Below are positions 1 to 64,000 of a stretch of 64,000 nucleotides of DNA, in pieces. The first letter of the stretch is position 1. Each line of letters opens with the position of its first letter. This stretch comes from an uncultured Rubripirellula sp. (GTDB taxonomy: Bacteria; Planctomycetota; Planctomycetia; Pirellulales; Pirellulaceae), in NCBI GenBank assembly GCA_938075415.1, contig CALJHC010000017.1, forward strand, positions 1 to 64,000, given 5' to 3'. The notes beneath the pieces were generated by a model. That model was given only the letters and a program-made list of their open reading frames with translations, was not told the origin of the DNA and did not search any database. The translations under genes were made by a program, and so were the position numbers.

Positions 1-461
1 GAAGGAAATCGGATCACTGCACCAAACCATCCCCAATCATGTTCGATGCAGTATGAACAGAACAAACTTGAATCTCGGGTTTGCATCAACAAGAATTGAG
101 ATAGAAATTCAAGACGAGCGGGGTGTGAGAAGCCGACGGAGGCATCATTTGTCAAAAATAATCCCACGCCAGCAGATCCCCCCACAAACACGTTCATCTT
201 TCAATTAAACTCACCGACCCCCAGCGTCGCCCTGACTTTCTGGTGGGCAGTCCTTGTCAGGCCAGATTGGAAGTTCATGCCAAGCTTACGGGCATCACCC
301 TTGCCAAAAGCCTTTGGAAAACCGAGAACGGCGACGGGCGATCGACTCTCCGCGCCGACGGATCGCGGTCAGTGACTCGCCGGGTAAAACGCGGTCAACC
401 TTGACAAAATCATCCACTTTTAACGCCTAAAAAAATCGATCCAGAATCGATCGCGATCATC
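1..461. other. Upstream non-coding stretch
   Basis: I see no supported gene here. A TTGACA hexamer lies at 401-406 but has no convincing -10 element at normal spacing. The stretch may carry the promoter and leader of the gene starting at 462. Confidence 0.4.
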
Positions 462-1190
462 ATGGAAGGAACGACAGAGCCGATTGTTGTCGTCATCGGC
501 AACCCAATTGCTGGCAACCCCGCGCAGTTCGCGCTGGAGCGATCTCTCAGGGCAATGGGCCTTGACTGGAGGGTCCTTTCCTTTGACGTCTCCTCGGAAG
601 ATGTCGGTGCGGCGCTCGGTGGCTTTGCCGTGACCGGAATTGTCGGTGTACTGATAGACCGTGACCTGACAAGCCAGGCTGGGGATTGGTACTCCCTGAT
701 AACCGAAACCCCCACTGCTAAAGTTGACTGCTTATGGCGTGGAGAAGAGACCCGCTTTATCGGTGATGATCTGAAACAATTGTGGCTGCAACTGCAAATA
801 GAAAAATTCAACGATCGACGTCGCCTGTGGATTGGCGATACGACAAGCGAAATGACGATTCACTCTGATCAATACGAGACGAGGCAGTCTGACGATGCCG
901 CTATCCCGGATCTCGTGACCGAATCGTCGGTCATCGTCCTTAATCTCACCAAGGACTCCAGCAAGGAACTTGAACTGGATGAATGGCCGAAAAATAACGG
1001 AACCACTTTAATTGTGAATTTGAAATCCACGAGTGAAACCATCGGGAAAATACGGCAACTGGGATACCTCGTCATTGGTGAAGACGAATTCCAAATTGGC
1101 ACTCTACTGCAATGCATTCTTCACTGGACAGGAGAATACCCATCTGAGGATACACTGATTGATGCAATCGAAGAGTATCTCAGCGTCTAA
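462..1190 (+). CDS. Degenerate shikimate-dehydrogenase-like protein
   Basis: The 242-residue product resembles the substrate-binding half of shikimate dehydrogenase (AroE). The start VVVIGNPIAGNPAQFALERS and the following GLDWRVLSFDVSSEDVGAAL match the AroE beta-1/alpha-1 and 'DV..EDL.AA' regions, and WRGEETRFIGDD aligns with the AroE segment that normally reads 'G.L.GDNTDG'. The Ser-x-Ser substrate loop is replaced by Gly-Asn-Pro and the catalytic Lys of the NVT.PHK motif is absent, so shikimate dehydrogenase activity is unlikely. The C-terminal third has no clear NADP-binding GxGxxG. Family resemblance is seen in the sequence; loss of activity is inference. It could be a regulator or a protein-interaction relic. 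A monocistronic unit is likely, since the next gene is 163 bp away. Confidence 0.6.
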   Translation: MEGTTEPIVVVIGNPIAGNPAQFALERSLRAMGLDWRVLSFDVSSEDVGAALGGFAVTGIVGVLIDRDLTSQAGDWYSLITETPTAKVDCLWRGEETRFIGDDLKQLWLQLQIEKFNDRRRLWIGDTTSEMTIHSDQYETRQSDDAAIPDLVTESSVIVLNLTKDSSKELELDEWPKNNGTTLIVNLKSTSETIGKIRQLGYLVIGEDEFQIGTLLQCILHWTGEYPSEDTLIDAIEEYLSV

Positions 1191-1353
1191 CGCACTCGGA
1201 TGAACCACTACGCTGTACTGACCTTCACTAATTCCTTCGACATCTCTGTTTCGAACACGAAAAAATCCCAAAAGTATTCCTTTTCAACTGACTCAAGAGA
1301 ATCAAGCGGCGAAAAGGTGCGGCGGCAATTCGCACAACAAAAAGCAAACAGTC

Positions 1354-2094
1354 ATGGCCCGAACAACAACCCGACGCCATCAAGCACTGATTGATGCCGC
1401 ATCGCAATTGAGCAGAAAAGCTTCGAAGTTAAAATTCAGCGAACCGGTAACGCACATCTATAACCCACTGCAGTACGCATGGGACGCACATGTGGCTTAC
1501 CTAAAAAAATCGAACCCCAAAGGTGTTCGGGTACTCTTTCTTGGAATGAACCCAGGGCCATGGGGCATGGCACAAACCGGCGTACCATTTGGTGAGATCG
1601 CATCCGTCCGTGACTGGATCGGTATCGACAAGAAAGTGAAACGCCCAAAACAGGAACATCCAAAACGACCAATCGAAGGATTCGATTGCCCGAAAAGTGA
1701 AGTAAGCGGTCGCCGATTCTGGGGTCTATTCAAAGATCATTTCCATCACCCGATGGATTTCTTCAAAGATCATTTTGTTGTCAACTACTGCCCCCTGGTT
1801 TTCATGGAGGCGTCATCGAAAAACCGGACACCCGACAAACTTCCTAAGGATGAAAGAACTGCACTGGATGAGTGCTGCGGACAACACCTAAAGAAAGTCA
1901 TCAGCACGCTTGAACCGAAGTTCCTTGTAGGAATTGGTGCCTATGCGGAGCGTCAGTTCCAATTAGTTGCGGGCGATATCAAATCGGATGCAAAGCTTTG
2001 CAGAATCCTACACCCCAGCCCCGCTTCACCCGCGGCAAATCGCGATTGGGTTGGCACAGTCAATCGCCAATTAAAAGAAGCCAAGATCTGGTGA
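1354..2094 (+). CDS. SMUG1-type uracil-DNA glycosylase
   Basis: This 246-residue protein carries the signature of single-strand-selective monofunctional uracil-DNA glycosylase. Motif 1 is GMNPGPWGMAQTGVPFGE at about residues 63-80, and motif 2 is HPSPASPAANRDW near residue 221, both nearly as in animal SMUG1. Known members remove uracil and oxidised pyrimidines such as 5-hydroxymethyluracil from DNA in base-excision repair, using the Asn of motif 1 and the His of motif 2. The full core is present and the length is close to that of vertebrate SMUG1. The ATG at 1354 precedes a short basic N-terminus. The gene stands alone, with no repair partners beside it. Confidence 0.88.
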   Translation: MARTTTRRHQALIDAASQLSRKASKLKFSEPVTHIYNPLQYAWDAHVAYLKKSNPKGVRVLFLGMNPGPWGMAQTGVPFGEIASVRDWIGIDKKVKRPKQEHPKRPIEGFDCPKSEVSGRRFWGLFKDHFHHPMDFFKDHFVVNYCPLVFMEASSKNRTPDKLPKDERTALDECCGQHLKKVISTLEPKFLVGIGAYAERQFQLVAGDIKSDAKLCRILHPSPASPAANRDWVGTVNRQLKEAKIW

Positions 2095-2512
2095 TCGAAC
2101 GCAGTGTTTTCCTCGCAAACTCAACGATTGACAACGCCTCTTCAAAATCGCCAAATCCAGCACACCAACTCCCTTTCAGGACCTCTCTCGCCAACCCAAA
2201 GCCATCATTTGACGCCGCTTGGATCACTGCCCACACGAACGATAAAAGCCGTGCGAGGGAGCGTCGAGACGTTTAAACTGGACAGAGCCGGTTAATGCGG
2301 CGAGCAACCGACAAGACTCGGCAGCCAACTTGCAGCAACCCTGCAGCAACTCTGCAGAGCCAAAACGTTCTGGGGCCAAATCAGCAACCAGTGACTCAAC
2401 GACAATCGCGGCAGCAACGCTCGTCCGAACTAAACTGCGTTTTTTTGTCTTTCAACCGAGACAACTGCAATGATTCAGGTGGATCGGTCTCGCCCACAAA
2501 ACATCACCTATC
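2095..2512. other. Intergenic gap with an 11-bp tandem repeat
   Basis: There is no supported gene; the short frames here are compositionally random. It contains an imperfect 11-bp direct repeat at 2331-2357. Confidence 0.4.
2331..2357. repeat. 11-bp tandem repeat, about 2.5 copies
   Basis: The unit TGCAGCAACCC occurs at 2331-2341, again with one change at 2342-2352, and partly at 2353-2357. It is one of many short tandem duplications in this window. Confidence 0.7.
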
Positions 2513-3883
2513 ATGAAAGCCGAAGACTTCCAATCTCTCTATAAGCTCATTCGCGGCAGCAAATTAGCGATGCAAGTGATTGATGCACAGAACCTTACAT
2601 CCGAGGGAAAATACGCTGAAGCTTTATCAACATTGCAGGTAGCTCGAGATGCCTTTGCTAATCGCCGATCCAAAACCTTGAAACGGGCGACGCATGACAA
2701 GGCTATGCCAGATGACATCCGATCGAAAAAAGAAAACGATGACAAAGTCGATCGTCGACGACAACGAAAAGAGGAAAAAAGCGTCGAGGCTATCGCGACC
2801 TTTGACCAACTCTTGACCTCCCTTGAGCGTCTTGCACTACGTGATGCCGAGAAGTCGCGCAGTGAATCATCAACGCCAGATGACACAATCAAGATCAAAT
2901 CGCTGGGTGAACCGGCGATTACCCCCTCACATCAACCCACGTTAACGACCGAAAAATCGGCAAAATCCAGTCTCGCCAGGAACACAGCGTCCAAGCCTGT
3001 CCCCATTCATGAAGTCACCCCTCCGCAAAAGGAAGCACTTCAGCGACAGATCAAAGAACTTGGCAGAATTCAGATCATTTGGCTGAAAAACGAATTTGTT
3101 CTGGAACCGGTACTGTCTGAAACACAAATCGATACCCGCTCACTCTATTTTGTAAAAACGGCAAAAGCATCGCTGCTGGTAAGCATCAAGAATGAACTCA
3201 ACCCAAGACCCAAGTCCCTTGACCCCATCAAATTTGTCGACCGTCTCCACGCTCGACCCATCAAAGAGATGTCTGTGGAAGCGGTGATGCGACTTGGCGA
3301 ACGAGACTGCTTATTTCGTCTCCTTCTCGCACCCGATTCAATCACTCCGCTCGATCGCGACCCGCAAGTGGAAACAACCAACCTTCTCGTTAAATCGGAT
3401 GCGACACGTCCTGATCCCAAAAGCAATCACCAGAACCCCAATGGCGAACCGCAGCAAAACTCGATGCCGACACAGGCGGCTTCAGGGGACACGCAGGCCA
3501 CCGATGAGTCATCGAATCATCAGAATGTCTTGGACCTTGGAGCGTTCAGCCAACTGCTCACTTCGGCGCAACGCAGTGGTCTGGTCCCGAATTCGGATCA
3601 AGTTGGATACGTTCGTGATAAAGAATTCAGGCAGGGAAAATACGACATGGCATTTCAGTCCATCGACATCATGTACAACCGGTTTATTGCCAATGCCGGC
3701 CAAAGGTTGGCCAGATTGTCCCGAGAGGATGTCGACATTGCCGCTGGACGTATCAGGATCTCTCCAAAAGATCTTCAGGCAAAACGCTCACGAGACCGTA
3801 TCGAGACACAGGAAATTGATCGGGCCAAGCGACGATTCCAAGTGGTTCTGGAAGGTCTCCGAATCCTTATGAACCGCGAATAG
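2513..3883 (+). CDS. Hypothetical charged protein
   Basis: I do not recognise this 456-residue protein. Residues 1-60 look helical and could form a TPR-like hairpin (SEGKYAEALSTLQVARDAF). Residues 60-125 are very rich in Lys, Arg, Asp and Glu and probably form a coiled coil. A Ser/Thr/Pro-rich linker follows, then a more ordered middle part (about 180-285, including IQIIWLKNEFVLEPV), a polar linker with many Gln and Asn, and a helical C-terminal block (about 345-456) ending in LEGLRILMNRE. There is no signal peptide or membrane segment, so it is probably cytoplasmic. The ATG at 2513 is the first in frame. Confidence 0.6.
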   Translation: MKAEDFQSLYKLIRGSKLAMQVIDAQNLTSEGKYAEALSTLQVARDAFANRRSKTLKRATHDKAMPDDIRSKKENDDKVDRRRQRKEEKSVEAIATFDQLLTSLERLALRDAEKSRSESSTPDDTIKIKSLGEPAITPSHQPTLTTEKSAKSSLARNTASKPVPIHEVTPPQKEALQRQIKELGRIQIIWLKNEFVLEPVLSETQIDTRSLYFVKTAKASLLVSIKNELNPRPKSLDPIKFVDRLHARPIKEMSVEAVMRLGERDCLFRLLLAPDSITPLDRDPQVETTNLLVKSDATRPDPKSNHQNPNGEPQQNSMPTQAASGDTQATDESSNHQNVLDLGAFSQLLTSAQRSGLVPNSDQVGYVRDKEFRQGKYDMAFQSIDIMYNRFIANAGQRLARLSREDVDIAAGRIRISPKDLQAKRSRDRIETQEIDRAKRRFQVVLEGLRILMNRE

Positions 3884-4315
3884 GAGCAACCGCGAGCTGT
3901 CAGCGTCTTCAGGCCTCCAAAGACTTTCCTGGATGACTCAGTCAACTCCGGATAACTCGGCCAGGCTAAAAAACAAGCTGATCCAATCAAACTTGGATTG
4001 ATTAGGGATGGCAGCAGACTTTGTAAAAGCAACGCCTCTTCCGACAGGCTCACTCACCGACCGAAGCAGCTCCAACCAATAGAAATGCTCGAAGAATCGG
4101 ACTCACCTTGCGTCTTGGAGCCAAATTTGCCAAAAAACTGCTCGATAGGAGAGTGATTGGCGTTGACGACTCGCAGTCCGTCAGCCAAATTCTGCGTCTT
4201 CACGGAATTGCCGTGCAAGTGGGAGAAAATCGCCGCTAGTCAAAATTGCAACCATGCAGCTTGGCTGGGTCAGGTGTTTTCGCCGAACCACCCGACCAAC
4301 GAAAGTCGTGACCCA
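3884..4315. other. Leader region upstream of rplA
   Basis: No rplK or tRNA gene is present here, although rplK usually precedes rplA. A short hairpin, ATCCAA/TTGGAT with a 6-nt loop, lies around 3981-3998. An in-frame upstream extension of rplA begins at 4157 but matches nothing in ribosomal protein L1, so the region is treated as leader. Confidence 0.45.
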
Positions 4316-4993
4316 ATGGGTAAAAAATCAAAGCGTTACCGCGCTGCGCTGTCAAAGCAGCCAGAAGCCACTTTGCCGCTGGATGAAGCGGTTGAGACTC
4401 TAAAGAAATACGATTCGACCAAGTTTGATCAGACGGTCGAAGTGCACATGCGTTTGGGCGTAGATCCCAATCAAGCGGATCAAATCATCCGTGGCAGTCT
4501 TGTTCTCCCGAACGGGATTGGCAAAACCCAGCGAGTCGTCGTTTTCGCCAAAGGCGACGCCGCCAAAGCTGCGGAAGAAGCGGGTGCGGATGAAGTCGGC
4601 CAAGAAGATTTGGCCAAAAAGATCAAAGAGGGCTGGACCGACTTCGATGTTTGCATCGCGGCACCGGACATGATGGGCTTGGTTGGTCCGCTTGGCCGTG
4701 TTCTTGGCCCTCGTGGCCTGATGCCCAGCCCGCGAGCCGGGACCGTCACACCGGACGTGGCAAAGGTGGTAGTTGAATACAAAGCGGGAAAAGTTGAATT
4801 CCGTAATGACAAAGGCGGGAACGTACACTGCGTCGTCGGCAAGATGAGTTTTGATTCGCCAAAGCTGATTGAAAACATCAGAGCTTTCCTCGATTTTGTG
4901 GAAGGCTTGAAGCCGTCAACCATTAAGGGCACCTATGTGCGGGGTATTGCTATCTGCTCGACAATGAGTCCGAGCGTACGCATCGCCTCTTAA
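4316..4993 (+). CDS. rplA: Ribosomal protein L1
   Basis: The 225-residue product is 50S ribosomal protein uL1, which binds 23S rRNA at the L1 stalk and helps release E-site tRNA; in many bacteria it also represses its own mRNA. The start [12 protein letters not shown], the [18 protein letters not shown] region, the [14 protein letters not shown] signature and the [11 protein letters not shown] stretch are all diagnostic. I chose ATG 4316 because homologues begin at this basic segment; the frame is open back to 4157 but that part is unrelated. The usual C-terminal tail is a few residues shorter than in E. coli. It heads an rplA-rplJ-rplL group with 70- and 63-bp gaps. Confidence 0.95.
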
Positions 4994-5063
4994 AGCATTG
5001 AGAATGCAGGCGGAAACGTTTGCCAGAATCAGGTCAAATCAGTCGTCTAAGTGAATCGATCCG

Positions 5064-5588
5064 ATGAGTAAATACGTCAAAGAGCTCGTAACGCGAGATA
5101 TTCGCCGCCGTCTCGATGGAGTCGAGGATGCGGTCTTGGTCAATTGCGTCGGAATGGACGCTAATACGACCAACGAACTTCGCGGTGAGCTGCATAAAAA
5201 AGATATACATTTGCTGGTTGTCAAGAACTCCCTGGCACGTCGTGCCGCTGAGGGAACTCACCTTGCAGCAGCATTTGAGGGCGCTGGCGGACAAATTGGT
5301 GTTTGCTGGGGTGCATCGGACTTTGTGTCACTTGTGAAAGAACTTGTCGAACTAGACAAGGACAAAGATAAGTACGATGCGTTTGCTGCGTGCGGCGGCG
5401 TCATGGATGGCGAAAAACTCGACTCGGATGGGTTGAAGGCTGTCAGCAAGTGGCCTAGCCGAGCTGAGCAGATTTCCATCTTGGTTGGTCAAATCCTAGC
5501 GCCTGGAGCAGATCTATCTGCTGCAATGCTCGGACCGGGCAAGAAGCTCAACAGTCAAATCAAACAAATCAGTGAAGGTGACGAGTAG
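5064..5588 (+). CDS. rplJ: Ribosomal protein L10
   Basis: The 174-residue product is 50S ribosomal protein uL10, the base of the stalk that anchors L7/L12 dimers for translation-factor recruitment. The N-terminal MSKYVKELVTRDI, the VKNSLARRAAEGT segment that contacts 23S rRNA, and the C-terminal helix KLNSQIKQISEGDE that would bind L7/L12 are present. Length is normal. The neighbours rplA and rplL confirm the call. No long L10 leader fits in the 70 bp upstream, so any autoregulation must act from further upstream or differ from E. coli. Confidence 0.95.
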   Translation: MSKYVKELVTRDIRRRLDGVEDAVLVNCVGMDANTTNELRGELHKKDIHLLVVKNSLARRAAEGTHLAAAFEGAGGQIGVCWGASDFVSLVKELVELDKDKDKYDAFAACGGVMDGEKLDSDGLKAVSKWPSRAEQISILVGQILAPGADLSAAMLGPGKKLNSQIKQISEGDE

Positions 5589-5651
5589 TCCCTCACAAAA
5601 TACTGAAAACCTTTATTACCAAGTCACCAAACTGTTTTTGAGGTATTAGAA

Positions 5652-6062
5652 ATGTCGGAAGATACTGCAGTCGCTGAATTCAGCGCAGAGACCAAGGATA
5701 TGGGCGACAAGATCGCCGAGTTAACCCTGAAGCAAGCCAAAGAGCTTAGCGATTATCTCAAGGAAGCACACGGCATCGAGCCTGCTGCGGGTGGTGGAGC
5801 CGTCATGGTCGCCGCTGGCCCCGGTGATGCTGGTGCTGCCGAAGAAGAGCAGACCGAATTTGACGTTGTTTTGACCAGCTTTGGCGAAAAGAAGTTGAAC
5901 GTTGTGAAGGTTGTGAAAAACCTCACTGGCGCTTCACTGATGGAAGCCAAGAAGATGGTCGAAGGCGTTCCTGCGACTTTGAAGGAAGCTGTTTCCAAAG
6001 AAGAAGCAGACAAGGTCAAAGCCGAAGTCGAAGAAGCTGGTGGATCCGTCGAGCTCAAGTAA
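5652..6062 (+). CDS. rplL: Ribosomal protein L7/L12
   Basis: The 136-residue acidic product is bL12, the multicopy stalk protein that recruits elongation factors. It shows an N-terminal dimerisation helix (KIAELTLKQAKELSDYL), an Ala/Gly-rich hinge (AAGGGAVMVAAGPGDAG) and the C-terminal factor-binding domain with EFDVVLTSFGEKKLNVVK, LMEAKKMVEGVP and EEAGGSVELK. A GAGG element about 9 nt upstream supports the ATG at 5652. The N-terminus is a few residues longer than usual. No rpoB follows: a 711-bp gap with hairpins comes next. Confidence 0.95.
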   Translation: MSEDTAVAEFSAETKDMGDKIAELTLKQAKELSDYLKEAHGIEPAAGGGAVMVAAGPGDAGAAEEEQTEFDVVLTSFGEKKLNVVKVVKNLTGASLMEAKKMVEGVPATLKEAVSKEEADKVKAEVEEAGGSVELK

Positions 6063-6102
6063 GCTCATAATCCTATCGCTCTTTACCGGTCAGCCTGGGT
6101 AC

Positions 6103-6129
6103 AGGTGTGCTCGTCTTCGTTGCACACCT
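6103..6129 (+). terminator. Hairpin after rplL
   Basis: AGGTGTGC (6103-6110) pairs perfectly with GCACACCT (6122-6129) across an 11-nt loop, 40 nt after the rplL stop. It has no U-tract, so it may be a transcript-end or processing hairpin rather than a classical intrinsic terminator. Confidence 0.45.
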
Positions 6130-6231
6130 AGTCGACCAGAGACTCGGTATCCTGAGCAATCAGTGACGTGAAGGCAACGCTAGAGTGTGTCTGCACGTCC
6201 ACTAACAGTTTTCGGTGACATTCGTAGTGCG

Positions 6232-6260
6232 CCAAGTGCTGCAATCATTGCAGCACTTGG
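6232..6260. promoter_or_regulatory. 29-bp palindrome
   Basis: CCAAGTGCTGCAAT (6232-6245) is followed by one base and its exact reverse complement (6247-6260). The near-absence of a loop suits a dimeric protein-binding site, although a stem with a small loop acting as terminator for the rplAJL transcript is also possible. No T-run follows on either strand. Confidence 0.55.
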
Positions 6261-6773
6261 ACTGCTTTCATAGCTGTGGCCCGCAACCGCGTCGACTCTT
6301 GCTAACCAGCGACTGCTGCGCCGATTGCTCTCTAGAGAATTCATCTCAGGTTTGCCCCTGTTCGGAACCCCGATAGCTCGTCTTAGGTCGTCGGAGATCA
6401 AACGTCAGGCGTTTTGGTAACCTTCTTGGCCGTCGATCGTGAACTTGAATGATCCGCAGTGATGCCGAGACAACAACACCGTTACTCTGATGTGCCTCGC
6501 TTGCTATCTGTTCCACCACGGTAGGCTGGCTTTGGTTCCTAACCGACAGGTCCGCGATCGAATCTTGGAGGCTGTAAACACGATCCTGAATTTGCAATAC
6601 ACTAGCGGCTTTGTTATCCCAGGTTGTTCATCCTTGAGGATGCAGATACGACACTGATGAATTTCAACTTCAGACGACAATACCAACCTCCAAGTCGAAT
6701 CAAGAAGATCACTAGCCCAAGTGTTGAACTTGATTGCAAATGCGAATACCCGACTGAATCCCGGAACCTTACC

Positions 6774-7046
6774 ATGACGGAGATCACACTTGCCCAAGGC
6801 TTTCTCGAAATGCTTCGATGCCCAATCAGCAACGAGAAACTCTCGGTTGCCGATGCATCTTTGGTACAGCAAGTTACTCAGGCCATCGATCAAGGAGTTG
6901 CTCGGGATAAACTAGAGCAAAAGATTGCACTGCCAATTGAAGGGGGACTGGTGAACGAGACAGGCAACTGGTTGCACCCAATTCGAAACGGCATCCCAAC
7001 CTTGGTTGCCGAAGAAGCAATCAAACTTGATGAACTGCACGCATGA
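6774..7046 (+). CDS. UPF0434/Trm112-like small protein
   Basis: The 90-residue product begins MTEITLAQGFLEMLRCPISN and ends with GGLVNETGNWLHPIRNGIPTLV, matching the UPF0434 (YcaR)/Trm112 family, in which 'LLEILRCP' and 'YPIRDGIPVLL' are the family marks. Trm112 proteins act as partners and activators of methyltransferases; the bacterial short forms are of unclear function. Only one Cys of the usual zinc-binding set is visible. I chose ATG 6774 over the upstream start at 6624 because the family begins at this position. It converges on the small gene at 7158-7400. Confidence 0.85.
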   Translation: MTEITLAQGFLEMLRCPISNEKLSVADASLVQQVTQAIDQGVARDKLEQKIALPIEGGLVNETGNWLHPIRNGIPTLVAEEAIKLDELHA

Positions 7047-7157
7047 AGTCAGCAAATCAGGAGGCATGATCGAGGATCAAGCGGCGGTCTCTAGTATTTC
7101 CAATGCTTGGCGGATCTCTCTAACGCTATTTTAGCGAATCTCAATCTGACACGAGCT

Positions 7158-7400
7158 TCATGTCCACTCAGGGCGATCATCCTCCGACGTTGGATCACCG
7201 AACCACTGACCAAGCGCGGCAACGACATGATCTCTATCTTCGCGATTGGCCCAGATAGAGTCATCAATATCAAGCCGAACTTCATAATCACCCTCGTGCA
7301 AACAATCATCTTCGCCGCAAAAATGCGGGACGTCACTCACCCAAACAATCCGATACAGCGGCAGGTGCTTATCATCGATTTTTATCAGCGGTGAATTCAT
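7158..7400 (-). CDS. Small hypothetical acidic protein
   Basis: The 80-residue product is not recognised. It is acidic, with a compact look: PLYRIVWVSDVPHFCGEDDC near the N-terminus, then YEVRLDIDDSIWANREDRDH and an amphipathic helix VVAALGQWFG. The aromatic-rich, low-complexity-free composition argues for a real gene. The two Cys residues at about 28 and 33 could be structural. A GGA sits upstream of the ATG at 7400. It follows proC on the same strand with a 63-bp gap, so the two may be cotranscribed. Confidence 0.55.
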   Translation of the reverse strand: MNSPLIKIDDKHLPLYRIVWVSDVPHFCGEDDCLHEGDYEVRLDIDDSIWANREDRDHVVAALGQWFGDPTSEDDRPEWT

Positions 7401-7463
7401 TAGTTTAAATTTCCAATTGATTTCTGCACGGATGATTTGATCCGATTGGATTGGCGCCTGCTA

Positions 7464-8267
7464 TCAATCACCAAGCTCACGACTTCGATTCGCCGATGCC
7501 AACACCGCTTGCATCAAGGCTCCCCGAATTCCATTTTTCTCCAATGCAGCAATGGCAGCGATTGTTGTGCCCCCGGGACTGGCAACCGCATCCTTTAGTT
7601 CACCGGGATGCTTTCCGGTTACCTCAACCATTTTTGCAGTCCCCAAGACCGTCTGAGTCGCTAGCTGCATTGCTAAACCACGCGGCAACCCTGCTTGCAC
7701 TCCCCCGTCTGCAAGGGCTTCGATTACCAAACAGATATAAGCTGGGCCTGAACCACTGAGCCCGGTGACAGCGTCCATCTGCGACTCTGTAACTTTCACC
7801 GCGAGGCCAACACAATCAAGCACTTGATGAATCCAAGAAAGATCCTCACTGGTGACTTCAGATCCGCCGCAGAAGGCACTTGCTCCCGCCATCACCAGAC
7901 TCGGCGTGTTTGGCATGACTCTTACCACTCGATCATGCCCAAGCAACCTGGCCAATTGATCAATCGAAATCCCAGCTGCGATCGAAATGACGAGTTTTCC
8001 GGCATAGGACACCCCTGCCTCTGAGGTCACTGCGGAAATGACATTTGGCTTGACGGCTAACAGGATTGCGTCGCTTGAATGAACCGCTTGACTCAGATCA
8101 GCCACGTCCACAGCAGGGTGATGGCTAGCCCACCACTGGCGGCTTGCCTCATTGGGCTCAACCAGGCAAATCTCTTCTTCACCAAGCACACTGGACGCCA
8201 ACACCCCCCCCACCAGCGCACGTCCCATTTGGCCACCACCAATCAATGCTAATCGCTTTGGTTTCAT
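7464..8267 (-). CDS. proC: Pyrroline-5-carboxylate reductase
   Basis: The 267-residue product reduces 1-pyrroline-5-carboxylate to proline with NAD(P)H, the last step of proline synthesis. The N-terminal dinucleotide-binding motif LALIGGGQMGRALVGG, the AVKPNV segment, VVRVMPNTPS, and the C-terminal signature LSGSGPAYICLVIEALADGG with SPGGTTIAAIAALE are all present. Length is normal. The gene is on the minus strand and divergent from argB, with 227 bp between the two starts, so the shared upstream region may serve both proline and arginine synthesis, which branch from glutamate. Confidence 0.95.
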   Translation of the reverse strand: MKPKRLALIGGGQMGRALVGGVLASSVLGEEEICLVEPNEASRQWWASHHPAVDVADLSQAVHSSDAILLAVKPNVISAVTSEAGVSYAGKLVISIAAGISIDQLARLLGHDRVVRVMPNTPSLVMAGASAFCGGSEVTSEDLSWIHQVLDCVGLAVKVTESQMDAVTGLSGSGPAYICLVIEALADGGVQAGLPRGLAMQLATQTVLGTAKMVEVTGKHPGELKDAVASPGGTTIAAIAALEKNGIRGALMQAVLASANRSRELGD

Positions 8268-8494
8268 CTCGCCCTTTTCCTTGTTCTAACTTCCACCCAA
8301 TCCCCCCATATTAACCGAAAGGCATCCAGCTCCAATAAGCAAAGTGGTGTTCCCCGTTTGCTCACAATTGACCCTCTCGGTCACCAACTCTAAATTGATA
8401 GGTTTTTCCGATACCAAACAACCCAGAAACCGCTCGTTCCCAAAAACGTTCCGTTGGTGGAGAATTCGCATGCGTTTCACCTGGAGACATCCGA

Positions 8495-9358
8495 GTGGAT
8501 GAAGCAATCAGCAAGGCAGACAGTCTCATTGAAGCAATGGGATGGATCCGACGTTTTCGCGGTAAAACGACCGTCATCAAGCTGGGTGGCAGTTTGCTTG
8601 ATGACGAGGAAGCGTTGATGCATATCCTGCTGGACGTGATTTTCATGGAATCAGTGGGAATGAAGCCGGTAATTGTTCATGGTGGCGGAAAGGCAATTAA
8701 TCGGGCACTCGCTCAAGCGGGAATTGAACCGAATTTCGTTCGCGGTCGTCGAGTGACAGATCAAGCGACCCTCGAAGTTGTGGAATCAGTCCTGACCGGC
8801 GAACTAAATGTTCAACTCACCGAAGAGATGGAGCGTCTGGGTGGTCGAGCTATGAACCTGTCGTTTCGCACGACGAATGTTTTGTTCGGTAAACGGCACG
8901 AAACAGAGGACGGGGAGGACATTGGATTTGTTGGGGAGGTGACCCGAGTCGACCGAAGCGTGATTGAGGGACTTGCCTACACAGACCAAGTTCCAGTGAT
9001 CCCATCCATGTGCGAAGGGGACGACGGGCAACATTACAATGTTAATGCTGATACGGCGGCGATGGCTGTTGCTCAGTCCCTCGGTGCCGAAAAACTGGTC
9101 TTTCTCTCAGACGTTAACGGGGTTCGCAAAGACAAAGATGATCCCTCGACGATCCTCCACACGCTAACTGCGAATGAAGCAAAACAATTAATTCAAGATG
9201 GAGTGATTGCGGCGGGGATGATCCCCAAAGTCGAAGCGTGTCTTGAAACCCTTGGTAGGGGTGTGCGTAAAGTCCACATCATCGACGGACGAATTCGCCA
9301 CTCGCTGCTTCTTGAAATCTTCACGACCAGTGGCGTCGGTACCGAAATCAATCAGTAA
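8495..9358 (+). CDS. argB: Acetylglutamate kinase
   Basis: The 287-residue enzyme phosphorylates N-acetylglutamate, the second step of arginine synthesis. Visible marks are [13 protein letters not shown] (nucleotide site), [27 protein letters not shown], the substrate segment [12 protein letters not shown] and the C-terminal [16 protein letters not shown]-like stretch (here [11 protein letters not shown]). The start is GTG at 8495, chosen because GGAG at 8483-8486 lies 8 nt upstream; the ATG at 8499 is out of frame. It opens the argB - argD-like - argF row. Confidence 0.95.
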
Positions 9359-9447
9359 CCTGAACAAAGTTCACAACTGATCCCGTCCACATTTAACTCT
9401 CTCAGTTCACTTCCAATCTCACTCATCTTAAACTTAGGAATCCTCAG

Positions 9448-11412
9448 ATGAATCAGCATGACGATTCTGACATATCAGAAGATGATCAATTGGACGGCGT
9501 CGGTGCAGAACCTTCCCAATCGCAACGACCAATCGATGTACCCGATCAAGAGAAGATTGTTGACCATAACGATCCAACCAACAGAGATAACGCAACTAAC
9601 AGCGAAGTGATAGAGGAAGAAAACCAACATTGGGAAGAAGAACAGTTGGATGACATCGAGCAAGAGGAAGCTGAAGAAGAAGAACAGGAATGGGAAGAGG
9701 AAGAAGAACAGCAAGAAGAAGAGCTAGGTGACAACGAGCAAGAGGAAGCTGAAGAGGAAGAACAGGAATGGGAAGACGAAGAAGAACAGCAAGAAGAAGA
9801 GCCAGGTGACACCGAGCAAGAGGAAGCTGAAGAAGAACAAGAATGGGAAGACGAAGAAGAACAGCAAGAAGAAGAGCTAGGTGACAACGAGCAAGAGGAA
9901 GCTGAAGAGGAAGAACAGGAATGGGAAGACGAAGAAGAACAGCAAGAAGAAGAGCTAGGTGACAACGAGCAAGAGGAAGCTGAAGAGGAAGAACAAGAAT
10001 GGGAAGACGAAGAAGAACAGCAAGAAGAAGAGCTAGGTGACAACGAGCAAGAGGAAGCTGAAGAAGAAGAATGGGAAGACGAAGAAGCTGAAGAAGAAGA
10101 ACAGGGCTCGGAGCAAGTAGAAGAGCAGGACGAAGAACCGTCGCAAGGTAGCCTTCCGAAAACGGCTGAGCCGGAGAAACTATCATCGCAGCAACCGACC
10201 CAAATCCTGCCATTCTCAGCGATTGAGATAGCTGATGGGACGCTCCCTCTGGGAATGCTTCGAAAAGACGAAAAGGATACGATCTTCCTTGATACTTTGG
10301 CCGGACGTTGCTCTAGCTTGGGACTTTCGCAGGACCGTTTTCAGGAATCCATTGCGAACCTTGGTGAACAGATGACTTCCGACTCAGCAGTATGGATGAC
10401 GCGGGATGAACCAGCGAATCACCCCGAGAAAACCAAGGGAAAACTTAGTCAGCAACTTCGACAATCGCTGAGACCTTTTCTTGACAACTCCCCCGGTCTT
10501 TTTGACGATCTCATTCACTTGAGTCCTTCGGCTGACTCGGCAATCGACACAGCGATTTCGATGGCAAGACGACTCAAGGAAGATTCCTGTTATCAGACCA
10601 TCGCATTTGTGGGCAGCGATCATGGCCGAACGGGAATGTGCCGTTCGGCGAGCGGCGTTCCTAAATTACACGATGGATTCGGTCCGATGATGGCAGGATT
10701 CACTCATCTACCGATGGGTGATCTCAAAGCGTTCAATTCAACTCTCAATGAACACACAGCTTGCGTACTCATTTCCCCAGTCAATCTACTCGATGCCGCC
10801 ATTCCCTTTGATCCAAACTTCTTGCTTCGAGTTCGAGAGCAATGCGACAGCCTTGGCATCCCTCTCCTGATCGACGAAACACAACTCGTCTTTGGCGCAA
10901 CGGGCCGACCCTGCACTTTTCAAACGTTGGCTGAAATCCATGCAGACCTGACCATTATCTCCGCAGGTTTGTTCAATGGACTGCCGGGAGGTCTTATCCT
11001 GGGTGGATCACAATTTACGGATCAGCTTGTCGATAATGCTGACGATCTACCGATCCATGCCGGGATTCTTCGATCAACCCTTCGCGACTTGAATAGTAAC
11101 AACTTGATCAATCCGTGGCCGGAAGACGTCCATCCAATCGCGGTCATCATTGCTGAAGCGATCAGCGGCTACGAATTCATACGCGACATCAATGCGACAG
11201 GACTAACCATCGGCATTGAGACAGATATTGAGTCTTCTCGAATTGAGTACATTGCCAAACAGCATGGTGTACGTCTTCGGGTTGCTGGGGATACCGCCGT
11301 CTGCCTTCAACCCCCGTTACAAATTAGTGAAATTGAACAGGAAGCTCTCGTCGAGAGACTCAATTGCACAATGGAATCCTTGGAACGAGAATTTTCCGAT
11401 GCATCCCTCTAG
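9448..11412 (+). CDS. ArgD-like pseudo-aminotransferase with acidic repeat domain
   Basis: The 654-residue product sits exactly where argD (acetylornithine aminotransferase) lies in arg clusters. Residues 1-50 are polar. Residues about 50-235 are dominated by Glu, and about 71-216 consist of five full and one partial 26-residue repeats (15 Glu and one Trp per unit). Residues about 250-654 match class-III aminotransferases: GSDHGRTGMCRSASGVPKLH, ACVLISPV, and LLIDETQLVFGATG, whose Asp (about 476) normally binds the PLP ring nitrogen. The catalytic Lys of 'LAKGLGGG' is Ala (about 506) in ISAGLFNGLPGG, and the GAEANE segment has become SADSAID. So PLP chemistry is unlikely. AGGA lies about 9 nt before the ATG. 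A scaffolding or regulatory role beside ArgB and ArgF is inference. A sequencing or assembly artefact cannot explain the motif losses. Confidence 0.8.
   Translation: MNQHDDSDISEDDQLDGVGAEPSQSQRPIDVPDQEKIVDHNDPTNRDNATNSEVIEEENQHWEEEQLDDIEQEEAEEEEQEWEEEEEQQEEELGDNEQEEAEEEEQEWEDEEEQQEEEPGDTEQEEAEEEQEWEDEEEQQEEELGDNEQEEAEEEEQEWEDEEEQQEEELGDNEQEEAEEEEQEWEDEEEQQEEELGDNEQEEAEEEEWEDEEAEEEEQGSEQVEEQDEEPSQGSLPKTAEPEKLSSQQPTQILPFSAIEIADGTLPLGMLRKDEKDTIFLDTLAGRCSSLGLSQDRFQESIANLGEQMTSDSAVWMTRDEPANHPEKTKGKLSQQLRQSLRPFLDNSPGLFDDLIHLSPSADSAIDTAISMARRLKEDSCYQTIAFVGSDHGRTGMCRSASGVPKLHDGFGPMMAGFTHLPMGDLKAFNSTLNEHTACVLISPVNLLDAAIPFDPNFLLRVREQCDSLGIPLLIDETQLVFGATGRPCTFQTLAEIHADLTIISAGLFNGLPGGLILGGSQFTDQLVDNADDLPIHAGILRSTLRDLNSNNLINPWPEDVHPIAVIIAEAISGYEFIRDINATGLTIGIETDIESSRIEYIAKQHGVRLRVAGDTAVCLQPPLQISEIEQEALVERLNCTMESLEREFSDASL
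9658..10095 (+). repeat. In-frame 78-bp tandem repeat array
   Basis: Units begin at 9658, 9736, 9814, 9889, 9967 and 10045. Spacing is 78 bp, except 75 bp between the third and fourth, where one Glu codon is missing. The last unit is truncated and runs into further Glu codons. Units are nearly identical at DNA level, including synonymous positions, which points to recent expansion or homogenisation. Confidence 0.95.
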
Positions 11413-11454
11413 CATAAAAATCCTAAGAGGGAAACTATTTTTAGAGATACTGCG

Positions 11455-12399
11455 ATGCAACATCTACTGAGCCTTTTCGATTTATCAACTAAAGACCTAG
11501 AGGGAATTCTAGCAACGGCTACTTTCCTCAAAACTCGTCTCAATCGGGGTGAACGTCCACCTGTGCTTGAGCGAAGAGTCATTGCGCTATTGTTTGAAAA
11601 ACCAAGCCTTCGAACCCGCGTCAGCTTCGAAACAGGAATGGCGCAACTCGGTGGCACCAGCCTGTTCCTTGGTGAAGACGTAGGCTGGGGAAAACGTGAA
11701 TCTCCGGCTGACTTCACTCATGTCCTCGGGCAATTTGTGGATGCGGTTGTCTGCCGCACCAAAAAACATGAACGGGTGACTCAAATCGCGAAGTTCGACG
11801 CCGTGCCCGTCATAAATGGACTTACTGATCTTTGCCATCCCTGCCAAGCATTGGCTGATGTGATCACGATTCAAGAGTCATTAGGAAGCGTCGCAGGAAA
11901 ACACCTGACCTTTGTTGGCGATGGTAATAACGTCGCCGGGTCACTGGCCCTGATTTGCGCGATGCTTAAGATGCGTTTTACACTTGCGTGCCCAAATGAA
12001 TATCGACTTAATCAAGATTGGGTTGCAAAGATCTACCAACAGTATCCTCAGGCAATGATCGAGGAAACTTCCGATGTAAAAAAGGCGGTCGGTGACGCGG
12101 ATGCGATCTACACCGATGTCTGGACAAGCATGGGGCAGGAGACCGAGTCGGCAATTCGGAAACAGGCTTTCGCAGATTATCAGGTCAACGCAAATCTGAT
12201 GTCGATGGCACCAAGTCACGCTCGGGTTCTTCATTGTTTGCCAGCAGTACGAGGTGAGGAGATTACTGACGAGGTAATCGACAGCAACCAAAGTGATGTT
12301 ATCGTTCAAGCTGGAAACCGCATGCATGCTCAAAAAGGGCTTCTTGCATGGATACTCAATCGAGACTGGGTCACAGACAATGTCGCCGCCGAATCGTGA
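11455..12399 (+). CDS. argF: Ornithine carbamoyltransferase
   Basis: The 314-residue product condenses ornithine and carbamoyl phosphate to citrulline in arginine synthesis. The carbamoyl-phosphate motif is SLRTR (normally STRTR) in [24 protein letters not shown], the [11 protein letters not shown] segment, the [10 protein letters not shown] ornithine loop and the catalytic [11 protein letters not shown] are all seen. Length is typical. It begins 42 bp after the argD-like gene, so the two are likely cotranscribed. Confidence 0.95.
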
Positions 12400-12571
12400 C
12401 TCTTTAGTGCCTGCAATCCATACTGACCATGGATGCAAATGGGCTAAACCAAAGCCAAGAGAACGTCGGTCGGAATGGTTTTAAATAATGTAGTTCCCCA
12501 GATCTCCGCATTTCCAGAACTAGTTGACTCATCGTTGATACGCCCCCTCCTTCTCACTACCAAAACACAAT

Positions 12572-13279
12572 ATGCCTGCGCCCGACGAAATCCGTGAAGT
12601 TGAAATTCAGCGTGGCTATCTAGAATCCAATCCAGCGAGCGTCCTGTATCGCTGCGGGAAAACCATTGTTCTTTGCACCGCGTCAATAGAAGACTCGGTA
12701 CCACCTTGGATGGCAGGTCAGGGAAAAGGTTGGGTCACCGCCGAGTACAACATGCTGCCGGGAAGCACGTCGCCGCGAAAACGTCGAGATCGTGGAGCAA
12801 AAATTGATGGACGAACCACAGAAATCCAACGGTTAATCGGCCGCAGCCTTCGTTCAATCATCGATCTTGAAGCCCTTGGCGAGCACATGATCACGGTGGA
12901 CTGCGATGTCTTGCAAGCCGATGGTGGCACAAGAACCGCATCGATCACAGGTGGTTTCATCGCCTTAGCCGATGCCATCACACAAATCAATCCGGAAGCA
13001 ACCATCGGAAATGGGCCGTTACGTGATTCCGTCGCCGCCATCAGCGTTGGACTCATTGATGGCGATGTAAAACTTGATCTCGACTACATCCTCGACTCAA
13101 ACGCCGATGTTGATATGAATGTCATTATGACCGGCAAGGGTCGATTCGTTGAACTCCAAGGCACGGGAGAAGAGGCCACGTTTGATGATGAACAACTGCA
13201 GGAGATGCTAAGGTTGGCAAAGATTGGAATTCGTCAATTAACGGACTTACAAATGCAAGCCCTCAAGAACAACTGCTGA
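12572..13279 (+). CDS. rph: Ribonuclease PH
   Basis: The 235-residue product is a phosphorolytic 3'-5' exoribonuclease that trims tRNA 3' ends and works as a hexameric ring. Diagnostic stretches are TIVLCTASIEDSVPPW, GWVTAEYNMLPGST, RKRRDRGAKIDGRTTEIQRLIGRSLR, and the catalytic DCDVLQADGGTRTASITGG. The final PVCDLDY-like acidic site reads KLDLDYILDSNADVDMN. Length is normal. It follows argF after 172 bp and is closed by a strong hairpin. Confidence 0.95.
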   Translation: MPAPDEIREVEIQRGYLESNPASVLYRCGKTIVLCTASIEDSVPPWMAGQGKGWVTAEYNMLPGSTSPRKRRDRGAKIDGRTTEIQRLIGRSLRSIIDLEALGEHMITVDCDVLQADGGTRTASITGGFIALADAITQINPEATIGNGPLRDSVAAISVGLIDGDVKLDLDYILDSNADVDMNVIMTGKGRFVELQGTGEEATFDDEQLQEMLRLAKIGIRQLTDLQMQALKNNC

Positions 13280-13284
13280 AGCAT

Positions 13285-13312
13285 TTGAATGCCGGCATCA
13301 ACCGGTATTCAA
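13285..13312 (+). terminator. Hairpin after rph
   Basis: TTGAATGCCGG (13285-13295) pairs with CCGGTATTCAA (13302-13312), eleven pairs with one G-U, across the loop CATCAA, six bases after the rph stop. There is no U-tract. It probably ends or protects the rph transcript and separates it from the convergent FG-GAP gene. Confidence 0.55.
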
Positions 13313-13459
13313 CCCAGTATGTAGCTCAATCAATTCTAGATTGCAGTAAGACTTTCGACCGGAAACGGTCTATCCTTCATTCGCAACTTGAATTCGCAAG
13401 ATAACTTGCCCAATCCACAAACTGCAATTGTCGCTTCTGCAATGAGATCATCAAGACAT

Positions 13460-14638
13460 TCATGGCAAAACAGGGTTCTCAAACCAAACAACATTGTTGC
13501 TGTCTCGACCTGCAACCAATAAATCAAGGTCACCATCTCCATCCAGATCGCATGCGCGCAAGTCATAGGATTCTTGATTTTCTGCAATTTGATGTCGAGT
13601 GAATTTCCCTTCACCATCATTCTCATACCACACTGCTTCTTGATCTCCAAAAGCGCAAGTCGCGGCATCGACGTCCCCGTCAAGATCAAGATCAATCGCC
13701 ACTAAACAATGAGGCTCCTTGATTGTTGAATCAATCTCTCGCCTCTCCCAATTGGGACCCTCGAACCAGACGACACCGTTGCCATGACCTCTCGAGGCAA
13801 TGAAATCCATCACTCCGTCACCGTTAACCTGTACCGGATGGATGTTGGTTGCTCCTGGTTCCTGATCGCTGATCATTTGTTTTACCCAACGACCTTTTGC
13901 GGATGGATCCGATTTCCACCAAGCGAACCATTCACCTTTCGATGTTGCCGTCGGCCCACCCTTGGCACCTGTTGCGGCATCCAGCCGTCCATCTCCATCG
14001 ACATCACCAACCCCCAAGTAATGAGTCAAACCGGGTGCATCTCCCACTGCAAAGGGGAACAGGTCCCACATTGAATCTGAACGAGGCTCATCAGGTATTC
14101 GGAGCCAAGCAAGCGACTCTGCATGAGGCGGTTTGGCCTGCGCGCTGGTGGCCAAGAGATCCATCTGACCATCCCCATCAACGTCTCCTCGTATCAAACC
14201 GTGAATCCCATGCACACGGTCATCAGCAATTCGGCGTTTCCATGACCCCCTCTCCTTTTTTGCAGAGCCATGATAACCACCCGGGTTCTCAAGCCAAACA
14301 ATCAAACCCGGGTTATATCGAGCACCGATGTAATCAAGATCGCCGTCATTGTCGACGTCGAATAACTCACTATGAATGTAATGACTGATTTCTGGATGGT
14401 CATCGATGACGACGAGGTCCCAATCCGGTGCAACGAACAGTCTGGTTTGCTTGCCACCGTCCGCGATCACATCCACGCGGCCATCACCGGTGAAGTCACC
14501 CGCTACTGCCGTTAACGTTCTGACGCCCTCGTGAATGACGTGCTTCTTCCAGTTGTCCGCATTGCTGACAGCCCCCATCAGTCCGAAACCAAGGAACCCC
14601 GCACTCAAAGCCCGCACCAACGTAAATCGAACTGCCAT
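13460..14638 (-). CDS. Secreted FG-GAP/VCBS repeat protein
   Basis: The 392-residue product starts with a signal peptide (MAVRFTLVRALSAGFLGFGLMGAVSNA). It then forms a repeat propeller with six or more calcium-type loops: DVDNDGDLD, DVDGDGQMD, DVDGDGRLD, VNGDGVMD, DLDLDGDVD and DLDGDGDLD. Such FG-GAP/VCBS proteins are exported and bind calcium; planctomycetes have many of unknown ligand. I chose ATG 14638 rather than 14668 because a GAGAGG element lies just upstream and the signal peptide then starts correctly. It is convergent with rph. Confidence 0.85.
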   Translation of the reverse strand: MAVRFTLVRALSAGFLGFGLMGAVSNADNWKKHVIHEGVRTLTAVAGDFTGDGRVDVIADGGKQTRLFVAPDWDLVVIDDHPEISHYIHSELFDVDNDGDLDYIGARYNPGLIVWLENPGGYHGSAKKERGSWKRRIADDRVHGIHGLIRGDVDGDGQMDLLATSAQAKPPHAESLAWLRIPDEPRSDSMWDLFPFAVGDAPGLTHYLGVGDVDGDGRLDAATGAKGGPTATSKGEWFAWWKSDPSAKGRWVKQMISDQEPGATNIHPVQVNGDGVMDFIASRGHGNGVVWFEGPNWERREIDSTIKEPHCLVAIDLDLDGDVDAATCAFGDQEAVWYENDGEGKFTRHQIAENQESYDLRACDLDGDGDLDLLVAGRDSNNVVWFENPVLP

Positions 14639-15250
14639 CACTACCTCTCTTCGTATGGGACTGACCACGCCACGTTTCTAAAATAACAGGTTCTCTCAAC
14701 CCACAGGTCGTCGCACTGGTTTCTTCTTGAAAAACCTTTTATTTCTCTCAAAAGCAATCGATTCGGATCAGGTCCATCAATCAAATCACCAAGGGATCAG
14801 ATGACCAGAATGTATCGAAACCGACAGTCACTTGCCTGACTCGATCATTCAAGCCTCAATGCCGTTTCCACGACAGCAATCACCAGTCTTCTCTGGAACC
14901 TAACGCACCAACTGCGAGACCAAGTTTGGCAAATGACCCAAGAGAACAATCCTGCCAACTGTTGAGGGACAATTAAACCCACGACACCACTCAATGCCTT
15001 GCGTTACGTTGGATCAGCGTCATCGAGTTGCTCAAAGAGCCGACAGCTTGGAAATCACCTTGATAGACCTTACAAATGAACCAACACCAGACAGTCAACA
15101 CGATGACCATGGTGTCGCCACCAACGTTGACCATGGTGTCGCCACCAACCTTGACCATGACGACGGAGTCCTCGACCTCGCCACGCACGTCCCCAGATCA
15201 ACCATCAAGACCACAAATCGCAATACCTGAGATTCTGAACCTTCAGGACA
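14639..15250. other. Intergenic gap with a 24-bp tandem repeat
   Basis: There is no gene I can support in these 612 bp. It holds the repeat at 15105-15160 and lies between the 3' end of the ilv operon and the start of the FG-GAP gene. Confidence 0.45.
15105..15160. repeat. 24-bp tandem repeat, 2.3 copies
   Basis: A 24-bp unit that starts GACCATGGTGTCGCC occupies 15105-15128 and 15129-15152, with one mismatch, and GACCATG begins a third copy at 15153. Confidence 0.9.
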
Positions 15251-15865
15251 TCAATCCTTTGAACCGGACTGATAGATGGCAGGATTGAGGGACGGGTCGT
15301 TGTACATTTTCATCTGCCGATAGGTCCGGTGTTGCTTTTGGCCCGCGAAGAGGTCATCCAAGAGCTGCTGAAGTGAGTTTGAGAGATCAGCATGCTGCTG
15401 CTCGCACAGAGCGATACGATCTTCCACCTTCTGGCGATGTTCCTTATCGGCCCCATCGCGATCCAACTGCTCGCGATAGTGGAAAAGCCGCAGTGACATG
15501 ATCGAGAGCCGATCAATCGCACTTCCAGCTGTTTCGGTATTGATCGGAGCATCCACCGCCGCCACAACCTTGACTGACGTCAAATGATCCGTGATCGCAT
15601 CATCGACTTGCTCAATCATGTCATTGCGAGCCTGATTCAGACCGTCGATCGCCCGCTTCACGCCGGCAATCTCCTCATCAGACGCGGAGGGACTTCTCGC
15701 GGTGTCCTCCTCGTGCCAAAGTCGGAAATTGTGCTCGTGCTGCTGACATACCAATTTTTTAATCCCATCATAGGGATTCAAGATCGGCTCTCGATGCCAA
15801 CGAGCAACCGCCTCAATCTGAAGTTGAGTGAGTTGCTCGACAGAGGGGAATTCGGATTGAGTCAT
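15251..15865 (-). CDS. DUF4254 protein
   Basis: The 204-residue product matches DUF4254: NFRLWHEEDTARSPSASDEEIAGVKRAIDGLNQARNDMIEQVDDAI is the family core, and it ends in a helical region with LLDDLFAGQKQHRTYRQMKMYNDP. The protein is all-helical, cytoplasmic and of unknown function. I chose ATG 15865, leaving 5 bp to the ilvC stop, so the gene is very likely translated from the ilv transcript; association with branched-chain amino-acid synthesis is inference from this spacing only. Confidence 0.85.
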   Translation of the reverse strand: MTQSEFPSVEQLTQLQIEAVARWHREPILNPYDGIKKLVCQQHEHNFRLWHEEDTARSPSASDEEIAGVKRAIDGLNQARNDMIEQVDDAITDHLTSVKVVAAVDAPINTETAGSAIDRLSIMSLRLFHYREQLDRDGADKEHRQKVEDRIALCEQQHADLSNSLQQLLDDLFAGQKQHRTYRQMKMYNDPSLNPAIYQSGSKD

Positions 15866-15870
15866 CTGAA

Positions 15871-16875
15871 TCAAACTTCTTTTTCTTCGATCCAATTCAT
15901 CATTTTTCGCAGGCCGAGACCGATCTGCTCAACACCGTGCTGACGCTCTCGTCGTCGAGTAGCCTTGAAGAACGGTGCGCCACCACGATTCTCGAGAATC
16001 CAGTTGCGGGCGAAAGTTCCGTTTTGAATCTCGGTAAGAACCCGCTTCATCTCCGCCTTGGTTTCGTCGGTGATGATGCGTGGTCCAGTGACATAGTCAC
16101 CATACTCAGCGGTGTTACTGATGCTGTACCGCATATAGCTTAAACCACCCTGATAAAGCAAATCCACAATCAACTTCAACTCGTGCATGCATTCAAAATA
16201 TGCCATTTCCGGCTGGTAGCCCGCTTCAACCAAAGTGTCGAAACCTGCCTTGACCAATTCGCTGACACCGCCACAAAGGACGACTTGTTCGCCGAACAGA
16301 TCCGTCTCAGTTTCTTCCGCGAAGGTGGTTTCAATGACGCCACCGCGGGTTCCACCAATTCCCTTTGCATAGGCAAGCCCAATTTGTTTGGTGGACTCAG
16401 CCGAATTATCACCCAGAGCGATCAGGCAGGGCACACCACCGCCTTTTTCATACTCACTGCGAACGAGGTGACCGGGCCCCTTCGGAGCCACGAGCAACGC
16501 GTCAATTCCGGCGGGTGGAGTAATTTGCTCGAAGTGGATGTTGAATCCGTGTGAGCACATCAGCACATTGCCGGGCGATAGGTTATCCCGAATTTCATTG
16601 CGGAAAATGTCAGCTTGCACTTCATCGGGCAGGAGAAGGTTGACCACATCCGCTGCCTTGGTGGCATCAGCAATTGACATTGGCTCGAAGCCGTGAGAAA
16701 CAGCGAGATCATAATTAGCCGATCCCGCTCGCTGACCTATCACGACTTCACACCCGCTGTCTCGAAGGTTTTGAGCCTGAGCATGCCCCTGCGAGCCATA
16801 ACCGAGGATCGCGACGGTCTTGCCTTTTAAGTGTGATAGGTCCGCATCGTTTTCGTAGTAGATCGTCGCAGCCAT
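15871..16875 (-). CDS. ilvC: Ketol-acid reductoisomerase
   Basis: The 334-residue, short (class I) enzyme converts acetolactate or acetohydroxybutyrate to the dihydroxy acids of valine and isoleucine synthesis, using NADPH and magnesium. The dinucleotide motif [21 protein letters not shown], the [14 protein letters not shown] segment, and the metal-site regions [19 protein letters not shown] and [18 protein letters not shown] are present. ATG 16875 gives the standard start [19 protein letters not shown]. It lies 126 bp after ilvH. Confidence 0.96.
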
Positions 16876-17001
16876 GAACGTTTGCTTTCTCAAATGGAAG
16901 GGCGTGAATGTTTGAATAATTCGTCGGCTCAACGGAGAGCCAACGCGATGGTTCTGTTCTCAAGGCAACCACAGTCCTTTGCAGTTGTGACTTGCAACAC
17001 T

Positions 17002-17523
17002 TTAGGTATCAGCAGATTGATCATCGATGTCGAAGCTGCGAGTCATCGCAATTCGACCAGTCCTGACAAGCTCAGTGATTCCGTAAGCACGCATACGTTC
17101 GATAAACGCTTGCACCTTGTTCTCCCGACCACTGATCTCGACGATGATTTCCTTGGGACCCACATCAACTATTTTTGCACGGAAGATGTCAACCAACTCT
17201 CGGATCTCGCTTCGTTTACTTCCAGCTGGTGCTTGAACTCGCATCAATAAGAGATCTCGTTCAACAAAATGTTGACTGCTAATATCAAGCACTCGCACAA
17301 CCGTGACGATTTTCTCTAGCTGCTTACCAACCTGATCCAATACATGATCATCACCGACGACAACAAAAGTCATTCGGGAAAGTTGAGGGTTTTCAGTTTC
17401 ACCAACGGCGAGAGAATCAATATTGAAGCCACGTGAGGCCAGCATTCCGGATACATGAGCGAGGACTCCGGGTACATTTTGCACCAGAGCAGAAATCACG
17501 TGCCGTTGTTCAGTTTGGGTCAT
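17002..17523 (-). CDS. ilvH: Acetolactate synthase small subunit
   Basis: The 173-residue product is the regulatory subunit of acetohydroxyacid synthase and confers valine feedback. An N-terminal ACT domain (HVISALVQNVPGVLAHVSGMLASRGFNIDSLAVG) is followed by QLEKIVTVVRVLDIS, ERDLLLMRV and the C-terminal EISGRENKVQAFIERMRAYGITELVRTGRIAMTR. ATG 17523 gives the normal start; the frame runs upstream to 17652 but that part is not family-like. The catalytic subunit gene ilvB is not in the window. Confidence 0.95.
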   Translation of the reverse strand: MTQTEQRHVISALVQNVPGVLAHVSGMLASRGFNIDSLAVGETENPQLSRMTFVVVGDDHVLDQVGKQLEKIVTVVRVLDISSQHFVERDLLLMRVQAPAGSKRSEIRELVDIFRAKIVDVGPKEIIVEISGRENKVQAFIERMRAYGITELVRTGRIAMTRSFDIDDQSADT

Positions 17524-17666
17524 CAGGAGTGGCCGATGGGAAGCGAGGACAGCAAATAGTTTCGGAAATGGGAACTTGTCCGAGGACGCATGATAATTTT
17601 GGTGCATAAATCCAACAAGGGCTGCGAGTTGCGACTCGTTCCACAACCGCAAAACAGAGGACAGAA

Positions 17667-17724
17667 TCGGCCTTCTTGGCCTCCAAACCGCCGCAAGAAG
17701 GTCAAACTTGGAGGACTAGGCCGA
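17667..17724 (-). promoter_or_regulatory. Possible ilv leader with alternative stems
   Basis: On the ilvH strand, TCGGCCT/AGGCCGA (outer) and CCTCCAA/TTGGAGG form one stem, while CCTTCTTG/CAAGAAGG forms a second that overlaps it, so the two are mutually exclusive. This lies about 145-200 nt before the ilvH start. The arrangement is what an attenuator looks like, but I see no leader peptide rich in Ile, Leu or Val and no clear U-tract. Confidence 0.35.
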
Positions 17725-17780
17725 CAAAATCGATCAGTAATCCTCAATCTGACCGTACGAAATAATCGAAGGCCCCAAGT

Positions 17781-17818
17781 CCTTGGGCGTTGGCACGGTC
17801 CTTGGGCGTTGGCACGGT
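17781..17818. repeat. 19-bp perfect tandem duplication
   Basis: CCTTGGGCGTTGGCACGGT occurs at 17781-17799 and again, identical and adjacent, at 17800-17818. Confidence 0.95.
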
Positions 17819-17863
17819 CCTCTCTTTGGTCCCCGTAACTCTCTTGAGGCACGACTATTCATG

Positions 17864-17908
17864 GACATTTCTGGTCCTTAGGCATTTCTGGTCCTTCGGC
17901 ATTTCTGG
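17864..17908. repeat. 17-bp tandem repeat, 2.6 copies
   Basis: Units at 17864-17880 and 17881-17897 differ at two positions, and a partial third unit GGCATTTCTGG ends at 17908. Confidence 0.9.
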
Positions 17909-18541
17909 AACCCTGAGAGTTCGTCACTCAATCTGTCGATCGTTGATCGTCGCTCTGTGCGGCAAGTCCCATCAAGAATCGCGGGTAGATGCACCCAAAA
18001 AGCCTAATTTGCTGTCCAACCGAGGGCATTCGCCTCTACCGATCTCCCGATGCAACGCCTCGGAAATAAGCTGACCAATCCAACCAATGATTTGATCAAC
18101 TCAATGGGAGGTCGGAAAGGCAATGGCTGGAACGAGTAGCGAATCCTCCATCCAAGTCGTTACCGAAATGTCAGGCAGCCACTGGAAATAGCCGCCATGG
18201 GCCGATCTGGCTAGCCAACAACCTGAACCTCTCTTGGCCACTTCTCAGATAGCGGATTTGGTCCCAAATACCGTATTTCACCAAGACTCACGACCAGGGA
18301 TGCTTCAAATCACCCCCAGTGATCAATTGCCAACAAATCTTTTGGCACCAGATGAAACTCGAAAGATTTCCTGATTCATCAGCAAAGCAACGCGATGAGT
18401 AATTCGTTGAACAGGACCTTCCGCAAGGCTGATCGTAGCTTTGGTGAGAAAACTGCAGCCAGAAAGCAAAATCCCCCAAGCAATCTTTGGCGAAAGCTGT
18501 AAAACTGAGCTCTTCTCGCTCCCTCTTTTGGAATCGACGCA

Positions 18542-19348
18542 TTGAATTTCCGAATCGATTTGCCGGCTTACCGCGGTCCAATCGACCTGCTTCTCTATTT
18601 GGTTAGACGCCATGAGGTGAATTTAGCGGAGATGCCGATTTCAAAAATCGTCCAACAGTACCTCGACTATATCGAAGTATTGAAAGAATTGGACCTTGGA
18701 GAAGTCGGAGACTTTGTTGATCTCGCGAGCACCTTGGTCGAGATTAAAAGCCAAGCGGTGCTTCCAAAAATAGACGAGGACGAAAGTGAAGAACAGGAAA
18801 TCGTTGACTCGAAGGATGAACTGATTGAACGTCTTCTTCAATACAAAGAAATCCGAGATGCCGCTGCCGTTCTGGATGAAATGGGAACGCGTTGGCAACA
18901 AAGATACGAACGAATGAGCGACGACCTGCCGGCCCGTCGCCTTGATTTGGGTGACCAGCCGCTCGCAGATCTGGAGATATGGGACTTAGTTAGCGCATTT
19001 GGCCGCATCATGCGTGAAGCATCAGGTCCCCCTGCAACTGATGTGATCTATGACGACACGCCGATCCATATTTACATGAAGCGAATCCATCACCGCTTAC
19101 AGGACGATGAGCGAGTACCGCTAATGGACCTCGTCAGCGGTGGAATCCACAAGTCCTCGCTAATTGGTTGGTTCTTGGCAACGCTGGAATTGACACGACA
19201 CCATGGCGCCGCGGTGGAACAAGATAAATCCGGAGATATCTATGTCGTCCGTACCGGCGAATACTCAGGAGATTTAAACGTCAACGAAGTTGACAACTAC
19301 GATGCTGGGGAGTTCAAGGCGGTCAATATGCCGGGGCAACCGCGATAA
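18542..19348 (+). CDS. scpA: Segregation and condensation protein A
   Basis: The 268-residue product is ScpA, the kleisin of the SMC-ScpAB chromosome-organising complex. The N-terminal domain YRGPIDLLLYLVRRHEVNLAEMPISKIVQQYLDYI binds the SMC neck and is diagnostic; the centre is acidic (DEDESEEQE), and the C-terminal winged-helix part contains RVPLMDLVSGG and LIGWFLATLELTRHH. The start is a TTG at 18542, chosen because homologues begin at this point and no in-frame ATG lies upstream. No scpB is adjacent. Confidence 0.92.
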   Translation: MNFRIDLPAYRGPIDLLLYLVRRHEVNLAEMPISKIVQQYLDYIEVLKELDLGEVGDFVDLASTLVEIKSQAVLPKIDEDESEEQEIVDSKDELIERLLQYKEIRDAAAVLDEMGTRWQQRYERMSDDLPARRLDLGDQPLADLEIWDLVSAFGRIMREASGPPATDVIYDDTPIHIYMKRIHHRLQDDERVPLMDLVSGGIHKSSLIGWFLATLELTRHHGAAVEQDKSGDIYVVRTGEYSGDLNVNEVDNYDAGEFKAVNMPGQPR

Positions 19349-19661
19349 GATCCGTCAATGCGATCCTCCAACCCACCTCACCTGAAAGCAACAAAACGTT
19401 ATCTTACCGTCGACAACGACACACGTTATCCATTTTGACAGCTCGGATCACCGCAACACGTCAAGCCACCGTATTCCTGTTGGAGAACGCGGAAAGAAGC
19501 AAAAGCAGTCCATTTCCTGCTTTGCCTCAAAGAACGGCTTTGCCTCAAAGAACGGATCCTGAGTAGAAAACCTTGTCCTAGACCTCGAAGTTGCGGATAC
19601 ACAAAACGCCCCTCCCTCGCTAGCCAGATCACCGCCTTAGATCGAGTTGATCGCGAAATCA
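19349..19661. other. Intergenic gap with an 18-bp duplication
   Basis: These 313 bp hold no gene that I can see; the only structure is the duplication at 19519-19554. Confidence 0.45.
19519..19554. repeat. 18-bp perfect tandem duplication
   Basis: GCTTTGCCTCAAAGAACG occurs at 19519-19536 and again at 19537-19554 with no mismatch. Confidence 0.95.
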
Positions 19662-20504
19662 ATGTTGGTAAAAAACGCGCCCATTCTTAGTCACCTCCAC
19701 GATGGCCTGACCATCGAGGGCTACTCGCGCGCCGCAGTGCAAACCTGCTGGCGTGTCAACGAACTAAAACTTCTTTTTGACGTGGGGATCCAACCCTGGG
19801 ATTTCATGGGAATCCCCACAGCATTCATCACGCATTCTCATCTCGACCATATTGCGGCTTTGCCGGCCTATGTTTCGCGACGCCGACTAATGAAAATGGA
19901 TCCCCCCGTGATCTACCTTCCCGACTCGGCGGTCGACGCGGCCTGGGACATGCTGCAAACCTTCCGAAAATTAGATCGAGGTGCAATGCCCTGCGAACTG
20001 ATCGGCCTGCTACCCGGCGACGAAATCAAGATTGGACGCGAGTATGTGGTCACCGCACTTCCAACCAAACACACAATCGACTCAGTTGGCTTTGTCGTGC
20101 ATCACCGTCGACACAAGTTGAAACCCGAGTACCACGAACTCGACGGACCAAGCATCAAAGCATTGAAACTGGCGGGGAAAGCAATTACGGATGAAACGAG
20201 AATTCCGATCGTAGCCTACACCGGAGACACTTCTCCGAAAGGTCTTGATGACAATCCCGTTTTTTTCGAAGCGAAAATACTCATTAGCGAAATGACGTTT
20301 GTAGCACCCGAACATCGCAAAGAAAAAATCCATAAACATGGACACATGCACGTCGATGATTATCGTGCAAGACAAGACCGATTTCAAAATGAACTCATTA
20401 TCGCCAGTCATCTCAGCACACGTTACAACGCGACTCAAGTCAAGCGTTTTGTCGCAAAAGCATTGCCGGACGGAATTGGTGGACGCCTCAAACTATGGAT
20501 TTAA
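19662..20504 (+). CDS. MBL-fold hydrolase, RNase Z-like
   Basis: The 280-residue protein is a metallo-beta-lactamase-fold enzyme. The metal motif THSHLDHIAALPAYVSRRR lies near residue 47; other ligands are His in PTKHTIDS, Asp in AYTGDTSPKG and His in IIASHLSTRY, which resembles the RNase Z 'THFSSRY' site. This suggests a tRNase Z-like hydrolase that removes tRNA 3' trailers, though another phosphodiester substrate is possible. ATG 19662 is preferred over TTG 19647. Its stop overlaps the start of hemW by 10 bp, so the two are translationally coupled. Confidence 0.85.
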   Translation: MLVKNAPILSHLHDGLTIEGYSRAAVQTCWRVNELKLLFDVGIQPWDFMGIPTAFITHSHLDHIAALPAYVSRRRLMKMDPPVIYLPDSAVDAAWDMLQTFRKLDRGAMPCELIGLLPGDEIKIGREYVVTALPTKHTIDSVGFVVHHRRHKLKPEYHELDGPSIKALKLAGKAITDETRIPIVAYTGDTSPKGLDDNPVFFEAKILISEMTFVAPEHRKEKIHKHGHMHVDDYRARQDRFQNELIIASHLSTRYNATQVKRFVAKALPDGIGGRLKLWI

Positions 20505-21652
20505 TCGAGGCCAGTCCGATTGATGGATGGATGACTCCTGAATCGGCATACATTCACGTACCGTTCTGCCGACACCGATGTGGTTACTGCAACTTTAGTG
20601 TCGTCGCCAACCGAGATGAATTAATTGAACGTTACTTGATTGCACTCGAGAAGGAACTTCGAACACTACAGCGACCAACTCTTCGTACTCTGTTTGTTGG
20701 CGGTGGCACACCCACTCATCTGTCGGATAGCGACACTGACAAACTATTTCAGGTGATTCTGAATCACTTCGACTTGGATTCATCGACTGAATTCAGCGTC
20801 GAAGCCAACCCCGAGGATATCAACGCCAACCGACTTCACCAGCTGAAAGACTTTGGTGTCAATCGTATCAGTCTCGGCGTGCAATCCTTTCATCCGAAAA
20901 AGCTGCAGGTTCTCGAACGAGGTCACTCCAAGCGGACCGCCATCGATGCAATCTTGCTATCAGCAAGTCTGATTCCAAATGTTTCGCTCGATCTAATCTT
21001 TGGAGCGCCCGAGGAAACAACTGCCCAGTGGGAAGCGGATTTGCGCACCGCATTGTCTTTGCCGATCCAACATCTTTCAACCTATGCATTGACCTACGAA
21101 AAAGGCACCCGTTTCTGGAACCAACTCAATCGCGGAACGCTGACCAAAACGGATGAACAAGACGAAGTGGAGATGTACGAGACCACCATTAGGCTGTGTG
21201 AAGAAAACCAATTTCATCACTACGAAGTTTCAAATTTCTGCAAAACCGGAGCGAACTGTCGGCACAACATGGCCTATTGGAACGGGGAAGGCTGGTTTGC
21301 TGCGGGTCCCGGCGCTGCTCGGTTTGTCGAGGGAGTACGTGAAGTTAACCATCGCAGCACCTCCACCTACCTGCGTCGGATGGAACAAAACCTGTCGCCC
21401 AAAGCAGAAAGTGAGTCGATCAGTTTAATTCAATACGCAAAAGAAAGAGCAGCTTTTGGCGTTCGCCTGATTGATGGATTTGATCTGGATCTTATCACCC
21501 AACAGGTTGGATTCGACGTCACGGCTTTGTGCTCAGAGGCGATCGAAAAATCAATACAGGATCAACTGGTGACATTTCAAAATGGACAAATTCAACTGAC
21601 AAAAAAAGGAATCCTGTTTGCCGACACCGTCGCTTCAAGACTCCTCAGCTAA
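20495..21652 (+). CDS. hemW: Radical SAM haem chaperone HemW
   Basis: The 385-residue product belongs to the coproporphyrinogen III oxidase-like radical SAM family. The 4Fe-4S motif CRHRCGYCNF follows the start (YIHVPFCRHRCGYC), then the SAM-binding GGGTPT, the EANPED segment, RISLGVQSF, and the HemW mark CRHNMAYWNGEGWFAAGPGAAR. HemW proteins bind haem and deliver it to respiratory enzymes; they are not coproporphyrinogen oxidases, a common misannotation. It overlaps the MBL-fold gene at its 5' end and overlaps the convergent sulfatase by 18 bp at its 3' end. Confidence 0.92.
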   Translation: MDLIEASPIDGWMTPESAYIHVPFCRHRCGYCNFSVVANRDELIERYLIALEKELRTLQRPTLRTLFVGGGTPTHLSDSDTDKLFQVILNHFDLDSSTEFSVEANPEDINANRLHQLKDFGVNRISLGVQSFHPKKLQVLERGHSKRTAIDAILLSASLIPNVSLDLIFGAPEETTAQWEADLRTALSLPIQHLSTYALTYEKGTRFWNQLNRGTLTKTDEQDEVEMYETTIRLCEENQFHHYEVSNFCKTGANCRHNMAYWNGEGWFAAGPGAARFVEGVREVNHRSTSTYLRRMEQNLSPKAESESISLIQYAKERAAFGVRLIDGFDLDLITQQVGFDVTALCSEAIEKSIQDQLVTFQNGQIQLTKKGILFADTVASRLLS

Positions 21653-23005
21653 GGCCGCTAATTGGGCTGCCTTCTTGAACTCCTGACTTGAAAGATCCTT
21701 TGTTTCAAAAGGATCTGTTTCGAGATTAAACAATGCAGCCTTTTTTTCCGGTGGCTTGACCCACTTCCAGGGCCCCTTTCTGACAGCTTGCCAGGATTTG
21801 CGTCCTAACTCCTGATGCGCACCCGTTTTCCACACCAACGTGCGTTCGGCAAATCGTTGAGTCGCTACGGCATCAAATAGAACGGGCGAAAGGTCCACAC
21901 CATCGGTTGCGTTTACCGGATAGCCCATCATTGCCCCAAAAGTGGCGAACCAATCAACCGCGCACGCGACTTCATTCGAAACGCTGGCTGCCCGGACCCT
22001 GCCAGGCCAACGGACAATACACGGCACTCTCAAACCGCCTTCGTAAAGCGTTGCTTTTGAACCCCGATAGGGCAGATTCGAACCTCCGAAATCAGGATCG
22101 CCACCATGGTCAGTCATGAATACAACAAGCGTGTTTTCTCGAAGTCCAAGCTGGTCAATCTTACTCAGGACCCGCCCGATTCCCTCATCCATCCCAATTA
22201 CCTTCGCGGCAAATGCTTTGCGCAGCGGATCTGAAATACCTCGAACCCGTTCCAGATCAGAAGCCTTCGGCTGCATCACGTTTTCGGTTCGGTTCTTCGC
22301 TGCATCCCAACCCTTTCCAAAATGCGGGGCGTTATAAGAAAGATGAAGATAGAACGGTTGCCCTGATGCTGAACAGCTTTCAAGCTGTTCGATTGCCTCG
22401 TCGGTGATCACATCCGTTGCGTAACCCGCTGGACGATCAAGATGTTCTCCCCGATACCAATCTGGCTGATTCCCGTAATCAAGTCGAAAAAAATCAATGC
22501 ACCCGCCAGTGTGACCAAAGAACGAATCGAAGCCATGCTTGGTAGGCCAAAAGATTTTTCGCCCATGACCAAGATGCCACTTACCAACCAAGGACGTGTG
22601 ATAACCAAGCTGGCCAAGCCGTTCAACGTAGGTTGTTTCACCTGATCGAATCCCTCGATCAAGATCCTCCTCAGCCAAAAACATCAAGGCTCCGGTCAAC
22701 TGGTCAACCGAGCGATGTGCGTAACGCCCCGTAAATAGGCCATATCGGGACGGCGTGCAGATGCTACTTGCAGCGTAAAACTGGGTGAACCGCATCCCCT
22801 CTCGAGCCAACTGATCCAACGCTGGTGTTGGAATTTCACTGCCGTAGCACCCCACATCTGCCATCCCCTGATCATCACTAAAAATGACCACGAGATTGGG
22901 GCGGATACGTGCCGAATCCTCTCCCATTAGGTTCCAAGTTGGCTGACTCAATGCAAGCATCAGCAGCAACGTGGTCAACGAGTGAACACCAAAGATTCGA
23001 ACCAT
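21635..23005 (-). CDS. Secreted formylglycine-dependent sulfatase
   Basis: The 456-residue product has an N-terminal signal peptide (FGVHSLTTLLLMLALSQPTW) and a type-I sulfatase fold. NLVVIFSDDQGMADVGCYG carries the metal-binding Asp pair (44-45). The Cys of CTPSRYGLFTGR (residue 83) is the one matured to formylglycine by an FGE enzyme. VGKWHLGHG provides the usual Lys/His, and VVFMTDHGGD the later metal site. Such enzymes cleave sulfate esters of marine polysaccharides. ATG 23005 is used; a TTG at 23020 is also in frame. No sulfatase-maturing enzyme is beside it. Confidence 0.92.
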   Translation of the reverse strand: MVRIFGVHSLTTLLLMLALSQPTWNLMGEDSARIRPNLVVIFSDDQGMADVGCYGSEIPTPALDQLAREGMRFTQFYAASSICTPSRYGLFTGRYAHRSVDQLTGALMFLAEEDLDRGIRSGETTYVERLGQLGYHTSLVGKWHLGHGRKIFWPTKHGFDSFFGHTGGCIDFFRLDYGNQPDWYRGEHLDRPAGYATDVITDEAIEQLESCSASGQPFYLHLSYNAPHFGKGWDAAKNRTENVMQPKASDLERVRGISDPLRKAFAAKVIGMDEGIGRVLSKIDQLGLRENTLVVFMTDHGGDPDFGGSNLPYRGSKATLYEGGLRVPCIVRWPGRVRAASVSNEVACAVDWFATFGAMMGYPVNATDGVDLSPVLFDAVATQRFAERTLVWKTGAHQELGRKSWQAVRKGPWKWVKPPEKKAALFNLETDPFETKDLSSQEFKKAAQLAALAEES

Positions 23006-23335
23006 CTGACCATCAACCAAAATGAAGAATGTTCATGAGAAAAATCGATATCCGATGCCGCTGGCTGCCAAATCCGATGCCGCTGGCTGCCAATGGGCTA
23101 GAAACGCCCACTGTTGTGCATATTCAACTACCTACCTGACTCGAAGCCCTCAGACGAAAGAGGGAAAGATCCTACCAAACATTGCCCTGCAGCAATGCTG
23201 GCGAGGCGATCCAGCAATCGGCATCTCCGATTAGTTAACTTTTAACGGTTAAGGGAAAAAGTTCAATTCTACTGATTAAATGGACGATGACGAACGTAAC
23301 GATTCGTTTTGATCATTGAACTGAGGTCGCTAGCA
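23006..23335. other. Divergent intergenic gap with a 22-bp duplication
   Basis: This region lies between two divergent secreted-protein genes and should contain both promoters; I cannot name them. It contains the duplication at 23050-23093. Confidence 0.45.
23050..23093. repeat. 22-bp perfect tandem duplication
   Basis: A 22-bp unit starting ATCCGATGCCGCTGG occupies 23050-23071 and 23072-23093 without mismatch, about 45 bp upstream of the sulfatase start. Confidence 0.95.
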
Positions 23336-23965
23336 ATGCTATCGGTGTATCGCCTTGAAATACTCCTAGCTGGAACCCTGATTATCTTATCAGGTGGTTG
23401 CAGGTTGAGCTCGCCCTCATGTGATCTAGCTCGCGGCCCAATCATGTTCGGGGCGCCTTGCGGAAGCTGCAAAGGCTGTGGCGAGACGGATATCGACCAT
23501 TGGATCAATCATCCACCTAGTCGCATTAAAGAGGTCCCTGGGTGTGACCATTGCGATAGCGGCTGCAACAGTTGTCGCCCAATTCGGTCGAGCTTGGAAC
23601 GTGTACTGGGGCATGGGGCACAAACAAAACTGCGTCACCCCTGCGACTCTTCTGAGGCAATCTGTGGCATGGAAGCATCAGGTAACTGCAATGGTTGTGC
23701 CAAATGCGGTCCACAAGAAATCGCTTGTGGAGTCGAGGAGGTGACCTGTGGTCTTCATGAAACGACTCGCGGAATCACAATCGTTCGTTCACCCAGCACT
23801 CATTTCCATTCAACACAACCCACCGAACGTCTCGATCGCCAGCCGACTTCAGCAGAACCAATCAGAAAAGCCGCTACCGTCCGCGGGAACTATCCGTTGG
23901 ACACCCCGAGAATTTATAAAAACCGATCCAATCCCCAACACAACTCATCCCCAGCTAGGCTCTAA
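23336..23965 (+). CDS. Cys-rich secreted or lipoprotein-like protein
   Basis: The 209-residue product begins MLSVYRLEILLAGTLIILSGGC, a signal peptide ending at a Cys like a loose lipobox. About residues 28-145 carry closely spaced cysteines, many as CxxC (CGSCKGC, CDHCDSGCNSC, CNGCAKC), then a polar tail without Cys. I do not recognise the family. The cysteine clusters could bind metal or form disulfides outside the cytoplasm. ATG 23336 is preferred to TTG 23309 because it places the hydrophobic segment correctly. Confidence 0.65.
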   Translation: MLSVYRLEILLAGTLIILSGGCRLSSPSCDLARGPIMFGAPCGSCKGCGETDIDHWINHPPSRIKEVPGCDHCDSGCNSCRPIRSSLERVLGHGAQTKLRHPCDSSEAICGMEASGNCNGCAKCGPQEIACGVEEVTCGLHETTRGITIVRSPSTHFHSTQPTERLDRQPTSAEPIRKAATVRGNYPLDTPRIYKNRSNPQHNSSPARL

Positions 23966-24501
23966 GCTGAACCGCCCTAGGTGATCTCCCGTGGCTGAAC
24001 GGTCGAAAAATCGAGCCATTGATCGCAATCCCAATTATGACTGAAAGATACCATTCGACAGCCTAAAACGGAGAATCGCCAAGGATGATCGTCAAAGACG
24101 TCTTACCCAAGCATCAATCACGAAGGATAGTTCCACGCAGCGGCATGAACAGGTAAGCACGGGGAACTGTCCAAAGACAAAGGCACCGATTCAGCGTTCA
24201 ATTCAGGGTGAATCGGTGCGGAACCAACTCAATTGACGTCTCAACATCGTGCATTCAGTGTAGAATGTGATGTGCCCTGCGAGGCGTCCGAGGGAAAACC
24301 ATCAAATCACTGCGACTGAATAAAACTCTTCGCACGCAGAATTCGGCGAGTCGAAGCAAGACATCCACTGTTGAATCCCAATCGTCGCGTCCAACCTGAT
24401 AAGCGATTTAATCAAACTATCCCCATTGGACATCTGAAACAGGGCTGACATGCCCGAGCCACTTCAATTCCACCTCCTACCCCTGACCGCCGCTGACTTC
24501 C
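23966..24501. other. Intergenic gap upstream of the kinase gene
   Basis: I see neither a gene nor a clear repeat in these 536 bp. Confidence 0.4.
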
Positions 24502-25998
24502 ATGAGTGATATGACACCCGAGCAATTCGCACAACGCGTTTCTGACTTTGGTATAGCGGAGCGTCAAGCAATTGACAAAGCGGTGAACGAGCTAGGTACC
24601 GGCGAACACTCTCTCGAAGACGCAATCAAGGTCTTTCAGGCGAGGGGTCTGATCACGACCTTGCAAACAGATAAAATCCTGAAGGGTGATCGCACCGGCT
24701 ACTATTACGGTGACTATAAAGTCCTCTACATGATCGGTGCTGGTACATTCGCCCGAGTCTATCGTGCCGAGAAGGATGGTAAGGTCTACGCCGTCAAAGT
24801 CCTTCGGAAACGCTTCCGAGATCAGGTCCAAGAACTAGAGCAATTCCTTCGTGAAGGACGAATGGGCTTGAACCTTCGCCATCCGAACATCGTTAGTATC
24901 ATTGACGTGGTTGCGGACCAACGGAATCCCTTCTTGGTCATGGAATTCGTCGAAGGTCAAACGCTGCGAGAACTAGTGAAGGTCCGCGGCAACCTGCCTT
25001 CCGATCTTGCTTTAAAATTGATGAACGGTATTTCCTCAGGCTTGGCCCATGCCGCATCGCTAGGTATTGCACACCGTGACCTCAAACTTTCCAACGTGCT
25101 TATTTCTGCTGACGGAAAAGCAAAGCTGGTTGACTTTGGATTGGCGGCCTTATCCGATCGTAACAACCCAGAAAAAGTGGCGGATTGTCCCAACGTCAGG
25201 GCGATTGACTACGCTGCTCTCGAGCGAGGAACCGGCGTACGAAAAGATGATCCCCGCAGTGACATCTACTTTGCCGGGAATATGCTTTACCACATGATCG
25301 CCGGGCAGCCAGCGTTAACAGAAACACGTGACCGATTGCAACGACTTAACGTCACGCGTTTTCAAGAGGTCATGCCTCTTCATGAACGCATGCCTGACGC
25401 GCATAGTGCAGCCACGCAAGTGGTCAGTCGTTGCTTGGAATTTAGTCCAGAAAAGCGAATTCAGACCGCGGCGCAACTGAACGCCGAGGTGAAAACCGCA
25501 ATTGAAAAAATTGAAGCTGGACCACGAGTCCGTTCGGAAAATACGAATCAGGTCGATGGCTATGAAGACGAGGGTACCCCAAACGTCGAAGGGCAGGGTT
25601 ATGTCGTCATGCTGGTGGAGTCGAAAGCCACTTTGCAAAACGCAATTCGAGAACGCTTAAAATCGCGAGGTTACCGAGTCTTAGTCATCTCTGATCCCAA
25701 CCGTGCCTTATCTCGATTCGCGCCAATTGATGACCCGCCCGCCGATTGCGTCATCTTTAGTGCGGCCGAACTTGGAAGCCTGGCAATGGATGCACACAAC
25801 CAATTTGCCGCTGATGAACACACCGCTGAAATACCCTCAATCCTGCTCGTCGATCGAAGGCAAACCACCATCATCAAAGGGGCAAGACGTGGACCCAATC
25901 GCACCTTACTCGCCTTACCTCTGAAGGTTCGAGAACTGCGAGCAACGTTACTTCAGGCGCTTTCAGGTATTGAGAAAAGAGAGATTGGCAGCTTCTGA
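24502..25998 (+). CDS. Ser/Thr protein kinase with pseudo-receiver tail
   Basis: The 498-residue product has a short N-terminal helical region (1-65), a Hanks-type kinase domain (about 72-335) and a C-terminal response-regulator-like domain (about 368-495). The kinase is complete: glycine loop IGAGTFARVYRA, catalytic Lys99 in YAVKVL, HRDLKLSN (191-198) and DFG (211-213). The tail starts YVVMLVESKATLQNAIRERLKSRGYRV as receivers do, but the phospho-acceptor Asp position reads VIFSAAELG, with Ser in place of Asp, so it should not accept phosphate in the usual way. There is no transmembrane segment. Targets are unknown. Confidence 0.88.
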   Translation: MSDMTPEQFAQRVSDFGIAERQAIDKAVNELGTGEHSLEDAIKVFQARGLITTLQTDKILKGDRTGYYYGDYKVLYMIGAGTFARVYRAEKDGKVYAVKVLRKRFRDQVQELEQFLREGRMGLNLRHPNIVSIIDVVADQRNPFLVMEFVEGQTLRELVKVRGNLPSDLALKLMNGISSGLAHAASLGIAHRDLKLSNVLISADGKAKLVDFGLAALSDRNNPEKVADCPNVRAIDYAALERGTGVRKDDPRSDIYFAGNMLYHMIAGQPALTETRDRLQRLNVTRFQEVMPLHERMPDAHSAATQVVSRCLEFSPEKRIQTAAQLNAEVKTAIEKIEAGPRVRSENTNQVDGYEDEGTPNVEGQGYVVMLVESKATLQNAIRERLKSRGYRVLVISDPNRALSRFAPIDDPPADCVIFSAAELGSLAMDAHNQFAADEHTAEIPSILLVDRRQTTIIKGARRGPNRTLLALPLKVRELRATLLQALSGIEKREIGSF

Positions 25999-26133
25999 GA
26001 TCTTCTTCGATGTCACCGAGCATCTAGTGACCACGAACCAAGATTAACCAAAGGGATCTGCTTGATCACGACGATGGAGTGATCCCACCGGAAATGGACA
26101 CGATGAAAGATCTTCGGGACGAGTGAAAGAAAG

Positions 26134-26204
26134 AGGCGACTAGCGGAGTCGAACCGCTGTGGCCTGATTTGCAATCAGGTGCCTCACCACTCGGCCAAGT
26201 CGCC
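26134..26204 (-). tRNA. tRNA-Cys (GCA), first copy
   Basis: On the minus strand the molecule starts GGCGACT and ends AGTCGCC plus discriminator U. The anticodon stem-loop is CCTGA-TTGCAAA-TCAGG (anticodon GCA), and the T arm holds GGTTCGACTCC. The CCA end is not encoded. Confidence 0.93.
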
Positions 26205-26223
26205 GGGTTGATCTTGAAAAGAA

Positions 26224-26297
26224 AGGTGATGAGCGGATTCGAACCGCTGACAAGCTGATTTGCAATCAGCCCCCTTAGACCACTCGGGCACATCACC
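26224..26297 (-). tRNA. tRNA-Cys (GCA), second, divergent copy
   Basis: The acceptor arms GGTGATG and CATCACC pair perfectly, and the discriminator is U. The anticodon stem-loop is GCTGA-TTGCAAA-TCAGC, again GCA, and the T arm holds GGTTCGAATCC. Acceptor, D arm and variable loop differ from the neighbouring tRNA-Cys 19 bp away. Confidence 0.9.
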
Positions 26298-26899
26298 ATC
26301 TGCCATCACTGACATGTGTCAAAAGGTATCGGCTTAGATCGCATCCGTCTATAACATTTCTCGCACTTAGAACGATCAGATAATAGAAAACCTGGAGGGT
26401 TAAGACTTCAAGCAGCCAAAGGCCTCAGGTTTAACGGGTCGGCAAAGAACGACAATTCCAACGTTGAAAGACCGCTAAGCCTCGGTAAATTCCCTTGTCA
26501 TTCGCCAAGAAAAAAATAAAACACGAGCGAGTGATGACTCTAGAATTAAAACTCGACCGACACAGGTGCAACCTGAAAATAAGCAAGGAAATGCAGTCTC
26601 GAAAGCCCCCCCAAGTGATCGCGACTCACGATAATCGACCCGCAAGCCAGCGGACGAGAATCGAGTCGACCACAAGAACTTGGCGTTCAGATCAAACCCG
26701 ACAGATAATTGATGAGATACGTTGGCCCCTCGTCCCTCTTGTAGTCCGTGAATGCCAGTAACATGACATGCGGCCGTCGCACCGTAATATCTGCCGCATC
26801 GATGATTCTGTTGACACCGAAGCTTAACCCATCCCAATTAATTCAAGACTGGCCACCTCGATCGCCAGCAGTCCCAACTTCGGTATAAAACCAGTACCA
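26298..26899. other. Gap between tRNA-Cys genes and the haem-c protein
   Basis: There is no supported gene in about 600 bp. TGACATGTGTCA, a small palindrome at 26310-26321, sits just upstream of the tRNA pair (minus strand) and could be part of its promoter region. Confidence 0.4.
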
Positions 26900-29800
26900 A
26901 TGAAACGTTTACTCACGAGCCTCCTTTTTCTTACCTGCTCTCTGCACCTTGCTCTTGGACAACTGGTCCGTCAGGCCGAGACACTCGAAATGCAACTGAA
27001 AAGCGCTTCGCCAGAGAAATTGGCTGCGATCGCGAGAGAAAGAGGCAACGCGAAACGGGGTGCGATCCTTTTCTACACCTCTTCGGCTGGTTGCGACTCA
27101 TGCCATCAGCCAAATAACTCAGTGCCTCTTGGACCAGACTTGGCCAAGATTGGAAAAGTCAGCGATGTCCATCTAATCGAATCGCTGACTCATCCGTCAA
27201 AATTTATTCGTGAGGGGTTTTCGAGCGAAACCATTTTGACCGACGACGGACTCACCATCACGGGAATGCTATCAGAAGAATCTCCCGAAGAAATTCGGTT
27301 ACGGCCACTCGTCGACTTAGAGAGAATCGTGACCATTCCCAAGAGTGACATTGTTGGCCGCAAACAGAATAGCAAGTCGATGATGCCCGAGGGCCTCCTG
27401 TCCACTTTGATGGAACAGCGCGACTTCATGGACCTAGTTAAATACCTCCTCGAGATCACGGAAGGCGGACCGAAGGTTGCCAAAGAACTCTATCCTGCTA
27501 AAGAATCGTTACTCTCTACTGATGACACTGCAAATCTTGACCATGCCGGCATCATCAAAAAGCTGCGCAGCCGGGATTTCGAAGCAGGAAAGGGTATCTT
27601 TCAAGGGTATTGCTTTGGGTGTCACGGACGCGATGGTGATCACCCCTCGATGCAGGCTGCGAGAGCATTCGGAATTGATCAATTAAAGTTCGGATCTGAT
27701 CCTTACTCAATGTTCAAGACACTTTCTTTCGGGAATGGCTTGATGTCTGCAACAAGACATTTGACGCCTCACGAACGTTATCAGGTGATTCATTACGTTC
27801 GTGAAGAGTTCATGAAATCAAAAAATCCTGATTACTTTGAAATCACGGACAAGTATCTCGAAGATCTTCCCACTGGCGAGCGGCAAGGGAATGAACGCCC
27901 GAAGCTGACCCGAAATTTCAAACCAGCTTTGGGGTCGCAATTACGAAGGGATTTTAGCAGCGTGTTAACGATTCCTCTTGATGACTACACAATCGCTTAC
28001 AACCTACACACCATGGACCCGGCTGCGATTTGGAAAGGTGGCTTCTTGGACCTGAGTCAAACGCAACACGCTAGAGACCGGGGTGAAGGAACCGCAAATC
28101 CGAAAGGGCTGCAGCTCAGCAATTTCCAGTCTTGGAAATGGGGCCATGATGAAAAAATTGACTACGACAAAAGTGACTTGCTTCCCCGAGGCCCAATGCC
28201 GACGGATTGGATGAATTACCATGGATATTATCGGCACGATGATCATGTCATCCTCCACTACGACATTGATCAACGCAACATCCTTGAAATGCCTCGTCCC
28301 TCGCCACATGGCCTGACCCAACATTTAACCATTCACGGCGGAAACGCACTCAAGCTTCGGATCGCTGGTGGTGTCGATGACTCACGAACGACGGCCGACC
28401 TCTGGATTAATGACAAACAACCGCAACGGGTGCAACTCAAAGACGACATCCTTCTCCATGCGTCTTCAACTGCCATACCAACCGATGGCAAGCAATCAAC
28501 CGTTCATTGCCTAATCCACGGGCAAACTCGGGGACTGACTTTTGAAATCGATGCCGATCAACAAATCATCCTCTCAATCCCTCAAGAGGAAAAAACTCGA
28601 AATCTAACGATCACTCGATTCATCGTTGACTCGGGAAATCATGACTCCGTCAACCTTGACGTCGCAAGCGAGGAAACTCTCAACCTGAACGAACTAATAA
28701 AAGGCGGAGACGCCCTGTGGCCCGAGACCCTCAAGACAACCGGTTTTCTTGGATTAGAGAAAAACGGATATGCGGTGGACACACTGACACTCCCCGACAG
28801 CAATCCATGGAACACTTGGTTTCGCACCTCCGCTCTCGATTTCTTCTCTGATGGCCGTATGGCAGTGGCAAATTATGGTGGTGACATCTGGATCGTTTCC
28901 GGAGTTGACCAAGATCTAAAGAGTCTCCAATGGAAGCGTTTTGCGAGCGGTCTCTATGAGCCGTTCGGCCTAAGAATCGTTGATGATCAGATCTACGTGA
29001 CCTGCAAAGACCGTTTAGTCAGACTACATGATTTCAATGCGGACAATGAAGCTGATTACTATGAGAGCTTCGCTGCAGACCCGGATGTTTCGGTCAACTT
29101 CCACGCGTTCAATTTTGATTTACAAACCGACGAGGAGGGGAATTTTTATTACGCGAAAAGTGGCCATGGAAGTGACTCAGCATTACCCGGCACGATCTAC
29201 AAAATCTCCCGAGATGGACAACAACGTCAGGTCTTCAGCACCGGATTCCGTACGCCTAACGGCCTTGGCATGATGCCCGGCAATCGTCTCGTGGGAAGCG
29301 ATAATCAAGGGCAATGGATGCCCGCGTCAAAGATTAATCTCTTGAAGAAAAATCACTTCTATGGATGGGTTCCAAACTATTCAATACCGGGAATGTGGGA
29401 ACCCGATGGTGGCGAAATAAAAATCAACGACATCATTCCTCCAACATCATTTGAACCACCGATTGTTTGGATGCCGCAGGAATTTGACAATTCATCTGGT
29501 GGACAACTTTGGGTCAGCGACAAACGTTTTGGGCCACTATCCAATCACCTGCTGCACACAAGTTTTGGAAAAGGCTGGATGTCATACCTGATGACACAAC
29601 AGGTTGAAGACACGCTCCAAGGCGCGATCGTACGGTTGCCACTCAATTTTCGAACCGGTGTGATGCGAGCGCGTGTCAACCCAACGGATGGCCAAGTCTA
29701 TGCAACTGGACTTCAAGGATGGAACGGTGGTGGAAGAGTGGGATTGCAAGACAACGGGATCCAGCGTCTTCGGTACACAGGTGATGAAACGCTCACGCTG

Positions 29801-30151
29801 ATTGACTGCAAGGTCTTTACCGGACGAATCCAACTGCGTTTTAACCTGCCATTAGATCCGGAGACTTCTTCTAACCCCATGTCCTATCTGATTCACCACT
29901 GGAATTACCGATGGCAAAAATCATATGGTTCAGCACAGTATCGCCCATCCGATGGCGAGCGAGGAACCGAGTCGCTTAGCGTGAAATCAGCTCTCATTTC
30001 AGAGAAAAACACCTGTGTGACTTTAAACATTCCCAAGCTCGTCCCGGTGGACCAACTGCATCTTAAAATGAAATTCACGCAGAAAGGCGGTTTATCTTTT
30101 GAAGAGGAGGTCTATTGGACCATCCATCAGATCCCCGATTCAGCAAGATAA
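26900..30151 (+). CDS. Large secreted haem-c/propeller protein (PVC type)
   Basis: The 1083-residue product has a signal peptide (MKRLLTSLLFLTCSLHLALG). A first haem-binding domain of the Pirellula/Verrucomicrobium type follows, with CDSCH at 65-69 and SLTHPSKFIREGF. A second cytochrome c domain has CFGCH near 238. Then comes a region of the DUF6797 type (YNLHTMDPAAIWKGGFLDLSQTQH), a beta-sandwich-like part, and a C-terminal NHL/glucose-dehydrogenase-like propeller (DFFSDGRMAVANYGGDIWIV, FRTPNGLGMMPGNRLVGSDNQG). It is probably a periplasmic or exported redox enzyme acting on sugars; the substrate is unknown. No partners lie in the same strand run. Confidence 0.85.
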   Translation: MKRLLTSLLFLTCSLHLALGQLVRQAETLEMQLKSASPEKLAAIARERGNAKRGAILFYTSSAGCDSCHQPNNSVPLGPDLAKIGKVSDVHLIESLTHPSKFIREGFSSETILTDDGLTITGMLSEESPEEIRLRPLVDLERIVTIPKSDIVGRKQNSKSMMPEGLLSTLMEQRDFMDLVKYLLEITEGGPKVAKELYPAKESLLSTDDTANLDHAGIIKKLRSRDFEAGKGIFQGYCFGCHGRDGDHPSMQAARAFGIDQLKFGSDPYSMFKTLSFGNGLMSATRHLTPHERYQVIHYVREEFMKSKNPDYFEITDKYLEDLPTGERQGNERPKLTRNFKPALGSQLRRDFSSVLTIPLDDYTIAYNLHTMDPAAIWKGGFLDLSQTQHARDRGEGTANPKGLQLSNFQSWKWGHDEKIDYDKSDLLPRGPMPTDWMNYHGYYRHDDHVILHYDIDQRNILEMPRPSPHGLTQHLTIHGGNALKLRIAGGVDDSRTTADLWINDKQPQRVQLKDDILLHASSTAIPTDGKQSTVHCLIHGQTRGLTFEIDADQQIILSIPQEEKTRNLTITRFIVDSGNHDSVNLDVASEETLNLNELIKGGDALWPETLKTTGFLGLEKNGYAVDTLTLPDSNPWNTWFRTSALDFFSDGRMAVANYGGDIWIVSGVDQDLKSLQWKRFASGLYEPFGLRIVDDQIYVTCKDRLVRLHDFNADNEADYYESFAADPDVSVNFHAFNFDLQTDEEGNFYYAKSGHGSDSALPGTIYKISRDGQQRQVFSTGFRTPNGLGMMPGNRLVGSDNQGQWMPASKINLLKKNHFYGWVPNYSIPGMWEPDGGEIKINDIIPPTSFEPPIVWMPQEFDNSSGGQLWVSDKRFGPLSNHLLHTSFGKGWMSYLMTQQVEDTLQGAIVRLPLNFRTGVMRARVNPTDGQVYATGLQGWNGGGRVGLQDNGIQRLRYTGDETLTLIDCKVFTGRIQLRFNLPLDPETSSNPMSYLIHHWNYRWQKSYGSAQYRPSDGERGTESLSVKSALISEKNTCVTLNIPKLVPVDQLHLKMKFTQKGGLSFEEEVYWTIHQIPDSAR

Positions 30152-30508
30152 AGCCAGCCGGGCGGATTCATCAATTACCTTCTGCCTGCCTAGTCGAAGC
30201 GGTCACACAGCAAGCGTACGATCATTGACCAAGCTAATGTTTATCAGACTTGAAACAGGTGAATCAATGACTTTGACATGTACCGGATCGCGTCCTGCCG
30301 AAACCAAAAGACCGATGGATTCGGCTTAGTTCAGATCGACTCCCTACCGGTTTCCACTTCGCAAATGCAAACCCTAGACCACCCAATATTTTGGAGATCA
30401 CAAACGGCGAGTAAAGTGAAACCACAATGATCCAATTCGCAAAAGACCGGGATGATCAACCTGCAACACAAATCGGGAATTCTGAGCGATCTTATGAGTT
30501 CGCCACAA
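30152..30508. other. Convergent intergenic gap
   Basis: No gene and no strong hairpin was found in 357 bp between convergent genes. Confidence 0.4.
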
Positions 30509-30892
30509 CTAGGGCGTTTTTGCCACTTCTTTGCGCAATAAATGGAAGGGATAGATGCCAGAGGAATGACCGTCGCTGAATCGGATTCGATAGGCATAAC
30601 CGCCCACCGGCTCCATCGCTTCGATACGAAGTGGCGCGGCTTCCGCCTTACTCAGGACAGGCAGCGCCAATAACGCCGAGCCACTTTCTTTTTCTTGGTC
30701 GTTCACTTTACCGCGTTCTTTTTCCCGACAAGTGGCGCAAGGACAAACACCGCGAAGCTCGGCGGTGGTCCAACGATCCTCACGATCATCGTCCCAACGA
30801 ATCACGATGCCATTGTCCCCAACACGGCGCAACTCGGTTGGTGACCCAATCGAGTTGCGAATCTCTTCGCCAGTACCATCTGGAAGTGACAT
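30509..30892 (-). CDS. DUF971 protein
   Basis: The 127-residue product is a DUF971 protein (the gamma-butyrobetaine hydroxylase N-terminal-like domain). The core is IRWDDDREDRWTTAELRGVCPCATCREKERG, with two Cys pairs that fit a zinc or iron-sulfur-related site, and the end reads YAYRIRFSDGHSSGIYPFHLLR. Family members often accompany iron-sulfur cluster or Mrp/ApbC genes, none of which are seen here. ATG 30892 has AGG about 9 nt upstream. The gene lies 37 bp downstream of the PaaK-like gene on the same strand, so the two may form an operon. Confidence 0.88.
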   Translation of the reverse strand: MSLPDGTGEEIRNSIGSPTELRRVGDNGIVIRWDDDREDRWTTAELRGVCPCATCREKERGKVNDQEKESGSALLALPVLSKAEAAPLRIEAMEPVGGYAYRIRFSDGHSSGIYPFHLLRKEVAKTP

Positions 30893-30929
30893 CAAAAAAA
30901 CCTGCTTGAGTGTAGATCCGTAAAACTAG

Positions 30930-32237
30930 TCAAGGTGAAATTCGTTGATCGACAAATCGCTTGGATTTAGCCTCAAAGGACGGCAACGTTCCTGATGGAA
31001 CCGAGTTCACGACGACTCTTAACGCCAAACGGTCCCTGAACAAATTTGACAAAACGATGGCCTCATCCTCCGACGCTTCAACTTGCAATTCTAATTGATC
31101 CATCTCATTGACTTTGGTCGCAATCATTCGAAATTCCTCGGTGGTCAGCACCTCTCTAACAATTGCTTCAATGCTGCTGGGGAAAACATTGACTCCCCGT
31201 ACAACAAGCATGTCATCAGAACGCCCCAACACGCCTCCGTCTAGCCACAGAAACGGAGAAGCTTGATCGTGAACACGCAACGGCCGAACAATATCTCCCG
31301 TTCTATAACGAATGACGGGGCCTCCAACACGTCCCAGACTGGTCAGCACTAATTCACCCTCCTGGCCATCATCAACGGGGATTCCCCTGGGGTGATCGAC
31401 ATTAATATTCAACACCTCGGCAATAAATTCAGTTTCAATGACGTGGATCCCCCCTCCATCCGAACTGCCAAAGCCCCAAGCACCCACCTCACTCGCCCCG
31501 CAATGGTCAATCACCTTTGCCCCCCAGCCCTCCTCCAGTCGACTTCTAATTGATGCGACAGATCCCCCGGGTTCGCCGGCAACAATGATTCGGCGAATCG
31601 CCGTCTGCTGCAAATCCAACGCAAGTTTCTTTGCCACCGCCAAAAGATGCAAAGCATAGGTTGGAGTGCAACAAAGCACGGTGCAGTGCTGATCGAAAAT
31701 CATACGAATTCTGTTTTCGGTCGATAACCCTCCGCCGGGAACCACCAACGCTCCCCGTTTGACGAGAGCATCATTTGCGGTCCAAAAACCTATGAATGGA
31801 CCAAATGAAAACGCCATCATGGCAACATCCGCATTCGTTACCTCTCCAGCATCGAGAACATAGTCCCAACAACGCAACCACCAATCCCAATCATCAGCAG
31901 TGTCCAACACCGCCATGGGAAAACCCTTGGTGCCGCTCGTCTGATGGAACCGCGTGTAACAATTGATCCCCAGATCAAACTGTTTCCCAGGCGAACAATT
32001 TCCTGTAGAAAGCAACTCGGATTTCTCAAGGATTGGCAGCTCCAAGAGATCGCTTAACCGATTCACCACTGGGGTCTTGTCGTCAAATCTTTGCCTGTAA
32101 AACGGTCGCTTGGAGACTTCTTTCAGCAGCGAATTCAAGCGAAGCAGTTGATGCCCCTCCAGAGATCCCCGCGACCAAACCGCATCCGACTTGTGAGAAG
32201 TTTCCAAATTTCTGTCTCTCGGTTGATTTAAAACCAT
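30930..32237 (-). CDS. PaaK-like acyl-CoA ligase/AMP-forming enzyme
   Basis: The 435-residue protein belongs to the phenylacetate-CoA ligase-like branch of the adenylating superfamily. The nucleotide loop is FHQTSGTKGFPMAV; further marks are AGEPGGSVASIR, DHCGASEVGAWG (the acceptor of the adenylate) and YRTGDIVRP, then GRSDDMLVVRGVNVFPSSIE in the C-terminal lid. The likely reaction is activation of an aromatic or other carboxylic acid to an acyl-AMP and acyl-CoA. No phenylacetate degradation genes are near, so the substrate is open. Confidence 0.85.
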   Translation of the reverse strand: MVLNQPRDRNLETSHKSDAVWSRGSLEGHQLLRLNSLLKEVSKRPFYRQRFDDKTPVVNRLSDLLELPILEKSELLSTGNCSPGKQFDLGINCYTRFHQTSGTKGFPMAVLDTADDWDWWLRCWDYVLDAGEVTNADVAMMAFSFGPFIGFWTANDALVKRGALVVPGGGLSTENRIRMIFDQHCTVLCCTPTYALHLLAVAKKLALDLQQTAIRRIIVAGEPGGSVASIRSRLEEGWGAKVIDHCGASEVGAWGFGSSDGGGIHVIETEFIAEVLNINVDHPRGIPVDDGQEGELVLTSLGRVGGPVIRYRTGDIVRPLRVHDQASPFLWLDGGVLGRSDDMLVVRGVNVFPSSIEAIVREVLTTEEFRMIATKVNEMDQLELQVEASEDEAIVLSNLFRDRLALRVVVNSVPSGTLPSFEAKSKRFVDQRISP

Positions 32238-32403
32238 AAAGAATTCAAGAACGTGAATTACCGCTTACCAGTCTAACAAAACACTCGTGAATGATCCCTG
32301 CTGCTTGAAAAACATCGAGTTCAACTTACAAACCGCTACCTAGGCTTTCACCGGATCAGTCGGTATTTTGGTGCAAACACCAATACGTTTCACCGGTTTT
32401 CCT

Positions 32404-32922
32404 ATGTGCAATTCGAAGCAACCTGACTACGACGAGTTTCCTGAGCAAGGACGGCTCGCCGGAATTGATTACGGCACCGTCCGCATTGGAATCTCGATTT
32501 GCGATCCGGATCGAATTCTAGCCAGCCCGCTGGAGGTCCACCCTGCTGCAAATTGGCGAGAGGATGGCGACTACTTCCGTGAATTGGTTCGTCTGGAAAA
32601 AATAGCCGGCTTCATTGTTGGACTCCCGATTCACTGTGACGGGGGAGAGAGTCAAAAGAGCATCGAGTGCCGAGGCTTCGCAAAATGGCTTGCCGATGAA
32701 ACCCAGATCCCTGTCCGCCTATTTGATGAGCGTTTTACGACGGCGGATGCGAAGCAGCGAATGCTCGCCGGTGGCTACACGAGAGGAAAAGAGAAAAAAC
32801 GAATTGACGCAGTCGCTGCCCTAGTACTGCTCGAATCTTTCATGGAAGCTTGTCGATACCGTCAAACGATAGTTGGGGAATCAATACGTAATGTGCCAGA
32901 AGGCGGTGAGAGCTTGGACTGA
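32404..32922 (+). CDS. ruvX: RuvX/YqgF Holliday-junction resolvase-like protein
   Basis: The 172-residue product has the YqgF RNase H-like fold: LAGIDYGTVRIGISICD, FIVGLPIHCDGGES, the acidic/basic site VRLFDERFTT, and KEKKRIDAVAALVLLESFM with the last catalytic Asp. Family members process 16S rRNA 5' ends and have been called resolvases. The N-terminus is about 20 residues longer than usual; ATG 32404 is preferred to the upstream TTG 32368. It is transcribed divergently from the PaaK-like gene. Confidence 0.9.
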   Translation: MCNSKQPDYDEFPEQGRLAGIDYGTVRIGISICDPDRILASPLEVHPAANWREDGDYFRELVRLEKIAGFIVGLPIHCDGGESQKSIECRGFAKWLADETQIPVRLFDERFTTADAKQRMLAGGYTRGKEKKRIDAVAALVLLESFMEACRYRQTIVGESIRNVPEGGESLD

Positions 32923-32979
32923 TAACTTCGCCGAGGTCGTCAAACCCTTTCCGCAATAAGAAGTCCCCCCAGCCTTCAT

Positions 32980-33004
32980 CGTCGACGAGATTGGCTCGTC
33001 GACG
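32980..33004 (+). terminator. 10-bp hairpin after ruvX
   Basis: CGTCGACGAG (32980-32989) and CTCGTCGACG (32995-33004) pair perfectly across a 5-nt loop, 58 bp after the ruvX stop. No U-tract follows. Confidence 0.5.
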
Positions 33005-33105
33005 TGGACCTAGGAGGTATCGCTACCTTTACTCAGCAAATACATCACAGAGCTTTGCTGAGAATGACGCAGAAAGTGAGTCGGCAAGTTCAGGCTCCCT
33101 TTCCA

Positions 33106-33309
33106 CTAGGCTGCGGGACCGGTCAACGTGTCGAGTAAATCATGCATACGTCGTTCTGCCTCGAGACGGCGTTTTGCCCGCTCCTGATTCGACCACTGCG
33201 ACTGAATCAAATGAACTCGTCGAGCAATCTCTAAATCAGACATCGCTGTCTCTTTTTGCGACGAAAGAGTGTCCGGTAGTGAAGAAATTTGCTTGATTGC
33301 GTTGAACAT
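33106..33309 (-). CDS. Small basic helical protein
   Basis: The 67-residue product begins MFNAIKQISSLPDTLSSQ and continues with a charged helix (SDLEIARRVHLIQSQWSNQERAKRRLEAERRMHDLLDTL). The family is not recognised. GAGAGGAA lies 8-9 nt before ATG 33309, which decides this start; the frame is open to 33531 but without sense. The helix is rich in Arg and could bind nucleic acid or membrane surfaces. Confidence 0.5.
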   Translation of the reverse strand: MFNAIKQISSLPDTLSSQKETAMSDLEIARRVHLIQSQWSNQERAKRRLEAERRMHDLLDTLTGPAA

Positions 33310-33626
33310 GGCCCTTATTCCTCTCATAAAACAGGGAAAGTGATCGTTTACCGTAAAAGCAAGCCAAAAGCGACTCGCACGATCCCTTACAGTGCAACCC
33401 CCGTGCCAATCGACACAACTGTCAAAAAAGAAAAGGCTTGAACCGCTATTGCCAAATTTTCGACACGAGGAGTTCAGCAACCAAACAGACAACGAACGCT
33501 CATTGAAAATCGGCTCGGGTCGCCCAAACAAACGATTTCAAGGGCTCTCTTCAGCCCGAGATGCCGGTCATTGAGACCTCACAAGCAGTTTCGCGGAATT
33601 CGAAATGAAATCCTGCAGCACAACGC
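33310..33626. other. Gap between two small genes
   Basis: No gene or repeat recognised in about 320 bp. Confidence 0.35.
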
Positions 33627-33983
33627 TCACCCGGATCCGGAATCAAGCGAATCTGCAAAAGATTGAAAATCTTGCAATCGGCGATCTGGTAACTGCAAAA
33701 CCTGCAAATCGGATAGCGAGCCACCTGCGATCGCCTCACACAATTCACACCAGGTGGAACGCCTGCAATTCCCATGTAATTCGCAGTATCGAATCACTCC
33801 AGACGCGTCGTAAAGAATTCCATAAACCTCATCAACCTTCGGCTCGCGCATCCAAGCAAAGGAACCGTCCAATTCGAAAAAGAGCCCTGGGAGGTTTTCC
33901 AGCCTTTGCTGGGCGGACTCAAAACTCGAATCGATTGGCCCCTGCTCAGGTCCATAGAGATAAACGCGGAACGCCGCTGACAA
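33627..33983 (-). CDS. Small hypothetical protein
   Basis: The 118-residue product is not recognised. It reads as a compact alpha/beta protein: FRVYLYGPEQGPIDSSFESAQQRLENLPGLFFELDGSFAW, then VDEVYGILYDASGVIRYCELHG with three nearby Cys (CELHGNC, CELCEA), and a polar C-terminus. The start is TTG 33983: GGAG lies 7 nt upstream, which is a better signal than any ATG offers. The Cys set might bind a metal. It lies downstream of the DUF1501 gene on the same strand with a 97-bp gap holding a hairpin. Confidence 0.6.
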   Translation of the reverse strand: MSAAFRVYLYGPEQGPIDSSFESAQQRLENLPGLFFELDGSFAWMREPKVDEVYGILYDASGVIRYCELHGNCRRSTWCELCEAIAGGSLSDLQVLQLPDRRLQDFQSFADSLDSGSG

Positions 33984-34046
33984 AGGTAAACTCCTTATTC
34001 AGAAAGGATCTAGACCATCCACCCGATCTCCAAAGCTGAACGGGCG

Positions 34047-34078
34047 GCAAACCGCCACAAACGCAAGTAGCGGTTTGC
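34047..34078 (-). terminator. Hairpin after the DUF1501 gene
   Basis: GCAAACCGC (34047-34055) and GCGGTTTGC (34070-34078) pair perfectly across a 14-nt loop, 2 nt beyond the DUF1501 stop. It has no U-tract, but its position suits a transcript end. Confidence 0.5.
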
Positions 34079-34080
34079 GA

Positions 34081-35520
34081 TCAAGATGTACCCATGAGCT
34101 CTTTGATGGGACGCCCATGGTCAACAATGGGAGTGGGTCGACCGTTCAAGTCATCGATAAAGACCTTTGTGGCATCGATACCAAGGTGGTGGTAGATCGT
34201 CGCCAGAAAATCACCAGCGTTACAATGTCGCTGAATGACATCTTCGCCACGTCGATCGGTTGCCCCGATACATTGCCCTGGTGTGATGCCGCCACCTGCC
34301 CACAAATTACTGAAGGCGCGCGGCCAATGATCGCGACCCGGCTGTTTGGTTCCCGCAGCGGCACTCGCATTACCCGCGCCGGTGCTTGGTTGATAATTTA
34401 CCTTGGGTGTTCGGCCAAACTCACCGGTGACAACCACCAAGACTCGTTTATCAAGTCCTCGTTCATAGAGGTCTTCAATCAGTGCCGTTACGGCCTGATC
34501 ATAAGCGTCAGCTCGAAAACGCATCGCATCAAACACATGGTGATTGACAGCATGGTCGTCCCAATTATTCACCCGACCGCAGAGCGGTCCTCGCAAACTC
34601 GTCGTCAGCACCTCAACGCCGGCTTCCACCAATCGACGGGCCATCAGCAGTTGCTGCCCCCAACTGTTGCGTCCGTAGCGGTCGCGCGTCCGATCATCCT
34701 CCTTGGTCAAATCAAAAGCTTGCTTGGTCTTGGGATTAGTCAATAAGGTCAACGCCTGAGTCTCAAACTGATCCAACGCATCCATTTCACCATAAACATC
34801 AAAGGCACGTTGCAAGTTGTCCAGGTTCTTTCTTAACTCAACGCGTCGGTTGATCCGATTCATCTCACGCTGATCGGAAAGACCAATATTGGGAACATTA
34901 AAATTGGGAAGGCTTGGATCACCAACAACCGAAAACGGGGCGTAAGCATCTCCCAGATATGCAGGTCCGTTGTAAGTCGTTGGCGGGTTCACACCAACGT
35001 ATCGCGGCAACGGATGTGATCGATGTCCGGCTTGCGACCTCAAATAGTTCGCAACTGACATCCAGTCCGGCAGTTTGGGTTTTGGCTTGTCTCTGGTATC
35101 AGGATCACCCGAAAGCATTTGCATCGAACCTGCTGGATGCCCTGCAGCAGTCTGATGCATGGAACGTAATACCGTGAATTTATCGGCGATGGCAGCCTGA
35201 CGAGGTAGCAATTCAGAGAAATGCACGCCACTCATCTTGGTTGGAATTGTACGGAACGGTCCGCGATACTCACTTTCAGCCGTCGGCTTTGGATCATAGG
35301 TATCGATGTGCGAACAGCCGCCTGGTTTCCAGACCATGATGACCGCAGTGGGCTCCTTACCGCCCGTTCCCTCATTAGAATTCTCGGCTCTCAATCGAAG
35401 CATGCCGGGCAAACTAAGACTCGCAAAACCGGCCAACCCCAATCGCAAAAACCCTCTACGCTGCTCATTCGCGGGGCCGGGACACACTTTCAATGATGAT
35501 GCGTGAAATGGATCACTCAT
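34081..35520 (-). CDS. DUF1501 protein with Tat signal
   Basis: The 479-residue product begins with a twin-arginine signal (NEQRRGFLRLGLAGFASLSLPGML). It then has the DUF1501 features KPTAESEYRGPFRTI, LPRQAAIADKFTVLRSMHQTAAGHPAG, TSLRGPLCGRVNNWDDHAVNHHVF, VVVTGEFGRTPKVN and GRDHWPRAFSNLWAGGGI. The fold is alkaline-phosphatase/sulfatase-like with conserved His and Asp, but the formylglycine Cys is absent; its substrate is not known. Its ATG overlaps the stop of the PPC-domain gene by 4 bp (ATGA), so the two are translationally coupled. Confidence 0.92.
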   Translation of the reverse strand: MSDPFHASSLKVCPGPANEQRRGFLRLGLAGFASLSLPGMLRLRAENSNEGTGGKEPTAVIMVWKPGGCSHIDTYDPKPTAESEYRGPFRTIPTKMSGVHFSELLPRQAAIADKFTVLRSMHQTAAGHPAGSMQMLSGDPDTRDKPKPKLPDWMSVANYLRSQAGHRSHPLPRYVGVNPPTTYNGPAYLGDAYAPFSVVGDPSLPNFNVPNIGLSDQREMNRINRRVELRKNLDNLQRAFDVYGEMDALDQFETQALTLLTNPKTKQAFDLTKEDDRTRDRYGRNSWGQQLLMARRLVEAGVEVLTTSLRGPLCGRVNNWDDHAVNHHVFDAMRFRADAYDQAVTALIEDLYERGLDKRVLVVVTGEFGRTPKVNYQPSTGAGNASAAAGTKQPGRDHWPRAFSNLWAGGGITPGQCIGATDRRGEDVIQRHCNAGDFLATIYHHLGIDATKVFIDDLNGRPTPIVDHGRPIKELMGTS

Positions 35521-37850
35521 GGCTTATCTCCGGGAAGAACGCGGATCTGAATCGGCTCGGACACCACAATGTCCACGATATCCTTTGGCTTCGCTTGATC
35601 GGTCGCCTGGGTCACTCGCTTCTCGGCCTTAGCAACCATGGCCTTGATCTCAGTGAGCGACTTTTTCTTCTGATTGACGAGGTCCGTTATTTCGGACTTT
35701 TCCTCTTCAGTGGCCGTTGCTAGCTGTTTCTCTGCCTCAAGAACTTGATTTTGCAGGTCTGCTTGATTGGTACTCAGATCTGCCAAAAGCTTTTCTGCCT
35801 CCAATACCGCATCAACGTAATAGCGATACTTTGCAACAGCGCCACCGTAGAATGCGATGGTGTGATCGCCGGCCTCTGGTTTGAGCGTAGCAAGGTCCAG
35901 TACAGCCTCTGAATGATCGACGTCCAGCGGTATCTCGATTGAGAATTTTTCAAAACCTTTTCCGAGCGTCTTGGCGGTCATCACTGCACCGGAAAACTCT
36001 GACCGTTTCAGGTGAACGAGAGGAAGCGTCAATTTCTCACCCTGCCTCACTTCCCAAACCTTTTTCTCTCTCGTTGAAATGGTGACCGGGGCAAAAGACG
36101 ATCCACTCACCGAAACCAAAACCTTCTGCAGTAATCGCGGTGCCGGAATCTCCTGCCAATGGTCACGCACCGGCCACGCCATTGATGCCAGTCGACCACG
36201 TCGTTGAACCTCTTTCCCCTCAACCAGGGCTCGACCCACGAAGGAAGCCTCACGGTGACCAGCAGGTGCACCCTCGTCCGCAGTCAGCAGGATCACCCCG
36301 CGACTTTCTCCCTCCGCGATAGTAATTCCGCTTGCCGTCACCCCATCAGGCAATTCGTCAAGAGAAAGGTCTATCGGTCCGGTGAAACCATCTCGACGCA
36401 GCACGACCACCTCAATCGGCATGGTGGATCCATTTCGCAGTGCCAGGGGCTTGGAAACCGCGTTTCGATCACCGTTGCGAAGTCCCATATGCATTGCCCA
36501 ACCAACCAGGGAAAAGTCAGGTGCCGCCTCTCGAACAATTAAACGATAAACATTGCGTGGGTCATTACGCGTTCCTCCAAACAGATCGACCACCCTCAAC
36601 ACATAGGATCCGTCTTCAGGAATTGTTAACTCACCCAGTACATCCGGCGATCCGGCGTTGTACGGCGGCCCGTCGTAGGCGTAGTGGTTGGTCGAAACCT
36701 TGATGGGGCTTGCGATATCATTTAACTCCAGAACATCTTCGTAACCGAGTTGTTCACCATCGCTAGTCACGCGTTGCACCAGTACCGCAACGTCGGTCGG
36801 TCGCCCCATTCTCTCTGACCCAACTTCTATCCACCAAGACTGACCTTTCTTGGCTTCAAATTCATAAAGGTCCACGTCAGCAGCCTCAGCAAAGGCACCA
36901 CCCAAATCACAAGGAAGTGTTATTTGCTGGGCTTGCTTAAATTGATTGTTGGGTTCCTGTTCGCTGATGGATGGACTCGCAGGCAATCCATCCGGGGGCC
37001 AAGAAAAAGCATTGACCGCCGAAACGCTTTCTGGAATCGCCGCCAGAATTTCCGATGTTGCCTCTCGTAATCGCAAGCGAAAGAAAAACTCCGGTCCGCC
37101 CTTGAAAGTCAACTCGTGTACCTTGATCAGGTACTGACCAGTTTCTGGTGCAACGAATTCAATCCGATCACCACGTCGCTCAACAACCAAATCGCGTCCT
37201 TGGTCATCAGCGATGATTAAAACCGCGTTTAATTTTGATTCAATCGATTTCGCTGCGCAATCAACCAGCAAATGCTGGCCTTTCTGACACGCAAATCGGT
37301 AATAGCAAACGGATCTCGCGGGCATGTAAGCGTTGCAGACTGAAGGCACCGTTAATTGCAGTGGTTCCTCTTGCGAAGAACTTGGAACCTCCTGAGTGAC
37401 TTCAGGCAAACTTGAGAGAGTGAAGGCCCGTGGTGAAGAGATTCCCAGTCGTGTCTTCACTCTTGCCTCGACCATTCCAGCAACACAGTCCTCGGGAACA
37501 GTGACTAGAAAGCGATCAGCATCCACCGTTCCATCCTCACCGGTCACTGGCTGGACAATGATTTTAGGATCGGAGAAAAACAATTCCCGGGAACCGTCAA
37601 GGTATTGCCCCGATATTTTCAATTCAACCGTTTTTCCAATGGTGGCCCCCATGGGCATTGTTGTCATCAATCTCGGCATCGGCAAAATAACCGACTGCGC
37701 CTGAACTCGAAAACTGCGGGACTCATAGAACGGAACAATCACGATAGAAAGCATCAAGCTGGAAATCCAAACGCCCTGCTTGAAGCGACACCCCAAGATG
37801 AACAATCGCGACAGTTTCAACACCGTCTTTTCGAACATTGAGTGGATCAT
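35517..37850 (-). CDS. Secreted PPC-domain protein of the DUF1549/DUF1501 operon
   Basis: The 777-residue product has a hydrophobic leader (SSLMLSIVIVPF) and an IPT-like first domain (TVELKISGQYLDGSRELFFSDP). It then has at least two PPC-type beta domains marked by QYLIKVHELTFKGGPEFFFRLRL and AADVDLYEFEAKKGQSWWIEVGSE, followed by a C-terminal coiled coil (about the last 60 residues) rich in Glu, Lys and Ala. It is probably an exported structural or binding partner of the neighbouring proteins. The start is uncertain: 37850 and 37877 are ATG, 37904 is TTG. Confidence 0.78.
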   Translation of the reverse strand: MIHSMFEKTVLKLSRLFILGCRFKQGVWISSLMLSIVIVPFYESRSFRVQAQSVILPMPRLMTTMPMGATIGKTVELKISGQYLDGSRELFFSDPKIIVQPVTGEDGTVDADRFLVTVPEDCVAGMVEARVKTRLGISSPRAFTLSSLPEVTQEVPSSSQEEPLQLTVPSVCNAYMPARSVCYYRFACQKGQHLLVDCAAKSIESKLNAVLIIADDQGRDLVVERRGDRIEFVAPETGQYLIKVHELTFKGGPEFFFRLRLREATSEILAAIPESVSAVNAFSWPPDGLPASPSISEQEPNNQFKQAQQITLPCDLGGAFAEAADVDLYEFEAKKGQSWWIEVGSERMGRPTDVAVLVQRVTSDGEQLGYEDVLELNDIASPIKVSTNHYAYDGPPYNAGSPDVLGELTIPEDGSYVLRVVDLFGGTRNDPRNVYRLIVREAAPDFSLVGWAMHMGLRNGDRNAVSKPLALRNGSTMPIEVVVLRRDGFTGPIDLSLDELPDGVTASGITIAEGESRGVILLTADEGAPAGHREASFVGRALVEGKEVQRRGRLASMAWPVRDHWQEIPAPRLLQKVLVSVSGSSFAPVTISTREKKVWEVRQGEKLTLPLVHLKRSEFSGAVMTAKTLGKGFEKFSIEIPLDVDHSEAVLDLATLKPEAGDHTIAFYGGAVAKYRYYVDAVLEAEKLLADLSTNQADLQNQVLEAEKQLATATEEEKSEITDLVNQKKKSLTEIKAMVAKAEKRVTQATDQAKPKDIVDIVVSEPIQIRVLPGDKP

Positions 37851-38085
37851 TGCTGAAGCTTTCCAGTTCCAAAGCATTAATTGAACGTAGTTTAAAAATA
37901 ACAATCGCTACCAAAATCAAGAATCAAGCCGATGCTTCTAAAAAAACAAACACCCTGCATCATCGGACCACAATTCAGTGAATAAAAGGTCAACGCAACG
38001 AAAGCTGACAACACTAATATCAAATCACGAACCAAACTCATTGAGGCATGAAAACAGATCTCGCCCCCAAGGACAAAAACACAAC

Positions 38086-40311
38086 CTAGTGATTATATAA
38101 AAACTCTTTCGTGTTGATTAAAGCCCATAGCAAATCTTGGAAATTCTCAACTCGCGATACCGTCTCGCTGAGCGGTTTCCCATCATCATCAACGCGAACC
38201 CCTGAAAAATATGCGACTGCCGTTTCCAGCTCCTCGTTCGTTGCATCACGAGAAAAGGCAAGACGATACATCTCATTTATCATGTCCTGCAGCGGACGCT
38301 CTTCATCAGACAGTCGCTTAGCCGTTCCGTCACTCGCACTCAATTTTGCACGAACGTCAGAGGCGTTAATCAGATGTAAACTCTGAGCCAAACTCGCTGC
38401 CTCAACCCGTTCACACTCGCAAACACTTTGATTCTCTGGCCTTCCGAACACCCGAAGAAAAGGCGATGACTTGTTGTAACTATTATCCGGGAGTGAAATC
38501 GCCCTTGTGCCGGGTGGCAAGTTTGCAAAACTCGTCGTACCGCCCGTTAAATCATCAATTGAATCGAGTAACACTTCTGCCTGCAAACGTCGCGGGTAAT
38601 ACCTTGAATAGTTCTGCAGGTCCACTCGGTTGTGCTCGTTGGGTGTCGAACTCAACTGGTACGTGGCTGAGGTGGTGATTGTCTTCACCAGTTTTTTCAA
38701 GTCATAACCACTGGTGACAAAGGATTCAGCAAGAGCACTCAAAAGCTCAGGATTTGACGGTGGATTGGTGTCGCGAATATCGTCTTCAGGCTCTATCAGT
38801 CCTCGACCTAGAAAATGCTTCCAATAACGATTGACCAAGGACTTCGCAAAATAATCGTTGTCAGAACTGCCCAGCCAACTAGCAAGTCGCAGACGCGGGT
38901 CCTCCTCTGGACGAATCAGGCCCACCTCCTCCCCTAATGCTGATGGAGCGATGAGTTTGCCCGTTTTTAAATTCTTTGCTTCAGCCAATCCTCGCTGATG
39001 AAAAATCATATCTTCGCCGCGTGTTCCCGTTGGCTTACGTCCAACCCGTGTAAAGAAAGCGGTCAGTCCATAGTAGTCATCTTGGCTCCATTTCTCGAAG
39101 GGATGATGGTGACATTGAGCACACTGCATTCTTACACCCAGAAAAAGCTGAGCTACATCCTCCATCTGCTGCTTTGGTTCTTTCACTCGCTTGTACCAGG
39201 CAACCGCTGGATTAGCGATCACCGTTCCAGTTGCAGCAAGCAACTCGCGAACCAATTGATCGTAGGGAAGATTGGACAACAGACTGTCTCGAACCCACGC
39301 GTGAAACGCAAAATTCGACGTGATATCACTGGCTTCGTCACGTCGATTCTTTAACAAAGCGGTCCACTTATTCGCAAAAAAATCAGCATAGTGTGGACTC
39401 CGCAACAATTCGTCAATGCATTGCTCGCGCCGGTCAGGGTCTTCATTACTCAGAAATTGATCCAACTCGCTTTGAGTCGGTAACCGCCCCGCAATGTCCA
39501 AGGTGACACGCCGGATGAAAGTTGAATCATCGCATGTCTCTGACGGCGGAATCCCCAATCGGTTTAGATTCGCAAAAACATGTGCGTCAACAAAATGATT
39601 CGTGGGGATGGGAGATTCCACCGAAACGCCCAAGGGAATTGCTCCACGATAAACCGCCACCTTGCTCTGATAGCGAACCATGATGGAAACATTACCGGGC
39701 AGATCATGAGCTTTAACGGCCCCCCGATCATCTACCTCGGCAAGAGCGACCTGATTGGATTCATATAACGCCAAATCCGTCACAGATCGCACCGTACCGT
39801 CGCTGTAATAAGCCGTTGCTTGCAGTTGCTCATTACCACCTCGTATCAAAGTACCTTGCGATGGAACCACCTCGATACGTTCCAACTCCGCAATCAACCC
39901 TCGGTCCCACGAAGTGCCTTGTGCAATCCAGTCACGAAGCACGCGATAACCGTCAGAGTCGCGTGCTAGTCGCACGCCGCCACCATGTGGAACAGCACCA
40001 GTTGCCTTTCGCAGTAAGAGGCTTTGATCCGGAGCCGCGGGAAACAACCGCCTGCCTCTGCCCTCGTTGACGAGGTGGTCATAGTCTTCTGCTGGCTCAA
40101 AACCTAAAAGTGATAATTCGAAACCATTCTGGCCGCCGCCAGCCTTTGCGTGACAAACACCCGCATTGCATCCCGCTTTGGTGAGAACAGGAACAACGTC
40201 ATTTTGGAAATTGACCCCATTCAACTCAGCTCCGTCGATGGCACCACCGTCAGGCATGACCAGCACGACGTAGACCAGAAGAAACAACAAGATCCTGACA
40301 TGGCGAACCAT
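38086..40311 (-). CDS. DUF1549/DUF1553 protein with cytochrome-like N-terminus
   Basis: The 741-residue product has a leader (VRIHLL-type: HVRILLFLLVYVVLVMPDG). A planctomycete cytochrome domain follows (VVPVLTKAGCNAGVCHAKAGG, a CX4CH site), then a BIG2-like Ig region. After that come DUF1549 (RRVTLDIAGRLPTQSELDQFLSNEDPDRREQCIDELLRSPHYADFFANKW, QCAQCHHHPFEKWSQDDYYG with a CxxCH) and DUF1553 (LVNRYWKHFLGRGLIEPEDDIRDTNPPSNPELLSALA, YPRRLQAEVLLDSI, ERVEAASLAQSLHLIN). Proteins of this kind pair with DUF1501 proteins across planctomycetes; function is unknown. The frame extends to 40578. It probably starts the operon with the PPC and DUF1501 genes after a 235-bp gap. Confidence 0.88.
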   Translation of the reverse strand: MVRHVRILLFLLVYVVLVMPDGGAIDGAELNGVNFQNDVVPVLTKAGCNAGVCHAKAGGGQNGFELSLLGFEPAEDYDHLVNEGRGRRLFPAAPDQSLLLRKATGAVPHGGGVRLARDSDGYRVLRDWIAQGTSWDRGLIAELERIEVVPSQGTLIRGGNEQLQATAYYSDGTVRSVTDLALYESNQVALAEVDDRGAVKAHDLPGNVSIMVRYQSKVAVYRGAIPLGVSVESPIPTNHFVDAHVFANLNRLGIPPSETCDDSTFIRRVTLDIAGRLPTQSELDQFLSNEDPDRREQCIDELLRSPHYADFFANKWTALLKNRRDEASDITSNFAFHAWVRDSLLSNLPYDQLVRELLAATGTVIANPAVAWYKRVKEPKQQMEDVAQLFLGVRMQCAQCHHHPFEKWSQDDYYGLTAFFTRVGRKPTGTRGEDMIFHQRGLAEAKNLKTGKLIAPSALGEEVGLIRPEEDPRLRLASWLGSSDNDYFAKSLVNRYWKHFLGRGLIEPEDDIRDTNPPSNPELLSALAESFVTSGYDLKKLVKTITTSATYQLSSTPNEHNRVDLQNYSRYYPRRLQAEVLLDSIDDLTGGTTSFANLPPGTRAISLPDNSYNKSSPFLRVFGRPENQSVCECERVEAASLAQSLHLINASDVRAKLSASDGTAKRLSDEERPLQDMINEMYRLAFSRDATNEELETAVAYFSGVRVDDDGKPLSETVSRVENFQDLLWALINTKEFLYNH

Positions 40312-40893
40312 CAGGGTGTAGCTTGCAAAAACAGCGACCATCGGATTAAAAAAAACATGATCGGCAGCCCCTGGCGTTTTGCCCTGCGATACATGCCATA
40401 AGATGCCGGGGTAAGAAAAACGCTTGATGACGGAATCACTGGGTGGCATCACTTGACTAACCAATTCGGTAAGGAACTCAAGATTTCCATTCATCGCACA
40501 ACATTCATCGGTGACTGATATCGCGAGGGCCAATCGCTGCGACTGACAATCTGACCCCTCAGCGTTGGTGCAACCCACCTAGTTTACTGCCCGTGGAAAC
40601 AAGCGTCCACTTTGCAGTCAGAAAACGGGGTACATCAATAAACCGATCGTAGCGATTCTCCGGGCTGTCGCTAAACAAGCAATAGGTCAGGGACACAATA
40701 ATCTGGCGAGCGTTAACCGCAGGAAACACTGGATTCTTAGCTGGAAACCCAAAAAAACCGCGTGCACACACTCCGAGGAGTTGAGCACGCGGTTCTAAGC
40801 AAAATGAATCAGGGCCAGTCGTGCAGCCCTGATATCATGCAATCTCTCACGGCACTTTCTGGATCCAAGGCACAACCATGTGATCCCAACTGT
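40312..40893. other. Gap holding a terminator
   Basis: The frame of the DUF1549 gene stays open to 40578 but the extension looks non-coding. The intrinsic terminator of the EF-hand gene lies at 40751-40794. Confidence 0.45.
40751..40794 (-). terminator. Intrinsic terminator of the EF-hand gene
   Basis: On the minus strand a 10-bp perfect stem (AACCGCGTGC, 40756-40765, with GCACGCGGTT, 40785-40794) is followed by a run of seven Ts (40751-40757 read in reverse). It lies about 100 bp after the stop at 40894. Confidence 0.85.
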
Positions 40894-41838
40894 TTAATTG
40901 TCGGATCCCGGACGACGGGGGATGTCACCGCCAGGACGCTGACCGGGTCCACCGGGACGCTGGCCGGGTCCACGAGCACCGCCGGGACCATTTCCACCAC
41001 GAGCACCAGCTCCTCCGGCCTCCCTCACTCGCGACATCATATTTTCGAATTCCTCCCGCGAAATTGCAGCATCACTGTTCTGGTCGATCTGACTGAGACG
41101 TCCGGCCATCCTTTCAGGGATTTCGTCTCCCTTCAGCATTCCATCATCATTTGCATCACGTTCCCCAAACATGCGTTCCATGAACCCAGCTCGACCTTCT
41201 GGTCCGCGACCTTCTGGACCATTGGCATCCCGACCCCGGTCACCGCGAGCTTGTGTGTTCCCGCGGAATCCCATGCCCGGACGAAGTTCGTCACCACTTA
41301 ACTTTCCATCACCGTTTCGATCCGCTTTCTTCAAAGAGGCTGAAGCGTTCTCGATCTCTGACTTCGAAATGACACCATCACGATCGGTATCCAACGCAGC
41401 AAGCACAGGGATCATTCGAGTCAACATTGCGGGCGACATTCCCGATTCGCGATTACCAAACCCTGGACCACCTCCGCGTGCACCAGTGTTTCCTGGTCCG
41501 CCAGGTCGAAATCCGCCAGGACGAAAACCTTGAGCTTCAGGTCGCCCACCCTCAGGTCGTCCGCCTTCTGGTCGTCCACCGTCTGGCCGTCCGCCTTCTG
41601 GTCGTCCAGCACCAGGCCGACCGCCTTCGCGGCCCCTCTCGGCTGCGCCTCGATCTTGACGCCCACTGGCATCCCCACGATCGGCATCCCCACGTCGGGC
41701 ATCTCCATCACGGGTCTCTCTGCCCGGTTCACCACGTCCCTGACCTCTTCCCCGATCCCCTTGCGCATTGGCGACTTGAAAAGTGATCAAAGCACCGAAA
41801 ATGAAGGATCCTCGCACCGCGTTTAAGAGAAGTCTCAT
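40894..41838 (-). CDS. Secreted Gly/Arg-rich EF-hand protein
   Basis: The 314-residue product has a signal peptide (LLNAVRGSFIFGALITFQVANA) and a long Gly/Arg/Asp/Glu-rich region (about 27-120) containing six PEGGR-like pentapeptide repeats. Four EF-hand loops follow, DTDRDGVISKSE, DRNGDGKLSGDE, DANDDGMLKGDE and DQNSDAAISREE, of which the last is weakened by Ala. The tail is Gly/Pro/Arg-rich (RPGGPGQRPGG). It is likely an exported calcium-binding protein with disordered flanks; similar EF-hand proteins are frequent in planctomycetes. A clean terminator follows, and a 14-bp hairpin lies in the upstream region. Confidence 0.85.
   Translation of the reverse strand: MRLLLNAVRGSFIFGALITFQVANAQGDRGRGQGRGEPGRETRDGDARRGDADRGDASGRQDRGAAERGREGGRPGAGRPEGGRPDGGRPEGGRPEGGRPEAQGFRPGGFRPGGPGNTGARGGGPGFGNRESGMSPAMLTRMIPVLAALDTDRDGVISKSEIENASASLKKADRNGDGKLSGDELRPGMGFRGNTQARGDRGRDANGPEGRGPEGRAGFMERMFGERDANDDGMLKGDEIPERMAGRLSQIDQNSDAAISREEFENMMSRVREAGGAGARGGNGPGGARGPGQRPGGPGQRPGGDIPRRPGSDN
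41536..41625 (-). repeat. 15-bp coding repeat, six units
   Basis: Six 15-bp units (41536, 41551, 41566, 41581, 41596 and 41611) encode PEGGR-type pentapeptides in the EF-hand protein. Units differ by one to four bases. Confidence 0.85.
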
Positions 41839-41951
41839 GAAACAAACCTCGATTAGATTTCAAAGGGAATGGCAAGATGCCGGAAAACGCAAGCCGCTAG
41901 TAGAAACCAAAGCATGGGAGACACCCCCATCACCCAGCGGACTTCTAACTG

Positions 41952-41986
41952 GTTTCTTGTCCATCATCACTCGATGGACAAGAAAC
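41952..41986. promoter_or_regulatory. 14-bp perfect hairpin upstream of the EF-hand gene
   Basis: GTTTCTTGTCCATC (41952-41965) and GATGGACAAGAAAC (41973-41986) pair perfectly with a 7-nt loop, 114 bp before the EF-hand start. No T-run follows on the minus strand, so a leader structure or a protein site is more likely than a terminator. Confidence 0.5.
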
Positions 41987-42287
41987 GCCAACAAAAAAGA
42001 CGGTTCCACTCCACCACTAGCGAACGTCGCAATGTTGCAGACAGACAAGCAAAATTCATTCAATGAACAAATCTCAAGTCGCGAATCACCAAGAATCAGG
42101 TGTGCATGACTCCTTCACTGAATTTCAGTTGTGCAGTGGAAGAACACCAATTTAAGGTGCGAAGTTTCGGAATTTCTGCACTTTTCCCCCCATTCCCTCC
42201 CCATCGCTTCATGCAAATGGTTTGCAAGAGAGAGAAAAATGCCCCCCATGGTCACATACCCAAAAGGTGGACCTTACAACGGATCCG

Positions 42288-42313
42288 CCTTTTGTAATTC
42301 CCTTTTGTAATTC
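42288..42313. repeat. 13-bp perfect tandem duplication
   Basis: CCTTTTGTAATTC occurs at 42288-42300 and again at 42301-42313. Confidence 0.9.
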
Positions 42314-42610
42314 AAGAGACTGAGCTCATATTCAAAGCAAGCATCGTGTCATCCGAGACCCAAAATGGACAACTCGGCCGGACGCCTCGACGCAAAACCT
42401 GATCCCTGACATGAAAAGCAACCTTCCCGTAACGTCCTAGACCGGGATAAAAACCTCGCCAGCAAAGAGTGGTCAACCCAGATGACAGAGGCAACATGAC
42501 CCCCATAAGGATCGCCAACTGACTTACCCACAACCACTTCCAGAGTAGCAAACGCTCTTGAATCATTCAGATTTCACCGACTCAGTGACAATCCAATTCC
42601 AATGAGGTGG

Positions 42611-44065
42611 CTATTGAATGACGGGGCACACATCAAACCATTCACGACCTTGATCCAGCATCCAAGCTGAGATTTCCTCAGGCCCCCACTGACCGGTGAC
42701 GTATCGATGCAAATCTGGCGCGGCCGGACTGTCCCACGCTGCAATGATTGGATCGATGATTCCCCAAGCCAGTTCCACCTCATCACTGCGTGCAAACAGA
42801 CTGGCGTCTCCATTAAAAGAATCGAGCAACAGACGCTGGTAAGCATCTGGCAGGTCAGCAACGCCTGATATTTTTTGAAAGCTGAAATCCAGGGTACTTG
42901 TACGAGTCTTCATCTCGGAATCAGGCACCTTGGTTTCAAAGTGTAATTGAATCCCCTCAGCTGGCTGTACTTGAATAACAAGTCGGTTACCCAAAGGTTC
43001 TCGCGTCTTATCACCGAACAGGATATGCGGCACTTGCTTGAACTGAATCACAATCTGTGTGGTTCGACATGACATACCCTTACCGCTTCGCAAATAAAAT
43101 GGCACATCTTTCCATCGCCAGTTATCACAATACAGTTTCAACGCGGCGAACGTGGCCGTCTGACTTCCTTTCGGAACACCTTCCTCTTCGAGATATCCCT
43201 CGTACTGGCCCCGCATGGTTTGCGAGGCAAAGTCACCGCCAGCCATTCGACGAACACAATGAAGCACTTTCACTTTTTCGTCTCGGACCAAGCTCGCATC
43301 GTACCTTGCCGGCGGCTCCATCGCCGTGATCATCATCAATTGCAGCAGATGATTTTGAAACATGTCGCGAAGAATTCCTGACTCGTCATAATACCCACCT
43401 CGACGACCAACCACCACTTCTTCGGCCACTGTGATTTGAACATGATCCACGAACTGCCGATTCCAGATTGGCTCAAAAATACTGTTAGCAAACCGAAGAG
43501 CAAAAATATTCTGAACCGTCTCTTTGCCCAAGTAATGATCGATTCGATAGATCTGATCCTCTCGAAACACCTCGTGAATTGACTCGTTCAATCGTTTCGC
43601 CGAGGGCAAATCCGTACCAAACGGTTTCTCGATAATGACTCGCCGATACCCTCGACGATCGTCGGCTAACCCGGCAGCTCCAAGCTGCTGGATTGCCTCG
43701 GCGTAAAGCTGTGGCATTGTCGAGAGATAATAGACCCGACCAGAATCAGGTCCCGGCTCGATCTTTGAGAGCAAATCGGCCAATGCCCTGAAGGAATCGG
43801 CATCGGTGATGTCACCAGGCTGATAATAAATCTGCTTCGCAAACTCTCCCCAGGCAATCGCATTAAACTGGTCGCCAGTGAATTCCCTTGTAGTCTCACA
43901 AAGCATTTCTCGCCAACGATCGTGGCTGTAAGGGCTTCTTGATACCCCAATGACTCGGGCCCCCTTGGGTAGACGCCCCTTCATGAACAATTGAAACAAA
44001 GCTGGAATAAGCTTTCGACTCGTTAAGTCACCCGACGCGCCAAAAATAACAATGGTCTCAGACAT
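42611..44065 (-). CDS. zwf: Glucose-6-phosphate dehydrogenase
   Basis: The 484-residue enzyme oxidises glucose 6-phosphate to 6-phosphogluconolactone, opening the pentose-phosphate or Entner-Doudoroff route. The NADP site is VIFGASGDLTSRKLIPALFQL. The active-site motif RIDHYLGKETVQNIFALRFAN carries the catalytic Asp-His-Tyr-Leu-Gly-Lys set, and FEPIWNRQFVDHVQITVAEE and VPFYLRSGKGM follow. Length is normal. No gnd, pgl or opcA partner is adjacent; the gene stands alone. Confidence 0.96.
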   Translation of the reverse strand: MSETIVIFGASGDLTSRKLIPALFQLFMKGRLPKGARVIGVSRSPYSHDRWREMLCETTREFTGDQFNAIAWGEFAKQIYYQPGDITDADSFRALADLLSKIEPGPDSGRVYYLSTMPQLYAEAIQQLGAAGLADDRRGYRRVIIEKPFGTDLPSAKRLNESIHEVFREDQIYRIDHYLGKETVQNIFALRFANSIFEPIWNRQFVDHVQITVAEEVVVGRRGGYYDESGILRDMFQNHLLQLMMITAMEPPARYDASLVRDEKVKVLHCVRRMAGGDFASQTMRGQYEGYLEEEGVPKGSQTATFAALKLYCDNWRWKDVPFYLRSGKGMSCRTTQIVIQFKQVPHILFGDKTREPLGNRLVIQVQPAEGIQLHFETKVPDSEMKTRTSTLDFSFQKISGVADLPDAYQRLLLDSFNGDASLFARSDEVELAWGIIDPIIAAWDSPAAPDLHRYVTGQWGPEEISAWMLDQGREWFDVCPVIQ

Positions 44066-44438
44066 TCCAGCCGTTGCCTCGAATCATGGGTCTTTGCACA
44101 TCTCGCTTCAAACTGTGCGTCTTCTCTGTATCCTAGAGAAACCGGTGCTGCACGACGAGGCCAGCACCCAGAAAGAATCCCGTTACCAGTCAACAGCCCC
44201 TCACGCAGGTAGTCGATCCACCCATTCACTGACATTGAAAATCCATGCCTATACACCGTCAACTGTCAGAGAACGATGCCTCTGCAAAACTCTTTTGAAG
44301 CTTTGAATCAGTTCAGAAGATTGCCGCGACATCACGGGGTGAATTGAGAATGTCCGGATGGAACGGAAAACGACTGACGCAAAAATATATCCATTCCCTG
44401 AGCAAGCACTGCTTTGACTTCACGGTTGACAATCAACC
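44066..44438. other. Intergenic gap
   Basis: Nothing recognised in 373 bp between zwf and the rhodanese gene. Confidence 0.35.
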
Positions 44439-44975
44439 TCAGACGTCACAATCTCGCACTTGATTCCAAGGCATCTTCGCCAACATTGTCCCCATCATGC
44501 ACGAGTCAGTAATCCCGGCGAACATAAGACCAGCACCCACAAAGGCCGACAACGCGATGAAACTTTCATTCACAAAGAATCCAAGGACGGCGCCCGAGAA
44601 AACGAGAAATCCGGCGGTGATCCGAACCTGCCTTTCCAATGAGATTGCTTTCTTACCTCGGTTGACAGGAAAACTCGCTGCATCCCACGCTAGCACACCA
44701 CCCTCAACATTGACCACTTTCTCGTAACCCGCCTCGATGAACTTTTCACACGCTTTGCCACCACGTGTCCCAGAACGGCAAATCATATAAAGCGGAATAG
44801 CCTCCGCGTCTCCGAGCGACCCAATAACGGCTTCGGGGTCCAAGGTATCAAGTGGAATATTTTTGGAACCGGCAACATGCATCTCGCGAAATTCCACCGG
44901 TGTTCGAACATCAATCAATTCGATGTCGCAATTCGCTGATTTTGCCGCCAAAGCCTCGGGTGTAATCGTTTCCAC
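44439..44975 (-). CDS. Membrane-anchored rhodanese (YgaP-like)
   Basis: The 178-residue product has an N-terminal rhodanese domain with LIDVRTPVEFREMHVAGSKNIPL and the active-site loop ICRSGTRGG (Cys66). Two C-terminal membrane helices (VRITAGFLVFSGAVLGFFV and FIALSAFVGAGLMFAGITD) of the DUF2892 type follow. This is the layout of YgaP, a membrane sulfurtransferase. The start is GTG 44975, with a GAGAGG element about 9 nt upstream. The downstream CMMGTMLAKMPWN tail is a usual family end. Confidence 0.9.
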   Translation of the reverse strand: METITPEALAAKSANCDIELIDVRTPVEFREMHVAGSKNIPLDTLDPEAVIGSLGDAEAIPLYMICRSGTRGGKACEKFIEAGYEKVVNVEGGVLAWDAASFPVNRGKKAISLERQVRITAGFLVFSGAVLGFFVNESFIALSAFVGAGLMFAGITDSCMMGTMLAKMPWNQVRDCDV

Positions 44976-45957
44976 TCTTCTTTACCTCTCTAGGTCTTTC
45001 TTACAAAAAACACGTATCGATCACCCGGAGGCAATCGAAATCAAAATATTGACACTCAGCGTTATCCCAACCATGCAAAACATGACTTAATCATTCGAAA
45101 GCGATCCATGACTCCCGTCTTCCCTTGTGCCCCCGCGTTGAATATTTGACCCCAGTTCATGCTGCAGGCCGTCGATGATAACGCAATCCTCTTCGGCAAC
45201 ACCCTTGGAACCAGGCCTCCGTTAACTTCAGTCCAGTCAAGCACTTGAAAAGAAAACACACACCCGTCTGGCTCACTGAACAAAAAACTGAACTGATGTA
45301 ACAAACGCGAACACTCCAACCCAGCATCATTAAGCCCCGAACCGGCAGCCCCGAACCGGCAGTCCCGAACCGGCAGTCCCGAACCGGCAGTCCCGAACCG
45401 GCAGTCCCGAACCGGCAGTCCCGAACCGGCAGTCGTCATTGCACCATGGGTGCAATTTACAGACAGAAGCGATGGAACATTCCGAGGTCGCACCGGTGCC
45501 GGGGTGAACTAAGATCCTCTGCTACCCACTCGATCACCTCAACGCCTTCAATCGGCGTGTCATCTCATTTGCTTTTTCCACCACACCTGACTTCCCAAGC
45601 TTACCATGTCATCGCATCGAGAAGCTACGATAATGGTAGCCGATTCTATTGCCTACCGTCATTTCCTCGGCGAGTTTCGTGAAGCAGCGAGTCGCTTGTG
45701 TCTCTTCGATTTGTGTGAATCCAACCAAAACACCTGCGTTTGAAAACGCATTAAAATCTCGCAGTTCTCATTGCTAAATCAACTATCTCCAAAAAGCTCA
45801 CAACACGGTTGCCACTAGCTAAAACCCAGCGCCGTGTCTGCCAGCACCGATAATGTTGAAACTCACCTGGATCCCCGTTGCCGTCGCTGAGAAACGATTG
45901 GCTTCGAAGAAAAAACGAACGACACTCCAAAACAATCAACCGACCCAACAGTAACAG
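44976..45957. other. 1-kb gap with a 7-copy minisatellite
   Basis: No supported gene. It contains the 14-bp repeat array at 45337-45434. The frame that runs across it on the minus strand is an artefact of the repeat. Confidence 0.5.
45337..45434. repeat. 14-bp tandem array, seven copies
   Basis: Seven head-to-tail copies of CCCGAACCGGCAGT begin at 45337, 45351, 45365, 45379, 45393, 45407 and 45421. Only the first deviates (C for T at its last base). The period is not a multiple of three, so it is not coding. Confidence 0.97.
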
Positions 45958-47454
45958 ATGGCAATCGAACACATGACCCGATTTTTTCAGTACGCGGCGA
46001 TAGCCAATATGATGCTCTCCCTTTCCTGTGTTCAAAATACGTTTGGTACCGAACCGGTAATGGATGTTTCGGCTTCCGAGTTATTCGAGACTCGAATCAT
46101 GCCAATCTTTCGTTCACCGAAACCCTCCAGTTGTATTCAATGCCACCTCGCCTCCGTTGATCTCAAAGATTACATCTTGCCGAGCCATGAGAAAACATTT
46201 CACGCTCTCAAGAACGCCAATCTGATTAACATCGAAAAACCGGCAGATTCCAAGATACTTTCGTTGATCAAAATGGGCGAGAAAGATGGCAACCTTTCAG
46301 CAAAGCGTTTGCACGAAAAAATGAGACTTGCGGAATACCACGCTTTTGCGAGCTGGATCGAAGCCTGCTGCAAGACACCGGAGTTGCTTCAATCGGGGCA
46401 AACCATATCAAACACGAACAACGCGTCAGAAGATGTCTCGGCGATTGGCTCATCGAGCCCCCTTGAAATCATTTGGCATGCCAGGAAAAGTCGACTTGTC
46501 GAATCATTTGCGAGAAACATCTGGTCACAACGCATGCGTTGCTTCCCGTGCCACACTCCTGATGAAATCAACCCTCAAAACCCAAAGCACGAAAAAGCCT
46601 CCCAGCGACATCAAGAACTCGTCTCCAAGCATGGAGCAAAAATGAATCTATTTGAGGCGTCACCCGAAAAAACTCTTGATCGTTGGATTGCATCCAGTCG
46701 ACGCAAACACAGTAAACACCTGCCCTTGATCAACCTCGAATCACCATCGGATAGCTTGATTCTTTTAAAGCCCATCTCGAGAGTCCCAACCAAGAATGAT
46801 GCCGGAACACTGGGCCCCGCATCCTCAATCCCTCCGGTCTCGCACATGGGCGGGATCAAAATGCACCGTCATGATCAATCCTACAAAGCGATGATCCTCT
46901 GGATTAAGGATTATGCGGCAGTGGTTGGCAATCGGTACACCCAAGTCGAGCACCTTCCAACTGACAACTGGATTCCGACTCAAAGCGTTTTGCGAATGTC
47001 CAACCTTCCCACGGATCTGGAAGTTGGTACGCCGGTGCAATTATTTATCTACCAGAAGGGTCAACCACGAACCAAGCCTCTCGCATTCACCCAAGGCCTA
47101 ACAACACCGCGAGGATTCGCCAATGGCACTCTATCGCTCATCCGTTCAAATATTTCCGCCGTTGAACTCGATGGTGATGGGCAAAGAGCCGAGCACGCCA
47201 ATCTAAAAAACGACATTGCCCGCGAGACCACGACGCCCGTTAATCAAAGCGAAATCAAAACCGCCCTACCACAGGGAAAATATGTGATCGAAGCCTACAT
47301 TGATCGATCAAAAAAAATAGAACATTCGCCAACCGCTTTTCTCGATCGCACAGACTATGTTGGGGAAATCATCGTCGAAACAGATTGGAAAACAGGATTT
47401 CCTGACGCAACAATCTTCTCAGCACAAAAACTCACGCGATCAAAAGATCCGTGA
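45958..47454 (+). CDS. Exported protein with two CxxCH sites
   Basis: The 498-residue product has a signal-peptide-like start (MTRFFQYAAIANMMLSLSC after a short lead). CIQCH near residue 58 sits in a planctomycete cytochrome-like context (FETRIMPIFRSPKPSSCIQCHLASVDLKDYI), and CFPCH lies near 195. The regions around SKILSLIKMGEKDG and ILLKPISRVP resemble the cytochrome C planctomycete domain twice over; the C-terminal 170 residues look like a beta domain. It probably binds two haems c in the periplasm; function is unknown. ATG 45973 is an alternative start. Confidence 0.75.
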   Translation: MAIEHMTRFFQYAAIANMMLSLSCVQNTFGTEPVMDVSASELFETRIMPIFRSPKPSSCIQCHLASVDLKDYILPSHEKTFHALKNANLINIEKPADSKILSLIKMGEKDGNLSAKRLHEKMRLAEYHAFASWIEACCKTPELLQSGQTISNTNNASEDVSAIGSSSPLEIIWHARKSRLVESFARNIWSQRMRCFPCHTPDEINPQNPKHEKASQRHQELVSKHGAKMNLFEASPEKTLDRWIASSRRKHSKHLPLINLESPSDSLILLKPISRVPTKNDAGTLGPASSIPPVSHMGGIKMHRHDQSYKAMILWIKDYAAVVGNRYTQVEHLPTDNWIPTQSVLRMSNLPTDLEVGTPVQLFIYQKGQPRTKPLAFTQGLTTPRGFANGTLSLIRSNISAVELDGDGQRAEHANLKNDIARETTTPVNQSEIKTALPQGKYVIEAYIDRSKKIEHSPTAFLDRTDYVGEIIVETDWKTGFPDATIFSAQKLTRSKDP

Positions 47455-47622
47455 TCACTGAGAATGAGCCGTTCCTAGCGAGTCGACAACAGCTCACACG
47501 AACAAGCTTCTTACGGACAGTCAGTTTGAGACCGATCGCGTCTCCGCAGACAACGGCAACAAGTTCAATCACAACTCGTCATAAAATCATCACCCTCGCA
47601 TCCCCAATATTCAAAACGCTCG

Positions 47623-49050
47623 ATGCTGAACCCGACTTACCCTTTTTATTTAGCTGGCAAACCTATCTCAGCGGGCGATACGCTACCGGTCATCGACAAG
47701 TATTCACTCAAGGCAGCCACACACGTTTACCTTGCGAGCGGCGAAGAGATTGACGCGGGAATTGCTGCGGCAAACCAAGCTCGTGAACCGATGCGTCGAC
47801 TTCGCCCCTACGAGAGGAAAAAAATCCTAGAGCACTGCGTCGCAAAATTCCGTGACCGATTCGATGAACTGGCCATGTCTCTGTGCATCGAGGCGGGCAA
47901 ACCAATTCGCGACGCCAAGGGCGAAGTCAATCGCCTAATCGACACCTTTCAAATCGCTGCGGAAGAATCTGTTCGGATTGGTGGCGAAGTCATGAATCTC
48001 GAAGTATCGGAAAGAGCCCGGGGATATCGCGGGATGTACCAGAAGGTACCCATCGGCACCTGCTCTTTCATCTCACCATTCAATTTCCCACTCAATCTTG
48101 CGGCCCACAAAATTGCCCCGGCCATCGCCGCAGGATGCCCATTTGTTTTAAAACCGGCCAGCAAAACACCAATCGGCGCATTACTTATCGGCGAAATCCT
48201 TACCGAGACGGAACTACCTAGCGGTGCCTTTTCAATCCTTCCTTGTCATCGCAATGAAGCAAGTGCTTTCATCACTGATGAACGAATCAAGCTACTTAGT
48301 TTTACAGGTTCACCTGACGTTGGATGGGAATTAAAAACACGAGCCGGAAAAAAGAAGGTCGTCCTGGAACTCGGAGGAAATGCGGCTTGCGTCGTTGACA
48401 AGGGTGTTGACCTCGATGACACAGTTGAACGAATCCTGATCGGCGCCTTCTATCAGTCAGGGCAAAGCTGCATCAGTGTGCAACGCCTAATCATCCACGA
48501 AAGCATTTACGAGGAAATCAAAACTCGACTCATCAATCGCGCTCAGGAATTGATCTGTGGCGACCCCAAAAATGAAGCAACATTCATCGGGCCAATGATT
48601 TCGGAAAACGATGCGATCAGACTAGAACACTGGGTTGCAAATGCAATTTCCATGGGTGGAAAGCTCTTATGCGGAGGCCGTCGCTCCGGCGCAATTTTCA
48701 ATGCAACACTTCTCGAAGAGGTACCGAGAAATGCTGAAATCTACTCAAAGGAAGCATTCGGACCCATCGCTGTCCTAAGTAAGTTTCAGGAGTTCGATGA
48801 GGCGATCAAGGAAGTCAATGACAGCCAATTTGGCTTACAGGCTGGTGTCTTCACTCGTGATATCTATCACATCCAACAGGCGTGGGATGAAATGGAGGTG
48901 GGCGGAGTGATCATCGGGGATGTTCCATCGTGGCGAGTGGATCACATGCCATACGGCGGTGTCAAAGATAGCGGCCTCGGCCGAGAAGGCGTTCGGTTCG
49001 CCATCGAGGAAATGTCAGAGGTTCGCAACCTGGTCATACGGACACCCTGA
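47623..49050 (+). CDS. NAD(P)-dependent aldehyde dehydrogenase
   Basis: The 475-residue product is an aldehyde dehydrogenase. PIGTCSFISPFNFPLNLAAHKIAPAIAAGCPFVLKPASKTP binds NAD(P), VLELGGNAA carries the general-base Glu, and FYQSGQSCISVQRLI the catalytic Cys. EAFGPIAVLSKF and PYGGVKDSGLGREG complete the fold. The closest subgroups are the succinate-semialdehyde and non-phosphorylating glyceraldehyde-phosphate types, but the sequence alone does not fix the substrate. It follows the CxxCH protein by 168 bp on the same strand. Confidence 0.9.
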   Translation: MLNPTYPFYLAGKPISAGDTLPVIDKYSLKAATHVYLASGEEIDAGIAAANQAREPMRRLRPYERKKILEHCVAKFRDRFDELAMSLCIEAGKPIRDAKGEVNRLIDTFQIAAEESVRIGGEVMNLEVSERARGYRGMYQKVPIGTCSFISPFNFPLNLAAHKIAPAIAAGCPFVLKPASKTPIGALLIGEILTETELPSGAFSILPCHRNEASAFITDERIKLLSFTGSPDVGWELKTRAGKKKVVLELGGNAACVVDKGVDLDDTVERILIGAFYQSGQSCISVQRLIIHESIYEEIKTRLINRAQELICGDPKNEATFIGPMISENDAIRLEHWVANAISMGGKLLCGGRRSGAIFNATLLEEVPRNAEIYSKEAFGPIAVLSKFQEFDEAIKEVNDSQFGLQAGVFTRDIYHIQQAWDEMEVGGVIIGDVPSWRVDHMPYGGVKDSGLGREGVRFAIEEMSEVRNLVIRTP

Positions 49051-49618
49051 ACTGCAATCGCTCTTCCACTTCTCTCACGGACATGGAAAACCGCTCACCC
49101 TAGGCAGATTGATCTTGGCAATCTTACCCCGCTAACTTGGCACGCTAACTACCTCTGCAACGGCAACCAGTGAATCCAAGATCGTGAGCTTCACGAACCC
49201 ACTCGGCAGGCCCCAAGGATGAAGCCCCAGAATGTTCAAACGAGAATGTCCAAACCGCGCCCAAGAGCCCAACCCTCACCACTGACCTTTTGCAATACTC
49301 CCCGCCCCCTCCCCAGACGCTCTCCTTTGCTTCGCGACTCTCGCGAAAACCGGCCGTGAATCCCCCAGTTCTAATCGCGGAGTGCCTCCCCGTGCTCTCG
49401 ACTAACCATCAACGCGAATCCCCTTAAAAAAATTGGGTTTTAACCCACAGACACCATACTAGACTTGGTGCTCAACACTATTTGAGAAAATAAAACATGC
49501 CTAAAACGCACCCATCAAAAACTTAGTTACTTCGGTAATCGTTTGGATTTCATCCAGGGCAACGCAATCGGAACCCACGCATGGCCAACCGTGATCAGCC
49601 AAACCGAATCACTGTCAA
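49051..49618. other. Convergent intergenic gap
   Basis: No gene seen. A short palindromic hairpin, TTCGCGA-CTC-TCGCGAA, lies at 49331-49347. Confidence 0.4.
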
Positions 49619-50452
49619 TCACTTTAGATAAATTCCGTTTAATTGATCACAGGACCAAAGCAATCCCCTCGTGACAAGATCCAAATATCGGTCATCGGCA
49701 ACGGTTGCATTGTTGTGCCCCAAAGTTGTTGCAAAAACCTTTGCACCGCCCTGATAAGCGTTAGTCCAAACGACAACACAATCATCAACTCGTTGCGTGC
49801 CGTCTTTTCTGTTAATCACCTGTTTTCCACGGGCGAGCGAAGTGGCAGTCCCCAACAACTTGCCCTCACTGTTGTTGTACAACTCTTCATTAACGGTTTT
49901 CCAATCAGCTCCGCGTAGTGGATTGGTAATTTCATGCTTTGCCGAATCAAAGGTGATTTCAATGGGAAGCTGAGGACCATGCCCTGTGGTTTGCAGTCCC
50001 GTGAATTCAAACCAAGGGGTGACATCGGGGTAACCCTCGGTCCGATAGCTATGCATTCCACAATGCAGAATGACTGCGGGAACACCAGCCCGATGAGGAC
50101 TCAAAATGCGATTCACAACGGACAAATCCTTCACTGCCGAAGAACACTCATCGTGAATCACCACATCATAGCCCCTCGCCCAATCTGTTGATTCATAAAC
50201 CGGGTTCATGTGCCCGGTGCTTTTGTCCGAATCCAAAGCAACGACGACCTCAACATTCGCTCGGGCTTCAATTCCTTCTGAAAGCAGCTTTGATTGAGTT
50301 TGGTAATCATGGCAGCACCCTCCCAGCACAAGCAACGCACGAAGGGGTTTTGGCTTAGAATCATCCGCGACGGCCGGTTTGACAGACGCCGTAATCGACA
50401 AGAAAGCCAAAGTAATAACCAGCAGGGCATACCGATCTGATCGAATTTGCAT
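49619..50452 (-). CDS. Secreted ThuA-like protein
   Basis: The 277-residue product starts with a signal peptide (LLVITLAFLSITASVKPAVADD). The ThuA fold (class-I glutamine-amidotransferase-like) follows: LRALLVLGGCCHDYQTQSKLLSEGI, YDVVIHDECSSAV, and AVILHCGMHSYRTEGYP, the counterpart of the 'HCAIHTYR' family motif. The PYQGGAKVFATTLGHNN-like end (TNAYQGGAKVFATTLGHNNATV) is also typical. ThuA-like proteins go with sugar oxidation genes in planctomycetes, but the chemistry is not established. ATG 50452 gives the signal peptide; the longer frame to 50677 looks non-coding. Confidence 0.9.
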   Translation of the reverse strand: MQIRSDRYALLVITLAFLSITASVKPAVADDSKPKPLRALLVLGGCCHDYQTQSKLLSEGIEARANVEVVVALDSDKSTGHMNPVYESTDWARGYDVVIHDECSSAVKDLSVVNRILSPHRAGVPAVILHCGMHSYRTEGYPDVTPWFEFTGLQTTGHGPQLPIEITFDSAKHEITNPLRGADWKTVNEELYNNSEGKLLGTATSLARGKQVINRKDGTQRVDDCVVVWTNAYQGGAKVFATTLGHNNATVADDRYLDLVTRGLLWSCDQLNGIYLK

Positions 50453-50983
50453 TTCGTTGAATCCCACTTGATTTAAAAAGAAACAGACGTTGAACGCCAT
50501 CAGCAGTGTCCAGTCCCAACACTTGGCTGGACTTACCCATAGGGTACCGGATTCACCTCCCAAATGTTCTTCAGAAGCAACAGCATTGAAACGCCCTCTC
50601 AGGGGGAAAGCAAACCGGTCACAAAACACCGCACTGTGGCCTCTCAAACTCATTACCCGCTCAACCCGACTGCCCACTTCCTATACAAACCAAGACGACT
50701 CCCAAAATAACGACGGTGACTTTGCATTTTTCCCATGCAAAGGTGAATCCGCTACGAATCAAAATCGCCAGTAATCTGAGTCAAAGCCGTTGCTTGTGAT
50801 GCAACCTGCCACTTAATCTATCGAGAACATTCTCGGCATAGCGCACCACTGGCCTGTATGACCAGCGTCTTAACGAGTAAAACTCTTAACACAAACCATG
50901 AACCGCGGACGACTGCAACTCCAATTCCCCATGTTGGACAATGTGGCTAGCACGCGTTAACGAATCGAAACGTGACGAATTAA
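50453..50983. other. Divergent intergenic gap with a small palindrome
   Basis: No gene. The main structure is a 14-bp palindrome at 50822-50835. Confidence 0.4.
50822..50835. promoter_or_regulatory. 14-bp palindrome, possible operator
   Basis: CGAGAACATTCTCG is two 6-bp half sites around CA, about 150 bp upstream of the methyltransferase start. The form is that of a dimeric repressor site; its regulator is unknown. Confidence 0.3.
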
Positions 50984-51643
50984 ATGCTCAGCCCAAAACT
51001 CTACAAGAATGGCCATGCGTACGATTTGTTCATGCGAGTCTTTGGCTTTGAGGCCAGCGTTGAACGCTTTCTGAGTCGATTACCCATCACAGTACCGGAA
51101 GGTGGCAAAATACTTGACACCGGCTGTGGATCCGGAACGCTTGGAATCCACTTCCTTCAGTCTGGTAACCGAACCAGTCTGCTGTCGACAGACCTCGAAC
51201 CAAACTTCATTGACGCAGCAAAAAAGAAGGCCAGTCGAAGAGGGATTCGAGCGGACCGAATGAATGTTGGCATCGCTGATATTTCAAGGCCAGATTTGAT
51301 AACCACTATTGATCAACAAGCCATTACGCTCGAAAAAGAATCGTTTAGCCTGATCTGCATCGGCGCTGTACTTGGTTACGCCAAATCCCCCGAATCGAGT
51401 CTGCAATGCCTTGTTGAATTACTCCAACCAGGTGGCTACCTGCTCAATCTAGAGATGTGTGAGACAGCGCTCGGCAAGTATGTTTGCGGTCGATACCATT
51501 ACCACAACATAAGTCTCGAGCGCATGTCGCAAATCTTAAGAGAAGACTGTGAGGTCACCAGTCACTCAATGAACTGGCAGCATTTCCCCGCCTGCATGAC
51601 GAGGACAGCAGTGATCGCAAAGAAGAATGCCCCATCGCGGTAA
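50984..51643 (+). CDS. SAM-dependent methyltransferase
   Basis: The 219-residue product is a class-I methyltransferase: motif I is KILDTGCGSGTLGIHFL, the acidic ribose-binding position is STDLEPNF, and later motifs read FSLICIGAVLGYAKSPESSL and LLQPGGYLLNLEMCE. The start MLSPKLYKNGHAYDLFMRVFGFE resembles lipid or small-molecule methyltransferases, but no substrate is deducible. It is cytoplasmic, with no signal or membrane segment, and stands as a single gene. Confidence 0.85.
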   Translation: MLSPKLYKNGHAYDLFMRVFGFEASVERFLSRLPITVPEGGKILDTGCGSGTLGIHFLQSGNRTSLLSTDLEPNFIDAAKKKASRRGIRADRMNVGIADISRPDLITTIDQQAITLEKESFSLICIGAVLGYAKSPESSLQCLVELLQPGGYLLNLEMCETALGKYVCGRYHYHNISLERMSQILREDCEVTSHSMNWQHFPACMTRTAVIAKKNAPSR

Positions 51644-51871
51644 CCACCACCACTTGCATTTCAAAAACGACCTCAAATGAACCTCAAATTCATGCCCCAA
51701 TGACTTATTGATAATAGACAGATCAACTGATCAGACAAATCACTCGAGCATCGCGGGTCATCACAACAGATACAACCCAGCAAATCCCTCAAGCAACCGC
51801 CCGATATTGCTTAACCAAAGCGATCCGAACAGCCACCGCTGAGGGAGCCTGCCCAGTTCGACGGTCTCGAT

Positions 51872-51916
51872 ATATCGCGTTGAATAATATCGCGTTGAGT
51901 AATATCGCGTTGAGTA
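51872..51916 (+). repeat. 15-bp triple repeat at the peroxidase start
   Basis: ATATCGCGTTGAATA, ATATCGCGTTGAGTA and ATATCGCGTTGAGTA follow each other. Each copy holds an in-frame TTG, so the repeat triples the possible start codons of the downstream gene. Confidence 0.95.
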
Positions 51917-53187
51917 ATTTCTCGAGGTTAATAGCAATCAACATCCAGAACCCACAAACCAGACAGACTGATCACTGCTTGTTTTTCAAAGTGATCATCT
52001 GCGGCGCCCTTCTCGCGATGCATTGCGGTCAGCTGATTGCCGAGCAAAACCCTACCAAGCTGGAGCGCAGTGTTCGTATCGGTCAGAACATTTTCCTAGA
52101 CACAAACCTTTCAGAGCCTAGGGGACAGGGCTGCATCTCATGCCATCGGCCGGAACATGCATTTGCTGACCCGCGTCCGGCATCCTCTGGTGCGGTACAA
52201 ACCAGAAAGGGGAACCGAAACTCTCCTTCATTAATGTACGCTGCATTGGTGCCACCATTCGCTTTTGACGAATTCTTCACGCCGGACGGCGAAGAAGTCT
52301 ACGCCTATGAGGGCGGCCTTTTTTGGGATGGCCGGTCGCGTGACATCTTTGAACAGGTCCAGCAGCCATTCTACGATTCCAACGAAATGAATTTAAAGGA
52401 TGAAAGCCAGCTTGCTGCTCGCATCAGAACCTCTGCCTACGCGAAAGAATTTCGGGATTGGATCGGTGACTCGAGATGGAAAAACGACAAAGAGCTTGCC
52501 TACCATAGCTACCTCGCCTTGGTTGACTTCCTGCAAAGCCCCATGTTTCGGCCCTTTGATGCGAAAATCGATGATTTCCTTGACGGACAACCGAATGCCC
52601 TGAACGAAATTGAAAGCCGTGGCCTGGCACTCTACACAGGCAAAGCGAATTGCTCAGGTTGCCACCCTCTGAACTCTAACCATTGGGAACAACCACTCTT
52701 AAGCGATTTTGGCTACGACAACCTCGGCGTCCCCTCGGTGGGAACCGCAGATCCGGGACTGGGTAACCACACTGGCAACCCGGGCGAAGTCGGACAGTTC
52801 CGGTCACCCTCTCTTCGCAATGTTGCACTCACAGCACCCTACATGCACAACGGGTCAATCAAGTCATTGCGAGAGGTGGTTGATTTTTACAACACTCGTG
52901 ACACCAATCGCAAACGATGGACCAAGACGGACTTTCCGAAGACCGTAAACCGTGACGACCTTGGTGATCTAAAGCTGAGTGACTCAGAAATCGACGAAAT
53001 CGTCGCATTCCTTCATTGCTTTACAGATCGAAACCTGAAACAGATCAACAAAAAATCGGTGTTTCCGGAGGCTCCCCCGGGAACACCGACCAGCGAGTCA
53101 AAAAAACTATTCTTCCCTGTTTGGACTCATCGCCTGCACCCCTGCTATCAGGGATCCACAATCTTCCCAGAAGATAAAACCGAATAA
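51880..53187 (+). CDS. Di-haem cytochrome c peroxidase/MauG-like protein
   Basis: The product has two CxxCH haem sites, CISCH (in RGQGCISCHRPEHAFADPR) and CSGCH (in KANCSGCHPLNS). It also has the family motifs FAFDEFFTPDGEEVYAYEGGLFWDGRS and FRSPSLRNVALTAPYMHNGS. Such enzymes reduce hydrogen peroxide or oxidise protein or metabolite substrates in the periplasm. The start is unclear: the frame opens at TTG 51880 in the 15-bp triple repeat (giving NIALSNIALSNF), while the signal peptide FFKVIICGALLAMHCGQLIAEQ would fit a TTG at 51979 better. No good ribosome-binding site is visible for either. The C-terminal part after the second haem is normal. Confidence 0.85.
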   Translation: MNNIALSNIALSNFSRLIAINIQNPQTRQTDHCLFFKVIICGALLAMHCGQLIAEQNPTKLERSVRIGQNIFLDTNLSEPRGQGCISCHRPEHAFADPRPASSGAVQTRKGNRNSPSLMYAALVPPFAFDEFFTPDGEEVYAYEGGLFWDGRSRDIFEQVQQPFYDSNEMNLKDESQLAARIRTSAYAKEFRDWIGDSRWKNDKELAYHSYLALVDFLQSPMFRPFDAKIDDFLDGQPNALNEIESRGLALYTGKANCSGCHPLNSNHWEQPLLSDFGYDNLGVPSVGTADPGLGNHTGNPGEVGQFRSPSLRNVALTAPYMHNGSIKSLREVVDFYNTRDTNRKRWTKTDFPKTVNRDDLGDLKLSDSEIDEIVAFLHCFTDRNLKQINKKSVFPEAPPGTPTSESKKLFFPVWTHRLHPCYQGSTIFPEDKTE

Positions 53188-53519
53188 AAAAGGTGAAACC
53201 TAAGTGTGAACCACCTGATATAAAAATCTGTGGCGACTCCGAAACAAGACAAAAATGTTGACCAGTTCATCGCCTTCAACAACCCCGCAAAGAAATCTGG
53301 TTAACGGTCGCAATCGGACATACCCCCGGCGGCGTTTACAACCAGCACTACGGACCAATCAAGATACAAGCAAACTGCGAGCCCAATAAAAACGAAGCAA
53401 AACGGCAGTAAAAACGAAGCAAACTCGCAGTAAAAGCACAGCGTGCAAACATCCGCTAAACTTTTGCATCACCATCGAAATTCGACTCAATCCTTCATCT
53501 CAATTCAGACCCATCAAAC
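53188..53519. other. Gap with a 22-bp repeat
   Basis: No gene; the repeat at 53387-53430 is the only structure. Confidence 0.4.
53387..53430. repeat. 22-bp tandem repeat, two copies plus a partial third
   Basis: Units at 53387-53408 and 53409-53430 begin TAAAAACGAAGCAAA and differ at two positions; TAAAAGCA begins a third. Confidence 0.9.
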
Positions 53520-54527
53520 ATGAATCGACATCAAAAGAATCAAACAGAGCGACGAGATTTCCTGAAAGTCTCCGCTGCAGCATGTGCGACGTTCGCGACA
53601 TTAAATAGCAATCAGGCGAAATCAGAAATCCTGGGCCGTCGGAAACGCGAAGCCTTCCAGATCTCACTCGCTCAATGGACCCTGGTCCGTGAATTACGCA
53701 GCGGAAAAATTGACAATCTGGAGTTTGCACAAGTCGCCCATGACCATGGAATCAACGCAATTGAATATGTCAATCAATTCTTCATGGACAAGGCAAATGA
53801 CCAGACCTACCTGAATCAAATGAAGCAAAGAGCCGATGACGCTGGTGTCACAAGTGTCTTGATCATGTGTGACAACGAAGGCAATCTTGGTGATCCGGAC
53901 TCAACAAAAAGAACAACTGCCATCGATAATCATCGAAAGTGGATTGATGCGGCAAAGTCACTCGAATGTCACTCCATTCGCGTTAACGCACGCAGCGGTG
54001 GCTCCTGGGAGGAACAGGTAAAGCTTGCAGCAGATGGCCTTGCTCGCCTGAGTGAGATTGGTGATAAAAACCAAATCAATGTGATTGTGGAAAACCATGG
54101 CGGACTCTCGAGCAATGCTGATTGGCTCGCGGAGGTCATGCAAAAAGTCGACCACCCAAGATGTGGCACGCTTCCAGACACTGGTAACTTCAGGATCAAT
54201 GGAAATGAAACCTACGACTCCTACAAAGGAGTCGCCAAACTCATGCCTTGGGCGAAAGGGGTGTCCATCAAGGACACCGCTTGGGACGGTGACGGAAACC
54301 AGAGCGATCTCGACTTCACTCGCATGATGCAGATTGTCGTTGACGCTGGGTACAACGGGTACTGCGGAATCGAATACGGTGGCTTTGCCGGATTAGACAG
54401 TGCGAGGCAGGACCTGGAATCAGCCAGAGAAAACCTTACTTCCCAAAACGGCAACTTCCTCGGCAACCGTCTGCTTCGGCGACTCCAAGAAACCGGGCGG
54501 TTGCGAGCTAGATCTCGTCGTTCATGA
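53520..54527 (+). CDS. Tat-exported sugar isomerase/epimerase-like TIM barrel
   Basis: The 335-residue product begins with a Tat signal (RRDFLKVSAAACATFATL). A xylose-isomerase-like TIM barrel follows, with FQISLAQWTLVRELR, NAIEYVNQFFMD, INVIVENHGGLSSNADW, CGTLPDTGNF, and GYCGIEYGGFAG near the end. The conserved Glu and Asp residues for metal binding are in ENHGG, LPDTGN and IEYGG. The substrate is a sugar or sugar acid, not fixed by sequence. A second, distinct member is encoded at 54875-55708 on the other strand, so this pair is convergent. Confidence 0.88.
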   Translation: MNRHQKNQTERRDFLKVSAAACATFATLNSNQAKSEILGRRKREAFQISLAQWTLVRELRSGKIDNLEFAQVAHDHGINAIEYVNQFFMDKANDQTYLNQMKQRADDAGVTSVLIMCDNEGNLGDPDSTKRTTAIDNHRKWIDAAKSLECHSIRVNARSGGSWEEQVKLAADGLARLSEIGDKNQINVIVENHGGLSSNADWLAEVMQKVDHPRCGTLPDTGNFRINGNETYDSYKGVAKLMPWAKGVSIKDTAWDGDGNQSDLDFTRMMQIVVDAGYNGYCGIEYGGFAGLDSARQDLESARENLTSQNGNFLGNRLLRRLQETGRLRARSRRS

Positions 54528-54874
54528 ACTGCCCAAGAAAGTCGTTACTCAATCGAACCAACGGATTGCCATAGAGCGATCCGCGGAGTGCAAGCTCATC
54601 CATTGGATGCGAGTAAGACAAACGTAGAATTGAGCGGTGGTGAGCGGTGGTGAGCGGATAAAATCCAGACAGTTGAGTTACCATCCACCCGCAACTCACT
54701 GCGCGTCTTCTTCTCCGCAAGCAACAGCCCAACACTCCAACAGCCCATCGCCCCAACACCATGCGACCGCCTCAATGGCCAGCTGGTGCGACGGAAAGCG
54801 GATGAAACGCGGGACAGCAAAAGCTATTCCGCGTCTTTTAATAGGCGAAGAAAAAGCGATCTAAAGACTGAGCG
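54528..54874. other. Convergent gap with a 10-bp repeat
   Basis: No gene seen; the short repeat at 54631-54657 is the only structure. Confidence 0.4.
54631..54657. repeat. 10-bp tandem repeat, 2.7 copies
   Basis: TGAGCGGTGG occurs at 54631-54640 and 54641-54650, and TGAGCGG begins a third copy. Confidence 0.9.
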
Positions 54875-55708
54875 TTACGATGCGACCGCCTTCATCGCTT
54901 TTTTCGCAACTGCAACGCATTGACGAATGTCTTCGATCGGATCCTTCGGGTTCTCCTCGTACTCAAGCGAAACGGCTCCATCGGAAGGAAAGCCAACAGC
55001 TTTGAGCCCACGGAAAACACCTTCGACATCCAGATGCCCTTTCCCCAAGATCACGCCCTCGGTCTTGTCTTGCATCTCTGCAAAATCCTTTAAGTGGATT
55101 CCATAGAGACGCCCCTTCAACAAGCGTATGACTTCTGTTGCCCCTTGGCCTGATCGGATGTAGTGACCCAAATCAGCACACGCTCCAATCCGCTCATCAT
55201 GCCCATCAATCGCAGTCAAAACATCTACCGCCTTGTTGTAACGATGACGTGGACCATGATTGTGAATTGCGACTCGAATATCAAACTCTTTGACCAAGCC
55301 ATCCAGGTTATCGAAAGAATCAGGATCAGGATCAGCGGTGATCGTTGGAATTCCGAGCTTTTTCGCAAACTCAAATAACTTTCGGTTAGCTGCCGCATCC
55401 TTGGTTAGACGATTCACACCATGAGCTGATATGGACATACCCAAATCAGCAACCTTCTTTCGAACCGCGGCAATCTCATCCGAAGAGGCACTGGTTGCCA
55501 ACATGCCACTGTAGAACTCAACCTGTGCGAAACCTAAATCCGCCGCATGCTGAAGAGCCTGGTCAACGTCAAAACCTCGAAGCGAGTACAACTGAATCCC
55601 TAACTTGAATCCGGATTCCTTGGCGGCTAGTGCTGAACTCGTTAAGGACGCCCCGGCGAGCATGGCGGACGAGGCAACTAAGAATTGGCGTCGATTCGAT
55701 GCGGTCAT
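54875..55708 (-). CDS. Second Tat-exported sugar isomerase/epimerase-like TIM barrel
   Basis: The 277-residue product begins MTASNRRQFLVASSAMLAGASLTSSALAA, a twin-arginine signal. The TIM barrel of the AP-endonuclease-2/xylose-isomerase type follows, with FKLGIQLYSLRGFD, AQVEFYSGM, VAIHNHGPRHRY, GACADLGHYI, YGIHLKDFAEM and AVSLEYEENPKDP. It is more divergent from the 53520 protein than a recent duplicate would be. ATG 55708 is used; 55726 is also an ATG in frame. It is followed on the same strand by a small intergenic gap and lies downstream of the glycosidase gene. Confidence 0.88.
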   Translation of the reverse strand: MTASNRRQFLVASSAMLAGASLTSSALAAKESGFKLGIQLYSLRGFDVDQALQHAADLGFAQVEFYSGMLATSASSDEIAAVRKKVADLGMSISAHGVNRLTKDAAANRKLFEFAKKLGIPTITADPDPDSFDNLDGLVKEFDIRVAIHNHGPRHRYNKAVDVLTAIDGHDERIGACADLGHYIRSGQGATEVIRLLKGRLYGIHLKDFAEMQDKTEGVILGKGHLDVEGVFRGLKAVGFPSDGAVSLEYEENPKDPIEDIRQCVAVAKKAMKAVAS

Positions 55709-56009
55709 GGATTTCTCAATGAACATGAAGTTTAAAACAGAAAGTAAATCCCGCTGGTTAGCTGAGGCGCCAACGGAGATGCACAGCAGTCTAACAAAAA
55801 CCGTGGCGGAGATTACTGACAAGCCACCAAATACAGCCTGCGGGAATCCCGAATCCAAACTTTGGCATCAAGGACATTGAATTACGGAGCGATTCAATGG
55901 GTGAGAAGTGGGTGAGAAGTGGTTCCATCACAATACTTATCAACGAGTCGAATCCCGCGAAAGCGGCGCGTCGACCGCAAAAAAGCGGAGAAACCATAGC
56001 CAAACCAAA
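55709..56009. other. Gap with an 11-bp duplication
   Basis: No gene; it holds the repeat at 55898-55922. Confidence 0.4.
55898..55922. repeat. 11-bp perfect tandem duplication
   Basis: TGGGTGAGAAG occurs at 55898-55908 and 55909-55919, with TGG following. Confidence 0.9.
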
Positions 56010-57083
56010 CTAGGGCTTATGCACACCACTGACGAGTCTTGAAACAGCATGCTTCGGTACCGCCAACACTGTCCCATGCCGCATTTGATCAGCCGGCATC
56101 TGCAGCAAAGGGGATCGATCTACCCAATGCCTTAAATCATCGCTGGTGGCGAGGCAGTAGGAAAACTTGCTTCCTGGCGCGTCCCAATACAGCCACCAAA
56201 GGCCACCACGTTTTAGCAAAGAGGGGCCCTCTGCCATACTGTTCACAATTTTGGTTCCAGCACCAACAATTGGCGGCCCAAGTTGCTTACCGAACGGACC
56301 TTGCATGGAACCGGCGAAAGCAAGCCTTAGATTCTTGCCTCCCTTTGCCTCGGACATCTCATTCTTAATCACCATGACCCAACGATCATCAGCTTGATCC
56401 TCGGTTGAACGATCATCGCAAGCGATAAACGGATCAATCACGCCAATCTCTGGCGATTCTGGTGAATAAAACAAACTAGGTGCACTCCAAGTTACAAAGT
56501 CCTTGGTTCGACTCGCATACGATCGATGATCGTAACCATGGGTGTCTTCACTTCCGTCACCATCACGCAATTCCTGCTCAGTCGTCGAACTCCATAACAC
56601 AAAGAACTCGTCAGCCTGATCATCGTGATGCAATTCAGGTGCCCATGTGTTCCGCACCTTGTCTTCTGCACCCCATAGAACAATCTTTTTAGGTTGGCTC
56701 CAGTGAAGCAAGTCCTTTGACCTTGCATAACCAATTGACTGGGAATTCCAGCTGGTTGTCCAAACTAGATGAAACACACCGTCATGAAATAGTATCGAAG
56801 GATCTCGCGTCAAACTTTCCTCACCCCAGTCCGGAGCGGGAAGCACGACTTCACCTTGATTGAGCCACTGGAACTTCAAACCATCCTGGCTGGCAGCGAA
56901 GTACACACCGGTCTCCCCATTGCCCAAGAAATACGGCAGAAGAAAAACCTCACCGTCAACTGTCGGCAGCTGACGAATCGCCACATCTTGGGAACTCTGA
57001 TCTTCATCGCCTTTAACTGCAGGCAATGAGCAGAGAATTAAAACAGCCGCGGTGACCAACAACCGAAAGTAATTTGCATTCAT
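56010..57083 (-). CDS. GH43-like five-bladed glycosidase
   Basis: The 357-residue product has a signal peptide (LLVTAAVLILCSLPAVKG). It then shows the GH43/GH32-type five-bladed propeller with a catalytic set in place: Asp in TRDPSILFHDG, the WAPELHHDD stretch, Asp in VIDPFIACDD, and Glu in MAEGPSLLKRGG. It probably hydrolyses a plant or algal polysaccharide side chain (arabinose, xylose or fructose type) outside the cytoplasm. ATG 57083 gives the signal peptide; the frame to 57386 looks non-coding. A 28-bp inverted repeat upstream may control it. Confidence 0.82.
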   Translation of the reverse strand: MNANYFRLLVTAAVLILCSLPAVKGDEDQSSQDVAIRQLPTVDGEVFLLPYFLGNGETGVYFAASQDGLKFQWLNQGEVVLPAPDWGEESLTRDPSILFHDGVFHLVWTTSWNSQSIGYARSKDLLHWSQPKKIVLWGAEDKVRNTWAPELHHDDQADEFFVLWSSTTEQELRDGDGSEDTHGYDHRSYASRTKDFVTWSAPSLFYSPESPEIGVIDPFIACDDRSTEDQADDRWVMVIKNEMSEAKGGKNLRLAFAGSMQGPFGKQLGPPIVGAGTKIVNSMAEGPSLLKRGGLWWLYWDAPGSKFSYCLATSDDLRHWVDRSPLLQMPADQMRHGTVLAVPKHAVSRLVSGVHKP

Positions 57084-57610
57084 CGTTAAAACAAACCGAT
57101 GCAATCCAGATGAGAATCGAGCCAATAAAAATATGATGCACAGCCTTCCAAGCACCATCTTGGAGGAGAAACCAATCTTTGCTTCATCCTTGGGCAGACT
57201 GCAGACAATAGTCTGGCAAGAAACCGCAATAATTTGATCAGATCGTAAACTGATCAAATCGCTACCTAAGTCGGATCCAGCTAGACAAGTCGCAAAAAAA
57301 TTTCGGAGGCAATGCCCCATTTGCGAACCGCCATGAGCATAACATCCAGTAAACGATCGAGTCATCCAACCGCGAGAAACCATCAATCAACCCCGCAAGT
57401 TGCGAACCCTGCAACATGCCGTCATCCGATGAAGGGGTAGAGCCGGAATCACAAAGGGAGCAGGGAAATCGGTGCGGTGTCTCCGTACGCAATCCTGACC
57501 GCCGCGTCACAACCATTCAAGGTCGGTGATCTCCAAAGAGAAGCCCGAGGCGTTCCCATTTCCAAGAAGGGCAAACGACCTACGCCAACAGATCCAAGAA
57601 GAAAAAGAAG
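57084..57610. other. Gap upstream of the glycosidase gene
   Basis: Two inverted repeats stand out: CAGACT/AGTCTG around 57196-57214 and the perfect repeat at 57232-57259. Nothing else recognised. Confidence 0.5.
57232..57259. promoter_or_regulatory. Inverted repeat upstream of the glycosidase gene
   Basis: ATTTGATCAG (57232-57241) and CTGATCAAAT (57250-57259) are perfect reverse complements 8 bp apart, about 150 bp before the glycosidase start. The symmetry and AT-rich half sites suit an operator for a sugar-responsive dimeric regulator. Confidence 0.45.
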
Positions 57611-57683
<73 letters not shown>

Positions 57684-57770
57684 TCGTGTCGCCTGACCGC
57701 AGCAAAAAGCCACGGATAACTCCACGTTAACGATCAAATTACTCGACCGTAATTTATAATTTTGACGAAG

Positions 57771-57859
57771 CGGGGCGGACAGGATTCGAACCTGCGGAAC
57801 CAGTTTCCCGGTTCACCGATTTAGCAAACCGGCGCTTTCGACCACTCAGCCACCACCCC
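57771..57859 (-). tRNA. tRNA-Ser (GCT)
   Basis: The acceptor GGGGTGG pairs with CCGCCCC, the discriminator is G, the anticodon loop is TTGCTAA (anticodon GCT), and a long class-II variable arm precedes GGTTCGAATCC. Total 89 nt, as expected for serine tRNA. Confidence 0.94.
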
Positions 57860-58839
57860 TCAAGGACTTCTGATCAGTCGCCTTTGACGGCTTTCGACTG
57901 CGCAAACCTAAATGGTCAAGCACAAAATTCAATCTGATATCTATCCTAGTCTCGGCAAGGATTTTTTATCGGCACCGGCTGTCTGTCAATCCAGTGCGAA
58001 TAATTCCCGAAACCGGGAACCCGCCTCACGCGTCGTATTGTCTCGGCAAAATCCATCCTGTCGATCCCTCACCGACAAAAAGTGTCGATAAAAACAGGAG
58101 CTGAATTTTCTCCAAGGCCGCTGATTGTGTGAAATCAACGTCACTTTCGCAACCCTTGGAAGAAAAGCCTCCAATACCCCCAAAATTCGGGACGCCCCCG
58201 CGAACCACTCAGTGGATCTCCTTCGCAGACCAGACCGAGGGATCACGACCAACCGGAGTAGGAATTTGCAAGGTTTGGCAATTTGAAAAGCAAAGCCTGC
58301 GGCCAATTCCCCAGAGCAAACAAGCCGCAGCCCCATCAATTCAGTCGGAATACCTTGATTTTACAGTTCAAACACCATCAAACCGCCAAACAAGCACAAA
58401 ACCCGTTGCTGAATCCTCGGCTGAATCCTTCATGGCCACCGCTCGGTGGACTCGATGGCTGAATCATTAATACACTTCAAAAAAAAGCTTCCTCAGTGAC
58501 AACAATATCAGCCGGCTCGCCGCGTTGACCAACTTGGCTTGGACCCGCTGGCCATCGACAATGCACCCGTTGGCTATCGAGAATATGCTGGGTAGATCTA
58601 GTCATTCAGGCAGAAAACATGCAATCAAAGGCTCTGAATTACGATTAGACACCGTACGCTTCCGATCATCAAACAATCACAAAGTACCGATCGGCCCGTC
58701 CATATTTTTCCTGCCGCGAACTAAACAATCAACAGAACCGTCAAACTTACAGGATTCGCCGACCGAAATTGAAAGAAAAGACGATTGGCGATTCCCCATA
58801 TTTCAAAAGACAGATGACTCTCCACAAGTGCAGGGCAAA
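57860..58839. other. 1-kb gap before apbE
   Basis: Two open frames (58129-58470 and an in-frame extension of apbE from 58525) cover part of it, but neither resembles a protein family and both have random composition. No repeat or hairpin of note. Confidence 0.4.
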
Positions 58840-59874
58840 ATGAATAACCAAGGCCCAAGCCTCAATGCCAAACCTTGGGTGGCGATCACTGCTAATTCGT
58901 CCGATGAGGTCACTGACGGGCGAGATAACCTGCTAACTCATGTCTCGCGCCGTGCAATGGCAACGGACTTTGTCGCAATTCTTCCCTCCGAAGATGCGAC
59001 TCAAATCGAAGTCGCTGTTGATGCACTAAATGCTCTGGATGCCATTGAATCCGCGTTAACGATCTATCAACCAGATAGCGAAATCACACAGATTAATCGT
59101 CGGGCGTTCCTGCAACCCGTTGGCGTCTCATGGTCAACCTTTCGTTTAATCGAACGAGCCGTTTCTTGGAGCGAAAAAACGGAAGGTGCGTTCGATATTT
59201 CAGCAGGTCCACTTGTTGAGGCCTGGGGCTTCAACAAGCGACAAGGTCATAAACCAACACGCGAGCAAATTGAGCAGACGCTGCAGCAGGTTGGATTTCA
59301 ACACATTGAACTGGATGCCGCCAAACAAACCGTGCGATTCACAAAACAAGGGATGTCCCTCAACCTCGGAGCAATCGGCAAAGGCCATGCCTTAGATCAA
59401 ATCGCCAGCAAATTACGCGAAAGAGAAGTCAATGACTTTTTGCTGCACGGGGGTAATAGCAGTGTGATTGCGTGTGGTGACCAAGAACCTGGTACCGGAA
59501 AAGGCTGGGCGGTTGGCATCTCGCATCCAACAAAACCCAAACGCCGACTCGCTGGCGTTTGGTTACGCAACGCCGCGTTGGCCACGAGTGGATCAGGAAA
59601 ACAATTTTTTCATCATCGTGGCCAACGCTATGGCCATGTGATTGATCCCAGAACAGGCTACCCCTCTGGTGACCTTCAATCTCTTACCGCGATCACCACA
59701 ACGGCGACGGATGCTGATGCATGCGCGACGGCACTTTTCGTCGCAGGCTCAAATCAAATTGACCTCTGGTCAAGAGAACCGTGGATGCCACCGACTGTGA
59801 TGCTGCGAGCGACCAGCCGCCAAGACGCATTGGAAATGCAATCTGTCGGTGAGATCCCTTGGCTCGAACGTTGA
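58840..59874 (+). CDS. apbE: ApbE-like FAD:protein FMN transferase
   Basis: The 344-residue product transfers FMN from FAD to a Thr of target proteins such as Rnf/Nqr subunits. The order of motifs is right: SRRAMATDFVAILPSED, GAFDISAGPLVEAWGF, SLNLGAIGKGHALDQ, NDFLLHGGNSSVIACG, ATSGSGKQFF with RYGHVIDPRTGYPSGD, and ATDADACATALFVAG with the magnesium-binding Asp. ATG 58840 is chosen as the family start; no signal peptide or lipobox is visible, unlike many ApbE proteins. No flavoprotein target gene is near. Confidence 0.9.
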   Translation: MNNQGPSLNAKPWVAITANSSDEVTDGRDNLLTHVSRRAMATDFVAILPSEDATQIEVAVDALNALDAIESALTIYQPDSEITQINRRAFLQPVGVSWSTFRLIERAVSWSEKTEGAFDISAGPLVEAWGFNKRQGHKPTREQIEQTLQQVGFQHIELDAAKQTVRFTKQGMSLNLGAIGKGHALDQIASKLREREVNDFLLHGGNSSVIACGDQEPGTGKGWAVGISHPTKPKRRLAGVWLRNAALATSGSGKQFFHHRGQRYGHVIDPRTGYPSGDLQSLTAITTTATDADACATALFVAGSNQIDLWSREPWMPPTVMLRATSRQDALEMQSVGEIPWLER

Positions 59875-60031
59875 CCAAAAACCAGTGAGCAAACCCGCCC
59901 CCTCACAAAAGAAGCCCCGTCGCTTCAAATGCCTCGATCTTCGGCCGATGACGATCGCTGAATCGGCTCAAGCACGCCATTCGCTGGCTCCCAAAAAGCC
60001 CCCGCCTCACGCGCGCTCTGCATCAATTGAT

Positions 60032-60061
60032 AAAAAAAGACCCAACCTTGATGCGGGTCTT
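60032..60061 (-). terminator. Intrinsic terminator of the 60115 gene
   Basis: On the minus strand a 7-bp stem (AAGACCC, 60037-60043, with GGGTCTT, 60055-60061) is followed by a run of Ts (complement of 60032-60038). It lies 54 bp after the stop at 60115. Confidence 0.8.
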
Positions 60062-60114
60062 CACATGCTCAAATCTTGTAATCAAAGGGTGATAACCACC
60101 TGAATTGACCCGCT

Positions 60115-60354
60115 CTACTGCCCCTGGTTCGCCGATTCCATCTCTTTGAGCGATTTACCGAGACGTTTCCGACTTTGCCCTGACGAGCTTCTCTTGGGCT
60201 TTGTCTTATTCGTTTGCCCGACCAAAGCGGCGACATTGGCATTCAGCTTATCGGAATCCGAGGGAGAACCAATTTGGTCCATGGCGTCACTGAAGCCAAG
60301 CAAGACTGACTGACGAACACTGTCTCGTAACCATTCGAAGAAATTTACGTTCAT
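60115..60354 (-). CDS. Small conserved-looking protein
   Basis: The 79-residue product begins MNVNFFEWLRDSVRQSVLLGFSDAMDQIG, an amphipathic helix, and ends in a Lys/Arg/Ser-rich tail (TKPKRSSSGQSRKRLGKSLKEM). I do not know its function. A GGA about 10 nt upstream of ATG 60354 and a clean intrinsic terminator 54 bp after the stop support it as a real gene. The N-terminal helix could attach to a membrane or a partner. Confidence 0.6.
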   Translation of the reverse strand: MNVNFFEWLRDSVRQSVLLGFSDAMDQIGSPSDSDKLNANVAALVGQTNKTKPKRSSSGQSRKRLGKSLKEMESANQGQ

Positions 60355-60878
60355 TTTCACAAATCCAGCGGAGTGAATCTCAAAAGACGCGACATTGGGC
60401 ATCAGGCGGCGCAATCCCTAACGTGGCAAATTCCCCCTGAGGGGATCGGCAAGTATCGGGCTTGGACTCGAACCGCTTTTAAGATCTTCCAACAATTCAA
60501 GTCCATAGGGATCGGCAAGGAATCCCTCGTGCTGACCCGATTGAGCCCAAAGAAGTGAGATCCATTGGGGTAGACAGAATGCCCGCCGCGAAAGACTCGC
60601 CCCAAGCAGCTCGATGGGCCAAACCGGTTGCCGGCTCATTTCGGGGCAAACCGCTAATCAACGGACAAGGTTCGGTTAAATCTTGAGGATGATTCCGCTC
60701 GCTATCCCAGCACAGTGGGATCTCTGGTCGAGCAGAAGGACCAGATAGAGACAAACAGCACGCATAGCGCCCAATGACCCTGTGGAAGCAGCAGAGAAGC
60801 GATGCAAGGATGACCAATCACTCTGAGTCGCTACCAAGGAGATAGACAGAGGTAAAATCAGCCAACCAAATTAACTGA
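60355..60878. other. Gap with dispersed short repeats
   Basis: No gene that I can support. GGGATCGGCAAG occurs twice (around 60438 and 60508). Confidence 0.4.
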
Positions 60879-61244
60879 CTAACCCAGCCAGCCCTTCTTG
60901 TCAAAGCTGGCAATCGCTTTTTCTTCACCAGCCTGAATGTCAAACAATTTGTTGAGCTTGGTGATCTTAAAGACTTCCATCACGTTGGGCGAAACATCAC
61001 AAAATTTCAGGGCGACACCCTTGGCTTTGCAAGTTTTATTCAGAGTCACCAATTTGGTGATCATGGCCGAAGACATGAAGGAAACACCCTTGAAGTTGAG
61101 AATCATCTTCTGGTTTGCGGCAGTCGAGACTGCCTCAAGAAGATCCTTGCCCACTTGTTCGATTCTCTGTGTATCGAGGATCTTGCTGTCCGTAAAACCA
61201 GCGACAAGCACCTCGCCACTAAATTGAGTTGTAATCGCAGCCAT
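60879..61244 (-). CDS. STAS-domain anti-anti-sigma-like protein
   Basis: The 121-residue product is a stand-alone STAS domain (SpoIIAA-like). The core is MILNFKGVSFMSSAMITKLVTLNKTCKAKGVALKFCDVSPNVMEVFKITKLNKLFDI. The usual acceptor segment DSSG is SSAM, so a Ser is still available for phosphorylation by an anti-sigma kinase. No RsbW-like kinase or sigma factor lies beside it. ATG 61244 is used in preference to 61259. It is the gene after the ATPase/arrestin cluster on the same strand, with 168 bp between. Confidence 0.85.
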   Translation of the reverse strand: MAAITTQFSGEVLVAGFTDSKILDTQRIEQVGKDLLEAVSTAANQKMILNFKGVSFMSSAMITKLVTLNKTCKAKGVALKFCDVSPNVMEVFKITKLNKLFDIQAGEEKAIASFDKKGWLG

Positions 61245-61412
61245 AAGAATCAGTTCCAAAATCGATTGAGAGAAGCAGAGCGGCGGACTCGCTCCATTTC
61301 GAGACTCGCTAAGGGTATCACGCCAAGCAGCTCAAGGCAATTCACGCATCGTACTCCAACTGATGAACGGAGTAAAAGTGACTTGTCGGATGGATCGCAA
61401 AGCGTCCGATCG

Positions 61413-62267
61413 CTACAAGTCCAAACGGTCGAATTCATCGAGCAATTCGTCTAAATCTACTATATTTTCTTGGGATCCATCAGTTTGGGAGCGATGTTTT
61501 TCTGAATGATTTTTTCGCAGCGGGTTGGATTGAGCGTCCTGAAACGGTAATTGCCCACCACTGGTCCGATCATCCTCACTATCAGGCACGACTCCTCGAT
61601 CTGTACCTGCCCCAGAGTCCTCAACAACGCCCGACACCCCAGATTGCTGAGAGATCAGTGGATTTGTTTGCTCCAAGCGTCTTTTCGGAACGCTTCCTTG
61701 CCGCTCTGCCTCTGTCGGTTTGATCGAATCGGCTCCTTCCCAATCCCGACTCTTCTGACTCTGGTTTTGTTCACCAGAATCGCTCGCCTGCCCCTTAGCC
61801 GCCTGCCCCTCAGCCGCCTGCGAGCGGAGTTTCGTTGGGGAAATGCCACCCAGGGTTACCGTTCGCACCTGACGCCCAGCGTGGATTTCTTTCAGACCCT
61901 GCAGAACTGAATCCGCTGAATCCGCCTCACTAAGATTGAACGCGTAGATTCTTCGGAATTGACCAATCGCAGGGGACGCCTCGCTATCAAGCCGGTGGGG
62001 TGCACGGTAACCATCAAATCCAAGACCATTCCACCCCTCGACGATCCGTTCTGGGGAGAGCCAATCCAAGATGGCTAAATCCCCACTCAATGTCTCCAGT
62101 GGTAATCGATCCACCGATCCCTCAGTCATATTGGAAAAACTCTCAACAAGAATGAGATCCATACCTTCAGAGCCAATCAGCCGTCCAACGACTTCATCGA
62201 CTAATCGCTCGGCGTTCAAATTCGGCGGTCGGGTCTGAAGCAACACAATCGGCAATCTGACTGCCAT
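61413..62267 (-). CDS. Unknown protein with disordered tail, ATPase-linked
   Basis: The 284-residue product is not recognised. Residues 1-145 look like an alpha/beta domain (LPIVLLQTRPPNLNAERLVDEVV, MDLILVESF, GDLAILDWLSPERIVEGWNGLG, RRIYAFNLSEADSADSVLQGLKEI). Residues 150-260 are Gln/Ser/Gly/Glu-rich and contain a 15-bp DNA repeat, and the end is acidic (VDLDELLDEFDRLDL), a short motif suited to binding a partner. Its first 74 bp overlap the end of the ATPase gene, implying coupled translation. Confidence 0.7.
   Translation of the reverse strand: MAVRLPIVLLQTRPPNLNAERLVDEVVGRLIGSEGMDLILVESFSNMTEGSVDRLPLETLSGDLAILDWLSPERIVEGWNGLGFDGYRAPHRLDSEASPAIGQFRRIYAFNLSEADSADSVLQGLKEIHAGRQVRTVTLGGISPTKLRSQAAEGQAAKGQASDSGEQNQSQKSRDWEGADSIKPTEAERQGSVPKRRLEQTNPLISQQSGVSGVVEDSGAGTDRGVVPDSEDDRTSGGQLPFQDAQSNPLRKNHSEKHRSQTDGSQENIVDLDELLDEFDRLDL
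61786..61821 (-). repeat. 15-bp coding repeat
   Basis: GCCTGCCCCTTAGCC and GCCTGCCCCTCAGCC (61786-61800, 61801-61815) are followed by a partial copy. On the minus strand they add QAAEG/QAAKG units to the disordered tail. Confidence 0.85.
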
Positions 62268-63042
62268 GGTGTGACACGCTTGGTTTCGGGGGTGGGGATG
62301 AAAGTAAATGAGGCTGTACTAGATCGTACAGTTCGAACCAAAAGTTGCGCAGGTTAGTGATCCGTGATAGGTCGCAACTTTCCAAGTAACTCTCGACCAA
62401 GTGCTTCACTTCCCCGGGCGAAGACTGAATCAACTGCTGGCTCAGCAGGGCAATCGCCTTGGTCGGCAACTTCGTTCGGTACACAACCGACATCCCGAGC
62501 ATCGAACGGTGACTTGTCGCAAGAATCGTCAAGCATTTTTTTCGGGCTCGATTCAAAATCACTCGGCGACGCAGCGAACCGACCTGTTCGAACCCATCCA
62601 AGATTAGCAGTGAGCCTGTCGGCAGCGAATCCATTGCCTGACAAACATTCATCGCGTTGCGTTTCGACAATGCAAAATAGCCTGAGCCACCGACAACCGA
62701 TTCCCCGTCCAGTTTCAACATCGCGGTTGAACCAAACCTCTGCTCAAGGATGGGCCACAGCGTATGCAAGAGAGTGGTCTTGCCAGTGCCGTGCGGCCCG
62801 ACAATTAAGCTTCGAGTATTAGGACGCATTTGATCCGCTAGGCCATCCAACCTTTGCCTGAAAGCGTTCGATGAATGCGCTGATGCTTTCGCATCACAGC
62901 GAACCTCACCGAGTGAATCACCGTTTCTAGCCGACTTCAGGAAGCGATCAACACCCTCGGTGATAAGATCTTCCGTGAAAAGATAAGGCAAAGAACCTGG
63001 CTTGGTGTAGCGTGTTGCAAATGGATTCGATACGGGATGCAT
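62194..63042 (-). CDS. AAA-type ATPase of the arrestin-like cluster
   Basis: The 282-residue product begins MHPVSNPFATRYTKPGSLPYLF. It has Walker A GPHGTGKTT (82-90), a Walker B-like LLILDGFEQV and a sensor-like ILATSHRS, then a helical C-terminal domain. Walker B has Gly-Phe before the Glu, so hydrolysis may be unusual. ATG 63042 is preferred to the upstream one at 63090. It lies 130 bp after the arrestin-like gene and overlaps the unknown gene at its 3' end. Its target is unknown. Confidence 0.82.
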   Translation of the reverse strand: MHPVSNPFATRYTKPGSLPYLFTEDLITEGVDRFLKSARNGDSLGEVRCDAKASAHSSNAFRQRLDGLADQMRPNTRSLIVGPHGTGKTTLLHTLWPILEQRFGSTAMLKLDGESVVGGSGYFALSKRNAMNVCQAMDSLPTGSLLILDGFEQVGSLRRRVILNRARKKCLTILATSHRSMLGMSVVYRTKLPTKAIALLSQQLIQSSPGEVKHLVESYLESCDLSRITNLRNFWFELYDLVQPHLLSSPPPKPSVSHHGSQIADCVASDPTAEFERRAISR

Positions 63043-63172
63043 GGTTTGCAACTCGGAGTGATCAATAGAAGTCGAACATCGTTGCATCAATCCAACTTGC
63101 CCACGACTCGCACCACTGAGCCATCAAATTGGCGTCTCAAGAACTGGCGGCCAACAACAAAGCCTGAACAAG

Positions 63173-63739
63173 TCAACGACCAAGTGAGGCCAACACCGAC
63201 CGGGTCTGCTTCGCACGCGTCGAAACCGATTGATCTGGCTCGCTTTTGGTGATCTGCGACTCCGCCTCAGGAGACTCTCCGGATGCCTCACAAGGATGCT
63301 GATACTGCTCCGAGACAAGATAAAATGGATGCTCGCTCAACACCTCTCGGCCGTCGCTAAGGAAAAGCCTGAGCCGCACACACCAGGCCAAACGAACAAT
63401 CTGACCATGATAACTAAGCGGGGTAACCGGCAAAACACATTGCAACTCCTGCTCGCTATCAATACCGATCTCGCGAAGACGTTGCTCATTGATTCGTTGA
63501 AAATGATGGACATGCAAGTCTTCATCACCTTTCCCCTCGGTGTGCCATAATACCGAGATCTCCAAGCCCTGCAGGTCTTCAATCGCGACGCGAGAAATCC
63601 GCCAAGACGCCTTCAGCGATTCGCCCGCCCGATAAACGCCACCCTGCTCACACAACGAGAGCCTCAACGCGGGTTGCGACTCGGCGGCAAGCCCGGAGGG
63701 TGAACGACGACGGGATAGTTTCGGCAGAACGATGGCCAC
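63173..63739 (-). CDS. Arrestin-like beta-sandwich protein, second
   Basis: The 188-residue product carries a single arrestin-like domain: LRLSLCEQGGVYRAGESLKASWRIS, LEISVLWHTEGKGDEDLHVHHF, LQCVLPVTPLSYHGQIVRLAWCVRLRLFLSDGREVLSEHPFYLV. The last quarter is polar and Ser/Glu-rich. Such proteins are thought to act as adaptors; no bacterial role is established here. Its start overlaps the end of the preceding arrestin-like gene by 76 bp. Confidence 0.7.
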   Translation of the reverse strand: MAIVLPKLSRRRSPSGLAAESQPALRLSLCEQGGVYRAGESLKASWRISRVAIEDLQGLEISVLWHTEGKGDEDLHVHHFQRINEQRLREIGIDSEQELQCVLPVTPLSYHGQIVRLAWCVRLRLFLSDGREVLSEHPFYLVSEQYQHPCEASGESPEAESQITKSEPDQSVSTRAKQTRSVLASLGR

Positions 63740-64000
63740 GGACGTGACTCTCCTTTTACGACGATTTTCCAGCGGATCGCATTATGCGTTCCCGCAAAAG
63801 AATGCATGACATTCTCCGGAATCTCAAGACCTAATTGTTGCTCCCATGGGGCCTGTGGGTCAACTTCAACATCCCGTTCTCGACACAAGATCTGACTAAA
63901 TGCCTCGTGCCGCTCAACTCGGACGTCCGTTCCTTGGCGATAAAAGGTCTCTTCCTCGCAGACTAGCCGAATGACCAATCGCTTTAACCTCAGACGCCCA
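63664..64000 (-). CDS. Arrestin-like protein, cut by the window end
   Basis: Only the last 111 or so residues are visible; the frame is open to the window edge, so the gene starts beyond it. The visible part reads VIRLVCEEETFYRQGTDVRVERHEAFSQ, then LGLEIPENVMHSFAGTHNAIRWKIVVKGESRPWPSFCRNYPVVVHP, the usual end of an arrestin N-like domain. It belongs to the overlapping cluster with the next three genes. Confidence 0.75.
   Translation of the reverse strand, partial: GRLRLKRLVIRLVCEEETFYRQGTDVRVERHEAFSQILCRERDVEVDPQAPWEQQLGLEIPENVMHSFAGTHNAIRWKIVVKGESRPWPSFCRNYPVVVHPPGLPPSRNPR

Follow-up and report, generated by a model that had tools for sequence, protein, structure and literature searches.

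The window, a stretch of 64,000 nucleotides from an uncultured Rubripirellula sp., carries an arginine gene cluster on its forward strand: argB (acetylglutamate kinase, 8495–9358; TIGR00761, 224 bits, cut-off 151), an open reading frame (ORF) of 654 amino acids at exactly 9448–11412 and argF (ornithine carbamoyltransferase, 11455–12399; TIGR00658, 336 bits, cut-off 281). The ORF is separated from argB by 89 bp and from argF by 42 bp, and the profile matches of both neighbours bear out an earlier note on this DNA, which had placed it where argD is expected. Two further genes flank the cluster and are often found at the same places in relatives, i.e. rph downstream (RNase PH, 12572–13279, forward strand; TIGR01966, 329 bits, above cut-off) and a divergent proC upstream (pyrroline-5-carboxylate reductase, 7464–8267, reverse strand; TIGR00112, 283 bits, above cut-off). 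A scan for promoters and terminators gave no excess over shuffled sequence.

The ORF encodes an ArgD-derived pseudoenzyme in which an acidic tail is followed by a Lys-less domain with a class-III aminotransferase fold (residues 253–654; 10204–11409, forward strand). Pfam Aminotran_3 matches residues 345–639 with 96.7 bits (cut-off 30.5), which confirms the class-III frame claimed beforehand. Among NCBIfam models, those for acetylornithine transaminases score best, yet all stay far below their cut-offs; for the ArgD model TIGR00707 the score is 114.3 bits against a curated cut-off of 410.05, a strict value that was passed in only 1 of 38 genomes of the Pirellulaceae sample. An AlphaFold2 prediction for this domain, built on an alignment of 17 sequences, has a pLDDT of 82.6 and a pTM of 0.84, and its top PDB matches in Foldseek are ArgD structures (TM 0.73–0.76, rmsd 5.6–7.4 Å in the top ten). 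The protein therefore resembles ArgD (TIGR00707; PDB 2pb0/2pb2, 4jev, 3nx3 and 2ord) in fold, by both sequence and model, and in its place between argB and argF; it also has the HGRT motif and the Asp that contacts N1 of pyridoxal phosphate (PLP). Unlike ArgD, it has no catalytic Lys, carries Asp at the phosphate site and at the equivalent of Phe138, and has lost the first Glu of the EPIQGEGG motif.

These residues were compared across the 28 Lys-less members, the window among them, and 24 ArgD rows (22 distinct), with AstC (N-succinylornithine aminotransferase) as the reference for numbering, since its PLP contacts and the role of its Arg141 in binding the substrate carboxylate are described in excerpts of PMC3590144. 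The PLP-Lys column holds Lys in all 24 ArgD rows and Ala (21), Gly (4), Ser (2) or Glu (1) in the Lys-less group; in the window it is Ala506 (codon GCA, 10963–10965), as the earlier note had read it. The columns here are gapless, which rules out a Lys shifted to a neighbouring position. Within the group, no conserved Lys stands in register and no orthologue retains it (0 of 28), so that a sequencing error is also ruled out as the cause of the loss. The PLP-N1 Asp, equivalent to Asp223, is kept throughout the group (Asp476, 10873–10875; 28/28), again as claimed.

The remainder of the PLP site is altered. In the window, the segment corresponding to GAEANE is indeed broken, with Gly replaced by Ala362, Ala/Thr by Asp363 and Asn by Ile366. 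The PLP-phosphate site of ArgD (Gly105/Ala106 equivalents, assigned by motif and not by spacing) is not preserved, being Ala362/Asp363; Asp363 (10534–10536), taken as the equivalent of AstC Ala106, is Asp in 23 of 28 members. In AstC, the backbone of Gly105/Ala106 holds the PLP phosphate (PMC3590144); an Asp at the Ala106 equivalent would therefore add charge rather than remove a contact. Asp391 (10618–10620) replaces the Phe of the FHGRT motif (AstC Phe138), a residue that is Phe in 24/24 ArgD rows and Asp in 24/28 Lys-less members. Within EPIQGEGG, the first Glu is gone in all 28 members and the second (Glu195, by spacing from Asp223 in the ArgD of genome G066) in 27, while the Gln226 equivalent is kept in 15. 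The equivalent of the carboxylate-binding Arg141, Arg394 (10627–10629), is kept in 20 and missing in 8 of the 28. Taken together, this suggests that the protein between argB and argF probably cannot perform the ArgD reaction.

Could it still be an enzyme, with PLP held non-covalently without the Lys or with new chemistry in a remodelled pocket? Invariance of the PLP-N1 Asp and conservation of the pocket in its new state would fit such a reading; the Asp residues at the phosphate site (23/28) and at the Phe138 equivalent (24/28), together with the complete loss of the first EPIQGEGG Glu (28/28), are poor for PLP, and we regard continued catalysis as very unlikely. Relatives of PLP enzymes that lack the Lys are not new as a kind, as SPT1/LCB1 of serine palmitoyltransferase illustrates (PMC6148460). 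None of the titles returned by our search of the open-licence PMC literature dealt with an ArgD without the Lys or with the loss of argD in Pirellulaceae.

To collect members, we searched 100 family genomes and scanned named genomes, which gave 28 distinct ones: the window itself, 15 more from the sampled family genomes and 12 more from the 16 named Planctomycetota loci, of which the other four match sampled contigs in length and were counted as the same. They include Rubripirellula, Rhodopirellula (R. maiorica SM1), strains K23_9 and CA13, and other Planctomycetota/Planctomycetaceae. The other 16 of the 32 named-genome loci belong to Rhizobium and Oscillospiraceae, and the seven of these that were placed in the tree are all Lys-bearing ArgD rows. 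Gene order around the pseudoenzyme is constant: argF is the next gene downstream in all 27 members with a contig long enough to include it (that of L106 ends before it), and argB is the next gene upstream in 25 of 25 (the contigs of L110, L118 and L119 start inside the gene). Locus states, read in 80 of the 100 family genomes, comprise (i) the canonical argB-argD-argF order in 44 genomes, as far as contigs reach; (ii) the argB-pseudoenzyme-argF order in 16; and (iii) an empty state with argB adjoining argF in nine (G086, G036, G010, G074, G059, G051, G027, G067 and G047); 11 of the 80 fall in no class, and the last 20 genomes lie outside this count.

Selection on the gene is evident. For the domain or open frame, dN/dS in the four pairs with dS below 1 is 0.083 (G011/G075), 0.097 (L110/L121), 0.099 (L118/L120) and 0.127 (L067/L114), and in three pairs with dS above 1 it is 0.085–0.111; the pair formed by the window and L106 is saturated. 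Neighbouring genes in the four low-dS pairs give 0.028–0.092. The pseudoenzyme is thus under purifying selection, mostly less constrained than its neighbours. An enzyme fold that lacks an essential catalytic residue and is maintained by selection is a pseudoenzyme, and its retention in the arginine cluster, as proposed in the earlier note, is supported by both the purifying selection and the constant gene order. It might be argued that the gene is a decaying relic not yet lost, given that nothing remains between argB and argF in nine genomes and that the divergent copies of G028 and G083 sit on end branches of 0.58 and 1.12 and have open frames of 383 and 336 amino acids. However, the open frame is intact in the members read, dN/dS lies near 0.1 and new residues are fixed across most of the group, which leaves decay scarcely credible.

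Two trees give different histories for the loss of the Lys. In the ArgD tree, all Lys-less rows fall on one side of one branch (support 100/99). In the ArgB+ArgF tree, the G028/G083 pair groups with the Lys-bearing G066 and G006 (96/81 and 97/91), which would imply that the Lys was lost twice. Such groupings are rejected on the ArgD tree (p-AU 0.0076 and 0.0049), although long branches are in play there. The trees therefore disagree, the former suggesting one loss and the latter two. Across 64 genomes, the ArgB+ArgF tree needs five changes between canonical and non-canonical states.

We then consider the pocket in the main group of 26 members, from which G028 and G083 are excluded. The commonest residues are Asp363 (22 members), Asp391 (24), His392 (25), Arg394 (20), Ser443 (22), Asp476 (26), Glu477 (24) and Ala506 (20), and four of the 12 pocket columns are variable or mixed. 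Jointly, the 12 columns are more conserved than random column sets (a fraction of 0.0028 of 20,000 sets is as high), with the limit that the columns were hand-picked from motif-rich, probably buried positions and the random sets are not matched for burial. In a core of 20 members the fraction is 0.0016 and Asp363, Asp391, His392, Arg394, Asp476 and Glu477 are each found in 20/20; this core carries less weight because it was chosen after the site table had been seen and omits the lineages without the Arg394 equivalent, which makes its Arg count circular. The fixation of new charged residues suggests that the old PLP pocket has not merely decayed and may accommodate a new ligand. Because the Arg at the carboxylate position survives in most members and three acids now occupy the place of PLP, our guess is that this ligand would be a cationic arginine-pathway amino acid.

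The acidic tail of the window's protein contains a Glu-rich tandem repeat (9635–10071, forward strand) with a 78-bp unit (26 amino acids), 5.6 copies and a 93% match, flanked on both sides by acidic sequence that reaches about 10140. On the minus strand opposite the acidic repeats, two long open frames are found at 9546–10213 (a Ser-rich one of 165 and a Leu-rich one of 205 amino acids), which resemble mirrored Glu repeats more than genes. Counting a tail as strongly acidic where a 60-residue window exceeds one-half Asp/Glu, and measuring 25 of the 28 members (three frames are cut by contig ends), we find a strongly acidic N-terminal tail in 11, none in 12 and a moderately acidic C-terminal tail in two. 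The latter two (L078 and L081, of genomes G091 and G045) have their tail at the C-terminal and not the N-terminal end, an apparent separate gain; L118 and L119, both cut by contig ends and outside the 25, also show acidic runs. Judged by eye, the repeat units differ among lineages. The tail is therefore a lineage-specific, optional add-on, perhaps a flexible charged tether. The acidic repeats that the earlier note described ahead of the domain are confirmed, as 26-residue units; their standing as part of the core design is not supported, since 12 of 25 relatives have no acidic tail.

The distribution of the tail also bears on the suggestion that the protein is a scaffold only, whose dimer surface and acidic tail would hold together ArgB and ArgF or other enzymes of arginine synthesis while the old pocket stays free of ligand. 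Its constant place between argB and argF would suit a scaffold, as would the strongly acidic N-terminal tail in 11 of 25 relatives and the moderately acidic C-terminal one in two more. However, the tail is missing in the other 12, and a pocket conserved above random column sets (not burial-matched) is not required of a pure scaffold, so that we consider a scaffold alone unlikely. The earlier note had left the choice open between scaffold and regulator; conservation of the pocket columns in their new state, together with purifying selection, favours the regulator, and the acidic domain as a core part of it is not upheld.

If the operon's own protein has probably lost the reaction, the step would have to be performed elsewhere. 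Canonical ArgD was defined by a score of at least 449 bits against the G066 ArgD and is present in 43 of 80 genomes, or 44 when a contig-end fragment in G052 is counted. A search for a separate argD beside the argB-pseudoenzyme-argF order, which the earlier note had proposed, found no canonical ArgD in any of the 16 sampled pseudoenzyme genomes (0/16). In the window's genome, which is 87% complete, the Aminotran_3 search gave five hits: BioA (TIGR00508, 501 bits) and HemL (TIGR00713, 606 bits), both above cut-off, the pseudoenzyme, one weak match below cut-off and a further class-III aminotransferase of 470 amino acids that keeps its PLP residues, here called P0003 (G000:C21:148242-149651; loci L003, L036 and L098). 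A functional ArgD elsewhere in this genome was rejected, BioA, HemL and P0003 being the only other class-III proteins above the Pfam cut-off at that completeness. Since argJ and argC score above cut-off in all 23 genomes checked, an acetylornithine aminotransferase is needed.

P0003 appears to be a suitable candidate for this step. Its relatives, called at E values up to 1e-40, occur in 37 of 80 genomes, i.e. in 31 of 36 without and in 6 of 44 with canonical ArgD (G066, G006, G025, G018, G017 and G043). It is present in 16/16 sampled pseudoenzyme genomes and, without the pseudoenzyme, in all nine empty-state and in six canonical-ArgD genomes. Five genomes have neither P0003 nor canonical ArgD, and four of them are only 72–82% complete. 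Against such a takeover, ArgD matches of at least 277 bits accompany the P0003 relatives in five of the seven genomes found outside the family. A comparison of ArgD loss with P0003 by phylogenetic pairs yielded only four pairs (median p 0.5). In 36 other family genomes there are relatives 44–70% identical to P0003, which usually precede an astA-like gene, and P0003 may deserve a family model of its own. It has competitors for the step: other class-III enzymes in some pseudoenzyme genomes outscore P0003 with TIGR00707, all of them below the cut-off (G046 341, G092 322, G013 288, G077 285, G087 257 and G055 255 bits).

Gene context links P0003 to AstC. PF04958 (AstA) was found in 25 of the 55 genomes searched, 24 of which also have P0003, and in 20 of these 24 an astA-like gene directly follows P0003 on the same strand. 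We call it astA-like because the neighbour in G092, the one tested in NCBIfam, passes TIGR03243 (arginine/ornithine succinyltransferase) and fails the AstA equivalog model. No such gene was found in the window's own genome. P0003 occurs without an astA-like gene in 13 genomes, none of which has canonical ArgD (0/13), and the six genomes with both P0003 and canonical ArgD all have one. Like AstC, P0003 is a class-III enzyme with an adjoining astA-like gene, and the PLP residues, including the Lys, and the Arg141 equivalent are kept in all 30 loci read of the 37. Unlike AstC, it has Ala for the His of FHGRT and Met for the motif Glu (30/30 loci read), and it scores 86.8 bits against an AstC model cut-off of 609.95 (TIGR03246). 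It is also below cut-off in all 25 class-III families listed of 55. Being below the AstC cut-off, it is described here as working like AstC and is not filed as a member. E. coli AstC and ArgD are functionally interchangeable, according to excerpts of PMC3590144. Judging from sequence and context, P0003 probably works like AstC and took over the acetylornithine step.

Some genomes show other arrangements. Three with P0003 and an astA-like gene (G029, G049 and G095) have an argF match of only 35–36% identity, and the first two of them, G029 and G049, also have a weak argB match at the argF place; the arginine pathway may be arranged differently in these three. G031 (G031:C53:65448-66473) has canonical ArgD and an astA-like gene with no P0003 relative, the only such case among the 25 astA-like carriers. 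In G054, G062 and G012, which have no canonical ArgD, another ArgD-like enzyme scores 359–377 bits with TIGR00707, below the cut-off, and possibly represents a different ArgD type.

The joint occurrence of the two proteins raises the question of whether the pseudoenzyme is the inactive partner subunit of a Lys-bearing class-III enzyme such as P0003, by analogy with SPT1/LCB1 and SPT2/LCB2. SPT1/LCB1 is likewise a conserved relative of PLP enzymes without the PLP lysine, and SPT1 and SPT2 are both absolutely required for activity, as stated in excerpts of PMC6148460; the presence of P0003 in all 16 sampled pseudoenzyme genomes would agree with such a pairing. In contrast to that system, the candidate catalytic protein P0003 exists without the pseudoenzyme in nine empty-state and six canonical-ArgD genomes, which makes an obligate partnership less likely, and the two genes lie on different contigs in the window's genome. 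A partner subunit is thus distinctly improbable, although somewhat less so than continued catalysis.

In brief, the protein at 9448–11412 is a real, conserved, ArgD-derived pseudoenzyme, with a replacement candidate identified by context. The likeliest reason for the retention of its gene is that the reaction passed to another transaminase and the inactive protein acquired a regulatory role. We propose the following order of events. The AstC-like P0003, a second class-III aminotransferase, would have been acquired first and, by performing acetylornithine transamination, would have made ArgD dispensable. The dead ArgD would then have lost its Lys and most PLP contacts and stayed in the operon. 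It would have survived because its remodelled pocket, formed by Asp363, Asp391 and Asp476 with the kept Arg394 and His392, binds a pathway metabolite (at a guess, arginine, ornithine or N-acetylornithine) instead of PLP and because the protein, probably co-expressed with ArgB and ArgF, modulates both. For this full explanation, in which the old argD of the operon became a PLP-free pseudoenzyme kept as a regulator after P0003 took its step, we judge the case for and against to be evenly balanced.

We infer that the role of the pseudoenzyme may be that of a PLP-free sensor or regulator of ArgB/ArgF. The more specific version, an amino-acid sensor whose pocket was rebuilt for a cationic amino acid of the arginine pathway and whose state is reported to ArgB and/or ArgF, is a tentative possibility, to which we give slightly more credence than to the scaffold. 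Behind it stand four pocket changes, namely phosphate-site Ala to Asp, the Phe138 equivalent to Asp, EPIQ Glu to Ser and Lys to Ala, and the fact that the equivalents of Arg141, His139, Asp223 and Glu224 are kept in most pseudoenzyme members.

New here are the absence of canonical ArgD where the pseudoenzyme occurs, the candidate replacement P0003, the empty argB-argF loci, the conserved remodelled pocket and the lineage-specific tail. A practical consequence is that naming the middle gene of argB-argF clusters "ArgD" by position alone would mislabel a protein that is probably unable to perform the reaction. More broadly, the change from enzyme to pseudoenzyme can be followed with its stages alive in one bacterial family: (i) ArgD alone; (ii) ArgD with P0003; (iii) pseudo-ArgD with P0003; and (iv) P0003 alone. 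This makes the fate of a pathway enzyme after its replacement directly testable. If the sensor reading is true, a regulator would have been born in place inside the operon, from an enzyme whose job was taken.
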